A DNA stretch of 41,705 bases, from assembly GCA_017453325.1 (NCBI GenBank), contig JAFTKK010000044.1, positions 1-41,705 of the forward strand, written 5' to 3'. Shown in pieces: positions 1 to 41,705 of this stretch. The position numbers and the translations under genes were made by a program. Each line of letters opens with the position of its first letter. Within the stretch, counting starts at the first letter, position 1. Under the pieces are notes generated by a model, which searched no databases, was not told the DNA's origin, and saw nothing but the letters and a program-made list of their open reading frames with translations. Origin of the DNA: Clostridia bacterium. GTDB taxonomy: Bacteria; Bacillota; Clostridia; Oscillospirales; CAG-272.

Positions 1-13
1 CGCCGAATCTCAC

Positions 14-88
14 TGGAGCTGGTGATCGGAGTCGAACCAACAACCTGCTGATTACAAATCAGCTGCTCTGCCATTGAGCCACACCAGC
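14..88 (-). tRNA. tRNA-Thr (anticodon TGT)
   Basis: On the minus strand the sequence folds as a complete cloverleaf. The 7-bp acceptor stem GCTGGTG/CACCAGC closes at 82-88 and 18-24. The anticodon stem GCTGA/TCAGC encloses the loop TTTGTAA, giving anticodon TGT (Thr, ACA codons). The T-arm carries GGTTCGACTCC. The 3' TCCA at 14-17 is encoded, so CCA need not be added. It is transcribed away from gpsA from a consensus promoter at 107-135. Confidence 0.95.
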
Positions 89-106
89 GAATTCGGAACG
101 AGATAG

Positions 107-135
107 ATTATATCACAAAAGCAAGGGGTTGTCAA
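107..135 (-). promoter_or_regulatory. sigma-A promoter of tRNA-Thr
   Basis: The minus strand shows TTGACA (130-135), a 17-bp spacer and TATAAT (107-112). Both hexamers are perfect consensus, about 20 bp upstream of the tRNA 5' end. Confidence 0.85.
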
Positions 136-226
136 GCCTTTTTTTGAAAATAATTTAATTTATTTCAAAGAGCAAAAAAAGATGCCAAACGGGGAGCATC
201 GTAACACCGACCTCGACGTAAAAGGA

Positions 227-255
227 TTTACTTTTTCGGTGTTTTGTGGTATACT
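227..255 (+). promoter_or_regulatory. probable promoter of the gpsA-like gene
   Basis: TTTACT (227-232), 17-bp spacer, TATACT (250-255) on the plus strand, followed by a 45-nt leader and AAAGGAG ahead of the TTG start at 301. Confidence 0.6.
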
Positions 256-300
256 TGTATCAAGGAACACCACCCGATTCACTCATAAAGGAGAACAAGC

Positions 301-1269
301 TTGAAGATCAAAACGATTACCGTCATCGGCTGCGGCAGATGGGGCAGTTTTATTGCGAAATATTTAGCCGATCTTGGTCATGCCGTCACACTTTACGGCA
401 GAGAGACCTCAAAAAACATGCAACAGCTGCGCCTCACGCGCGAAAACGCGCTGATGCGCTTACCCGAAAGCGTTTTGCTCTCCGGCGATCTGCCTACTGC
501 CATTTCCAATGCCGATATCGTGCTGATCTCTATCGGCTCGCAGCAGCTTCGCGGCCTGTGCGGCGAGTTGCGCAAGGCGGGCTTTACCCGCGGCACGGTC
601 GTGCTTTCTATGAAAGGACTGGAAATTGCCAGCGGCAAGCGTCTTTCCACCATTGTCGCAGAGGAGCTCGGTGCCGACGTGCATACGGCGGTGTGGCTCG
701 GCCCCGGACACGTGCAGGACTTTTGCAGAGGAGTACCAAACTGCATGGTCATCGACAGTACCCATGAGGAAACCAAGTGCATGCTGATCGAGGCCTTTTC
801 AAGCAAGCTGATCCGCTTTTATTACGGTCAAGATATGATCGGTAATGAAATCGGTGCGGCCGCGAAAAATGTGATCGGTATCGCCGCGGGTCTGCTCGAC
901 GGTATGGAGCTTTCGCCCTTGAAAGGCGCGCTGATGTCGCGCGGCACCAGAGAAATTGCAAGACTCATCAAAGCGCTGGGCGGCAATGAGCTTTCGGCAT
1001 ACGGTCTTTGTCATCTCGGTGATTACGAGGCGACAGTCTTTTCCCCGCACAGTCATAACCGCGCCTTTGGTGAGGCCTTTGCCAAGGGCGTGCCCTTTAC
1101 AGCTTTGGCTGAAGGATATTATACCGTTCGCGGTCTTGTCACATTGGCCAGTTCTTTCGCAGTTGAGCTGCCGATCTGTCGTACTGTCGAGGATGTGCTC
1201 TACCGTGGTGCACCTGCGCGCGCGGCTCTTTTGTCGCTGTTTGAACGAAGCTTGAAAAACGAATTTTAA
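301..1269 (+). CDS. gpsA: NAD(P)-dependent glycerol-3-phosphate dehydrogenase family protein
   Basis: This 322-residue cytosolic protein resembles GpsA, which reduces dihydroxyacetone phosphate to sn-glycerol 3-phosphate for phospholipid synthesis. Near the N-terminus is the Rossmann motif GCGRWG (residues 10-15). The middle holds GNEIGAAAKNVIGIAAG, the GpsA signature with the catalytic lysine. Further on comes GLCHLGDYEATVFSPHSHNR, which corresponds to the usual GLGD..T..S..SRN block but diverges from it (CHLGDYEAT, HSHNR). Length is normal (about 330). The start is TTG at 301, chosen because an AAAGGAG site lies 7-8 bases upstream. It is a single-gene unit between its own promoter and a strong terminator. 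The divergent C-terminal motif leaves open that this is a second, specialised paralogue and not the housekeeping enzyme. Confidence 0.85.
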   Translation: MKIKTITVIGCGRWGSFIAKYLADLGHAVTLYGRETSKNMQQLRLTRENALMRLPESVLLSGDLPTAISNADIVLISIGSQQLRGLCGELRKAGFTRGTVVLSMKGLEIASGKRLSTIVAEELGADVHTAVWLGPGHVQDFCRGVPNCMVIDSTHEETKCMLIEAFSSKLIRFYYGQDMIGNEIGAAAKNVIGIAAGLLDGMELSPLKGALMSRGTREIARLIKALGGNELSAYGLCHLGDYEATVFSPHSHNRAFGEAFAKGVPFTALAEGYYTVRGLVTLASSFAVELPICRTVEDVLYRGAPARAALLSLFERSLKNEF

Positions 1270-1274
1270 CATGA

Positions 1275-1306
1275 GGCGTTATGGCAGAGCCATAACGCCC
1301 TTTTTT
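1275..1306 (+). terminator. intrinsic terminator after gpsA
   Basis: An 11-bp perfect stem (GGCGTTATGGC with its complement) around AGA is followed by CTTTTTT. It lies between the converging ends of gpsA and the phage-like cassette. Confidence 0.9.
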
Positions 1307-1307
1307 G

Positions 1308-1559
1308 TCAGTTCTTGACCTCTCGCACCCAAGCCTCATCCACGAGGGTGTAGCTGGGGTCGTGCGGCAGGGTCGTTCCCTCAAGCAGCTCCTGCGGTGC
1401 ATGCGCGGTCTCCACAATGGGATAATAGCCGTTTTGCGCCGCAAAAGCAGCGTCGGCACGCACACGTCCTGCAAAATTCGAAACCGCGCGGCCGCTTGCC
1501 GTCACACCGCCTGCGGGCGGCGCGACAGGGGCGCCGTTGTTGATGCGAAATCTTTCCAT
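1308..1559 (-). CDS. small phage tail-associated protein
   Basis: This 83-residue protein is the last gene of a three-gene phage-like cassette. Its second half has a GYYPIVET...YTLVDEAWVREV pattern, which resembles a short segment seen next to phage tail-fibre and tail-tip genes. That assignment is from memory of the pattern and is weak. The start ATG at 1557-1559 overlaps the stop of the upstream gene by one base (TAATG), and GGAGG sits in the end of that gene, so the two are translationally coupled. No signal peptide or membrane segment is visible. Function is unknown beyond the association with a tail tip. Confidence 0.7.
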   Translation of the reverse strand: MERFRINNGAPVAPPAGGVTASGRAVSNFAGRVRADAAFAAQNGYYPIVETAHAPQELLEGTTLPHDPSYTLVDEAWVREVKN

Positions 1560-3010
1560 TACAATTCCTCCTCCACGATCAATCTGCCGCCGACATAACG
1601 CATATCACTGGTGCCAAGCAGCTGGTACGTGCCGTGATTTACACCCGAAAGCGTGCGAAAGTCTCCGCCCACGCGTAAATAATTGCATCCCGTGCTTGAT
1701 TTTGCCCTTTGTTCCGTATACGTCGCCCAGTAGTGCTCGGGGTATTCACTTTGAAAGGACGAGGGAATCAAAATGTGATCCTCTACAAAGGGGTGGAAAC
1801 CAACAATGTAGCCTTCGGTCATGCCCTCTGGCATATAGGTCTTGCCGTAGTCGTACTTCAGGAAGTACTCACTGTTGATACCCTTGGAAAACTTCGTTAG
1901 ATCCTGCAACACGTGCACACCGAGTCCCGTCTCATTTTTTACATTGAATACCACGTTACATATACACGAGCCAATGTTGCCCCACGGATTTTCTTTGCCG
2001 CGCCACACGCAAGGGCTTTGCTTCAGCTTACCCCACACACCGGAGCTGGCGTTAGTAATATAAGGCAGAGCGCTGCCGGTTTTCAGCACCGTGTAGGCAA
2101 GACCGAAATCGGAGTTGTTCGCAACAAGCGTCTTGACGTCCTCAATACCGAGATCAAGATAACAGCCGCGCGCGGTACGCTCGCCGATGGCCTTGAGTGT
2201 GAGATCAAGCGATTGTGCAGCACCCTCGGCATCCGTATAGGAAAGCCGCATCGGCAAGCCGACCTCGTAGTCCTCGGGCGCTTCGGTATAAAAACCGGCA
2301 AGACCGTCGGTGCTGTCGGTAGCGTAGGTGTAGCAGGTAAGCGCACGGTAGGTCTTACCGTTCATCACGCCATGCAAATTTCTGGTAGCAAACTCCACCA
2401 GAAGCAGCAAATAGTCAGAAAACCAATCTTCCGTTGTCTCGATATGTGCCTTGTCGTCATACCGTAACGCCCTGTCAGTCAAAACCGAGGGAATTTGCTC
2501 GAAAGGGACCAGCCCCGCGCGGGAGTGCGCATAATTATCCTCGCCTATAGCATACTCGAAGCAAGGGCGATAAACATAGGATTTCCCGTTTTTGAACATC
2601 GGTGCCAGACGGTAACCCTTGAGGGGGATCGGGCTGACCGAAATATACGTCGGTCCCGTAACCTCATCAAGCTCCATCTTGTACCAAAAGGGAGTGCAGC
2701 GGTAGACCACCTCACGATGGGATTCCGTCGGCCTGAAGGTAAAGCCCTCCTCACCTCTTGCCACCAAATCCACCCATCGCCGCTTCTCCGCATCCCAGGT
2801 TGCGTTAAAAACGGGACGCTGAAAAATAGACACGTTGTCAAAATCATTGCGCACCTTTTCGTTGTTCATCGAAACCTGCGCCACCATGTTGACGGCCAGA
2901 TCGCAGCGGACGCCGTCGGGCGAGACGCTTGTGGGATCAAAACGCACCGACCAGGCAGGCACGGGATGCTTGGCCGCACAAAGGTGGCGTTGCTTTACGT
3001 GCTCGGTCAT
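1559..3010 (-). CDS. phage tail fibre/receptor-binding-like protein with C-type-lectin-type C-terminus
   Basis: This 483-residue protein probably forms the receptor-contacting part of a tail tip. The C-terminal third carries WRGKENPWGNIG (around residue 340), a motif of the formylglycine-enzyme/C-type-lectin fold found in many phage tail proteins and diversity-generating-retroelement targets. The protein ends in GGRLIVEEEL, as such domains commonly do. The N-terminal part is an unrecognised structural region. It starts at ATG 3008-3010, overlapping the upstream stop by four bases (ATGA), with GGAGG 7 bases before. No reverse transcriptase or template repeat is present in the window, so there is no sign of active diversification. 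No signal peptide is visible. Confidence 0.7.
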   Translation of the reverse strand: MTEHVKQRHLCAAKHPVPAWSVRFDPTSVSPDGVRCDLAVNMVAQVSMNNEKVRNDFDNVSIFQRPVFNATWDAEKRRWVDLVARGEEGFTFRPTESHREVVYRCTPFWYKMELDEVTGPTYISVSPIPLKGYRLAPMFKNGKSYVYRPCFEYAIGEDNYAHSRAGLVPFEQIPSVLTDRALRYDDKAHIETTEDWFSDYLLLLVEFATRNLHGVMNGKTYRALTCYTYATDSTDGLAGFYTEAPEDYEVGLPMRLSYTDAEGAAQSLDLTLKAIGERTARGCYLDLGIEDVKTLVANNSDFGLAYTVLKTGSALPYITNASSGVWGKLKQSPCVWRGKENPWGNIGSCICNVVFNVKNETGLGVHVLQDLTKFSKGINSEYFLKYDYGKTYMPEGMTEGYIVGFHPFVEDHILIPSSFQSEYPEHYWATYTEQRAKSSTGCNYLRVGGDFRTLSGVNHGTYQLLGTSDMRYVGGRLIVEEEL

Positions 3011-3807
3011 ACCGTTGCCTCCACCGTCTCATACTGTACGGTACCGATCTGCCATTTGCCTGCGGGACGCGAATAGGTACAGATCACGTCAAAGTCGCCT
3101 CTGGCGATATTCGGGATCTCGCCGTCCACAAAAAGCAGGTCCGCCGCAACACCCCAATCAATGGACACGCCGCCGGCTACGCGCAGCGGTGCATGACAAT
3201 AAATGAGGATCCAGTTGTCGCTGTCAAGATCGGTGGGAGTGGGCAGCACGAGCGAGATTGCTTTCCAACCGTCACCCGATGCGTAGATCTCATCGGAAAG
3301 ATCAAGGGCATACTTGCGATTGCACACGGGGCTGAGAATATACCCGTCCGCGCTAAGCTCGGGCTTCAGCGTATAAAGCTTCTCCTCTGCCAGCAAACGC
3401 GCCGTAATACTCTCCTCATCACCCTCGTCGCCGGGCAGCACATCACCCTGGGATACCGATGCAACAACATCGATCTCAAAAAGGGGCGTCGTCAGCTTAC
3501 CGCCGTTGACATCCACCACGGTGATGTCGCATTGCACCACACCGACGTTGCGCAGCATCCAGGCATGGATCGGCAGCGTCACCGTGCCGTCAGTGTTTAC
3601 CTCGCCCTCAAAAGCGCGCACATCCCCTGCGGCATTCTTGGCATTCACCAGCACCACCGCATTTTCCTCGATGCAAAGAGGCTCGCCAAAGGACATCAGC
3701 CGTACGCGCAAAAAGCGCGTGGCGCTGTCTCCCTGTCTTGCCACAATAACTTGAACCGTATCACGGTCTGCCACATCGAGCATCATTTTACACATAGATT
3801 GTGCCAT
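3007..3807 (-). CDS. phage baseplate upper protein (BppU-like)
   Basis: This 266-residue protein is first in the tail-tip cassette. Residues about 15-120 resemble the N-terminal domain of BppU family baseplate proteins: a beta-rich domain with the pattern VQVIVARQGDSATRFLRV followed by GEVNTDGTVTLPIHAWML and VQCDITVVD. The remainder may hold an attachment or carbohydrate-contacting domain. An upstream in-frame ATG exists, but ATG at 3805-3807 is preferred because AGGAGGAAT lies 3-4 bases upstream. Translation is coupled to the next gene by a four-base overlap. No tail tape measure, portal, capsid or lysis gene lies nearby, so this looks like a stand-alone cassette or a prophage remnant. Confidence 0.7.
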   Translation of the reverse strand: MAQSMCKMMLDVADRDTVQVIVARQGDSATRFLRVRLMSFGEPLCIEENAVVLVNAKNAAGDVRAFEGEVNTDGTVTLPIHAWMLRNVGVVQCDITVVDVNGGKLTTPLFEIDVVASVSQGDVLPGDEGDEESITARLLAEEKLYTLKPELSADGYILSPVCNRKYALDLSDEIYASGDGWKAISLVLPTPTDLDSDNWILIYCHAPLRVAGGVSIDWGVAADLLFVDGEIPNIARGDFDVICTYSRPAGKWQIGTVQYETVEATV

Positions 3808-3835
3808 AAAATTCCTCCTGTTCATATCTCTGCCG

Positions 3836-3887
3836 GGCCACCTCCCGGTTTGCCGCAATGGCAAAGTGGCCTTGCACGATTATTGTA
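3836..3887 (-). promoter_or_regulatory. promoter -10 and structured 5' leader of the tail-tip cassette
   Basis: On the minus strand TACAAT (3882-3887) can act as a -10 box. A TTGACG lies 21 bp further upstream, which is too far for a normal -35. The predicted RNA begins with GGCCAC (3866-3871) pairing with GTGGCC (3836-3841) around an inner hairpin TTTGCC/GGCAAA (3860-3865 with 3849-3854). An alternative pairing of CCGGG with CCCGG overlaps the outer stem. Confidence 0.4.
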
Positions 3888-3933
3888 ACAGATAAGGGGG
3901 CGTTTTGTCGTCAACCGATCGGAAAATAAATTT

Positions 3934-3970
3934 GACCCCGTTTTGCGCCGAAAAGGCGCAAAACGGGGTC
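3934..3970 (-). terminator. intrinsic terminator of the folT-folC-queT operon
   Basis: A perfect 16-bp stem starting GACCCCGTTTTGCGCC with a five-base loop is followed on the minus strand by AAATTTATTTT. It lies 21 bp beyond the queT stop codon. Confidence 0.85.
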
Positions 3971-3991
3971 AATAAAACGGATAAAACTACA

Positions 3992-4492
3992 CTATGACAG
4001 AAAAATACGGCGGTGCTTTTCGAGGACCAGCAGCAGCAGCGTACCGAACACCCCCACCGAGATCACCTCACCGAGCCCCACCGTCAAAAACAAAAACGGC
4101 AGGCTTTCCGCTATGTCAACGTAAGCAAAGCGAATGACAAACGGAATGATCAGCGTATTGGCAAGGATAGGCGGCAACGGCGCAAGATACCGCCAACGGC
4201 GGCACGCATAGGTGCCGAGCGCACCAAGAAGTGTGGCCAGCGCGCCAAACAAAATATCCGGCAAGGCAGCAGCTGTAAAAATATTGGCCAGCAGGCACCC
4301 AATTGCAAGCCCCGGAATAGCGGCTGGGGTAAAATACGGCAGGATACAGAGTGCCTCGGAGAGGCGAAGCTGCACGGCTCCCATACCCGACAACCCCACG
4401 AGTGCGGAAACCCACGTCAAAACGACGTAGAGCGCGGCAATGATACCCGCGTGCGTCAGATACCGCATACGGTTTTGCGTTGTTTTTTTCAT
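3992..4492 (-). CDS. queT: QueT family queuosine-precursor ECF transporter S component
   Basis: This is a 166-residue membrane protein with five to six hydrophobic segments. The block QLRLSEALCILPYFTPAAIP (residues about 40-60), followed by GLAIGCLLAN and DILFGALATLLGALG, is the QueT signature. QueT is the substrate-binding S subunit that imports a queuosine precursor such as preQ1, working with a shared ECF energising module that is not in this window. A preQ1-I riboswitch directly in front of the gene supports the substrate. It is the last gene of the folT-folC-queT operon, with its start at ATG 4490-4492 behind an AGGGAGAG site that forms the riboswitch tail. Confidence 0.93.
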   Translation of the reverse strand: MKKTTQNRMRYLTHAGIIAALYVVLTWVSALVGLSGMGAVQLRLSEALCILPYFTPAAIPGLAIGCLLANIFTAAALPDILFGALATLLGALGTYACRRWRYLAPLPPILANTLIIPFVIRFAYVDIAESLPFLFLTVGLGEVISVGVFGTLLLLVLEKHRRIFLS

Positions 4493-4501
4493 ATTGATAC
4501 T

Positions 4502-4542
4502 CTCCCTAGTTTTTATTTAAGTGAGGATGGTTACGAACTCAC
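4502..4542 (-). promoter_or_regulatory. preQ1-I riboswitch (translational)
   Basis: The minus strand has stem GTGAG/CTCAC (4538-4542 with 4521-4525) around the 12-base loop TTCGTAACCATC, then an A-rich tail ending AAAAACTAGGGAG (4502-4514). Stem position, 12-base loop starting TTC, and the AAAAACTA tail match the class I preQ1 aptamer. The tail contains the queT ribosome site, so ligand binding should hide it and lower QueT translation. It sits only 11 bp after folC, so control is inside the operon. Confidence 0.85.
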
Positions 4543-4552
4543 TTTTACAAGA

Positions 4553-5836
4553 TTAACGGCCAATGCCCAGCAGCGCGAGGGCATCGGTTACCTCGGCATA
4601 CATATAAAGAGAACCGAGCGAAAAAAGAGGCTTGCCAGAGGCCACGGCGGCAGCCACGGCGGCGCCGACTGCCTCATCTACCGTGTCAAAGCCGGTTGCT
4701 CGCACACCCGCCTCGCGCCACACCTCGGCAAAATCATGCGCTAAGAGCGAACGCGGATTATCTGGGGTGAGCGTAAAGACTTCGTCGGCAACGGGGGCAA
4801 GCGCCGCCACCATGCCGCGATAGTCCTTGTCCGCCATCACGGCGGTGAGCAAAAGCACCCTTTGCGAAGGAAAATACGTACGAATGGCACGAACGGCTGC
4901 GGCAATGCCCTCGGGGTTATGCGCACCGTCCGAAATGATCAACGGATCGGAGGACAATTTCTCAAAGCGGCCGCGCCATACGGTAGCGGAAAGTCCGCGG
5001 CGCAGCGTAGGCTCGTCCACGTCAATTCCCCGCGCACGCAATGCCTCAAAAAGTGCCAAAACGGTAGCGAGATTTTGCGGTTGATAGGTGCCAAGCAAGG
5101 GCAGATGCAGACCGCGATAGCGTCCCCAATCCACGGTTGTGCCCGACAGGTCGGCAGCCTGGACCGTCATAGGGATATCCTCGGCGGCAACAAAGGGCAC
5201 GCCCATGCTTGCTGCTGCCTCCTCGATCACGGCGCGTGCGGCCTTGTCATGCCCACCCCACACCATGGGGGCGCCCTTTTTGATAATGCCCGCCTTCTCG
5301 GCGGCGATCTTCTCCACCGTATCGCCAAGATACTCGGTATGATCGAGTGCGATGCCCGTAATGACGGTGGCAAGCGGCGATTGGATGACGTTGGTGGAGT
5401 CAAGTCGCCCGCCCATGCCGGTCTCCAGCACCACAATATCGCAATGCATCCTCTGAAAATACACAAGACCGATAGCGGTGATCAGCTCAAACTCGGTAGG
5501 TGCATCTGCCATGCCGTCGGCAAAGGGCTTTACCAGGGCGGTAACCTCTGCCAGCGCTTCGTCGGGGATCGGCACGCCGCAAAAGGCAATGCGCTCGTTG
5601 AAATGCTTGATATAGGGCGACACGAAAAGGCCTGTTTTATAGCCCGCAGCGCGGAGCACCGACTCGGTCATAGCCGAGGTCGAGCCCTTACCGTTGGTGC
5701 CTGCAATATGGATAAATGCAAGATCGTTTTGCGGGTCACCGAGCAAATGCAGCAGCTCGGTAATACGGGAAAGCCCGGGACGGCTTCCCTTCCAGACAAC
5801 GGAATGAATATACTCAACTGCCTCTTTGTACGTCAT
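4553..5836 (-). CDS. folC: bifunctional folylpolyglutamate synthase/dihydrofolate synthase
   Basis: This 427-residue cytosolic Mur-ligase-type enzyme adds glutamate to dihydropteroate and to folates with ATP. The ATP loop GTNGKGST is at residues 46-53 (Lys50). It is followed by GYKTGLFVSPYIKHFNERI and by ETGMGGRLDSTN, the FolC folate and ATP signatures. C-terminal ISDGAHNP is also typical. A GTG at 5842 is in frame, but ATG at 5834-5836 is preferred because it gives a four-base ATGA overlap with folT and a GGAGG 10 bases upstream. Between a folate importer (folT) and queT, it retains imported folate by polyglutamylation. Confidence 0.96.
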   Translation of the reverse strand: MTYKEAVEYIHSVVWKGSRPGLSRITELLHLLGDPQNDLAFIHIAGTNGKGSTSAMTESVLRAAGYKTGLFVSPYIKHFNERIAFCGVPIPDEALAEVTALVKPFADGMADAPTEFELITAIGLVYFQRMHCDIVVLETGMGGRLDSTNVIQSPLATVITGIALDHTEYLGDTVEKIAAEKAGIIKKGAPMVWGGHDKAARAVIEEAAASMGVPFVAAEDIPMTVQAADLSGTTVDWGRYRGLHLPLLGTYQPQNLATVLALFEALRARGIDVDEPTLRRGLSATVWRGRFEKLSSDPLIISDGAHNPEGIAAAVRAIRTYFPSQRVLLLTAVMADKDYRGMVAALAPVADEVFTLTPDNPRSLLAHDFAEVWREAGVRATGFDTVDEAVGAAVAAAVASGKPLFSLGSLYMYAEVTDALALLGIGR

Positions 5837-6462
5837 TTGCACATTTCCTCCATTTGTTTTGCAAAGGCACGATTACGATACAGCAAACAAAGCACCAAAC
5901 ACTCTGCGGTGCCGACCAACAGATAATTGACCGCACGCCAACCGAGAAAGGTGAGATAGCCAAACTCATATTTTGCCAAATACCACGTGGCCAGCCCTGC
6001 CGATTTGATCAGGACAGAACCCACCAAATGCGCCGCAAAAACCGAAACGATCACGCGTGCATAAAGCGGTTTTTTCACCACGTAACGGGAGATCAGCCCC
6101 GAAACAAGCCCCACCGCAGCGGCACCGAGCGTAACAAGCGGATTCACGGCATAGCCGTAAAGTGCGCAGCCGAGCAGGTCTGCCACCACGCCGACAAGCA
6201 TACCCACCAGCGGCCCCATTGAGATACCTGCCAACAAAATGGGCAAATTTTCAAAGCTGATGCGGATAAAGTCCTGAAACGGGTGCGGAATCTGCAAAAA
6301 TTTGCCGAGCACCAAGCTCATAGCAGCCAGCACAGCCGCAAAGCAAAGACTGCGCAAACTGCCGAACACAGCTACGCGTCTGCGGTGGACTTTGCCGCCT
6401 TGCGGTGCTGCGTCAACACGTTTTGGGGTGGTGTTTTCCTTGTTTTTTTGCTGCTTTTGCAT
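5833..6462 (-). CDS. folT: folate ECF transporter S component FolT
   Basis: This 209-residue membrane protein has a basic N-terminal tail of about 35 residues and then five to six membrane segments. RISFENLPILLAGISMGPLV followed by GMLVGVVADLLG is the FolT signature. It binds folates outside the cell and delivers them through a shared ECF module. It is first in the operon with folC, whose start overlaps its stop. A tetrahydrofolate riboswitch precedes it, which fixes the substrate independently of the protein motif. The start is ATG 6460-6462, with AAGGAGG 8 bases upstream. Confidence 0.95.
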   Translation of the reverse strand: MQKQQKNKENTTPKRVDAAPQGGKVHRRRVAVFGSLRSLCFAAVLAAMSLVLGKFLQIPHPFQDFIRISFENLPILLAGISMGPLVGMLVGVVADLLGCALYGYAVNPLVTLGAAAVGLVSGLISRYVVKKPLYARVIVSVFAAHLVGSVLIKSAGLATWYLAKYEFGYLTFLGWRAVNYLLVGTAECLVLCLLYRNRAFAKQMEEMCK

Positions 6463-6496
6463 AAAAAATTCCTCCTTCCCCGAAATTCATTCGAAA

Positions 6497-6503
6497 AAAG
6501 GAG
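6497..6503 (-). promoter_or_regulatory. anti-Shine-Dalgarno segment of the folT leader
   Basis: CCTCCTT on the minus strand is complementary to the folT ribosome site AAGGAGG at about 6470-6476, 20 bases downstream. It lies just after a short GCGA/TCGC hairpin behind the THF aptamer. It gives a simple way for the riboswitch to act on translation; the T-run that follows could also add termination. Confidence 0.5.
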
Positions 6504-6530
6504 GCGACACAGTATCGCTCTTATTCAAAC

Positions 6531-6624
6531 GAAGCGGGATGCAGGAACATGGCCGCGGAAAATCCTTCGTCCGACCGGCAACTCCCCGTCCCGTCGGCAC
6601 TTAACGCCATGTACCTTACTCTTC
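6531..6624 (-). promoter_or_regulatory. tetrahydrofolate (THF) riboswitch
   Basis: The minus-strand leader of folT contains in order GAAGAGTAAGG, GCGTTAAGTGCCG, GGGACGGGGAGTTGCCG, GGACGAAGG, CCGCGGCC and GCATCCCGCTTC. These are the conserved blocks of the THF-I aptamer, with the closing stem GAAG/CTTC (6621-6624 with 6531-6534). It lies between a consensus promoter and folT. Confidence 0.92.
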
Positions 6625-6634
6625 TGATACACCT

Positions 6635-6663
6635 ATTATAATGCGCAGCAAATAAAATGTCAA
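6635..6663 (-). promoter_or_regulatory. sigma-A promoter of folT-folC-queT
   Basis: TTGACA (6658-6663), 17-bp spacer, TATAAT (6635-6640) on the minus strand. Transcription would start about 5-10 bp before the THF aptamer. Confidence 0.9.
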
Positions 6664-6680
6664 TACTTGACTGAAATTTC

Positions 6681-6710
6681 TTGACAAAACAGGCGCGTAG
6701 GTGTTAAAAT
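6681..6710 (+). promoter_or_regulatory. promoter of the tandem esterase genes
   Basis: TTGACA (6681-6686), 18-bp spacer, TAAAAT (6705-6710) on the plus strand, back to back with the folT promoter. Confidence 0.7.
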
Positions 6711-6743
6711 TTTTGTGATAACTCTTGTAAGGAGGCCGTTGCC

Positions 6744-7562
6744 ATGATTTATGAAACGATCAAGCTGGGGGATTTCGAGGAAGCCACGCTCATTCCCCTT
6801 TGTATCTCTAACACCGCCGAGCTGAACCAAACGCCGCGCCGCGCCGTTATCGTTTGCCCCGGCGGCGGCTACCGCTTTCTCTCCGACAGAGAGGCCGAGC
6901 CCATTGCCCTGCAATTTTTGGCTGCAGGCTTTGCCACCTTTATTCTGCGCTACGGCGTGCAGGAAAACGCAGCCAACTATCGCCCCTTGAAGCAGGTGGC
7001 ATTGGCCGTACGCTACGTGCGAGAGCACGCCGGCGACTACAATGTGGATCCCGCCTACGTCTTCACCTGCGGCTTTTCTGCCGGCGGACACCTTGCCGCC
7101 TCGGCAGGTGTTTTGTGGGATAGCCCCGTGCTTGACGGGCTGCTTGAGGGCGCCCCCTGTGATATTGCAAGACCCACGGGCATGATCCTCTCCTACCCCG
7201 TGATCAACACGGGAAAATGGACGCACGCAGGCTCTGCACACAATCTTTGCGGCACCACCGAGCCGACCGATGAGCAGCGCGCCGCCTTTTCGCTCGAAAA
7301 GCACGTGAAGCCCACCACCTCTCCCGCCTTTATCTGGCACACCTATGACGACGGGATCGTCCCCGTGCAAAACAGTCTGTTGCTCGCCGAGGCGCTGACG
7401 GCTGCAGGTGTCCCCTTTGAAATGCATATCTTCCCACACGGCCCGCACGGCCTCGCACTCGCCAACGAGCAGACCGCCAAGGGCAACCCCGCACAAATCA
7501 ATCCCGCAGCCGAAAAATGGGTAGCACTTGCCATCCGTTGGGCGCGTGATCTTACCGTTTGA
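6744..7562 (+). CDS. alpha/beta hydrolase, carbohydrate esterase-like (copy 1)
   Basis: This 272-residue cytosolic serine esterase of the acetyl-xylan/feruloyl esterase type has no signal peptide. The oxyanion region CPGGGYRFLSDRE lies at about residue 38. The nucleophile elbow GFSAGGH has Ser112. The acid Asp202/203 lies in HTYDDGIVP, and the base is His235 in HGPHG. The spacing fits the BD-FAE group, which removes acetyl or feruloyl groups from hemicellulose oligosaccharides; lack of export suggests it acts on imported oligosaccharides. The start is ATG 6744, with AAGGAGG 8 bases upstream. It is followed 15 bp later by a paralogue. Confidence 0.85.
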   Translation: MIYETIKLGDFEEATLIPLCISNTAELNQTPRRAVIVCPGGGYRFLSDREAEPIALQFLAAGFATFILRYGVQENAANYRPLKQVALAVRYVREHAGDYNVDPAYVFTCGFSAGGHLAASAGVLWDSPVLDGLLEGAPCDIARPTGMILSYPVINTGKWTHAGSAHNLCGTTEPTDEQRAAFSLEKHVKPTTSPAFIWHTYDDGIVPVQNSLLLAEALTAAGVPFEMHIFPHGPHGLALANEQTAKGNPAQINPAAEKWVALAIRWARDLTV

Positions 7563-7577
7563 CGGAGGACGCGGAAG

Positions 7578-8393
7578 ATGATCTGTCAAGCTTATCCGAT
7601 ACCTCATTTCGAGGATGCGACCCTGACCGCCATCTGCGAGGATGTGACCGAGGACATCAAGGCCAAGCAACCGCGCCGCCGCGCCGTTATCGTTTGCCCC
7701 GGCGGAGCCTACCACGGCCTTGCCGCCCACGAGGGCGACCCCATTGCCTTTCGTTTTTTGGCGGCGGGCTTTGCCGCCTTTGTGCTGCGCTACTCCACCA
7801 AGGAGCGCGCCGCAGCATTTCGCCCTCTGTGCGAGCTGGCGCTCGCCATCCGCTTTTTGCGCGAGCACGCAGATGACTTTCACCTCGACCCAGACTATAT
7901 CTTCACCTGCGGCTTTTCCGCAGGCGGACATCTCGCGGGCTCGGCAGGTGTACTGTGGGACATTCCCGAGGTGCAGCAATATATGGCGGGCGCACCGCGC
8001 GAGATCTGCCGCCCCACGGGTATGATCCTTTGCTATCCCGTCATCACCTCACATGATCAGTTCGGGCACAAGGGCTCCTTTAAGCGTCTTTGCGGAACCG
8101 ATGCCTTTGACCCCGAAAAGGCTGCGCACTTCTCGCTCGAAAAGCACGTAACCTCCTCCACCTCCCCCGCCTTTTTGTGGCACACCTTTGCCGACAACGG
8201 CGTGCACGTCAACAACAGCCTCATGATGGCAAACGCTTTGGCTACGGCAGGTGTCCCCTTTGAAGCACACGTTTTCCCTACCGGCGGACACGGTCTCGGC
8301 CTCTGTGACGGCGCTTACGGCGACCCCAATCCGCACAACGCCTGCTGGATCGACCTGGCCATCACGTGGGCAAAGGGGCTAAGCATCAATTGA
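7578..8393 (+). CDS. alpha/beta hydrolase, carbohydrate esterase-like (copy 2)
   Basis: This 271-residue paralogue of the preceding gene has the same layout. CPGGAYHGLAAHEGD forms the oxyanion region, GFSAGGH carries Ser114, Asp lies in HTFADNGVHV, and His lies in PTGGHGLGL. Long stretches of DNA are nearly identical to copy 1 around the oxyanion and nucleophile motifs, so the pair arose by tandem duplication. The acid loop (FADNG versus YDDGI) and the substrate-facing loops differ, which suggests the two act on different acyl or sugar positions. It is in the same transcript as copy 1, with GGAGG 9 bases before ATG 7578, and ends at a bidirectional terminator. Confidence 0.85.
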   Translation: MICQAYPIPHFEDATLTAICEDVTEDIKAKQPRRRAVIVCPGGAYHGLAAHEGDPIAFRFLAAGFAAFVLRYSTKERAAAFRPLCELALAIRFLREHADDFHLDPDYIFTCGFSAGGHLAGSAGVLWDIPEVQQYMAGAPREICRPTGMILCYPVITSHDQFGHKGSFKRLCGTDAFDPEKAAHFSLEKHVTSSTSPAFLWHTFADNGVHVNNSLMMANALATAGVPFEAHVFPTGGHGLGLCDGAYGDPNPHNACWIDLAITWAKGLSIN

Positions 8394-8400
8394 CAATATC

Positions 8401-8436
8401 AAAAAAGCCGCTGCGGAGTTCGCAGCGGCTTTTTTC
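8401..8436. terminator. bidirectional intrinsic terminator
   Basis: A 9-bp stem GCCGCTGCG/CGCAGCGGC (8407-8415 with 8421-8429) is flanked by AAAAAA on the left and TTTTTT on the right. It serves both the esterases and the converging XRE gene. Confidence 0.9.
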
Positions 8437-8446
8437 TTACTAAAAA

Positions 8447-8698
8447 TTACTTATTGTTTATATCAAGACCGAGGAAAAAATCCTCGTAAGTGCATTCATA
8501 GATCTTTTTCAACTCAATCAAAACGCTGATGCGAACATTCAGTTCACCCGCTTCATATTTCGCGTAGCAGCTTCTTGCAATATCACAACCACGCCGTTGC
8601 AACTCTTCACACAGCTTTTCTTGTGAAATATTGTGCTTATCGCGCAAAGCACGTAAATTATCTCCAATGCATCTGTCACGACGAAGCTTTTGTTCCAT
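8447..8698 (-). CDS. XRE-family helix-turn-helix regulator
   Basis: This 83-residue single-domain DNA-binding protein. IGDNLRALRDKHNISQEKLCEELQ followed by IARSCYAKYEAGELNV is the Cro/C1-type helix-turn-helix, covering most of the protein. The C-terminal helix ELKKIYECTYEDFF is usual for the family. An in-frame start exists further upstream, but ATG 8696-8698 is preferred because GGGAG lies 6 bases before it. A perfect palindrome lies 44-68 bp upstream, between this gene and the broken YpsA-like gene. It is the likely operator for both directions. Confidence 0.85.
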   Translation of the reverse strand: MEQKLRRDRCIGDNLRALRDKHNISQEKLCEELQRRGCDIARSCYAKYEAGELNVRISVLIELKKIYECTYEDFFLGLDINNK

Positions 8699-8741
8699 AC
8701 TGCACTCCCACCTTTGCATTTTTTGACCAATATCGATTGCA

Positions 8742-8766
8742 ATTTATATCATTGTATGATATAAAT
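8742..8766. promoter_or_regulatory. perfect 11-bp inverted repeat, likely XRE operator
   Basis: ATTTATATCAT and its exact complement flank TGT. The palindrome lies between the divergent XRE gene and the truncated DUF1273-like gene. On the plus strand a TTGACC (8723-8728) lies 16 bp before TATATC (8745-8750), so binding would cover a -10 element. Confidence 0.6.
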
Positions 8767-8818
8767 GCAGTAAATATTGTCCGTGATACTGGTCAATTCA
8801 AGAAAGGAGCGCTACTTT

Positions 8819-8923
8819 ATGGTATGTTGTGTGACCGGACACCGCCCCAAGGGGTTTCCTTTTCCTCGTAACGAATGTAATTTTCAATATTTAGTTTATT
8901 TATGGCTACATTATACTAAATGA
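8819..8923 (+). pseudogene. truncated YpsA/DUF1273 (SLOG-domain) gene start
   Basis: ATG at 8819 follows AAAGGAG by 8 bases and opens a 34-codon frame beginning MVCCVTGHRPKGFPF. TGHRPKGFPF is the N-terminal signature of YpsA/DUF1273 proteins, SLOG-fold relatives of DprA that are normally about 180 residues. The frame continues with plausible family residues (NFQYLVYLWLHY) and then stops; nothing resembling the rest of the protein follows before the hairpin at 8953. I infer a deletion that removed the C-terminal 80 percent. The excellent ribosome site and palindromic operator suggest the promoter region is intact. Confidence 0.65.
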
Positions 8924-8952
8924 AATAGAAGTAGGAAGCGAAAGTGAAAATT

Positions 8953-8979
8953 ATGACCATCGCTCAAAGCGATGGTCAT
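8953..8979. terminator. 12-bp perfect hairpin
   Basis: ATGACCATCGCT and its complement flank CAA. No T-run follows on the plus strand. It lies 14 bp before a real terminator and may be a relic of the deleted YpsA-like gene's 3' end, or an RNA-processing element. Confidence 0.4.
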
Positions 8980-8992
8980 AAGTACAAAAGCT

Positions 8993-9022
8993 CCCCCGTG
9001 GTGCACCACGGGGGATTTTTTG
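8993..9022. terminator. intrinsic terminator between the YpsA relic and hpf
   Basis: A 10-bp stem CCCCCGTGGT/ACCACGGGGG is followed by ATTTTTTG on the plus strand. On the minus strand AGCTTTTGT follows, so it can also end hpf transcripts. Confidence 0.85.
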
Positions 9023-9023
9023 T

Positions 9024-9542
9024 TTATTCTTCGGTAATCAAGCCGTAATCTCCGTTTTTGCGGCGATAGACCACGCAGGGCTTTTCGGTCACGGCATCAC
9101 GGAATACAAAGAACTGATGCTCGAGCAAATTCATCTGCAAGATAGCCTCCTCCACCGACATGGGCTTGACGGGAATGTATTTGGTGCGGATGGTAAACTC
9201 GCCCTCTTCCTCCTCTTCAACGTCTCCGGGAACGGGATCAAAAGCTCCGCTGCGCAAGCGCTTTTCAAGGCGGGTCTTGTTCTTGCGGATCTGACGTTCA
9301 AGCGATTCAAGTGCCTCGTCAATGGCGTTCTGGAAGGTTTCGGCGCCCTCCTCCGAACGGAAGATGGTGCCGCCGTAATATATGGTGATTTCTACATATT
9401 GCAAATCGTGACGGCAGGAATAGGAAACAATAGCCTCTGCATCGTCACCGAAAAAGCGTTCAAAGCGTGCGAGCTTTTTTTCGGTCAGCTCTTTGAGGGA
9501 GGGACGTACGGTCATCTGCTTGCCACTAATGGTAATCTTCAT
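9024..9542 (-). CDS. hpf: ribosome hibernation promoting factor, long form
   Basis: This 172-residue protein joins 70S ribosomes into inactive 100S dimers in slow growth or stress. The N-terminal S30AE domain (residues about 1-100) begins MKITISGKQMTV and contains KLARFERFFGDD. After an acidic linker with EEEEE, the C-terminal dimerisation domain (about 115-170) holds IVRTKYIPVKPM-like and HQFFVFRDAVTEKPCVVYRR motifs. The start is ATG 9540-9542 (MKIT); an upstream in-frame extension lacks a ribosome site and does not match the family. The gene is alone, with three phased repeats ahead of its -10 box. Confidence 0.95.
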   Translation of the reverse strand: MKITISGKQMTVRPSLKELTEKKLARFERFFGDDAEAIVSYSCRHDLQYVEITIYYGGTIFRSEEGAETFQNAIDEALESLERQIRKNKTRLEKRLRSGAFDPVPGDVEEEEEGEFTIRTKYIPVKPMSVEEAILQMNLLEHQFFVFRDAVTEKPCVVYRRKNGDYGLITEE

Positions 9543-9591
9543 ATCAGTTACCGCCTTTCTGTACCTCGTGGGGTTCCTTGGTACAGTTTCA

Positions 9592-9658
9592 TTATAGCAC
9601 ATTTTTTGTGAAAAATAAATAGCTTTTATGAAAAAAGTGATATTTTTTTGTGAAAAAT
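9592..9658 (-). promoter_or_regulatory. hpf promoter region with three phased AT-rich repeats
   Basis: A TATAAT -10 lies at 9592-9597 on the minus strand with no clear -35. In place of the -35 and upstream are three copies of a TTTT(G/A)TGAAAAA element, centred at about 9609, 9629 and 9651, that is 20 and 22 bp apart. The outer two copies are palindromic (ATTTTT/AAAAAT arms). This could be an activator array or an intrinsically curved A-tract upstream element. Confidence 0.45.
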
Positions 9659-9676
9659 CGCAACTTTTTTCGCTAT

Positions 9677-10405
9677 TTACTCTTCTGTCTCATTTTCTTG
9701 TGCCGTTACGAGTCCGTCCTCCTCCTCAGCATCCTCCTTTGCCTCGATATCAAACATATCAAGACCGAGCGCGCGCTCGCGGCGACGGATCACGAAAGCA
9801 AGCGCGAAGGTAGCGAGGGTCAAAAGCGAGACGACCAGCGCCGTGACGTTCAAGCGCACATAAAGCGTGATGCCACCGCTGACCGTGAGAGATTGACCGC
9901 AAATAAGAGAAAAGACCTCGGGATAAAAAGCCAGCGGCAAAAGCAACGCGTTCACCAGCGCCATCACCACACGGTTCGGCAAAAAGGCGCGCAGTAAAAT
10001 CTTGGCGTGCTTTTCCTCCTCAACATCCTGTGCGGCACGCGCTACGGTAGCGCGGCGCAGCGCATAGAGGGCAAAGAGAGCGAGCAGCAGCGCGATCACA
10101 AAAAACAGCAACAGTAATATCGCGCCGATCATCAAAAACAGATAAAAATTGCGCACACCGGCTACGCCGTTTTCGGAAAGCAGATAGGCACGCGCGCTTT
10201 TGAGCGTATTAAAGCAAAGACGCAGCACCGACACGCGAATACTTTTGCCGGACTGCAGAGCAAAAACGTGATAAAAGGAGCCGCTGATCAGCAGCACCAG
10301 CGCCGTGACAAGTGGCAACAGATATCGCGCCCATACCAGAACGCGCCAGCACCGTTCCCTCTTCTCGGCTGCTTGCAGGGCAGCGGGATCATGCATGGTA
10401 TTCAT
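9677..10405 (-). CDS. hypothetical four-helix membrane protein
   Basis: I do not recognise this 242-residue protein. It has hydrophobic segments at about residues 24-44, 88-118, 150-175 and 190-212, with a soluble segment after each pair. The C-terminus is very acidic (AKEDAEEEDGLVTAQENETEE), which suggests it is cytoplasmic. The start ATG overlaps the stop of the HD-domain gene by one base (TGATG), so the two proteins are made together and probably linked in function. No catalytic motif is visible and no terminator is clear behind it. Confidence 0.8.
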   Translation of the reverse strand: MNTMHDPAALQAAEKRERCWRVLVWARYLLPLVTALVLLISGSFYHVFALQSGKSIRVSVLRLCFNTLKSARAYLLSENGVAGVRNFYLFLMIGAILLLLFFVIALLLALFALYALRRATVARAAQDVEEEKHAKILLRAFLPNRVVMALVNALLLPLAFYPEVFSLICGQSLTVSGGITLYVRLNVTALVVSLLTLATFALAFVIRRRERALGLDMFDIEAKEDAEEEDGLVTAQENETEE

Positions 10406-11034
10406 CAGCCCTTTGCGTTCCCTTCCACAAAATAAGCTGCCTCCATATCGGCGGTGGCAAGGGCTACGGCAAGCGGAAATTTGGCAAAGGCGGCGCCAAC
10501 GGTATTGTTATCCTCGGTGCCCGAAAAGCCCATATGATAGCGGATAGCAAAGGCCTCGTCACGCGTCAGACGCATAAAGCCCGAAACGATATAAACCGAT
10601 TTCTCACCGTGCCCGTAAGGCAGGTCATCCTCAATGGTATAAAAGGGCACGGACTTCCACACGCCGTTTTCCTTTACGTTGCGCGTGCTTTCCTTATAAA
10701 AATTGACCTTGCAAAGATCGTGGAAAAGCGCCACGATGGCAATGCTCTCCTCGGAAAAATCAAGGCCATAGACCTCGCGCACGCGAGGGCGGGCGAGATA
10801 ATCGCACAGACAGTCATACACATTGAGACTGTGCTCAAGCAGGCCACCGGGATACGCACCGTGATAGCGGGTGCTGGCAGGGGCGGTAAAAAAGTCGCAA
10901 TTATCCGAGCAAAGATAATCCAGCAGCTTCTCCGCGCCCTCACGGCGGATCTTTTCCTTAAAAATCGAGATGAAGCGCTCCTCGTTCGACAGCTTGACCT
11001 CGGAGGTGTTGTCATGATCAAAAAACATATCCAT
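10405..11034 (-). CDS. HD-domain phosphohydrolase
   Basis: This 209-residue cytosolic protein has an HD metal site. AYPGGLLEHSLNVYD (around residue 77) gives the first histidine, ALFHDLCKVNFY gives the His-Asp pair, and PYGHGEKSVYIV gives a further histidine. The YPGGLLEHS pattern also occurs in YhaM-type 3'-5' exoribonuclease HD domains, but the OB-fold part of YhaM is missing here. It is likely a nucleotide or nucleic-acid phosphodiesterase. Upstream in-frame TTG is rejected; ATG 11032-11034 has GGAG 8 bases before it. It is co-translated with the membrane protein that follows. Confidence 0.8.
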   Translation of the reverse strand: MDMFFDHDNTSEVKLSNEERFISIFKEKIRREGAEKLLDYLCSDNCDFFTAPASTRYHGAYPGGLLEHSLNVYDCLCDYLARPRVREVYGLDFSEESIAIVALFHDLCKVNFYKESTRNVKENGVWKSVPFYTIEDDLPYGHGEKSVYIVSGFMRLTRDEAFAIRYHMGFSGTEDNNTVGAAFAKFPLAVALATADMEAAYFVEGNAKG

Positions 11035-11169
11035 CAGCTTTTCTCCGTTTTCTATATTTTTCTTTATATATTCCAATTATCTCATTGTTATTTTCCAACT
11101 TTTAAAATGATCCGCGTATGCGTTTTCCATTTTCAAAAATAAGGTGCCGTTTGTTGCGATCACAGCTTC

Positions 11170-11198
11170 ATTATACCACGCATGTCACCGAAAGGCAA
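11170..11198 (-). promoter_or_regulatory. promoter of the HD hydrolase operon
   Basis: TTGCCT (11193-11198), 17-bp spacer, TATAAT (11170-11175) on the minus strand. The leader to the start codon is about 130 nt, with no structure I can define. Confidence 0.7.
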
Positions 11199-11234
11199 TA
11201 ACTTTTTCGCCGCTTAAAAAATCTTTACAAGTTA

Positions 11235-11263
11235 TGGACAAGCGCACGATTTTATGTTATAAT
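11235..11263 (+). promoter_or_regulatory. hisS operon promoter
   Basis: TGGACA (11235-11240), 17-bp spacer, TATAAT (11258-11263) on the plus strand. The leader is only about 40 nt, too short for a T-box. Confidence 0.75.
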
Positions 11264-11309
11264 GTAATTTGTATATTTATATTGCATCACACGTGAAAGG
11301 ATCTCCCAC

Positions 11310-12656
11310 ATGGATATCAAGCTCTCCACTCAGCCCTACAAGGGCACCCGCGACTTTTACCCCCGCGAAATGAAGCTGCGCAACTGGTTTTTCGGCAAGA
11401 TCAGAAAATCTCTTGAATGCGCTTGCTTTGACGAATATGACGGCCCCATGCTCGAAAGCCTTGATCTTTACGCCGCAAAAAGCGGCGAGGAGCTGGCCAA
11501 GGAGCAGACCTACAACTTTACCGACCGCGGCGGCCGCAGCCTTGCCATCCGCCCCGAAATGACGCCCACCGTAGCACGCATGGTGGCAGCCAAGATGGGA
11601 GAGCTGAACTATCCCTTAAAGTGGTTCTGCATCTCCAATATGTACCGCTATGAGCGTCCCCAGCGCGGCAGACTGCGTGAATTCTGGCAGCTGAACGTGG
11701 ACATCTTCGGTTGCGACACCTTTGAGGCCGACCTTGACGTGATCGAAAGCGCCGTTTCTCTGCTCCGCGCCTTCGGTGCAGACGAAACCATGTTCCGCGT
11801 GCATATCAACAACCGCCGCTTCTTCAACGACGCCATTGCCGCCATCGCGGGGACTGACGTTGAGGGCAGCCGCAAGGTCTCCAAGGTCGTAGACCGCAAA
11901 AACAAGGTGCCGCGCGAAAATTACGAGGCTGACCTCAAGGCGCTCGGCCTTGATGACGAGCAGATCGCCAAGATCGATGCGCTTTATAAAATGGATGTGC
12001 GCGAGGCTACCGCCCTTTGCCCCGATTCTGTGGGTGCAAAGGAGCTGACCGCCCTCTTTGACGCGCTGGAGAAAACCGGACTGCTCAAATACTGTATGTT
12101 CGACTTTGGCATTATCCGCGGCCTTGACTACTACACCGGTACGGTTTTCGAGGTCTTTGACGAGGCACCCGAGAACAACCGCGCCATGTTCGGCGGCGGT
12201 CGATACGACAACCTCGTCGGTCTCTTTGTCAAGAACGCAAAAATCTCGGGCGTCGGCTACGGCATGGGCGACGTCACGCTTGAAAATTTCCTCACCACGC
12301 ATGGCCTTGTACCCGACCTTGACAATGAGGGGGTAAAGGTATTGGTCACCCGCTTTGACGACGTGCCGCTTGAGGCATACACCGCGCTGGTCGATACGAT
12401 GCGCGAGGGCGGCGTGCGCGCAGCACTTTATCTCGGCAGCAAAAAGTTCGGCAAGCAGATCGACTTTGCCGCAAAGGAAAACTACAGCCACGTGGTCATC
12501 ATGGGTGGAAGCGAATTGGCAGAAGGCATGGTCAAGATCAAAAACCTTGCCACGCGCGAGGAGACGGTGGTTGCGCATGAGGCTCTCGCCGATTTCTTTG
12601 CAAACAAAACCGCCACCTCCATCAGCTACGATGCGCTGATGGAAGGCAAGGCATAA
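11310..12656 (+). CDS. hisS: histidyl-tRNA synthetase
   Basis: This 448-residue class II synthetase charges tRNA-His. Motif 2 lies in YRYERPQRGRLREFWQLN (from about residue 113), with the ATP-contacting arginines. The histidine-binding block GLDYYTGTVFEVF is near residue 270, and FGGGRYDNLVGLF with GYGMGDVTLENF forms motif 3. The C-terminal anticodon-binding domain includes VTRFDDVPLEAYTALV and MGGSELAEGMVKIKNLATREE. Length is normal. It starts at ATG 11310 behind AAAGGAT. It leads a run of housekeeping genes (DJ-1, folate ligase, CPBP protein) on the same strand with gaps of 22 bp or less. Confidence 0.97.
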   Translation: MDIKLSTQPYKGTRDFYPREMKLRNWFFGKIRKSLECACFDEYDGPMLESLDLYAAKSGEELAKEQTYNFTDRGGRSLAIRPEMTPTVARMVAAKMGELNYPLKWFCISNMYRYERPQRGRLREFWQLNVDIFGCDTFEADLDVIESAVSLLRAFGADETMFRVHINNRRFFNDAIAAIAGTDVEGSRKVSKVVDRKNKVPRENYEADLKALGLDDEQIAKIDALYKMDVREATALCPDSVGAKELTALFDALEKTGLLKYCMFDFGIIRGLDYYTGTVFEVFDEAPENNRAMFGGGRYDNLVGLFVKNAKISGVGYGMGDVTLENFLTTHGLVPDLDNEGVKVLVTRFDDVPLEAYTALVDTMREGGVRAALYLGSKKFGKQIDFAAKENYSHVVIMGGSELAEGMVKIKNLATREETVVAHEALADFFANKTATSISYDALMEGKA

Positions 12657-12678
12657 TAACCGCACGGTAGGTGAAGCT

Positions 12679-13218
12679 ATGATCTATTTGTTTTTAGCGA
12701 ACGGATTTGAAGAAATTGAGGCGCTTTGCCCCCTCGATCTCCTGCGCCGCGCGGGACTGGAGGTCACCACCGTCGGCATTGGCGGTGAAATGATCCAGGG
12801 CTCGCACGGCATCACCGTAGCAGCCGATATTCCCGAAGGTCTTTTTGCCGACAGCACCCCCGATATGATCATTTTGCCCGGCGGCATGCCCGGCTCCAAA
12901 AATCTTGATGAAAGCCGCGTGGTTGACGCGGCCCTCAGAGTAGCGGCCAAAAACGGCTGCTATATTGCCGCAATTTGCGCCGCCCCCATGGTGCTGGGAC
13001 ACCGCGGCCTGCTTGCAGGCAAGGAAGCAATCTGCTACCCCGGCTTTGAAGATCACCTCACGGGTGCCAAGATCTCCGATAAGCGTGTCGTGCGTGACGG
13101 CAACATCATCACCGCCGCAGGCATGGGTGTAGCGCTTGAATTCGGTCTTGAGCTGGTCGCGACCCTCAAGGGGCGCGACGTGGCAGACGGTCTGCGCCGT
13201 GCCGTGTTAGCCGACTGA
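12679..13218 (+). CDS. DJ-1/PfpI family protein
   Basis: This 179-residue cytosolic protein of the YajL/ThiJ subgroup. The conserved acid lies in GFEEIEALCPLDLLRRAG, and the nucleophilic Cys100 lies in the elbow AAICAAPMVLG. The C-terminal VVRDGNIITAAGMGVALEFG is also typical. Members act as glyoxal or deglycase-type protectors or chaperones; the exact activity cannot be read from sequence. It lies 22 bp after hisS and overlaps the next gene by one base (TGATG). Confidence 0.9.
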   Translation: MIYLFLANGFEEIEALCPLDLLRRAGLEVTTVGIGGEMIQGSHGITVAADIPEGLFADSTPDMIILPGGMPGSKNLDESRVVDAALRVAAKNGCYIAAICAAPMVLGHRGLLAGKEAICYPGFEDHLTGAKISDKRVVRDGNIITAAGMGVALEFGLELVATLKGRDVADGLRRAVLAD

Positions 13219-13772
13219 TGCAAGGCATCGATAAAAAAGCCTTACGGCAAAAGCTGCTCGCCGCGCGCCAAGCCATTGATGTAAGCGAAAAGCAACGCTT
13301 GGATGCTGCACTTTGCGCAAAAATCGGTGCGCACCCGCGTTTTTTGAAGGCGGACGCGCTGCTGGGCTATCTACCCATGCGCGGCGAGCCCGATCTCACC
13401 GCGCTCTTTCAGGTGGCCAAAACGCTGCACATTCCCGTATATTTGCCGCGTTGCACCGAGGACGGTATGCGATTTCTGCGTTATACCGATCATACCTCGC
13501 TCACCCGTGACCGCTTTGGCATTTTAGCCCCCAACGGCAATGCCGACGAGGCCGCACACACGGCCGACACGCTCTGTCTCGTGCCCGGGCTTGCTGCGGG
13601 CCAAGACGGCACCCGCCTTGGCTATGGCGGTGGATTTTACGACCGTTTTCTGCCCCGTTTTGAGGGATATGCCCTGTTTGCGCTCTACGACCGCTTTGTA
13701 TTTGACACACTTCCCCATCAATCGCACGATTACCGTTTAGCACATATTATCACCGAGAAAGGAGAACTGTAG
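13218..13772 (+). CDS. 5-formyltetrahydrofolate cyclo-ligase
   Basis: This 184-residue enzyme converts 5-formyl-THF to 5,10-methenyl-THF with ATP. N-terminal KKALRQKLLAARQAI and C-terminal DGTRLGYGGGFYDRFLPRF are the family's ATP/folate signatures, and LVPGLAAGQDG precedes them. Length is typical. The start ATG 13218 shares a base with the preceding stop, so translation is coupled to the DJ-1 gene. It lies two bases before the CPBP gene. Confidence 0.95.
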   Translation: MQGIDKKALRQKLLAARQAIDVSEKQRLDAALCAKIGAHPRFLKADALLGYLPMRGEPDLTALFQVAKTLHIPVYLPRCTEDGMRFLRYTDHTSLTRDRFGILAPNGNADEAAHTADTLCLVPGLAAGQDGTRLGYGGGFYDRFLPRFEGYALFALYDRFVFDTLPHQSHDYRLAHIITEKGEL

Positions 13773-13774
13773 CC

Positions 13775-14701
13775 ATGCCAAAATGGATACCGGAACGGCC
13801 GGTCTATAAGCGAGAACGGCGCACGGTGAGCGTCATGGTGCTTGCCGCGTTCCTGTTGCTGCTTGTTTCCCGTCTCACGGCGCATCTGCTCCCCTTCAGC
13901 CACACGCTTTGGTTGGTCGCCCCCGCGCTGGCCGGTGTTGCCTTTTTGCTACCCGTTGGGGGATATCTGCTGTTTCGCGGGCGCGGCTATGTAAAAAATC
14001 TTCGTTTTCAGCTTCCGCGCGCTGCACACATCCCGCTTTTGATCTTTGCTTTCATTTCCTTGTTCTGCGGCTCCTTTTTGCTCTCCATGCTTACGGGCGG
14101 TCTTGATGCGCTTGGCAACAACGTGGCTGCATTCAGTCAAAACACCCCTAAAACGGTGTGGGAATTTTTACTCTCCTTGCTCAGCGTAGGTGTGCTGCCC
14201 GCCATTTTGGAGGCAATTTTCTTCCACGGCATTGTGGCAGCAGAATATGAGCGCCGCGGTGCCTACCGCGCCATCCTGATGAGCACCCTTCTCTTTGCTC
14301 TCGTGCATTTTGACATCACCAACCTCCTTGCCTATCTTTACGCAGGTGCGCTGCTGATGTTGGTTCTCTTCGCCACCAATTCCCTGCTGGCCACCATGCT
14401 TCTGCACGTAGCCTATCAAGTGCTTTCCTTACTGGCGCACACCTATCTGGTCGCACTTTACCGTTTCACGGGCACCGTTCAGCTTTTCCTGTTCATCTTC
14501 CTCGTGCTTCTCTTGCTGTCGCTGATCCTCTTTTGCCGATCGGCCATGCGCATTTACCGCACCAGAGATGAGCACGGCATCAGCAATCCGCGCCGTGACG
14601 TTCCCTACAACGTGCAGTTTTACACCGTGCTGGATGCCGTCAGCGATCCCGCCTTTATTTTCTGTGTGATCGTGTCTGTCGTTGGCTTTATTCTATTTTA
14701 A
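13775..14701 (+). CDS. CPBP-family intramembrane metalloprotease-like protein
   Basis: This 308-residue protein has seven to eight hydrophobic segments. The CPBP core lies at residues about 140-225. VLPAILEAIFFHGIVAAEYERRG replaces the usual EExxxRG motif, keeping one glutamate and losing the paired one. FALVHFDITNLLAYLYAG supplies FxxxHxxN-like residues, and LLHVAYQ the last histidine. CPBP proteins cleave prenylated or peptide substrates in the membrane, some for bacteriocin immunity. The altered first motif leaves activity uncertain. The start is ATG 13775 behind AAAGGAG, and it ends at a bidirectional terminator. Confidence 0.85.
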   Translation: MPKWIPERPVYKRERRTVSVMVLAAFLLLLVSRLTAHLLPFSHTLWLVAPALAGVAFLLPVGGYLLFRGRGYVKNLRFQLPRAAHIPLLIFAFISLFCGSFLLSMLTGGLDALGNNVAAFSQNTPKTVWEFLLSLLSVGVLPAILEAIFFHGIVAAEYERRGAYRAILMSTLLFALVHFDITNLLAYLYAGALLMLVLFATNSLLATMLLHVAYQVLSLLAHTYLVALYRFTGTVQLFLFIFLVLLLLSLILFCRSAMRIYRTRDEHGISNPRRDVPYNVQFYTVLDAVSDPAFIFCVIVSVVGFILF

Positions 14702-14718
14702 TGTGTAACCCTTAGCAC

Positions 14719-14754
14719 AAAAAAGCTCCACCGCAATTGCGGTGGAGCTTTTTT
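14719..14754. terminator. bidirectional terminator between CPBP gene and glycyl radical operon
   Basis: A 24-bp perfect palindrome, GCTCCACCGCAA and its complement (14725-14748), is flanked by AAAAAA and TTTTTT. It ends both converging operons. Confidence 0.92.
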
Positions 14755-14756
14755 GA

Positions 14757-16973
14757 TTACATTCCCTCAAGGAAGCGGGATACAACCAGACGGCGGAAGC
14801 CGGGAGAAAGCGAGGCAAAATATGCCGTAAAGCCCGTCACGCGCACCACAAGGTCGGGGTGACGTTCGGGGTTTTCGTGTGCCTCAAGCAGCTTTTCGCT
14901 GTCAAGGATGTTGATGTTGATGAGTGTGCCGCCCTGCAAAAAATGCGTCTTGATGAGCTGCATCACAATCTCAACGCCGCCCTCCTCGATGGTAATCTTG
15001 GGATCAAATTCAAGCTGCAGCGGCGCGGTATTGCCGTAACCGCACTGCACGGCTGCAATACCGCTGGCCTGTGCCGTCACCGCACCGTCGGTGCGGAAAT
15101 GAGGATTGGGATTAGCGCCGTGAGAGATCGGCTCACCCGCGCGACGGCCGTTTGGCGTAGCACCGACCACAGAGCCGTATTCGATGCTGCGCGCCCAGGA
15201 AAACCATCCGGGCACCAATTGGCGTCCTTTAGGCATTTTCTGCGCCTTGACCACCCCTGAAAAGCTTTCCGTCAAGCGTGCAGCCCACGCATCTGCCGCC
15301 GTGCCGCCACCGCAGTATTTCGGCGTGCTTTGCAGCATAGCGCGAACGCGCTCATCGGCAAAATCGTTTTGCAGCGCCTCATAAAGCGCATCCCAAGTCA
15401 GCTTCTTTTCCTGTTCCACACGCTGCTCCATAGCGGCAAAGGAATCCGCCACTACGGCAAGCCCCGCGCCATCCACACCCACGGTATAAAGCTCGGCACA
15501 TTCGGAGGCATCCAGTCCCTGCTCGAGCGAATGGTGGAACATAAGATTCATGATCAGCTCGGGCGTGACCTCATGCACGTGATCAAGGTGAAGATTGACA
15601 CCCGCCGCCGTGACCTCCACGGCCTTTTCGAGATGCTTTTCGAAAAGGGCGAATAGCGCCTCGGTACTCTTGATGGGAGCGTCACGCATTTCGCCGAGCG
15701 CCACCTCCATGACCTTGGCTATGTTGATCTTCACGGTGTCGTTCATCGGGAATTCCTTACCGGGCACCGCCATCCAGTTACATCCAACAGCAATGCGCTC
15801 ACGCGCGGTCTTTTTGTCAACGCCGTTGCGCATATAGCCCTCGCAAAGGGTCTTGTCACCGCAAAAGCGCGGCCAACCGTTTTTGTGGCGGAACAGGCAC
15901 TCCACAGCATAGCGCAAAAATGCGGGATCGCAATTTTCATGCACGCGTACCGTGAGGTTGCAGGAAATGTTGATCATATCCGCACCGCCAAGGATCAAGT
16001 AGGAAAGGTGGTTCGTTAAATCTCGATCCTGCTCGTCAACACCCGAGATCTGATAGTAATGCGGGTCAATGAGCAAAAGATTGGCAATCAGGAACTTTGC
16101 CGTTTCATCGTCAAGGATGCCCGCCTTTACATCTGCTTCGTAATACGGAAGCAGGACGGTATCCATCTGAAATCCCGCACCGTCTCGCGTGTAAATGCGC
16201 GAGGCGCAGTTGAAAAACGCTACCCATTGGCAGGCCTCGTGGAAGGTTTTAGGCGCGCCAAGGCGGATGTTTTCACACACCGTTTTCATTTTTTCAAGAC
16301 TTTCCTTGATCTCGGGGCGCGTCTCATCGGCCAGCAGCTCACCGATTTTGACAATATGTCGGTCAATAAAATCAACGATCGCCAGCACGCACCGCTCCTC
16401 TGCGTCGTAAAAGGCTTCCTTGCCGCAGTTCACGCCGCGATAGTGGCGGATCTTTTCAAGCAGCCCGCCAAAGCCGAGCGAGAGACCGATGCGGTAATCG
16501 CAGGCAAAATGCGCGTCGCCGTCAATACCCGTGGTAATGTTATAAAGCTTTTGCAGAGGCTTTAGATCATCATACGGGAAGCGCTTTTCATCCCAACGCT
16601 TACTCCATTGCGCGGTCACGCCGCTTGACATAAAGTTGCGCAGCTTTTCGTTTTTCTTGATCCAATCGGGCATATAATGCACATCGCCGCGGTAGTTGAC
16701 AAGCATATCGCGCCAACGGCCGCAAAGCATTTCCATCGGGTCAACGTAAGCGGGATGAGCCGCGAGCACGCGACAGAAATTCTCGCTCATACCGTCAAGG
16801 CCGTAAAAGCTGCCGTTTTCGCTGTTGTACCACGGCTCGGCATAGTACCCCTCGGGCAGCGGCACCGTGCCGAAATCGTCAAGGTCGGTATAGCCGTTTT
16901 GTGCCCGCTTGGCAAGCGTGTGTTCAATTTTGGTACGGCGCATCGTGTCGATGCGGTCACGATAAGTCAGCAT
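14757..16973 (-). CDS. glycyl radical enzyme (pyruvate formate-lyase family), unknown substrate
   Basis: This 738-residue cytosolic, oxygen-sensitive enzyme has the ten-stranded barrel architecture of the family. The catalytic thiyl residue is Cys398 in AVGCNWMAVPGKEF. The glycyl radical is Gly714 in RVTGFTAYFASLSP near the C-terminus. Dehydratases and lyases such as glycerol dehydratase, choline lyase and isethionate lyase have GCVE at the cysteine, and here the Glu position is Trp. Pyruvate formate-lyase has two adjacent cysteines, and here there is one. It therefore fits none of the characterised subgroups I know. The start is ATG 16971-16973 with GGAGG 12 bases upstream. It overlaps its activase by 17 bp and is last in the AraC-controlled operon that starts at 18835. 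Confidence 0.93.
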   Translation of the reverse strand: MLTYRDRIDTMRRTKIEHTLAKRAQNGYTDLDDFGTVPLPEGYYAEPWYNSENGSFYGLDGMSENFCRVLAAHPAYVDPMEMLCGRWRDMLVNYRGDVHYMPDWIKKNEKLRNFMSSGVTAQWSKRWDEKRFPYDDLKPLQKLYNITTGIDGDAHFACDYRIGLSLGFGGLLEKIRHYRGVNCGKEAFYDAEERCVLAIVDFIDRHIVKIGELLADETRPEIKESLEKMKTVCENIRLGAPKTFHEACQWVAFFNCASRIYTRDGAGFQMDTVLLPYYEADVKAGILDDETAKFLIANLLLIDPHYYQISGVDEQDRDLTNHLSYLILGGADMINISCNLTVRVHENCDPAFLRYAVECLFRHKNGWPRFCGDKTLCEGYMRNGVDKKTARERIAVGCNWMAVPGKEFPMNDTVKINIAKVMEVALGEMRDAPIKSTEALFALFEKHLEKAVEVTAAGVNLHLDHVHEVTPELIMNLMFHHSLEQGLDASECAELYTVGVDGAGLAVVADSFAAMEQRVEQEKKLTWDALYEALQNDFADERVRAMLQSTPKYCGGGTAADAWAARLTESFSGVVKAQKMPKGRQLVPGWFSWARSIEYGSVVGATPNGRRAGEPISHGANPNPHFRTDGAVTAQASGIAAVQCGYGNTAPLQLEFDPKITIEEGGVEIVMQLIKTHFLQGGTLININILDSEKLLEAHENPERHPDLVVRVTGFTAYFASLSPGFRRLVVSRFLEGM

Positions 16974-17736
16974 AAACCTGTAATTCCTCCATTTTCGCTT
17001 TGGTGGGTGCCTCAAATACGTGCGCATCCTGCCCCAGCGCCGCAGCCTTCGTCTGTCCCAGCGGATGATAGGGCAGCAGCTCGTATCTTGCCACGTGGTG
17101 TAAGCTTTTTAAAAATGCGGCGGTTTTTGCGATGTTGTCAGCTGTGTCGTTCACACCCGAAACGATCGGTGTGCGCACGATCATCGGCACGCCCATCTCA
17201 TCCGCCTTTTTGATGTTTGCCAGTATCTCGGCGTTGTCCATTCCCGTGTAGCGGCGGTGCAGATCTCCGTCAAATATCTTGATATCCGCCATCAGCAGGT
17301 CAAGCTCGGCAAGAATTTCGGGGTCGTGACGGTACATGGAGCTTTCCATGGCGGTACCGATGCCTGCCGCACGGCAGGCGCGCAATAGCGCCAGGGTAAA
17401 CGCGCGGTGCGCCAGCGGCTCACCCCCCGACACCGTAACGCCCCCCTCGCATCCGTAATAGGGTGCATCGCGTTTGACCTCCTCTAAAACCTCCTCCACC
17501 GTCATTTCCCTGCCGCACACGACGCGCGCGCCGCTGTAGCAGCCTTGCGTGCACTTGCCGCAGGAAATGCATTTTTCGGGATAGAAAAAGGTCTCTTGCG
17601 AGAAAGATACGGTTTCGGGGTTGTGACACCAAAGGCAATGCAAGGGGCAGCCCTTTAAAAAGACTGTGGTGCGAATACCGGGGCCGTCATGTATGGAAAA
17701 GCGCTGGATATCTGTAATCAGAGCCTTCGTCGTCAT
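16957..17736 (-). CDS. glycyl radical enzyme activating enzyme (radical SAM)
   Basis: This 259-residue enzyme uses S-adenosylmethionine to install the glycyl radical on its partner. FSIHDGPGIRTTVFLKGCPL is the family signature, and Cys30, Cys34 and Cys37 of CPLHCLWC hold the 4Fe-4S cluster. One extra ferredoxin-like site, Cys56, Cys59, Cys62 and Cys66 (CISCGKCTQGC), follows. Many activases for non-PFL glycyl radical enzymes have two extra clusters and PFL activase has none, so this is an intermediate type. GGVTVSGGEPL and MADIKIFD are the SAM-binding motifs. The start is ATG 17734-17736, one base after the preceding stop. It directly precedes and overlaps its partner. Confidence 0.95.
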   Translation of the reverse strand: MTTKALITDIQRFSIHDGPGIRTTVFLKGCPLHCLWCHNPETVSFSQETFFYPEKCISCGKCTQGCYSGARVVCGREMTVEEVLEEVKRDAPYYGCEGGVTVSGGEPLAHRAFTLALLRACRAAGIGTAMESSMYRHDPEILAELDLLMADIKIFDGDLHRRYTGMDNAEILANIKKADEMGVPMIVRTPIVSGVNDTADNIAKTAAFLKSLHHVARYELLPYHPLGQTKAAALGQDAHVFEAPTKAKMEELQVYADLS

Positions 17737-17737
17737 A

Positions 17738-18835
17738 TCAAAGGCTCTCGGCTTTCCGCGAAAGATTTGAGCGTCTGGCCGCATCGATCATCGCGACCAC
17801 ATCGGCGTTAAATTCAGCCGTCAGGGTCTCGGCGATCGGCTCGCCGGCGAGGCGAAATGCCGCATAGTGACAGGGCATATTGCGATAGCCCTCATCCTCG
17901 TCAAGCGCCGCGGGCGCCACGTCGTTGCCATAAATATCAGCGGCAGCCACAAAGGCCTCACCGTCCGGCACGCCGTCACACCAAACAGCACCCTCCTCGC
18001 ATACCGCCTCGGGGCCTGTGGGCATACGGCGGCGCGGGGTGGTCCAGGTGCCCTCGCACACGGCAAAGGCATCCTCATAAGTAGCGATTGCGGCAAGATT
18101 ATCCTCTACGTCACCGTAAGGGGTGCCGAGATTGGCAGCATACGCCATCATGGAAAGCGGCTTTTTGCCGAACATCCAACGGGTAAAATAGCACCCGTAG
18201 CAAAGTATGTCAAGGAATGCACCGCCACCGCACTCGGAACGGTACCACCAGGTACGGCTGCGCTCGGCATCGGTCATTGCCTCGGCATTGTCGCTCACGC
18301 CGCGGTGTTTGGCACCCTTACCAAGCGGGCCGGTGTGGCCGTTGAGATAGCGGAGCTTTTTGATCTTTCCGAATTGACCGCTGTCAAGCGTTGCCTTCAT
18401 CTCACGCACGTATTTACGCCAGGCAACAGGCCAGTTGACAAAGATATTCACGCCGTATTTTTCCTTGAGCGCCACGATTTTTGCGGCACTTTCGGGATCA
18501 ACGGCCATCGGCTTCTCGATGATCACGTCAATGCCGCGACGGGCGATCTCCTCTGCGATCTCGGCCTTGCGGTAGTTCTCACAAAGCAAATAGGCTACGT
18601 CGGGCTTCAGCTCATCAAGCATGGCAAGATAGTCGTCATACGGTGTCACCTTATAGGTGTTCACGATATTTTGCAAATTCCAAGCACGGGTATAGCGTTT
18701 ATCTGTCTCCTCGGGAAGGGCCGCAGGCACGTCGGCCACGCCGCGCAGCACGCTATGCGGCTCACCGCTGATGTAAAGTGCGATCTCATTGACGTGCATA
18801 TGCGCACATCCCACAATCACGGAGCGTATCTTCAT
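17738..18835 (-). CDS. Gfo/Idh/MocA oxidoreductase (first gene of the glycyl radical operon)
   Basis: This 365-residue cytosolic NAD(P)-dependent sugar or cyclitol dehydrogenase. The N-terminal Rossmann fold begins KIRSVIVGCAHMHV, an altered glycine motif. The nicotinamide-site IIEKPMAVDPES carries the conserved lysine. WWYRSECGGGAFLDILCYG occupies the place of the usual G..xD...H catalytic motif; the Asp is kept but the His is not. A paralogue at 20125-21213 has the same change. The start is ATG 18833-18835 with GGAGGAT 6 bases upstream. It leads the operon with the activase and glycyl radical enzyme, under a promoter with AraC-type repeats (18907-18964). Confidence 0.92.
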   Translation of the reverse strand: MKIRSVIVGCAHMHVNEIALYISGEPHSVLRGVADVPAALPEETDKRYTRAWNLQNIVNTYKVTPYDDYLAMLDELKPDVAYLLCENYRKAEIAEEIARRGIDVIIEKPMAVDPESAAKIVALKEKYGVNIFVNWPVAWRKYVREMKATLDSGQFGKIKKLRYLNGHTGPLGKGAKHRGVSDNAEAMTDAERSRTWWYRSECGGGAFLDILCYGCYFTRWMFGKKPLSMMAYAANLGTPYGDVEDNLAAIATYEDAFAVCEGTWTTPRRRMPTGPEAVCEEGAVWCDGVPDGEAFVAAADIYGNDVAPAALDEDEGYRNMPCHYAAFRLAGEPIAETLTAEFNADVVAMIDAARRSNLSRKAESL

Positions 18836-18906
18836 TTTCAATCCTCCACAGGCTTTGCAGCTTACATAAATGCTCTGCAAGCATTATTGATAGCATCTCT
18901 ATGCGC

Positions 18907-18964
18907 ATTATAGCATACACACCCACGGTGAGTAAATGCGCAATACCACCAAAAAATAGCACAA
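18907..18964 (-). promoter_or_regulatory. promoter and AraC-type operator of the glycyl radical operon
   Basis: On the minus strand TTTACT (18931-18936) and TATAAT (18907-18912) are 18 bp apart. Two direct repeats, TTGTGCTATTTTTTG (18950-18964) and TTGCGCATTTACTCA (18929-18943), are exactly 21 bp apart, and the downstream copy overlaps the -35. The same arrangement occurs at 22404-22461. Confidence 0.7.
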
Positions 18965-18993
18965 AAGCAACATTACGATGCCTTATTATAACC

Positions 18994-20112
18994 TTACGCC
19001 AGCTCCTCGGCCCGCACCTCGCGCCCAAGCTCTGCCGAGCGATAAAAGCACTCGATTGCCTTGGTCACTTCGATGTTTTGATGCTTTTTAATGAGGAATG
19101 CCTCCTTACCCGCAAGCGTGTTGATGATATTGCGATACATATATCTGTGCTGTTCAAAAGCAACACCCTTATATTCGCCGTTATCAAACCATTTCATGTC
19201 GCACTCGGTCTGATATCTGCCAATGTTTTTGTAAAGGCGCTCTTTATTGACCGAAAGGCCGCCCTTGTCGCCGCAAATGACCATATCAAGATTGGTGGTG
19301 GGAAGATTCAGCGCCCAAGAGAACTTGAAATTAACGCCCATGCCACCCTCAAGGCGCATAAAGCCCGTGGCAAACTCCTCTACGTCAAATTCCTTATAAT
19401 CGTATTTTCTCGGCGTAAAGGCGCCCGAATAAGCACCGCTTTCGGCAATGCTGAGCAGGATATCCTCGCCCTGATTGGCAATTTTCGTATATGCGCTGCC
19501 CGAAACGGCTTCAACCTTTTTATCGCCCACGATCCACAGCAGCGAATCGATCAGATGCACGCCAAGGTCGCAGAAGGGGCCGCCGAAGTTATGCTCCTTC
19601 ATATGGAAAAAGCCCCAGGTGGGAATACCGATGCGGCGGATAAATTCAATATCCGAAAAATACACGTCACCCAGCTCGCCGCTATCCACAAGCTGCTTTG
19701 ACTGCTGCATATAATTTCGCCATCTCATGCACTGGCAGGGGAAGAGCATTTTGCCGCAATCCTTGGCGGTCTGCCACATCTCCTCGGCATCTCTCACGGT
19801 GAGTGCAAGCGGCTTTTCGCAAGCCACGTGCGCACCTGCCCGCAGTGCCTTGATGGTCCACTCCTTGTGATACATATTGGGTGTGCAGACCGCCACGAAG
19901 TCGGGCTTCAGCTCATCGAGCATCTGCTGCGGATCGCGGTAATAATGCGGCACGTCGTGCCTTTTGGCAGTTTCGGCGGCAACCTCCTCACGGATGTCGG
20001 CAACGCCGACCACCTCAACAAGCCCCTCTGCGCGCAAAATATTCAGGGCGGGAAAGTGCGCACTATTTGCGATCATACCTGTGCCAATGACGGCAACTCT
20101 CAGCTTTTTCAT
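18994..20112 (-). CDS. Gfo/Idh/MocA oxidoreductase (third gene of the divergent operon)
   Basis: This 372-residue NAD(P)-dependent dehydrogenase has all standard residues. KLRVAVIGTGMIANSAH is the Rossmann loop, VACEKPLALT holds the catalytic-site lysine, and FGGPFCDLGVHLIDSLLW gives the Asp and His of the G..xD...H motif. It is the most canonical of the four paralogues here and likely a true ring-hydroxyl dehydrogenase. It starts at ATG 20110-20112 behind AAGGAGA, 12 bp after the previous gene. No terminator separates its end from the promoter of the next operon, so readthrough into the glycyl radical genes is possible. Confidence 0.93.
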   Translation of the reverse strand: MKKLRVAVIGTGMIANSAHFPALNILRAEGLVEVVGVADIREEVAAETAKRHDVPHYYRDPQQMLDELKPDFVAVCTPNMYHKEWTIKALRAGAHVACEKPLALTVRDAEEMWQTAKDCGKMLFPCQCMRWRNYMQQSKQLVDSGELGDVYFSDIEFIRRIGIPTWGFFHMKEHNFGGPFCDLGVHLIDSLLWIVGDKKVEAVSGSAYTKIANQGEDILLSIAESGAYSGAFTPRKYDYKEFDVEEFATGFMRLEGGMGVNFKFSWALNLPTTNLDMVICGDKGGLSVNKERLYKNIGRYQTECDMKWFDNGEYKGVAFEQHRYMYRNIINTLAGKEAFLIKKHQNIEVTKAIECFYRSAELGREVRAEELA

Positions 20113-20124
20113 ACCGTTATCTCC

Positions 20125-21213
20125 TTAATTCATACGTTTTGTTTCCACGGTCACGCCCGTGCGTGCCGAGATAGCGCCCGCCTCCAGCGCGGCAACCACC
20201 GCAAGGTTGAGGCGCGGGGAGAGCATCTCGTCAGGCTCCGTCTCGCCGCGCAGCACCTGTGCAAGATGTGCACCGAGCAAGATGTCCTGTCGGTCAAGAC
20301 CTGCATCCACCACCTCGGTGGGCGGTACGGGCTTGTGGCTTCTGCCCTTATAATATTTCACGGTCGAGGTATGGCGGTCGCACACGATCACACCGTCTGT
20401 GCCGTATAGCACGGGACCCGTGGGAATCTCGCCCGGATTGTAGGTGGACCAGGAGCCCTCCAGCAATCCCACACCATCGCCAAAATCAAGCATCATGGCG
20501 CTGTAATCCTCCACGTCCGCAAATGTCACGCCGAAGTTTTTGGCAATCCCCGACACGCGCTCGGCTTGTCTTTCAAACATCCAAGTCGAGAGCACGGTGC
20601 CATAGCAAGCATAGTCAAGGATGGAGCCGCCGCCATTCTCGCTCTTGTACCACCAGCTGCGAGCCAAGACCTCATCGGGCGGCAGCTCACCGTCGGGGGA
20701 GTAGGAAAAAGGTCCCCACGTGGCGGGACTGCGGTAGGTCACACGCAACAGCTTGCCGATCTTGCCCTCGTTCAGCATTTTTTTCGCCATGCGGAAGGCG
20801 GGGAACCACGCGATCGGCCAATTGGTGAGCATATGGATGCCGTGCTCCTTGGCCACACGGCACATATGCAGCGCGGCCTCATAGGTCATGGCCATGGGCT
20901 TTTCGGCGAGCACGTGAATACCCGAGGCCAGCAACGTGCAGCAGACCTCCTCGCGCGAGCCGTTATCCGAATTCACAATAGCAAGATCGGGCTTTTCGGC
21001 GATGAGATCATGCCAGTCGGCAAATTCGCGCACGCCGCGCTTGTCGCGCATACCTGCGCGCCGAGCCTCGTAATGGTCGGGCTCGGGTGAGGGCATGGGC
21101 ACCTCGGCAAAGCCGATGATCTCAAAATCATCGGGATAATTGGCAACGGTTCGGTAAAGCGCCATCACGTGCGGATGCGCGAGACCGAAAAACGCAACTC
21201 TTATTTTTTTCAT
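20125..21213 (-). CDS. Gfo/Idh/MocA oxidoreductase (second gene of the divergent operon)
   Basis: This 362-residue protein. KKIRVAFFGLAHPHVMA is the nucleotide-binding start, with an altered glycine motif like the paralogue at 17738. LAEKPMAMT has the site lysine. SWWYKSENGGGSILDYACYG matches the unusual motif of the 17738 gene, with Asp present and the catalytic His missing. The two form a subfamily and may work on the same compound at different positions or in opposite directions. The start ATG 21211-21213 is preferred over the adjoining GTG, with AGGA 9 bases upstream. The ribosome site overlaps the upstream stop codon. Confidence 0.92.
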   Translation of the reverse strand: MKKIRVAFFGLAHPHVMALYRTVANYPDDFEIIGFAEVPMPSPEPDHYEARRAGMRDKRGVREFADWHDLIAEKPDLAIVNSDNGSREEVCCTLLASGIHVLAEKPMAMTYEAALHMCRVAKEHGIHMLTNWPIAWFPAFRMAKKMLNEGKIGKLLRVTYRSPATWGPFSYSPDGELPPDEVLARSWWYKSENGGGSILDYACYGTVLSTWMFERQAERVSGIAKNFGVTFADVEDYSAMMLDFGDGVGLLEGSWSTYNPGEIPTGPVLYGTDGVIVCDRHTSTVKYYKGRSHKPVPPTEVVDAGLDRQDILLGAHLAQVLRGETEPDEMLSPRLNLAVVAALEAGAISARTGVTVETKRMN

Positions 21214-21225
21214 CACGCACTTCCT

Positions 21226-22320
21226 TTAAAACGTGGTCTCAATGGCAACGGTGGCGCCACTCTCGATCGCCTCGGGTATCTTGCACATGATCTCCAGCAC
21301 GTGGCGCGCGTGCTCGGGTGTCAGCACAGGCTCGGTATCGCACTCAATCGCGCGAACAAGGTCGGTAAGGCAACAGCATTGGCTCTTGAGCTTTTCTTGC
21401 CTAACCTCCCACGCTGCAGGGTTGATCCAGCCGCGGATACCGCGCTCACGGCAATCCATATAGACCTCGGGGGCAGGATTTTCCATATAGGGCTTGCTAA
21501 AGGTGATGGTGCCCTCGGTACCGTAGATCTCCAGCTGCGGAGTTTTGGATGCCTTTTGCGAAAAGCCCGTATCGATAAAGCCAATCTTACCGTTTTCAAA
21601 AATAAGCGAAATCAAGTACACGTCGGGAATTTGATCGGATTTGATTTGCAGGCCGTTGTATTTGCCCGAGCGCACGGTGCGCGCGGGGTCGGTGATGGCA
21701 GCGGTGCAGCTGATGCTCCTCACGGGGCCGAACATCGTAGTCACGATCTGCAGGCCATGCACGCCCATATCGACCAGCGCACCCGCACCGTCCTCGTAAA
21801 ACCAACTGGGGTCAGCATCACGGTACTGAAAATATTCGGGGCCGCCGTGGGCAAGATTACACTTTAAATAGGTCGGCTCACCGATCACGCCGTCCCGCAT
21901 CATCTGCTTTGCAAAATTAAGGTCATATCGCATCGGGTGGATCGGCACACAAACGAACTTCACGCCCATGCGGCGGGCAAGCTCTATCTGCTCGGTCAAG
22001 GCCTCGACCGTGGGGGCAGCGGGCTTTTGCGAAATGAGGTGCTTCCCTGCCGCAAGGACGGCCATATTGATCTCGTGATGCGCCTGAATGGAGGCAACGT
22101 CGATGGCGATATCAAAATCGCACTTTTCTATCATCTCGTCAACGGAGGTGTACCACTCCGCCACGCCGTATTTTTCACAGGCCGCCCGTGCACGCTCGGG
22201 CACGATATCGCAGACCGCCACGCAAACGGCATTTGCCTCCCTCGCAATATTGGGCAGGTACTGCGCGTGTGCAAACATGCCGCAGCCGATTACTGCGACC
22301 TTCCATAGCTTTTTTTCCAT
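21226..22320 (-). CDS. Gfo/Idh/MocA oxidoreductase (first gene of the divergent operon)
   Basis: This 364-residue NAD(P)-dependent dehydrogenase. KLWKVAVIGCGMFAHAQYLP is a standard Rossmann loop. The usual EKP is ISQKPAAPT here: the lysine is kept but Glu is replaced by Gln. GAGALVDMGVHGLQIVTTMF supplies the Asp and His. It starts at ATG 22318-22320 behind GAGGAGG. It is divergent from the araC gene, with the shared control region 22348-22461 between them, and leads the three-gene dehydrogenase operon. Confidence 0.93.
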   Translation of the reverse strand: MEKKLWKVAVIGCGMFAHAQYLPNIAREANAVCVAVCDIVPERARAACEKYGVAEWYTSVDEMIEKCDFDIAIDVASIQAHHEINMAVLAAGKHLISQKPAAPTVEALTEQIELARRMGVKFVCVPIHPMRYDLNFAKQMMRDGVIGEPTYLKCNLAHGGPEYFQYRDADPSWFYEDGAGALVDMGVHGLQIVTTMFGPVRSISCTAAITDPARTVRSGKYNGLQIKSDQIPDVYLISLIFENGKIGFIDTGFSQKASKTPQLEIYGTEGTITFSKPYMENPAPEVYMDCRERGIRGWINPAAWEVRQEKLKSQCCCLTDLVRAIECDTEPVLTPEHARHVLEIMCKIPEAIESGATVAIETTF

Positions 22321-22347
22321 AAGGATACCTCCTCAAAAATTTCATTC

Positions 22348-22376
22348 TTGACAAACAAATGGGGGTTTTGTATAAT
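22348..22376 (+). promoter_or_regulatory. araC promoter
   Basis: TTGACA (22348-22353), 17-bp spacer, TATAAT (22371-22376) on the plus strand, perfect consensus. The start site would be near 22383, upstream of the AraC-type repeats at 22426-22461. Bound regulator could therefore block its own transcript. Confidence 0.85.
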
Positions 22377-22403
22377 GAAATCGATACATCTCCCCTCAAG
22401 CGC

Positions 22404-22461
22404 ATTATAACACATACGCCAGAGACAAGTAAATGCACAATACAACCCAAGTATAGCACAA
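22404..22461 (-). promoter_or_regulatory. promoter and AraC-type operator of the three-dehydrogenase operon
   Basis: On the minus strand TTTACT (22428-22433) and TATAAT (22404-22409) are 18 bp apart. Two direct repeats, TTGTGCTATACTTG (22448-22461) and TTGTGCATTTACTTG (22426-22440), are 21 bp apart and the downstream copy covers the -35. This matches the site at 18907-18964 in sequence, spacing and position. Confidence 0.75.
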
Positions 22462-22481
22462 AATTAACATAGAGGTGTTTT

Positions 22482-23423
22482 ATGTTCTACCGTATTTCTG
22501 CGCAGCCGCTGCCCGCGGTCAGCGAAGTGGATATGCTGGTACGCAAAACCGTATGGCGCTGCGCGGATAAACGAAATATTTTGGTATACGTGCGGGAGGG
22601 CTCCTGCACCTTTACCATTCATTCAAAGGATTATATTCTGAAAAAGGGGCAGTTTTTGCTGATCCCCGCAGAGCAGCCTTATGTGCGCCGCCCCTTGGAC
22701 GATACCGAATGCAGCTTCACCTACCTGCACTTTACCACGGCTGAACCGATCACGCTCGTCACACGTGAGGAGTTGGAGGCATATATCACGAAACGCGAGG
22801 AACGGCTGGAGCGCAGCATCGCCTCCCACGACGGCGAGGACACCGCTGCCGAACGCTATATTTTTTTAACACAGTTCACAGACGCTTGCGATATGCAAGA
22901 GACTGTGTTGCCCCTCCTTGACGGGGTGGTGGCAGCCTTTCACCAAAACGAATATTACAGCCGCCTTTCCCTGTCGCTGGGGCTCCTTTCCCTGCTGGCC
23001 ACGCTCGGCAAAGGCGCGATGGCCGAGTTCCGCCGTCACAATCTGCCCGCCGGCGGCACCTATCCGCCGCAGCTGCAAAGAGCACTTTTTTATATCAATA
23101 AAAATTACAAGCAAAAGATCACCATTGAGGCGCTTTGCGCGCATTGTGACGTTTCCCCTCAGCATCTCATTCGTTTGTTTCACAAGCATCTTGGCACCAC
23201 GCCCATCCAATTTATCAACCGCAACAAGATCTTTCACGCCATCGAGATGCTCCGCGCGACCGACCTCTCGGTCAAGGAGATCTCTTACGAGCTGGGCTTT
23301 GATAATCCCAATTATTTCAGCAGGCTCTTCAAAAAGGAAGAAAAAATGTCCCCCAGCGACACCAGATACCGCATTCGGAATTACCACCACCTCCACATAC
23401 CGAGCCCCGCAGAAAAAGAATGA
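22482..23423 (+). CDS. AraC-family regulator with N-terminal cupin sensor
   Basis: This 313-residue cytosolic transcription factor. Residues about 1-100 form a cupin-type ligand pocket (ILVYVREGSCTFTIHSKDYI, KKGQFLLIPAEQPY). Residues about 205-300 hold two helix-turn-helix motifs: ITIEALCAHCDVSPQHLIRLFHK and LSVKEISYELGFDNPNYFSRLFKK, the latter being the AraC signature. The start is ATG 22482 with AGAGG 6 bases upstream. It leads the plus-strand operon araC-manA-ROK and faces the dehydrogenase operon. The matched repeats at both minus-strand promoters are its likely binding sites. The ligand is unknown, probably the pathway substrate or an intermediate. Confidence 0.92.
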   Translation: MFYRISAQPLPAVSEVDMLVRKTVWRCADKRNILVYVREGSCTFTIHSKDYILKKGQFLLIPAEQPYVRRPLDDTECSFTYLHFTTAEPITLVTREELEAYITKREERLERSIASHDGEDTAAERYIFLTQFTDACDMQETVLPLLDGVVAAFHQNEYYSRLSLSLGLLSLLATLGKGAMAEFRRHNLPAGGTYPPQLQRALFYINKNYKQKITIEALCAHCDVSPQHLIRLFHKHLGTTPIQFINRNKIFHAIEMLRATDLSVKEISYELGFDNPNYFSRLFKKEEKMSPSDTRYRIRNYHHLHIPSPAEKE

Positions 23424-23440
23424 CCGAAAGGATGCCCAAC

Positions 23441-24391
23441 ATGAACAAGCAACTCCCCATCAAGCTATCCCCCGCCTTCAAGGACTACCTTTGGGGCGGT
23501 GACAGGTTGAAAACCGATTTTGGTAAGCAAAGCGATCTCACGCCCTTAGCGGAGAGCTGGGAGCTTTCCGCCCACCGCGACGGTGAGAGCACCGTGGCCA
23601 CGGGACCGCTTGCGGGCCTTGCGCTCACCTCCTACCTCAAGCAGGTCGGGACAAGTGCGCTCGGCACCGCCGCCGCACGCTTTGACTACTTCCCCATTCT
23701 CATCAAGCTGATCGACGCCAAGGGCGATCTTTCGGTGCAGGTACACCCCGACGATGCCTATGCACTTGCCAACGAGGGCGAATACGGCAAAACCGAGATG
23801 TGGTACATCCTTGATTGCGAGCCGGGCGCCTGCCTTTATTACGGCTTTGCCCGTGACGTGAGCCGCGCGGAATACGAAAATGCTATCAAGGAAAACAGAC
23901 TGACCGAGATCTTAAACCGTGTACCCGTGAAGCGGGGAGACGTGTTCTTCATTCCTGCGGGCACGGTGCACGCCATCGGCGCGGGCATTGTGATCTGTGA
24001 AATTCAGCAAAATTCCAATACCACATACCGCGTATATGACTACGGCAGACGCGACAAAAACGGCAACACGCGTCCGTTGCACGTGGAAAAAGCGCTGGCG
24101 GTTTCCGCGCTCACGGCAGCTCCCGCGCACACCGACACGCCTAACGGCCCCGACGTGCTGCTTGCCGACTGTCCCTACTTTACCGTGCGTCGCCTGCGCG
24201 TGACCGACACCCTTACGCTCACCTGCACCGACGACACCTTTTATTCTCTGATTGTAACAGATGGCCACGGCACGCTGACCATGCACGGCGAGACGCTTGA
24301 CCTCAGCAAGGGTGACAGCATTTTTATTCCCGCACAAAACGGCAGCGCAACGCTGGACGGCACCTGCGAGCTTATTTTCACTCACATTTAA
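23441..24391 (+). CDS. manA: class I mannose-6-phosphate isomerase
   Basis: This 316-residue zinc enzyme interconverts mannose 6-phosphate and fructose 6-phosphate. DYLWGGDRLK is at the start. Zinc ligands lie in LSVQVHPDDAYA, KTEMWYIL, and IPAGTVHAIGAG. EIQQNSNTTYRVYDYGR is the active-site signature. The length fits the short bacterial form. An ATG at 23420 overlaps the araC stop but has no ribosome site; ATG 23441 has AAAGGA 9 bases upstream and is preferred. Placed between araC and a sugar kinase, it probably routes the pathway's phosphorylated hexose to fructose 6-phosphate, and the real substrate may differ from mannose 6-phosphate. Confidence 0.93.
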   Translation: MNKQLPIKLSPAFKDYLWGGDRLKTDFGKQSDLTPLAESWELSAHRDGESTVATGPLAGLALTSYLKQVGTSALGTAAARFDYFPILIKLIDAKGDLSVQVHPDDAYALANEGEYGKTEMWYILDCEPGACLYYGFARDVSRAEYENAIKENRLTEILNRVPVKRGDVFFIPAGTVHAIGAGIVICEIQQNSNTTYRVYDYGRRDKNGNTRPLHVEKALAVSALTAAPAHTDTPNGPDVLLADCPYFTVRRLRVTDTLTLTCTDDTFYSLIVTDGHGTLTMHGETLDLSKGDSIFIPAQNGSATLDGTCELIFTHI

Positions 24392-24405
24392 AAAGGAGAA
24401 CGGAT

Positions 24406-25353
24406 ATGTACATTGGAATTGACCTTGGCGGCACCAACATTGCAGTTGGTCTGGTAGACAAAAACGGCAAAATTCTCGCCACTGACAGCGTCCCGACGCA
24501 CAAGGAGCGCGCCTACATCGAAATCGTGGCAGACATGGCGGCTCTGGCCAAAAAAGTGACGCTTGCGGGCGGCTGCGCACTTGAAGACATCAAGGCTGTG
24601 GGCATCGGCTGTCCCGGCACCATCGACACCGCAAACGGTGTGGTGGTCTACGCCAACAACCTGAAAATGGACCGCGCGCCCGTGGCAGCCGAGTTCCAAA
24701 AACATTGGAACATCCCCGTGTACCTTGAAAACGACGCCAATGCCGCCGCCTTTGGCGAATATCGGATGACGGCCAAGGACACCGACAGCTTTGTGTTTAT
24801 GACGCTCGGCACGGGCGTGGGCGGCGGCATCGTGCTGAACGGCCGCCTCTGGCACGGCTTCAACGGTGCGGGCGCTGAGATCGGCCACACCTCTATCGTC
24901 ATGGACGGCGAGCCCTGCACCTGCGGCATGCGCGGCTGCCTTGAAAGCTATGCCTCCGTAACGGCGCTGATCAAGCAGACGAAAGAAGCTATGGAAGCCC
25001 ACCCCGACTCCGCCATGCACGAATGGGTCGCCAAAAAGGGCAAGATCTCCGGCCGAACCGCCTTTGAGTGCGCAAAGGCAGGCGACGCGGCGGCTACCGC
25101 CGTGCGCGACCGCTATATCCGCTACGTGGCAGAGGGTGTCAATAACCTCATCAATATTCTGCAGCCTGCGGTCTTTGCCATCGGTGGCGGCATCAGCAAA
25201 GAGGGCGACACGCTCCTTGTACCCATCAGGGAGTTTGTCGCAAAATACAACTACAACAAGCACATGCCCAAAACCGATATCCGCATCGCCACGCTCTTCA
25301 ATGATGCGGGCATTATCGGCGCCGCCTTTGCTGCGATGGCGGAGCAGCCCTAA
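24406..25353 (+). CDS. ROK-family sugar kinase (glucokinase-like)
   Basis: This 315-residue cytosolic kinase phosphorylates a hexose with ATP. GIDLGGTNIAVGLVD is the phosphate-binding loop. LENDANAAAFGEY carries the catalytic Asp. GTGVGGGIVLNG and GAGAEIGHTSI surround the sugar and zinc site. The ROK zinc motif is CTCGMRGCLE, and IGGGISKEGD is the C-terminal ATP motif. It is closest in pattern to glucokinase-type ROK enzymes. It lies 14 bp after manA with AAGGAG 8 bases before ATG 24406. Its partner genes suggest it phosphorylates the free hexose released by the AraC-controlled pathway. Confidence 0.93.
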   Translation: MYIGIDLGGTNIAVGLVDKNGKILATDSVPTHKERAYIEIVADMAALAKKVTLAGGCALEDIKAVGIGCPGTIDTANGVVVYANNLKMDRAPVAAEFQKHWNIPVYLENDANAAAFGEYRMTAKDTDSFVFMTLGTGVGGGIVLNGRLWHGFNGAGAEIGHTSIVMDGEPCTCGMRGCLESYASVTALIKQTKEAMEAHPDSAMHEWVAKKGKISGRTAFECAKAGDAAATAVRDRYIRYVAEGVNNLINILQPAVFAIGGGISKEGDTLLVPIREFVAKYNYNKHMPKTDIRIATLFNDAGIIGAAFAAMAEQP

Positions 25354-25464
25354 AGCCCCTATGGTTTTTGTTTGGCGGCTAAACAGCGCCATTTTTACTC
25401 GTTTAACGGGTAAAAAACACAAATTCCCGGCGTGAAAAAGCCTACCTTTTCCTTTTTGACGCGA

Positions 25465-25504
25465 AGAGGGTGTCTCAAATTGTAATTTGAGACACCCTCT
25501 TTCA
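25465..25504. terminator. terminator between ROK kinase and spoIIR
   Basis: A 17-bp perfect stem AGAGGGTGTCTCAAATT and its complement flank GT, followed by TTTCATTT. The core is shared with the hairpin at 26213-26258 on the other side of spoIIR. Confidence 0.8.
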
Positions 25505-25513
25505 TTTACCCAT

Positions 25514-26119
25514 TCAATCAAACAACTGCTCTGCCACCTCAAGAATTTTGAAGCGCAGCCGATATTTGGTATTGTCGCTGTCGGTAATAATGCGATATTG
25601 CTCTTCGCTAAGGCCCGCCGCCAAAAAGGTTTCCTCCGCCTCGGCCTTGGTGGTGGCAGCGGAAAGGCAAAGGGGCGGGAAAAGCACACACCACCAGTTT
25701 TGCCCCGCAGCCTCACCGATCATGACGCGCAAGGAGAGATATTCGCCCGCAGGAAATGCGAGATCTTCATACACACGCGTGGGGTAATCCTCCTCCCCAA
25801 GCGACACCGCAACCACATCCTTGCTTCCGTTTTTGCGCACAGTATCCTCGGCAACGGTGCGGATTTTTTCAATGTTTGCCTCTAAAACCGCCTCTGCCTC
25901 CTCACGCGTGCTTGCCTCCCTCAGCAGCGCTCCTGTCTCCTCTAAAACGGCGTCTCTCACTTTAAGCTTTAAGGCTTGATCGCCCTCACTATCCGAATTT
26001 GCGAGCACGTGCAGGCGTATGACGCTGTCATAGATCTCCTCCTCGCCGTGAATGGGTAATATGGCAAATGCGGCAACAAGCAGCAGCGCCGCCAACATAA
26101 ATCCAAGCGTTCTTTTCAT
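25514..26119 (-). CDS. spoIIR: stage II sporulation protein R
   Basis: This 201-residue secreted protein is made in the forespore and triggers SpoIIGA to process pro-sigma-E in the mother cell. It has an N-terminal signal segment (residues 1-24, KRTLGFMLAALLLVAAFAIL). IRLHVLANSDSEGDQALKLK followed by VRDAVL is the family signature, and GQNWWCVLFPPLCL lies near the C-terminus. The start is ATG 26117-26119 with AAAGGAGAG 7 bases upstream; the longer frame is rejected. It shows that the host makes, or descends from makers of, endospores. It is monocistronic between two related terminators. Confidence 0.93.
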   Translation of the reverse strand: MKRTLGFMLAALLLVAAFAILPIHGEEEIYDSVIRLHVLANSDSEGDQALKLKVRDAVLEETGALLREASTREEAEAVLEANIEKIRTVAEDTVRKNGSKDVVAVSLGEEDYPTRVYEDLAFPAGEYLSLRVMIGEAAGQNWWCVLFPPLCLSAATTKAEAEETFLAAGLSEEQYRIITDSDNTKYRLRFKILEVAEQLFD

Positions 26120-26152
26120 AAAAAGGCTCTCCTTTATTTTCTTGATACGACA

Positions 26153-26181
26153 AGGATACCCCATTCGAGCGCATTTTATAC
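26153..26181 (-). promoter_or_regulatory. possible sigma-F promoter of spoIIR
   Basis: GTATA (26177-26181), 15-bp spacer, GGGTATCCT (26153-26161) on the minus strand, close to the sigma-F/G pattern GYWTA / GGnnAnAnT with one mismatch in the -10. spoIIR is a known sigma-F gene, which supports this reading. Confidence 0.45.
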
Positions 26182-26212
26182 GAAAAAAGGAAATTTTTCC
26201 CTGGGTTGGTGT

Positions 26213-26258
26213 AAAAAAGCGGGTGTCTCAAATTACAATTTGAGACACCCGCTTTTTT
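26213..26258. terminator. bidirectional terminator upstream of spoIIR
   Basis: A 16-bp stem GCGGGTGTCTCAAATT and its complement (26219-26234 with 26237-26252) is flanked by AAAAAA and TTTTTT. It ends the dxs operon on the minus strand. Confidence 0.88.
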
Positions 26259-26264
26259 ACGGTC

Positions 26265-26891
26265 TTACTCCTCTTTTACCGCAATCAAATCCTTCGCGTA
26301 AGGCAAGGACATGATCCAATCGCACAGTGTGTGCCATTCGGCCAGCTTGTGCGTGCGGCGGGCGTAATAAATATTGATCAGATTTTCATAATTCAGCGTT
26401 ACAGTGCGCATTTGGTTAAAGGAGGAAGGCAGCAGCTGGATCATGTTGTGCCAGGCCTGCTTATCCGCCTTGTCGGCCACAAATTTTACACGCTCGGCCT
26501 CAAGATAGGAGATCAGCGCGTCAAGAGCCGCGAGCCCCCCCTCATCCAGTCTGTCATGCGAAAAGTCCTCACGAGAAAAGGCTTTGGCATGGATCTTATG
26601 CATCGTAGAAGTGGAGTTCGCCACCGTGCCGACCTTGTAGGTATCAAATTCCTTCCACCAATAAAGCGGTGCGGTAATATCTACCGAAACGAAGATCTGA
26701 CGCAAAAATTTGCGGTGGTCGCTGCCTGCGTGCGCGAGGCGCTTGGCCAGGTCAAGGTCGTTTTCGCCAAATACGAACTGTCCGGCCTCATCAAATCCGC
26801 TGTCCATACGCGCCCAGCTGTTCATCGGGTTGCGCGCGCCGCGCATGGCGTTATCAAAATTCATCACCGAGGTGCGTTCAATCAAGATCAT
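26265..26891 (-). CDS. conserved protein with distant ThyX resemblance
   Basis: This 208-residue cytosolic protein. HRKFLRQIFVSVDITAPLYW followed by WKEFDTYKVGTVANSTSTMHKI recalls the layout of FAD-dependent thymidylate synthase ThyX (hydrophobic strand, aromatic/basic turn, then a Ser/Thr-rich loop). The ThyX motif RHR..S.NE.S.R is not present, so it cannot be called a thymidylate synthase. I recall similar proteins as widespread in Clostridia and their phages, but have no assigned function for them. The start is ATG 26889-26891 with GGAG 9 bases upstream, three bases after the dxs stop, so it is in the dxs operon. Confidence 0.7.
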   Translation of the reverse strand: MILIERTSVMNFDNAMRGARNPMNSWARMDSGFDEAGQFVFGENDLDLAKRLAHAGSDHRKFLRQIFVSVDITAPLYWWKEFDTYKVGTVANSTSTMHKIHAKAFSREDFSHDRLDEGGLAALDALISYLEAERVKFVADKADKQAWHNMIQLLPSSFNQMRTVTLNYENLINIYYARRTHKLAEWHTLCDWIMSLPYAKDLIAVKEE

Positions 26892-26894
26892 AGG

Positions 26895-28805
26895 TCACGT
26901 CTCCTTTTTGCTTGTTTTTATCAGTTCCAGCACCGCCACCGAAAGCGCGGCGGCATCCACACCGGCTGCCTGCCATACACTCTCGCCCGCACGCGGCGTG
27001 GCAAAAGCGTTTTCAGCGGCCAAAATGCGAGTGGGTCGAGAGAAAAGCGCGCCCTGCTCATCAAGAGCCGCCGCAAGGCCTTCGCCAAAGCCGCCGACGC
27101 GTATCTCCTCCTCATAAAACAGGACCGCATCACCCGCCAAAAGCGGTTCGACCTCGCGCGCAAGAGCTGCATAGGGAGCAATGTACTCGGCCAGCAGCAC
27201 GCGCACCGCAATACCACTCTCAAGGAGGGCAGCGGCCGTACGGAGCGCTTCTGCCGCGATCCTGCCGTGCGTCACAACGGTGACCTGCGGGCAGCTTGCG
27301 CTATCAAACACGCGTACCGCTGGGGCCGCGAGCTCGTCTTGCCCGTCGGGATAAAATGCGGCAAGCAGGGCGGGCTGCTCTGCACCGCAGGGATAGCGGA
27401 TCGCGGTCACACCGTCCGTTTCCTTCGCCGCACGCAGCGAGGCGGCAATACCCACACTTGTCACGGGGGTAAAGATCCGCACATCGGGTATGGCGGAAAG
27501 CAACGAAACGTCAAATACGCCATGGTGAGTAGCACCGTCGGCGGCATTGAAACCCGCGCGGTCAAGTGCAAAAATAACGGGCAGACCCTGCAGCGCAACA
27601 TCGTGCACCAGGTTATCGTAGGCGCGCTGTAAAAAGGTAGAATACAGGGCTACCACGGGGCGCTTACCGCCCGCTGCCAAGCCTGCGGCAAAGGTAACAG
27701 CATGCCCCTCGGCAATGCCGACGTCGAAAAAGCGCTTCGGATACTGCGCACGGAAGGGCTCGAGACCCGTGCCGTGGCTCATGGCAGCCGTGATCGCGCA
27801 AATGCGCTCATCCTCGGCCGCAAGGCGGCAAAGCGCGTCACCAAACGAGGTGGAAAAGGTTTCTCCGCTGCGCTTTTCTCCGCGAGGTGGGAGGCCGTGA
27901 TAGAGATCGGGGTTTGCCTCCGCCTCCGCGTCCCCCTTCCCCTTTTGGGTTTTTACGTGCAGGATCACGCTGGAGCTCAGCTTTTTGGCATATTCAAGAG
28001 AAGCAATCAAGCCCTCGATATCGTTGCCGTCGATCGGCCCGTGATAACGAATGCCCATGTGCTCAAACAAATTTTCCCGATAGACAAGGTGCTTGATGCG
28101 CTTCTTGATCCACCGAAGAAAACGGTAAATCGGTCGCCCGATCAGCGGCAAGCGTGAAAGTGTATGCGCGGTAAAGGCCTTGGCACGCAGATATTTGCGA
28201 GAGGAGCGAATGCGGAAAAGATGCTCGGCGAGGTGACCCGTGTTCGGCGAGATCGACATTTCGTTTTCGTTGATGATAATCACGAGTTTCAGGTTCCGAC
28301 GGCAGTTGTTGAGCCCCTCGTAGGCAAGTCCGCCCGTCAGGGCCCCGTCACCGACCACGGCCACGGTATAGGCGTCATTTCCCGAAAGAAGATCGGCCTC
28401 GGCCATACCGATGGCGGCGGAAACCGCCGTTGAGCTGTGACCTGCGCCAAAGGCATCGTGCTCACTCTCACGGCGCTTGGTAAAGCCCGAAAGACCACCC
28501 GGTTGGCGCAACGTATCAAATTTCTCCTTGCGCCCGGTAAACAGCTTGTGCACGTAGCTTTGATGCCCCACATCAAAGATCACATGATCCTTGGGTGTGC
28601 TGAACACGCGGTGTATGGCCATGGTCAGCTCCACCACACCGAGATTAGAGGCAAGATGTCCCCCATTCTCACGCACACGGTAGGAAAGATAGCGCCGCAC
28701 CTCTGCGGCAAGCATGGGCAGCTCCTTGGCAGGCAACGCCTTCAGATCATCGGGAGAGTTGATTTGATTTAATAGCTTGTATCCGTCAAAGCGTTCCGTT
28801 TTCAC
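26895..28805 (-). CDS. dxs: 1-deoxy-D-xylulose-5-phosphate synthase
   Basis: This 636-residue thiamine-diphosphate enzyme makes DXP from pyruvate and glyceraldehyde 3-phosphate, the entry to the MEP isoprenoid pathway and to thiamine and pyridoxal. HLASNLGVVELTMAIH and DVGHQSYVHKL are the N-terminal histidine motifs. GDGALTGGLAYEGLNN through NENEMSISPN binds thiamine diphosphate and magnesium. FDVGIAEGHAVTFAAGLA has the catalytic Glu, and DRAGFNAADGATHHGVFD is a variant of the usual DRAG..GADG.THHG. Length is typical. The start is GTG 28803-28805 with AAAGGGGG 5 bases before it. It is divergent from pnuC. Confidence 0.96.
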   Translation of the reverse strand: MKTERFDGYKLLNQINSPDDLKALPAKELPMLAAEVRRYLSYRVRENGGHLASNLGVVELTMAIHRVFSTPKDHVIFDVGHQSYVHKLFTGRKEKFDTLRQPGGLSGFTKRRESEHDAFGAGHSSTAVSAAIGMAEADLLSGNDAYTVAVVGDGALTGGLAYEGLNNCRRNLKLVIIINENEMSISPNTGHLAEHLFRIRSSRKYLRAKAFTAHTLSRLPLIGRPIYRFLRWIKKRIKHLVYRENLFEHMGIRYHGPIDGNDIEGLIASLEYAKKLSSSVILHVKTQKGKGDAEAEANPDLYHGLPPRGEKRSGETFSTSFGDALCRLAAEDERICAITAAMSHGTGLEPFRAQYPKRFFDVGIAEGHAVTFAAGLAAGGKRPVVALYSTFLQRAYDNLVHDVALQGLPVIFALDRAGFNAADGATHHGVFDVSLLSAIPDVRIFTPVTSVGIAASLRAAKETDGVTAIRYPCGAEQPALLAAFYPDGQDELAAPAVRVFDSASCPQVTVVTHGRIAAEALRTAAALLESGIAVRVLLAEYIAPYAALAREVEPLLAGDAVLFYEEEIRVGGFGEGLAAALDEQGALFSRPTRILAAENAFATPRAGESVWQAAGVDAAALSVAVLELIKTSKKET

Positions 28806-28851
28806 CGCCCCCTTTCTCGCACCGCAGCGTCAATTTGATAGTATACATATA

Positions 28852-28879
28852 AGTATACCACAAAAAAAGAGTTTTGCAA
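28852..28879 (-). promoter_or_regulatory. probable dxs promoter
   Basis: TTGCAA (28874-28879), 16-bp spacer, TATACT (28852-28857) on the minus strand. Confidence 0.55.
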
Positions 28880-28907
28880 AGCCCCTTTTATAAAGTTTAA
28901 AAATAAC

Positions 28908-28936
28908 TTGACAACGAACGCCGCCCGTGCTATAAT
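28908..28936 (+). promoter_or_regulatory. pnuC promoter
   Basis: TTGACA (28908-28913), 17-bp spacer, TATAAT (28931-28936) on the plus strand, perfect consensus. The leader is about 100 nt. Confidence 0.88.
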
Positions 28937-28954
28937 CGTTTTGTAAATATAAAA

Positions 28955-29041
28955 CTGCCACCGGGTAGTGTAATGCCAAGGCATTCGCCAGTACATCGTT
29001 AGGTCATGGAAGATGTACGCGAGTGCTTCTTTTTTTGGAGG
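28955..29041 (+). promoter_or_regulatory. structured pnuC leader, candidate NAD+-II (pnuC motif) riboswitch
   Basis: Between the promoter and pnuC the RNA can form AATGCC/GGCATT (28972-28985) and a 7-bp stem GTACATC/GATGTAC (about 28991-28997 with 29012-29018) around a 14-base loop. A T-run and the GGAGG ribosome site follow. Position in front of pnuC and compact stems ending at the ribosome site are what the NAD+-II riboswitch shows. I have not matched the conserved bases, so the class is a guess. Confidence 0.45.
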
Positions 29042-29046
29042 AAACT

Positions 29047-29742
29047 GTGCTGAAAATCCGTCAAGCGTTTCAAAATCTTACCAAATTTGAGCTGGTGCTG
29101 TGGCTTTGCTCGATGCTGGTGAGCACCGCCTCGTTTCTCCTTTCACCCGAAAGAGACCTGCTTGCGCTTCTCACCTCGCTCATCGGCTTTACCGCCCTGA
29201 TTTTCATTGCCAAGGGCTATGTGCTGGGGCAGGTGCTTGTCCTGATCTTTGCCACCTGCTACGGCGTGATCTCTTATCGCTTTGCCTATTACGGCGAGGT
29301 GCTTACCTACCTTGGCATGAGCGCGCCCGTGGCGGTTTTTGCCATCATCTCTTGGGCCAAAAACCCTTACCGCGAAACGGCCGAGGTAAAAGTTCGCCAA
29401 ATGCGCCGCAGGGACTTTTTCTATCTTTCCCTGCTGACGGCAGCCGTTACCGTCCTTTTCCACTTCCTGCTGGCCGCCCTCGGCACGGCAAACCTTGCGG
29501 TAAGTACGGTATCGGTCGCCACCAGCTTTTTTGCCGCATCTCTGACCTTTTTGCGCAGCCCCTACTACGCGCTCGGCTACACCGCCAACGACGTGGTGCT
29601 GATCGTCTTGTGGGTGCTGGCTTCCATCAAGGATATCTCAAGCCTGCCGATGGTGGCCTGCTTCGTGATGTTTCTCGCCAACGACCTATATGGCTTTTAT
29701 AACTGGCTGCGCATACAAAAAAAGCAGCGCGCCGGGCTATAA
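29047..29742 (+). CDS. pnuC: nicotinamide riboside transporter PnuC
   Basis: This 231-residue membrane protein has seven or eight hydrophobic segments. The C-terminal third carries GYTANDVVLIVLWVLASIKD followed by CFVMFLANDLYGFYNWLRIQ, the PnuC substrate-site signature (W...N and the NDLYGF.NW block). It imports nicotinamide riboside by facilitated diffusion as an NAD precursor. The start is GTG 29047 with GGAGG 5 bases upstream; an earlier in-frame GTG at 29023 has no ribosome site and lies in the structured leader. It is a single-gene unit ending at a terminator. Confidence 0.93.
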   Translation: MLKIRQAFQNLTKFELVLWLCSMLVSTASFLLSPERDLLALLTSLIGFTALIFIAKGYVLGQVLVLIFATCYGVISYRFAYYGEVLTYLGMSAPVAVFAIISWAKNPYRETAEVKVRQMRRRDFFYLSLLTAAVTVLFHFLLAALGTANLAVSTVSVATSFFAASLTFLRSPYYALGYTANDVVLIVLWVLASIKDISSLPMVACFVMFLANDLYGFYNWLRIQKKQRAGL

Positions 29743-29746
29743 AGAC

Positions 29747-29781
29747 ACGGCACCGTGCCCTCGGGCACGGTGCCGTTTTTT
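29747..29781. terminator. terminator between pnuC and the tryptophanase-like gene
   Basis: A 14-bp stem ACGGCACCGTGCCC and its complement flank TC, followed by TTTTTATT. The core is repeated at 32249-32287. Confidence 0.88.
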
Positions 29782-29782
29782 A

Positions 29783-31231
29783 TTATTGATCCTCTCCAAA
29801 ATCCTTCACGTATGCCTCAAGCAGCTTTTCGGGCCAATCGGAAACAGGCTCCAGCTTACCCGTAAAGAAGCGCAGCGTTTTCGGCTCATGAACAAAGCGC
29901 AAACCGCCGACAAGGTGTCTGTGGTCGTAGAGCCATTTGACGCGGTCGATCACGTACTCGGTCTGCGAAAGCGTAAAGACGCGGCGCGGGAACGCAAGGC
30001 GCACCATTTCCACCGAGGCAATATGCTCGGTGCCATCGGGATTGCGCTCCTCGGAAAGCGTGCCGCGCTCCATGCCGCGAATACCGCCGCAAAGGTAAAG
30101 CGCCGCCACCAGCGAGCCTGCCGGGTATTGCTCCGAGGGGATGTGAGATACGACCTGACGCGCATCAATATGTGCGCCGAGACCGCCGCCGGGCGTGATC
30201 ATCGGCACGCCAAGAGCATCAAGCTCCTTCACGCAATGCCCGATAAACTGCGGCCCCTGGGAGATAATATCAAGATCCATCGTCTCCTCAAAGCCGATGA
30301 TCATGGCTTCCATCTCCTTAACGGACATACCGCCGTAGGTCAAAAAGCCCTCGAACATCGTGATGTAGTCCTCCATCTCATGGAAAAGCACTTCGTCGCG
30401 CACCAGAATACCGCCGCCGCGACCAAAGCCGAATTTTCTGCCCGAGAAGTAGATCACATCGAAAAGATCGGCGATCATACGCGTGATCTCGCGGATCGAC
30501 TTATCCTTCATGCCCTCCTCGCGCACCTTGATAAAGTAAAGGTTATCCTGCAAAAGCGAGGCATCCAGCACAGTCAAAATACCGTGCTTTTTAGCAAGCT
30601 CGGTGGCGGCCTTCATGTTTTCATAAGAGATGGGCTGACCGCCGATCAGGTTGGTTCCTGCCTCGATACGCATGTAGGCCACGTTATCGGCGCCCTCCTT
30701 TTCGATGCAGGCGGCTACCTTATCAAGATCGATATTACCCTTGAAGGGCAGATTGCTCTTGGGAATAAGCCCCTCATCCTTCACCAGCTCCTCCACGTGG
30801 CCGCCAATGCGCGTGACGTGTGCCTTTGAGGTGGTAAAATGGTAGTTCATGATCACGCAATTGCCGGGCTTCACAAAATGCTGTGCAATAATATGCTCGC
30901 ATGCGCGACCCTGATGGGTGGGAAGCAAATGCTGAATGCCGAAGAGCTCCTCAAGCTTATCGCGCATACGGTAGAAGGTCTCGCTGCCCGCGTACGCATC
31001 ATCGGCACGCAGCATGGCAGACTGCATATTGTCACTCATGGCGTTCACGCCCGAGTCGGTCAGCATATCCATAAAGATATCACCGTTATGAAGCATAAAG
31101 GTGTTAAAGCCCGCCTCCTTCATTTTGGCAAGGCGCTCTGCTGCGGGCAGCAGATTCAGCTTTTGTACGATCTTGACCTTGTGCATTTCCATGGGCACGG
31201 GTTGGCGATTGTAAAATTTGATTTCAGGCAT
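29783..31231 (-). CDS. tryptophanase/tyrosine phenol-lyase family PLP enzyme
   Basis: This 482-residue cytosolic beta-eliminating lyase. Members split tryptophan, tyrosine or similar amino acids to pyruvate, ammonia and the side-chain product. NTFMLHNGDIFMDMLTDSGV, LPTHQGRACEHIIA (phosphate-site loop), YMRIEAGTNLIGGQPIS and VLDASLLQDN are family blocks. The PLP lysine is Lys266 in FSGRKFGFGRGGGIL. Known tryptophanase and tyrosine phenol-lyase have KKD followed by an M/L-V-(N/P) turn there, so this is a divergent branch and its substrate is open. The start is ATG 31229-31231 with AAGGAG 8 bases upstream. It is divergent from a LysR regulator that probably controls it. Confidence 0.87.
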   Translation of the reverse strand: MPEIKFYNRQPVPMEMHKVKIVQKLNLLPAAERLAKMKEAGFNTFMLHNGDIFMDMLTDSGVNAMSDNMQSAMLRADDAYAGSETFYRMRDKLEELFGIQHLLPTHQGRACEHIIAQHFVKPGNCVIMNYHFTTSKAHVTRIGGHVEELVKDEGLIPKSNLPFKGNIDLDKVAACIEKEGADNVAYMRIEAGTNLIGGQPISYENMKAATELAKKHGILTVLDASLLQDNLYFIKVREEGMKDKSIREITRMIADLFDVIYFSGRKFGFGRGGGILVRDEVLFHEMEDYITMFEGFLTYGGMSVKEMEAMIIGFEETMDLDIISQGPQFIGHCVKELDALGVPMITPGGGLGAHIDARQVVSHIPSEQYPAGSLVAALYLCGGIRGMERGTLSEERNPDGTEHIASVEMVRLAFPRRVFTLSQTEYVIDRVKWLYDHRHLVGGLRFVHEPKTLRFFTGKLEPVSDWPEKLLEAYVKDFGEDQ

Positions 31232-31268
31232 CTTTTTTTCTCCTTGGGGTTGCTTTTCGTTGTAATGT

Positions 31269-31297
31269 ATTATATAATAGAACTCACGATTAGTCAA
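31269..31297 (-). promoter_or_regulatory. promoter of the tryptophanase-like gene
   Basis: TTGACT (31292-31297), 17-bp spacer, TATAAT (31269-31274) on the minus strand. Confidence 0.8.
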
Positions 31298-31318
31298 ACG
31301 AGAGTTTTCAATGTTTGC

Positions 31319-31335
31319 CATCGAAATTTTCGATG
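31319..31335. promoter_or_regulatory. inverted repeat before lysR
   Basis: CATCGAAA and its exact complement flank one T, 12 bp before the LysR start codon and 22 bp upstream of the divergent -35 box. It is a candidate LysR binding site, though it lacks the strict T-N11-A form. Confidence 0.4.
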
Positions 31336-31347
31336 TTGGAGGACCGC

Positions 31348-32238
31348 ATGGAGATCAGAAATTTAATTACGTTTGTACGCGTAGCCGAGCTGAACAGCTT
31401 TACAAAGGCAGCCGAGGTGCTGGACTACTCGCAATCCACCGTCTCCTTTCAGATCAAGCAATTGGAAAATGAGCTTGGATGTCTGCTTTTTGAGCGCATC
31501 AATCACAGCATTACCATCACCGAGCGCGGCAAGGAATTATTGGAATATGCCAAGGAGATCTGCCGCCTATCCGATGAATTCACCGAAAGGCAAATGGCGC
31601 CCCGCGCGCCGAAGGGCTTTATCCATGTCGTCACACCGGACTCGATCTGCGAGGACATGATGCTGGCCAACTATGCCGATTTTCACAAAAGCTATCCCGA
31701 TATTTCACTCAAATTTACCACCGCAGATACTGCCACCATGTTTCATATGCTTGATCACAACGAAGCCGATCTGATGCTCACCCTCGACAGCCACGTCTAT
31801 CACAGTGACTATATCATCGCCAAGGAGGAGCACGTGGATATGCATTTTGTAACCGGCAGCAGCTCACCCTACGCTACCGCGCAGCCCCTCTCGCTTTCAC
31901 AGATAGCAAATTATCCGTTTTTGCTGACCGAAAGGGGTATGGGCTACCGCAGAGCGTTTGACATGGCCATGGCAAGAGCCTCGCTTGAGGTGCTGCCCGC
32001 GCTTGAGCTTGGCAGAACCGATATCATCACCAACGTCCTCGAGCACGGCATCGGTGTTTCCTTTCTGCCCGACTTTGTCACGCAGAAGCGGGTACAGGCA
32101 GGCACCCTTACCTATTTAAATGTGACCGATGTGCAGGTAGACATCTGGAAGCAGCTGATCTATCACAAAAACAAATGGGTCTCCCGCGCACTTCACACCC
32201 TCATCAACTACATCAAGGCGCATGAGTTTGAGACATAA
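31348..32238 (+). CDS. LysR-family transcriptional regulator
   Basis: This 296-residue regulator. The N-terminal winged helix-turn-helix (residues 1-60) contains FTKAAEVLDYSQSTVSFQIK and QLENELGCLLFER, the LysR signature. Residues about 90-290 form the substrate-binding-protein-like sensor. The start is ATG 31348 (MEIRNLITF) with TTGGAGG 6 bases upstream; an upstream in-frame start at 31315 lies in the palindrome and lacks a ribosome site. It is divergent from the tryptophanase-like gene, the usual layout for a LysR activator responding to that enzyme's substrate. Confidence 0.93.
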   Translation: MEIRNLITFVRVAELNSFTKAAEVLDYSQSTVSFQIKQLENELGCLLFERINHSITITERGKELLEYAKEICRLSDEFTERQMAPRAPKGFIHVVTPDSICEDMMLANYADFHKSYPDISLKFTTADTATMFHMLDHNEADLMLTLDSHVYHSDYIIAKEEHVDMHFVTGSSSPYATAQPLSLSQIANYPFLLTERGMGYRRAFDMAMARASLEVLPALELGRTDIITNVLEHGIGVSFLPDFVTQKRVQAGTLTYLNVTDVQVDIWKQLIYHKNKWVSRALHTLINYIKAHEFET

Positions 32239-32248
32239 AATCGCTTGC

Positions 32249-32287
32249 AAAAACGGCACCGTGCCCGAGGGCACGGTGCCGTTTTTG
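32249..32287. terminator. terminator between lysR and the lipoprotein gene
   Basis: A stem of about 17 bp, AAAAACGGCACCGTGCC and its complement around CGAG, is A/T-flanked on both sides, so it works in both directions. The core matches 29747-29781. Confidence 0.88.
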
Positions 32288-32296
32288 TGTCTCTCG

Positions 32297-33667
32297 CTAG
32301 GCAAGAGTGAATTCGCGCAAGGTGCCCGACGCGGTGTCGTACACCGAAAGCGAGCAAAGAACCTCGTTTTCATAGTTTTCTGCGATGAGCAGACCGTCGA
32401 TCACATGGTAGCACCAATACTCCTCGCCCTCCATGATCAGTGTATGCTCGCCCGATGCCATATCATAGCAAACAAGCCCCGAGGAATGGAAAAAATCTTC
32501 CTCCGAAAAAACTACGCCGTCATAATACACGCGATCACCTGCCACGTGCAGGATCTCGGAATAGAAGTCGATGACAAAATGCTCGGTATAATCGCCGCCG
32601 CGCGTGGTGATCGATGCCACGGTGTACGTGAACTCGTACTCATCCAAAACAAGGAAGTAGAGCCTGCCGTTTGCCATCGTGAAATAATTGACGTCCTTGC
32701 CACTCAACAGCTGAACCTTGCCGGTGGTGTCGTGCTTCATACGGTAGATCGAACACGCATCATCCTCGGTTACGTGCCTGAAGTACACATAGGTATCGTC
32801 TGCCATGATACCGGTAACGGCACCGTCGTGCAGCTGCTTGGTGGCGCCGCCGTTGACCGAGACGCTGTAAAGCGGCATGCACTCCTTGGCATAGTCACGG
32901 TAGGTCCAGTTACAGCGGGTAAAGAAGATGGTGTCCTTTACCACAAGCATATCGTAGATGGAGATCTCGCTGACGATCTTTTCAAAGCACTTGCCGTCGG
33001 TGCGCACCTTGGCAATATAGGATTTTGCCTCGGTCTCCCCCTCACAGTAGAAATAGATCCAATCTCCTACCACGTTCAGATTATAAACAACACCCACCGA
33101 TACCTCATATACCGGGGTCAGCGAGGTGCCGTCCCGTTTCATCTTGACGATCTGCTCGGCGGAGGTGGTAAAGTAAAGCCAATCTGCCTGGGCGGTAAAA
33201 TAGGAAGCACTATAGTCGTTGCCGACCGTGTTGGCCTCACCTGCACCGTAATCGGGCAGGAAGAAATCGGGGTCACTTCCCCCACACATACCGCAGATGC
33301 CGTTCTGATAGCTATGGGCAACAATGGTAACGTCCTCCTGCTCCTTTTCACCGCAGGAGCACACGCGCTCACGCTTGCCCTGCTGCTTGCAGGTGGGATC
33401 CTGTACGCTGACCCACTCGCCCCACGTATGGGTGTGCGGCGTAGGTGTGGGTGTAGGGGTAGGCGTGGGTGTAGGGGTAGGCGTGGGCGTAGGGGTAGGC
33501 GTGGGCGTTGGGGTGGGAGTAGGCGCTGGAGTTGGAGTTGGAGTGGTATCGGTAGTCTGCTGATCCTGTGGGGTGCTGCCATTGCCCTGCGGCACTTCCT
33601 CCTCACAGGCGCAAAGCAGCAAAATGGCGGCCAGTACGACTGCCAAAAATATCATGTATTTTTTCAT
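32297..33667 (-). CDS. lipoprotein with Thr-Pro repeat stalk and DUF5050-like beta-propeller domain
   Basis: This 456-residue exported lipoprotein. The signal peptide ends in LLLCAC, giving a lipid-anchored Cys near residue 20. A Thr-Pro repeat (residues about 40-80) forms a rigid wall-spanning stalk. Next is a Cys/His segment, HTHTWGEWVSVQDPTC...VCSCG...CGMCGG. The C-terminal 310 residues contain repeated blade-like strands (DWLYFTTSAEQIVKMKRDGT, DWIYFYCEGETEAKSYIAKV, DTIFFTRCNW, TYVYFRHVTEDDACSIYRMK), as in DUF5050 propellers. The start is ATG 33665-33667 behind GAAAGGAAG. It lies 32 bp after the MerR gene and shares its Cys/His segment. Confidence 0.85.
   Translation of the reverse strand: MKKYMIFLAVVLAAILLLCACEEEVPQGNGSTPQDQQTTDTTPTPTPAPTPTPTPTPTPTPTPTPTPTPTPTPTPTPHTHTWGEWVSVQDPTCKQQGKRERVCSCGEKEQEDVTIVAHSYQNGICGMCGGSDPDFFLPDYGAGEANTVGNDYSASYFTAQADWLYFTTSAEQIVKMKRDGTSLTPVYEVSVGVVYNLNVVGDWIYFYCEGETEAKSYIAKVRTDGKCFEKIVSEISIYDMLVVKDTIFFTRCNWTYRDYAKECMPLYSVSVNGGATKQLHDGAVTGIMADDTYVYFRHVTEDDACSIYRMKHDTTGKVQLLSGKDVNYFTMANGRLYFLVLDEYEFTYTVASITTRGGDYTEHFVIDFYSEILHVAGDRVYYDGVVFSEEDFFHSSGLVCYDMASGEHTLIMEGEEYWCYHVIDGLLIAENYENEVLCSLSVYDTASGTLREFTLA
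33430..33547. repeat. tandem repeat encoding Thr-Pro stalk
   Basis: A purine-poor/purine-rich tandem repeat with an 18-base unit like GTGGGTGTAGGGGTAGGC appears three times on the plus strand, with degenerate 6-base units at both ends. It lies inside the lipoprotein gene and stays in frame for Thr-Pro on the minus strand. Such repeats change length by slippage. Confidence 0.85.
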
Positions 33668-33699
33668 GGGGTTCTTCCTTTCTTTCACTTAGGGAAAAG

Positions 33700-35202
33700 C
33701 TATGAATACGTAATCGTGCACGTGATGCCGCTAAGGCTCTCGCTGGCGGGATCCACGCGCAGCTTGTCGTTTTGAATGAGAAAACACTTGACGCCACGGA
33801 AGGGATTCCCCATCCATGAGTCCTCGGGATGGATGGCCGCAAAGGCACCCTCGGCAATCGAGGTCACGCCCTCCCGCACGATCACGGTGCGCACCTCCTT
33901 CAGATAAGTGCTCTCCCGCCACGGATGATAGGGCATATTCTGTGGCGAGGGCATATCTCCGTTACCGTAAATAACCAGCGTTCGCTCAACCTCGTTTTTT
34001 GGGTCTATCGGGCCGGTGATGTAATATTTCAACTTATGATAATTGCCTACATCGGCCGTACCGTCAACATTGCCAAACTCACACACCGCAAGCGAGCAAA
34101 CATCACAACAGTAGCCGGCCTCACCGTTCTTGTAAAATTGGTGCTGCTCGGTCGCAGCCACCACCTCTGTGCGTACGCGATAGCCACACGGGCAGGTCAG
34201 TAATATATACCCCTCTCGCCCGCAGGTCGGCGTGACCACAGTCTTTTCAAAAGCATGCTCGATCTTTGGCAGGATCTCCTGTGCCACCAACACCGCTTGA
34301 CAATCCGCGCAATGCGCCCCCTCGGTCATGCCCTCCCCGATACAGGTGGCCTCCACCGCGGCATCGCTGACCACGGTATGCGGCAATGCGGGTAAAGTGA
34401 CGGTAGCTGTCGCACGGCAGATGCTGCACCCCTGCAAAGCAATGCCCTCAGCGACACAATTTGCCTCCCTTTTCACGGCCAGCTCTTGCCAGCTATGCGT
34501 GCACGTACGGACAGAGCCATAGGCAAGCACCGCGCACAAAGGGATGGCCGCAACGCAAAGCGACAGCAATACTCGCTTGCCGACACGGCGGCGCAGCACC
34601 CTCAGCCTTGGTGCATTCATCATCAGCAATGAGGGCACCCACAAAAGCGGCATCAGAGCAAGCGGCAGCGTTTGGGTGATCGGATCGCTGCATTTGGTCA
34701 GCCGCACCGCAAGCACGGCAAGGCTGACCAGGATCGGCAACCATACGGCCAAAAAAAGAGCACTCGCGCGGCACACCGCAATCAGCCCTCTCGTGGGGCT
34801 CAGCCGCGCGGTCTCCTCGGCGGGCACGGACTCTGAGGCTTTTGAAAGCGCATTTGCCAGATCGGACACGGTATAAAACCTCTGCTCCTGCAGCGAGGAA
34901 AGCGCCGCCCCTCTTTTTTGACCCGATAGCAGATCTGCCGCGATCCGTTCCTTGACGCTTTGGATAATGGCAGGGCTGCTATGCGGATCGCAGAGCATGG
35001 CGCGAATCTCCTCGATTGAGAAATCAAAGCCCCTCAGCGTGGCAATGTCGGTAAGAGCAACAACGTCACCCTCGTCAAAATCAAAGGATTTGCGTCCGAG
35101 ATAGTTTTCGGTACAGGCGGGCGAGATCAACCCCTCCTCAATATAATACCGCACCGTTCTGTCGGTGAGGCCCGTTTTTTCACATACAGCCTTGATCTTC
35201 AT
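33700..35202 (-). CDS. membrane-anchored MerR regulator with extracytoplasmic Cys-rich domain
   Basis: This 500-residue fusion. Residues 1-70 are a MerR DNA-binding domain (KIKAVCEKTGLTDRTVRYYI, FDFSIEEIRAMLCDPHSS). A helical linker follows to about 135. Three membrane segments lie at about 139-166, 176-195 and 211-231. The remaining 270 residues should be outside the cell. They hold repeated Cys/His units (CTHSWQELAVKREANCVAEG...CSICRA, ATCIGEGMTEGAHCADC, PTCGREGYILLTCPCGY) and a C-terminal BspA-like leucine-rich strand (VRTVIVREGVTSIAEGAF). It looks like a one-component sensor that binds DNA from the membrane. The start is ATG 35200-35202 with GAAGGAGG 7 bases upstream. Confidence 0.85.
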   Translation of the reverse strand: MKIKAVCEKTGLTDRTVRYYIEEGLISPACTENYLGRKSFDFDEGDVVALTDIATLRGFDFSIEEIRAMLCDPHSSPAIIQSVKERIAADLLSGQKRGAALSSLQEQRFYTVSDLANALSKASESVPAEETARLSPTRGLIAVCRASALFLAVWLPILVSLAVLAVRLTKCSDPITQTLPLALMPLLWVPSLLMMNAPRLRVLRRRVGKRVLLSLCVAAIPLCAVLAYGSVRTCTHSWQELAVKREANCVAEGIALQGCSICRATATVTLPALPHTVVSDAAVEATCIGEGMTEGAHCADCQAVLVAQEILPKIEHAFEKTVVTPTCGREGYILLTCPCGYRVRTEVVAATEQHQFYKNGEAGYCCDVCSLAVCEFGNVDGTADVGNYHKLKYYITGPIDPKNEVERTLVIYGNGDMPSPQNMPYHPWRESTYLKEVRTVIVREGVTSIAEGAFAAIHPEDSWMGNPFRGVKCFLIQNDKLRVDPASESLSGITCTITYS

Positions 35203-35223
35203 CAAATTACCTCCTTCGAGGGC

Positions 35224-35254
35224 ATTTTAGACTTTTACGCAACGTAAAAGTCAA
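35224..35254 (-). promoter_or_regulatory. MerR-type promoter with 19-bp spacer and operator dyad
   Basis: On the minus strand TTGACT (35249-35254) and TAAAAT (35224-35229) are 19 bp apart. The spacer and its edge are filled by a perfect 10-bp inverted repeat GACTTTTACG / CGTAAAAGTC (35230-35252) around TTG. The overlong spacer with a centred dyad is the hallmark of promoters that MerR proteins activate by twisting DNA. Confidence 0.85.
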
Positions 35255-35309
35255 GTGTTTTTTCACATTTTTTTAATTATCATACTCTTTTTTTCCTCAT
35301 TTTGCAAGT

Positions 35310-35344
35310 CAAGGGGCGGAGAAACAACGTTTCTCCGCCCCTTG
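35310..35344. terminator. strong stem-loop at the end of the GH127 gene
   Basis: A 16-bp perfect stem CAAGGGGCGGAGAAAC and its complement flank AAC, 19 bp past the GH127 stop. No T-run follows on either strand, so it may stop transcription only weakly or protect the 3' end. Confidence 0.6.
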
Positions 35345-35362
35345 GCTATTGGTATGTGATCA

Positions 35363-37321
35363 TTATGATTCGTGTACGGTCGGCATCCAGACCTCGTATT
35401 CGGAGGCCTCATCCCAGGTCTTACCCACGCTCGAAAAATCGGCTACGGTGAAGTGCGTACCGTTGGTCTGCGGCACCGAAAGTGCCACCATCGAAGCAAA
35501 GGGCGTGGCATCCCGCGGCAGCAGCTCGGCATCCACGTAAAGTGCCTCGCTTGCCGGTGAAACAGGTGCGAAATCGGCGGTGATGCGCGTCTCGCGTGCC
35601 ATCACCAACGGCCCGCGACGCAAAGCCACGTGATACTTTTCCTCGGGCTCCTCATGCACCACCGTGCGCTGGCCGCCCTTGGAGCTTGCCATGAAGATCT
35701 CATCCTCGCCCCAAGGCTGCGGGTGCAGCACCTCAGTGCGCATATCAAGCGTCAGCACCAGCTCATCCCCGTTCTCAAAAACCTCCGTCACGGTGGTATA
35801 GCCTGCGGTGACGGCTTGCTCTGTGCCATTATAGGTAAGCGTTGTATCGACGCTCCATGCGGGCACGCGCAGCGAGAGCGCAAAGCGCTCGGCACGGGGC
35901 AGCTCAAAGGAAATCTTCACAGCCCCCTCGCGCGGATAGCCGCCCGACACGCGCAGCGTAAGGCTCTGGCCGTCGGGGGTCATGGTCTGATATACGGCAT
36001 CCCCGTAAAGGTTCAGCGCAAAGCCGCCCTGTCGGCGCAGCATACCGATCTGCGCACAAAGGCCAACGCCCAATGCACCGATGCAAGCGCAGCAGCCGTA
36101 ATACGTGCCGTCCTGCATATGCTGCGTGCCGCCCACGGTACGGCCACGCACGCTGCGCAGCAGATCAGCGTAGCTGTCAAAGGCAAGATAGGTGGGCACA
36201 AACTCGCCGTATTTCAAAAAGCCGCGTCCCACACGGTCCACAAACACGCGGCGATCGGTATTGAGTGCGCCGCGATACGAGTTATAAAGAGATTGCTCAA
36301 AGCAATCGGCATATTTGGAATTGCCCGTAAGCAAAAGCATACGCAGGCAGAACTTCATCCACGTGACCGTCACGCAGGTCTCCTGCTTGATGCCCTTGAA
36401 ATAATCGGAGACCTGGCGGGCGCCCGAATGGTCAAAAAGCTCGTGCGTAAGACCCGCACAGCCGATTACGGTGATCTCGCCGTCAAATACGCGCTCGGCA
36501 AAGTTCTCCACCGCCACGCGATATTCCTCCTTGCCCGTAGCCAGATAATATTCGAGCACGCCCTCAAAAAAGGAGATCATTTCATAGGCCTTGGTAACCG
36601 GATACTGATGGGGAGCCAGCTTGTTTTCGGTAGCAAGCTGCAGGATATTGCCCCAGGCGCTGCCGCCCTCTCCCACGATATGGGTGGCAAAGTCAAAATA
36701 TTTTTTGGCACCCGTAATGCCGTAAAGCTTCATCACGGGCTCAAGGATCGAGGAGGCGTTGAGACCGCCCCAGCAGGCAGAGGCCTTGATGATGGGAAGC
36801 TTTTCGGGCTCGGCACCGATGCGTGCGATCATATAATCGATATGCGCACGCACAAACTTTAAGATCTCGGCACGCAGCGCGCGGTCGTGGCAAATGTCAC
36901 GGAAATAGAGCATGCCGAGCGCCACATATTTGCGGCCCCACACATCCCAATCAAAAAACTCCTTTTCGCGCCCGTAGGTGCTGACGCGGCCATCCTCCTC
37001 GGCCATGGTCAGCATTTCCTTCACGGTTTCAAGAAGCACCTCATAAAGCGCCTCGTCGTGCGTGCAGGTATACACAAACACGCCGCCGCGCATCATTTTG
37101 CCCCAGTACTCGCAACGCCAGCCGCCCTTGGCATCGGCCTTAATGCGATATTGCTCCACAAAGCGGCGCCAAAGGGTTTTGTCGGTCAGCTGATCGGCGG
37201 TAACGAAATCAAGCATGTCCTTCACGTCACCCGCAAAGGTTACGTGCTTGGCCGTATCGATGCCAAGACCGCCAAGGCGCGCGGCATCATCCTTTTCATG
37301 TAAAAAGAACAAAGGCTTCAT
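35363..37321 (-). CDS. GH127 family beta-L-arabinofuranosidase
   Basis: This 652-residue glycoside hydrolase of the former DUF1680 group has no signal peptide, so it should act on imported oligosaccharides. It has an (alpha/alpha)6 barrel followed by beta-sandwich domains. The catalytic zinc site characteristic of GH127 can be seen: Glu314 and Cys316 in KQETCVTVTWMKF, and Cys410-Cys411 in YYGCCACIGALG. The cysteine thiolate is the nucleophile in the characterised Bifidobacterium enzyme. The spacing between the two motifs is about 15 residues longer than there. The start is ATG 37319-37321 with AAAGGAG 7 bases upstream. It has its own promoter. It probably serves, with the esterases, in hemicellulose or arabinan use. 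Confidence 0.92.
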   Translation of the reverse strand: MKPLFFLHEKDDAARLGGLGIDTAKHVTFAGDVKDMLDFVTADQLTDKTLWRRFVEQYRIKADAKGGWRCEYWGKMMRGGVFVYTCTHDEALYEVLLETVKEMLTMAEEDGRVSTYGREKEFFDWDVWGRKYVALGMLYFRDICHDRALRAEILKFVRAHIDYMIARIGAEPEKLPIIKASACWGGLNASSILEPVMKLYGITGAKKYFDFATHIVGEGGSAWGNILQLATENKLAPHQYPVTKAYEMISFFEGVLEYYLATGKEEYRVAVENFAERVFDGEITVIGCAGLTHELFDHSGARQVSDYFKGIKQETCVTVTWMKFCLRMLLLTGNSKYADCFEQSLYNSYRGALNTDRRVFVDRVGRGFLKYGEFVPTYLAFDSYADLLRSVRGRTVGGTQHMQDGTYYGCCACIGALGVGLCAQIGMLRRQGGFALNLYGDAVYQTMTPDGQSLTLRVSGGYPREGAVKISFELPRAERFALSLRVPAWSVDTTLTYNGTEQAVTAGYTTVTEVFENGDELVLTLDMRTEVLHPQPWGEDEIFMASSKGGQRTVVHEEPEEKYHVALRRGPLVMARETRITADFAPVSPASEALYVDAELLPRDATPFASMVALSVPQTNGTHFTVADFSSVGKTWDEASEYEVWMPTVHES

Positions 37322-37354
37322 CAAAAATCTCCTTTGCAAAATAATATCATCCTC

Positions 37355-37384
37355 ATTATATCCCCGCCCCGACGCGCTTGTCAA
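37355..37384 (-). promoter_or_regulatory. GH127 promoter
   Basis: TTGACA (37379-37384), 18-bp spacer, TATAAT (37355-37360) on the minus strand. Confidence 0.8.
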
Positions 37385-37445
37385 CACCTTTTTTTGCCCC
37401 AAAAACTGCGCGATGTTATGCCGCCTGCAAAAATCAAAAAAGCCC

Positions 37446-37475
37446 TTGCCAAAAGCGCATCTCGTATGCTACAAT
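37446..37475 (+). promoter_or_regulatory. promoter of the TPR-like gene
   Basis: TTGCCA (37446-37451), 18-bp spacer, TACAAT (37470-37475) on the plus strand. Confidence 0.65.
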
Positions 37476-37530
37476 GACAGTAACACCGCAATCAAGCCCC
37501 ACGCACCCGCTACCGCGAAAGGAACAAATA

Positions 37531-38919
37531 ATGAATGAAGCAATGCAATTAATTAAAAAAGTAAAAAGAAGACAACTCCTGGCAGGAATAGGAACATCCG
37601 TAACGGCGGTTATCCTGTGTTTCTTACCCCTGCCCTGGCTTGTGAAGATCCCCCTTGTATTTGTTGTGGGTTTTGCCGTGCTGTTGGTGCTTTCCGCGTC
37701 CGCCGCGCGCCTCGCGCAATCCCCTCTCCTTGACGGCCTTGACCCCCTTATGTATCACCACGTGATGCATGCCTCCAACTTAGCCACCTACGAAAGATTT
37801 GCCGATCTCAATACCGCCATGACGCTGGGCGATTTTCGCAGTGCGATCGACATTTGCACCGAAGGACTGCAGGACCCAAAACGCCGTCGCTTTGCGGTAC
37901 AGTATCAAGTTGCGCTTGCCTTCTGCTATTTCATCATGGGCGAGGAAAGCAAGCTCTGCGAAGCCACGCGCGCCCTATACCACCTCTTTGAAAATCCCAA
38001 GCTTGCCAAGAAAAAGCCCACGTTTTCCCCTTGGCTTGATTATTATAACGATTATCTCAACCGCGATTTTGCCAAATGCCGCCAAATCGGGGAGAAGGTA
38101 CAGGCGTTGCCTGCAAAATCTCGCTTCCGCATCACCGAAATGGAAGTATCACTGTATACCGGCATTGCCTGTTATTATAGCGGCGACCTTGATGAGGCGC
38201 GCACGGCATTGTCGCACGTAGCACAAAACGCCCCCAAGCTTTATATCAGCCAGGTAGCGCGAGACTACTTGCGTGCCATTGAGCAAGGCACGCCCTACGA
38301 CCCTCGAACCGCTACCCCCTCTCTGATGGTACTTCCCTACTCCGCCGACAAGCCGATCTCTCGCAAAAAACAACGCTTTTCCTTGATCGTTCTCGCCTGC
38401 GCCTTTGCTCTGCTCATTTTGAGCATTGCCCTGATAACGCAAGGTAATCGCGGCACCGTAGAAGAAGTGCTCACCCTCGACGGCGATGTGACAAAGCTTC
38501 ACGCCACCGTGCCCGTCAGCGAGGACGGCGACCTTTTGGCAATCTACACCGTGGACGACAGCTTTTATTATTGGGATACCGACGAGAATGGCTCCGAGAA
38601 AGGCTACGAGCCCTATTTCCCCGTGCGCGTGGCCTACCTTGATGCCGCACGGAACGGTGAGTATGAGTTTGGCATTTCGGTGGATGTCTTTGACGGCGTT
38701 TACAACACCGAGCAAGCCACCTACGAGCTTGTTACCGCCAAATCCGATCAGCGCGTGACCTTTACCGTACTCACCGATGTCAGCGACCTGCCCGCAGGCA
38801 GTAACGTCACCGCCTTTTCGATGGATGGACGCACGCTCTATCTCTACATCATCAGCATAGAGGAGGACCCCACGCTGTTTTTTGACGGCTACGAGATCTA
38901 TGCGGAGGACTTTGATTAA
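37531..38919 (+). CDS. membrane protein with TPR-like middle domain, function unknown
   Basis: I do not recognise this 462-residue protein. There are two membrane segments near the N-terminus (about residues 18-56, LLAGIGTSVTAVILCFLPLP...) and one at about 285-305 (FSLIVLACAFALLILSIALI). Between them, helix pairs spaced as in tetratricopeptide repeats can be seen (FRSAIDICTEGLQ, YQVALAFCYFIMGEESKL, LYTGIACYYSGDLDEARTAL). The last 155 residues are beta-rich, acidic and probably extracytoplasmic. A longer frame begins at 37378, but ATG 37531 follows AAAGGAA and the promoter. It forms a single-gene unit and may be an envelope stress or assembly scaffold. Confidence 0.8.
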   Translation: MNEAMQLIKKVKRRQLLAGIGTSVTAVILCFLPLPWLVKIPLVFVVGFAVLLVLSASAARLAQSPLLDGLDPLMYHHVMHASNLATYERFADLNTAMTLGDFRSAIDICTEGLQDPKRRRFAVQYQVALAFCYFIMGEESKLCEATRALYHLFENPKLAKKKPTFSPWLDYYNDYLNRDFAKCRQIGEKVQALPAKSRFRITEMEVSLYTGIACYYSGDLDEARTALSHVAQNAPKLYISQVARDYLRAIEQGTPYDPRTATPSLMVLPYSADKPISRKKQRFSLIVLACAFALLILSIALITQGNRGTVEEVLTLDGDVTKLHATVPVSEDGDLLAIYTVDDSFYYWDTDENGSEKGYEPYFPVRVAYLDAARNGEYEFGISVDVFDGVYNTEQATYELVTAKSDQRVTFTVLTDVSDLPAGSNVTAFSMDGRTLYLYIISIEEDPTLFFDGYEIYAEDFD

Positions 38920-38930
38920 GGGCTAACAAG

Positions 38931-38972
38931 AAATCCGCCGCCACGGTTTTGACCGTGGCGGCGGATTTTGAA
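38931..38972. terminator. terminator between the TPR-like gene and marR
   Basis: A 17-bp stem AAATCCGCCGCCACGGT and its complement flank TTTG, with A's on the left and TTTTG on the right. It serves both converging genes. Confidence 0.85.
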
Positions 38973-38973
38973 T

Positions 38974-39423
38974 TTATTTATCCTCTTTCTGCAAAGCGTC
39001 AAGCATTTCGTAAAGAAGGCCGTAAAGCTGTATCGCCTTTTGCGGCTCTAACGGAATACACGCAGCAATGGCAGCAGGAACGGTCAAGGCTCGTTCGCGC
39101 AGAGCCGTGCCCTGCTCTGTGATTTCCACCGTCAACACGCGCTCGTCAGCGGCAGAACGGTATCTGCGCACCAATCCCTTGGCCTCAAGACTTTTCAGCA
39201 CCGGCGTCAGAGTGCCCGAATCAAGAAATAAGCGGCGTCCCAGCTCCTTGACATTTATTTTTTGTTCTACCCAAAACACCATCATGGTAATATATTGGGT
39301 ATAGGTAAGGTCAAGGGTCTCAAGAAGCGGACGGTATTTCTTAATAACCTCACGAGAGGCGGCGTATAGCGGAAAGCAAAGCTGATTTTCAAGCTTCAAT
39401 GCGTCATAGTTTTTTTCTTCCAT
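38974..39423 (-). CDS. MarR/OhrR-family organic hydroperoxide regulator
   Basis: This 149-residue winged-helix repressor. LKLENQLCFPLYAASREVIK places Cys16 where OhrR has its single peroxide-sensing cysteine (Cys15). LDLTYTQYITMMVFWVEQ, LGRRLFLDSGTLTPVLKSLE (recognition helix) and GLVRRYRSAADERVLTVEIT (wing) are standard. Oxidation of the cysteine would release DNA. The start is ATG 39421-39423 with AAAGGAG 7 bases upstream; the longer frame is rejected. It follows a glutathione peroxidase gene that has a fitting palindromic operator. Confidence 0.92.
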   Translation of the reverse strand: MEEKNYDALKLENQLCFPLYAASREVIKKYRPLLETLDLTYTQYITMMVFWVEQKINVKELGRRLFLDSGTLTPVLKSLEAKGLVRRYRSAADERVLTVEITEQGTALRERALTVPAAIAACIPLEPQKAIQLYGLLYEMLDALQKEDK

Positions 39424-39497
39424 GTCAAGGCTCCTTTGCTCGGTTGCCATTATTATAACACGGCTTACTCGAAAATGCAATCGTTATTCTTCATGCA

Positions 39498-40037
39498 TCA
39501 AAGGCACCCCTCAATTGCTGCTTTCAGCTTTTTCATGTCGGTGGGCTCAAATCGCGCAACAATCTCACCGTTTCTGTCTATCAGGAACTTGGTGAAATTC
39601 CATTTGATGTTGCCATTGTTTTTATAGTCCTTGTCATTCTTTTTTACCACGCCCGACAGTATCATGGCCATCGGAGACTTACCAAAGCCCGCAAAGCTTG
39701 TGTTTGCCGTCAGCCAACGGTAAAGCGGAATGGCATTTTCACCGTTGACGTCGATCTTGGCAAATTGCGGGAAGGTGATGCCGAAGCGCCCCGTACAGAA
39801 GGTGTGGATCTCCTCGTCGCTGCCCGGTGCCTGCGCACCGAATTGATTGCAGGGAAAATCGAGGATCTCCAGCCCGCGCGCGTGAAACTCCTCATACAGC
39901 GCCTGCAGCTCCTCGTATTGCGACGTAAAGCCGCAACCCGTGGCGGTATTCACGATCAGCAATACCTTTCCCCGATAATCGGCCAATGCCACCTCATCGC
40001 CATTTTGCGCTTTTACTTTGAAATCATATACAGACAT
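39498..40037 (-). CDS. glutathione peroxidase family thiol peroxidase
   Basis: This 179-residue cytosolic peroxidase reduces organic and hydrogen peroxides, in bacteria usually with thioredoxin. The peroxidatic Cys35 lies in NTATGCGFTSQYEEL. The catalytic Gln lies in FPCNQFGAQAPG and the Trp-Asn in IKWNFTKFLID. This CysGPx type lacks selenocysteine. The start is ATG 40035-40037 with AAGGAGAA 6 bases upstream. It lies 75 bp ahead of the OhrR-type regulator on the same strand and its promoter carries a palindrome, so the pair forms a peroxide-response unit. Confidence 0.94.
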   Translation of the reverse strand: MSVYDFKVKAQNGDEVALADYRGKVLLIVNTATGCGFTSQYEELQALYEEFHARGLEILDFPCNQFGAQAPGSDEEIHTFCTGRFGITFPQFAKIDVNGENAIPLYRWLTANTSFAGFGKSPMAMILSGVVKKNDKDYKNNGNIKWNFTKFLIDRNGEIVARFEPTDMKKLKAAIEGCL

Positions 40038-40060
40038 ATCGTTCTCCTTTTGCTATTTTG

Positions 40061-40112
40061 CTCAATTTAATTGAGCTCAATTTATCTTATCATAAAAGAC
40101 CGGCCGTGTCAA
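40061..40112 (-). promoter_or_regulatory. gpx promoter with OhrR/MarR-like operator
   Basis: On the minus strand TTGACA (40107-40112) and TAAGAT (40084-40089) are 17 bp apart. Just downstream, over the start site, lies the perfect palindrome CTCAATT-T-AATTGAG (40061-40075), followed by a second half-site, GAGCTC and TTGAGCTCAA. The CAATT..AATTG core is like known OhrR operators. Confidence 0.75.
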
Positions 40113-40175
40113 GAGGCACACACGGAAAAGTCAGACATTTTATTTTGCTATCCTTAGTGTTGTTTTATGAAAAGA

Positions 40176-40240
40176 AAACGAAGGCGCGCACAGTACACCT
40201 GAGACAGAGCCGGTGTGCTGTGCGCGCCTTTGGTTTTTTG
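40176..40240. terminator. long terminator hairpin after the Ltp lipoprotein gene
   Basis: A 19-bp stem starting AAGGCGCGCACAGTACACC (40181-40199 with 40211-40229, one G-U pair) with a 12-base loop. TTTGGTTTTTTG follows on the plus strand and CGTTTTCTTTTC on the minus strand. Confidence 0.8.
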
Positions 40241-40253
40241 TATGTACACGGAC

Positions 40254-40718
40254 TTATTTATACGCCTGCTCAACACCGTAAGCAGCTTCCTCTTCGGTAA
40301 AGCCCTCAAATTCAAGCTGTTCTATGAGGCCTTGCTTCGAAAAGGACATCATGCTGAGATAATTTTTGGCAACCTTGACGGCTTGCTCCTTCCAGTTGGC
40401 ACCGCAATGCTCGACGGCATAGGTTGCTTCACTTGTGGTATATCCTTCAAATTCAAGCTGCTCTATGAGCCCCTGCTTCGAGAAGCCCATGGTTCGCAAA
40501 TAATTTTTGGCGGTCTCCAAAGCCATTCTTTCTCCCATTGTGGTACCGTCATCATCGTCATCATCACCGTCATCATCATTACGATGATTGGAAGATGCGC
40601 TCTGCGAGGATTTTTCGGTGCCATCGGATGAGCTCATATCGTCTAAGCACGCGGTAAGCGTAAAAGCAAGCGTGAGGATCAAAAGAACGGCGAGAAACAG
40701 TGTTGCAATTTTTTTCAT
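40254..40718 (-). CDS. Ltp-family (host cell surface-exposed) lipoprotein
   Basis: This 154-residue exported lipoprotein. The signal peptide ends in LTLTAC with the lipid Cys near residue 24. A Ser/Asp-rich linker (about 30-58) follows, with an acidic run DDDGDDDDDD that may bind calcium or act as a spacer. Two helix-turn-helix-like Ltp repeats then occur: ALETAKNYLRTMGFSKQGLI with QLEFEGYTTSEATYAVEHCG, and AVKVAKNYLSMMSFSKQGLI with QLEFEGFTEEEAAYGVEQA. In Streptococcus phage TP-J34 the Ltp lipoprotein with these repeats blocks entry of other phages. It lies beside integrative-element genes, consistent with a defence cargo. The start is ATG 40716-40718 behind AAAGGAG. Confidence 0.88.
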   Translation of the reverse strand: MKKIATLFLAVLLILTLAFTLTACLDDMSSSDGTEKSSQSASSNHRNDDDGDDDDDDGTTMGERMALETAKNYLRTMGFSKQGLIEQLEFEGYTTSEATYAVEHCGANWKEQAVKVAKNYLSMMSFSKQGLIEQLEFEGFTEEEAAYGVEQAYK

Positions 40719-40796
40719 AATGTACTCCTTTAAATATTACTGTCTAAAAAGTTGTATGCTTATGGCGCATTGTCTTTGCTTTGATTGATGCTTCGC

Positions 40797-41162
40797 TTAG
40801 CCATAACCTTGGACTTCGTTGCTGATCATCGCATGTTGGGAAACCGAAGGGCTACCACCATACCACTCAACTTCACCGCTATCCCAGATATGAGGTTCAG
40901 TCAGCTCACCATTGCGCATCCGCAATTTTCCGATGATGTCCTCAAAGCGAAAGGTTTCGCTGTCTACCTCGCCTTCAATCCTGTTCAGAATTTTTACGCG
41001 AAGTGCATCGTAATGCTGGGAGATTTTTGTACTGACAAAAGACACCTTGACCAAAAGGTTTTCGTCAAATCTCGAAAGCATTGTTTTGCCAGTGTACACA
41101 GGAGTACCCCAAAATTCACCTGCAGGAAACCACTGGCGTAGTTGTTTTTCAAATCTTGTCAT
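40797..41162 (-). CDS. hypothetical protein of integrative-element type
   Basis: I do not recognise this 121-residue protein. It is soluble and mixed alpha/beta, beginning MTRFEKQLRQWFP with FWGTPVYTGKTMLSRFDENL and a C-terminal acidic segment. Its start overlaps the end of the small Cys-rich gene by 14 bp and AAAGGAG lies 8 bases upstream, so the two are co-translated. The neighbouring recombinase suggests it belongs to an integrated mobile element. Confidence 0.75.
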   Translation of the reverse strand: MTRFEKQLRQWFPAGEFWGTPVYTGKTMLSRFDENLLVKVSFVSTKISQHYDALRVKILNRIEGEVDSETFRFEDIIGKLRMRNGELTEPHIWDSGEVEWYGGSPSVSQHAMISNEVQGYG

Positions 41163-41325
41163 TGAATTCTCCTTTCTTATTTAGATCCGAATGCGGCGGG
41201 GCAAGGGGCGATCCCGTGCGTAGTTTGTCTTCCAAGCAACAACATGTTTCAAGCGTACATTTCCTCCTTTCATAATAGCGGCAATACTTGCAATCACAGT
41301 CTTCTTTAGTAAAAATATATGGCAT
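41149..41325 (-). CDS. small cysteine-rich protein of integrative-element type
   Basis: This 58-residue protein opens MPYIFTKEDCDCKYCRYYER and continues KCTLETCCCLEDKL. It has seven cysteines, including CDCKYC and CTLETCCC, which look like a zinc-binding site. I associate small proteins of this form with conjugative and integrative elements of gut Bacillota, by recollection and not by a search. The start is ATG 41323-41325 behind GGGGGGT. It overlaps the next gene. Confidence 0.7.
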   Translation of the reverse strand: MPYIFTKEDCDCKYCRYYERRKCTLETCCCLEDKLRTGSPLAPPHSDLNKKGEFNDKI

Positions 41326-41379
41326 GCGAACACCCCCCTTTTCAGACACAAATTTTTAACAATTAGAAAAACGAAAAAA

Positions 41380-41416
41380 GGGCAGAACCTTCACGAAAAT
41401 CGTGAAAATTCTGCCC
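41380..41416 (-). terminator. terminator between recombinase end and small genes
   Basis: Stem GGGCAGAA plus TTCACGA/TCGTGAA with a small internal loop, followed on the minus strand by CTTTTTTCGTTTTTC. Confidence 0.75.
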
Positions 41417-41484
41417 TCAAAATGGGTGGGTAGAGGTTCATGTCCCTATCAAACCCCGAAAAATGCGAAATGCATCTTTTATTT

Positions 41485-41705
41485 TTACTTCAAAAAAATC
41501 GCATGAAAAAACCCCAGAAGCCTTGTGGCGTCTGGGGTTTCGTTGCCTGCATCTATTAAGGCAACATAATATGGTGCACCTTGTGAAAACAAGGTTGAAC
41601 TTTCAAGTTCTTCAAGGCTTATAGTTTCTTCTTTACCGTTTCCGTTATAAACGATTTTGAACGAATCGTCATAAACGAATATTGCATTGATAAAGGTGTC
41701 AATTA
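41485..41705 (-). CDS. large serine recombinase, C-terminal part (runs off the window)
   Basis: The visible 72 residues begin IDTFINAIFVYDDSFKIVYN and continue GKEETISLEELESST, matching the C-terminal end of large serine recombinases that move phages and integrative elements in Clostridia (pattern IDTFVNAI.LYDDK...). The catalytic domain lies beyond the right edge. The last 20 codons, from AGNETPDATRLLGFF to the stop, are read through a perfect terminator hairpin (41503-41540), which suggests the natural stop was lost or that the ORF is a degenerate extension. It marks the end of an integrated mobile element. Confidence 0.75.
   Translation of the reverse strand, partial: IDTFINAIFVYDDSFKIVYNGNGKEETISLEELESSTLFSQGAPYYVALIDAGNETPDATRLLGFFHAIFLK
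41503..41540 (-). terminator. intrinsic terminator inside the recombinase reading frame
   Basis: Stem AAACCCCAGA with its complement, one mismatch, then GCC/GGC around ACAA, followed on the minus strand by TTTTTTC. It lies within the last codons of the recombinase frame. Confidence 0.8.

Follow-up and report, generated by a model that had tools for sequence, protein, structure and literature searches.

The window analysed in this work is a stretch of 41,705 nucleotides from a Clostridia bacterium (contig JAFTKK010000044.1). It contains the following genes and associated features (GRE, glycyl radical enzyme; DH, dehydrogenase; strand given for genes only).

14718 to 14755: perfect 19-bp palindrome directly past the GRE stop that could act as a bidirectional terminator
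14757 to 16973, minus strand: GRE of the Cys-X-Trp clade (Pfam PFL-like and Gly_radical); reading frame open to 17027
16957 to 17784, minus strand: radical SAM activase for the GRE, overlapping the GRE start (Pfam Radical_SAM)
17738 to 18880, minus strand: DH1, Gfo/Idh/MocA dehydrogenase (Pfam; PDB and sequence comparison)
18886 to 18973: second copy of the operator block, between DH2 and DH1
18994 to 20112, minus strand: DH2, Gfo/Idh/MocA dehydrogenase of the DgpA (glycoside 3-dehydrogenase) type (Pfam; profile comparison)
20125 to 21216, minus strand: DH3, Gfo/Idh/MocA dehydrogenase, paralogue of DH1 (Pfam)
21226 to 22320, minus strand: DH4, Gfo/Idh/MocA dehydrogenase (Pfam; top PDB match DgpA1)
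22380 to 22470: first copy of the operator block, between the divergent DH4 and AraC genes
22482 to 23423, plus strand: AraC-family regulator (Pfam)
23420 to 24391, plus strand: ManA, class I mannose-6-phosphate isomerase, overlapping the AraC stop (TIGR00218, 169 bits, cut-off 116)
24406 to 25353, plus strand: ROK-family sugar kinase, glucokinase-like (Pfam; glucokinase model 254.5 bits, slightly below the cut-off of 260.35)

All nine protein reading frames were open, and the positions of the genes as well as the families predicted for their products (PFL-like plus Gly_radical, radical SAM activase, four GFO_IDH_MocA proteins, AraC, type I PMI and ROK) were confirmed. The GRE scored 318 bits with the PFL-like and 55 bits with the Gly_radical model, both above the Pfam cut-offs, and the activase obtained 283 bits with NCBIfam TIGR02494 (cut-off 174). 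Because the majority of the aligned homologues start at the residue aligned with Met19, translation of the GRE probably begins at 16973 instead of 17027. DH1 and DH3 share 32% identity; DH1 also showed a weak resemblance to glucose-fructose oxidoreductase. The grouping of the genes is not due to chance: PF01408 had 26 matches in the 1.97 Mb genome assembly, approximately one per 76 kb, as compared with four within 4.6 kb at this locus. The original prediction that the cluster encodes no transporter or glycosidase holds for the window, but not for its relatives, some of which have an importer or glycosidases (see below).

The block at 22380-22470 recurs at 18886-18973 with a local alignment score of 81, whereas the maximum in 1000 dinucleotide shuffles was 44. 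Half-site patterns, with up to three mismatches allowed, had two matches each in the genome assembly (83% complete), both of them at this locus only. The repeated block and the locus-specific half-sites support the proposal that shared operators link the operons of the cluster. Together with the 113 bases that separate DH1 from DH2, the repeated block suggests that the minus-strand genes form two operons. The AraC protein, whose divergent gene has counterparts in relatives, probably regulates both operator copies.

The GRE of the window lies outside every characterised subgroup, in a separate clade that has retained the catalytic Cys and the radical Gly. In the numbering of its reading frame, C416 is the thiyl site, W418 occupies the position of the eliminase Glu and G732 is the radical glycine. 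After duplicates had been merged, C416 was found in all 64 distinct homologues and G732 in all 62 rows reaching that position. W418 was likewise present in 64 of 64, thus Cys-X-Trp replaces the Cys-X-Glu of the eliminases (Glu was present there in 13 of the 14 reference GREs). Residue 636 is His in the clade and Glu or Asp in the 14 reference rows. Residues H173, D177, E425, D430, H480, D519 and H636 are invariant or almost so, with E425, D430 and D519 forming invariant acidic positions across the homologues. In a quick tree of 22 of the 64 members (the window GRE, in locus L087, was left out) and 18 reference rows, the Cys-X-Trp clade had a support of 100 and a stem of 1.76, and YbiW and PflD were placed among the other GREs, not inside it. 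None of the NCBIfam equivalog cut-offs was reached by the window GRE (best 265 of 678 bits; 188 of 1100 with the HypD and 151 of 1050 with the CutC model). The idea of an undescribed pathway presupposed a GRE apart from the characterised subgroups, and no grouping with HypD, CutC, YbiW or PflD was detected.

The homologues were assigned to 48 clade I and 15 clade II loci, L024 (a truncated sequence, 39%) being excluded from both. An activase gene was located within 6 kb of the GRE in 41 of the 48 and 14 of the 15 loci, respectively. Neighbour counts were limited to loci with at least 5 kb total flank (45 of 48 in clade I, 14 of 15 in clade II), and 20 GRE loci from other families of the phylum served as controls (10 HypD, 3 CutC and 7 unassigned GREs, 4 of the 20 stretches being shortened by contig ends). 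Gfo/Idh/MocA genes occurred within 6 kb in 36 of the 45 clade I loci, in contrast to 1 of 14 clade II loci and none of the controls; with the PF01408 density of this genome as background, the binomial probability of the clade I association is 2e-22. The dehydrogenases thus do recur beside the GRE in relatives, another point on which the prediction depended. At least two of the nine clade I loci scored as lacking a nearby Gfo/Idh gene, L015 and L074, have full flanks; L008 and L113, scored in the same way, lie on contigs that stop shortly upstream of the GRE. Of the 38 loci bearing Gfo genes, 13 show the order DH4-DH3-DH2-DH1, and on a Chloroflexota contig the GRE is surrounded by a TIM barrel and eight Gfo/Idh genes, which encode related dehydrogenases.

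TIM-barrel proteins of the isomerase superfamily were found in 14 of the 48 clade I loci, and in L060 a fused TIM-barrel/Gfo-Idh protein adjoins the GRE. One small TIM barrel was compared with the PDB, and its matches were epimerase chains and chains resembling hydroxypyruvate isomerase; a YcjR-type 3-keto-glucoside 4-epimerase was among the weak matches of one relative's TIM barrel. In L022 and L117, the latter from a genome that is 99% complete, a sugar-type ABC importer (binding protein and two permeases) lies immediately upstream in the same gene run, and glycosidases (GH2, GH38, GH130, 6-hairpin) are encoded in the stretches of some relatives.

ManA and the ROK kinase had been proposed as steps of the pathway. 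They are co-regulated with it in this genome, but are not conserved alongside the GRE, and were rejected as core steps. The ManA profile detected six proteins in all stretches examined: that of the window, those beside the GREs in L056, L060, L061 and L120 (identity at most 46%), and one in L015 that belongs with a different GRE of that locus. Five loci of the 43-47% group encode a small protein between the GRE and a ManA-like gene, for which there was no Pfam match and no convincing match in the PDB.

The profile of the DH2 class scored 254 bits with DgpA and 248 bits with DgpA1, the next PDB chain reaching 126, and DH2 shared 71-92% identity with class members in the five loci of alignment A3. 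By full-length similarity DH2 is therefore of the DgpA type, clearly above other Gfo/Idh/MocA chains. According to PMC11239390, enzymes of the DgpA type act on both C- and O-glycosides, which they oxidise at C3. Weak matches of DH1, DH2 and DH4 include sugar 3-ketoreductases. With the inositol 2-dehydrogenase model TIGR04380 (cut-off 355 bits), DH2 scored 89, DH4 77, and DH1 and DH3 28 bits. These values, far below the cut-off, and the proximity of DH2 to glycoside 3-dehydrogenases leave the cyclitol substrates considered originally without specific support. CGDB (PF19906, the DgpC-type subunit) had no match in the 25 GRE-carrying genomes, and no control genome matched either. The dehydrogenase tree, like that of the GREs, was a quick tree.

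Our preferred reading, to which we assign a probability of about 40 per cent, is that the cluster serves the catabolism of a sugar-like compound taken up from outside, with a glycoside or an oligosaccharide as the likeliest candidate; this compound would be oxidised, cleaved by radical chemistry, then reduced or rearranged. With the substrate, the order of steps and the bond broken as we infer them, the sugar or glycoside would first be imported into the cell, and DH2, perhaps together with DH4, would convert a ring hydroxyl, probably that at C3, to a ketone by means of bound NAD. The activase would switch the GRE on, the thiyl radical of Cys416 would take a hydrogen adjacent to the ketone, and the GRE would then split a neighbouring C-O or C-C bond. 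DH1 and DH3, in many relatives with the isomerase-type TIM barrel, might act on the products by reduction or rearrangement and thereby release a normal sugar, which in this genome could enter glycolysis through the co-regulated kinase and isomerase. It is possible, though rather doubtful, that the Cys-X-Trp GREs represent a new reaction class, radical lyases whose substrate, a 3-keto sugar or glycoside supplied by the paired Gfo/Idh/MocA enzymes, would be cleaved at a C-O or C-C bond.

According to passages of PMC7077986 and PMC8473560, the Glu of Cys-X-Glu deprotonates the substrate hydroxyl and is essential in the enzymes tested there, IslA E470Q and HypD E436Q being inactive. A substrate bearing a ketone may not need this base, which would account for the Trp at 418; a radical step eased by a ketone would fit the loss of the Glu. 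Prior oxidation is opposed by the nine clade I loci without a nearby Gfo/Idh gene and by the invariant E425, D430 and D519, which could stand in for the missing Glu. Moreover, since beta-elimination can cleave 3-keto-O-glycosides, the requirement for a radical is left without a reason. Clade II keeps Trp418 with Gfo/Idh genes nearly absent (1 of 14), thus Trp itself requires no ketone made by a neighbour. Somewhat doubtfully, the GRE might act first, performing a 1,2-elimination on an unoxidised sugar or polyol to a deoxy-ketose, with the Gfo/Idh proteins as reductases using the ketone as electron sink and His or Asp residues replacing the lost Glu, following the logic of the YbiW/PflD route. 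Such an order would be favoured by the invariant or near-invariant residues listed above (H173 to H636), by GREs acting on anhydro-sugar phosphates (described in passages of PMC12441222), by the 3-ketoreductase activity of certain Gfo/Idh enzymes (weak matches here), and by clade II, where the GRE can work without dehydrogenases close by. The inactive IslA and HypD mutants speak against it, as does the kinship of DH2 to a 3-oxidising enzyme, although that enzyme is reversible.

Catabolism of a cyclitol or methyl-cyclitol, in which inositol-type dehydrogenases would form an inosose to be opened or deoxygenated by the GRE, appears unlikely. DH2 and DH4 have inositol 2-dehydrogenase among their best-scoring NCBIfam models, and the TIM barrels in clade I would suit it, but the scores quoted above, the DgpA enzymes as nearest solved relatives of DH2, the PDB matches of the TIM barrel compared, and the glycosidases of some relatives point elsewhere. 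Still less likely is a radical epimerisation or isomerisation, with the GRE removing and returning a ring hydrogen, the skeleton staying intact and the dehydrogenases completing a sugar interconversion. The loss of both acidic reference positions (Glu to Trp418, Glu/Asp to His636) would suit a non-eliminating reaction, and so would the weak YcjR-type match, but we know of no epimerising GRE, and Gfo/Idh oxidation combined with TIM-barrel epimerases already provides a radical-free route. That the GRE has a known function (HypD, CutC, YbiW, PflD, PFL or glycerol dehydratase) and merely unusual neighbours is very improbable: the fold family is certain, but the NCBIfam scores and the tree position led us to reject the known eliminase subgroups, whose Cys-X-Glu is absent. 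PFL is marked by an adjacent Cys pair; PFL-type chemistry was rejected, as Gly occupies position 415 in the rows tabulated and position 417 is taken by N, H or S in all 64 homologues.

Returning to the preferred oxidise-cleave-reduce reading, the pathway interpretation as originally proposed was upheld for the novelty of the GRE, the association with dehydrogenases and the operators, but not for ManA and ROK as general steps or for cyclitols. GREs perform some of the most difficult anaerobic reactions, and the eliminases among them have so far been recognised by the single motif Cys-X-Glu. Here a large clade lacks this motif without exception in 64 sequences, and its main branch is mostly tied to sugar dehydrogenases. 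The operon, from a gut bacterium, suggests an undescribed anaerobic breakdown of a sugar or glycoside; if the proposed reaction class is real, strict anaerobes would gain a route for sugars resistant to glycosidases. The set of importer, dehydrogenases, isomerase, activase and GRE offers a testable operon for new radical sugar chemistry in the guts of herbivores and in further oxygen-free environments.

In the titles and abstract openings searched, one search not matching the family name, no GRE-Gfo/Idh pathway was seen, and no paper on a GRE with anhydroglucitol was found. The GRE eliminases (glycerol dehydratase, HypD, CutC, isethionate lyase) have in common with the window enzyme the PFL-like barrel, the thiyl Cys, the C-terminal glycyl radical loop and a dedicated radical SAM activase, but differ in the motif, the clade and the lack of Gfo/Idh neighbours. 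The YbiW/PflD radical glycolysis of 1,5-anhydrohexitol phosphates in Escherichia coli also employs a GRE in sugar breakdown, and PflD was the top chain when solved structures were searched by profile; however, both enzymes keep Cys-X-Glu and adjoin fsaA or PTS genes, whereas the window cluster has dehydrogenases and no PTS. The YcjQRS and 3-keto-glycoside clusters of aerobes and facultative anaerobes combine several dehydrogenases with a TIM barrel of the isomerase type and a sugar ABC importer, all of which also occur with the GRE relatives; to our knowledge no such oxidation-based cluster includes a GRE. With the DgpABC system of C-glycoside degradation in gut bacteria the window shares DH2, which is closest to DgpA, and differs from it in that the operon has a GRE.

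The gene content predicted from the sequence at positions 14757-25353, where a possible anaerobic sugar or cyclitol pathway had been proposed, was borne out: the interval holds nine genes of the families originally named.

Within 14757-25353, minus strand: glycyl radical enzyme (GRE), its radical SAM activase and four Gfo/Idh/MocA dehydrogenases (DH1-DH4)
Within 14757-25353, divergent from the minus-strand genes: the AraC-ManA-ROK run

The start of the GRE is most likely at 16973; the activase gene overlaps it, as the start of ManA overlaps the stop of AraC. A perfect 19-bp palindrome lies 3' of the GRE. Elsewhere in the window are a THF riboswitch (6530-6625, minus strand, 81.5 bits), a beta-eliminating lyase (PF01212, 29783-31321, 512 aa) and a GH127-type beta-L-arabinofuranosidase (35363-37402).

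The GRE is not of a known type. It missed every cut-off of the NCBIfam models, the best score being 265 of 678 bits, and a profile of 16 homologues was about equally distant (268-286 bits) from PflD, HypD, PFL2 and glycerol dehydratase. The homologues formed one clade (support 100, stem 1.76) in a quick tree that contained 22 of them and 18 reference rows. C416 and W418 (numbering of the window GRE) are present in all 64 distinct members of this clade and G732 in 62 of 62, whereas 13 of 14 reference GREs (six HypD, three CutC, YbiW, PflD and three unassigned) have Glu at the position of W418. His636 is found in 63/63 members, the reference enzymes having Glu or Asp there in 14/14 cases. H173, D177, E425, D430 and H480 are unchanged in 64/64 and D519 in 63/63 members. 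According to two papers (PMC7077986, PMC8473560), the Glu of the Cys-X-Glu motif is conserved among eliminases, and its replacement by Gln abolishes the activity of HypD and IslA.

Some other GRE-like proteins were noted in passing. A second GRE of the window's genome (L141, contig C13, 8364-10592) also has GCNW in its Cys loop, yet lies outside the clade; the genes around it encode an AraC regulator, a 6-hairpin glycosidase, a radical SAM protein and an aldo/keto reductase. Another, unassigned GRE outside the clade (L139, contig C52 of genome G365) has GCVV, hence also lacks Cys-X-Glu. A relative's locus, L015, encodes a second PFL-like protein (14148-16484), for which Pfam gave no Gly_radical match; beside it lie an FGGY kinase, a ROK protein that matches a helix-turn-helix model and a ManA-like protein.

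Clade I comprises 48 of the members, all with 42% or more identity to the window GRE, and clade II another 15; the truncated row L024 was excluded from both. Among loci flanked by 5 kb or more of sequence, a Gfo/Idh/MocA gene was found within 6 kb of the GRE in 36/45 clade I loci (24/28 at 60% identity or more, 12/17 below) and in none of 20 control loci representing 21 other GREs. The binomial probability of the clade I count is 2e-22, if the density in the window's own genome (26 in 1.97 Mb) held everywhere. Among the nine clade I loci lacking such a gene within 6 kb, two, L008 and L113, break off close to the GRE on the side in question; L015 and L074 lack it despite full flanks. The order DH4-DH3-DH2-DH1 was seen in 13 of the 38 loci with any Gfo/Idh gene, and 32 of these 38 had a best match of the DH2 class (24 at 37% identity or more, the rest at 22-31%). 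A Chloroflexota contig (L019, GRE at 43-45%) carries eight Gfo/Idh genes within 6 kb, which grouped with the DH1/DH3, DH2 and DH4 classes in a quick, unfinished dehydrogenase tree, and a TIM barrel.

The DH2 class has DgpA (254 bits) and DgpA1 (248 bits) as its nearest matches, the next chain scoring 126. DgpA1 is also the best, weaker match of DH4 (82 bits); DH1 weakly matches glucose-fructose oxidoreductase (40 bits) and is 32% identical to DH3. DgpA-type enzymes, as described in PMC11239390, oxidize C- and O-glycosides at C3 with NAD bound. A search of 25 GRE-carrying genomes, run without a positive control, detected no DgpC-type subunit.

We tentatively favor, at a probability of about 0.4, a route in which DH2 would oxidize the sugar ring to a ketone, the GRE radical would break a bond next to this ketone, and the remaining dehydrogenases would reduce or rearrange the product. 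Clade II counts against this reading because the Trp is kept there but the dehydrogenases are not, a Gfo/Idh/MocA gene occurring within 6 kb in only 1/14 loci with 5 kb or more of flank. The strongest rival, which we consider rather unlikely, is that the GRE acts before the dehydrogenases, which would then serve as reductases. The neighborhood of three clade II GREs (L063, L064 and L068) has a ThuA-type protein and a GH2 glycosidase, called by Pfam on the L063 copies and by clustering on the others.

As to the substrate, DH4 of L022 and of L117 is immediately preceded, in the same orientation, by genes for a solute-binding protein and two permeases, and an isomerase-type TIM barrel was detected by profile or BLAST within 6 kb in 14/48 clade I loci. 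Pfam confirmed the barrels of L012 (further off), L014, L019, L060, where it is fused to a Gfo/Idh domain, and L117. Some GRE loci have an FAD-dependent oxidoreductase close by, and several relatives' stretches carry glycosidases (GH2, GH38, GH130, 6-hairpin). Taken together, the importer, barrels, oxidoreductase and glycosidases point to sugars or glycosides rather than amines or aromatics. In L056, L059, L060, L061 and L120 the GRE is directly followed by a conserved protein of ~260-270 aa; the two copies scanned had no Pfam match. A ManA-like gene comes next in four of these loci.

A block of ~90 bp in the DH4/AraC gap (22380-22470) is repeated in the DH2/DH1 gap (18886-18973); the two copies align with a score of 81, against a maximum of 44 in 1000 dinucleotide shuffles. 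Searching the 1.97 Mb genome with one pattern per half-site, at up to three mismatches, gave exactly two matches for each, both in this cluster. The repetition of the block and the confinement of its half-sites to this locus support a local regulon made up of AraC-ManA-ROK, DH4-DH3-DH2 and DH1-activase-GRE, and AraC presumably binds the block. In this genome ManA and ROK are thereby tied to the cluster; in relatives they are not so tied.

The GRE was found in 28/295 genomes of the family (own included), 15/394 of the order and 3/398 of the phylum sample, at thresholds that differ between these counts, and in 0/8 other genomes of the genus, a patchy presence that would fit horizontal transfer.

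In the open-licence literature, where the family name is poorly searchable, no description of a GRE paired with Gfo/Idh/MocA dehydrogenases was found. The cluster is by kind a GRE pathway, of which the variant motif and the dehydrogenase partners are undescribed as far as can be told.
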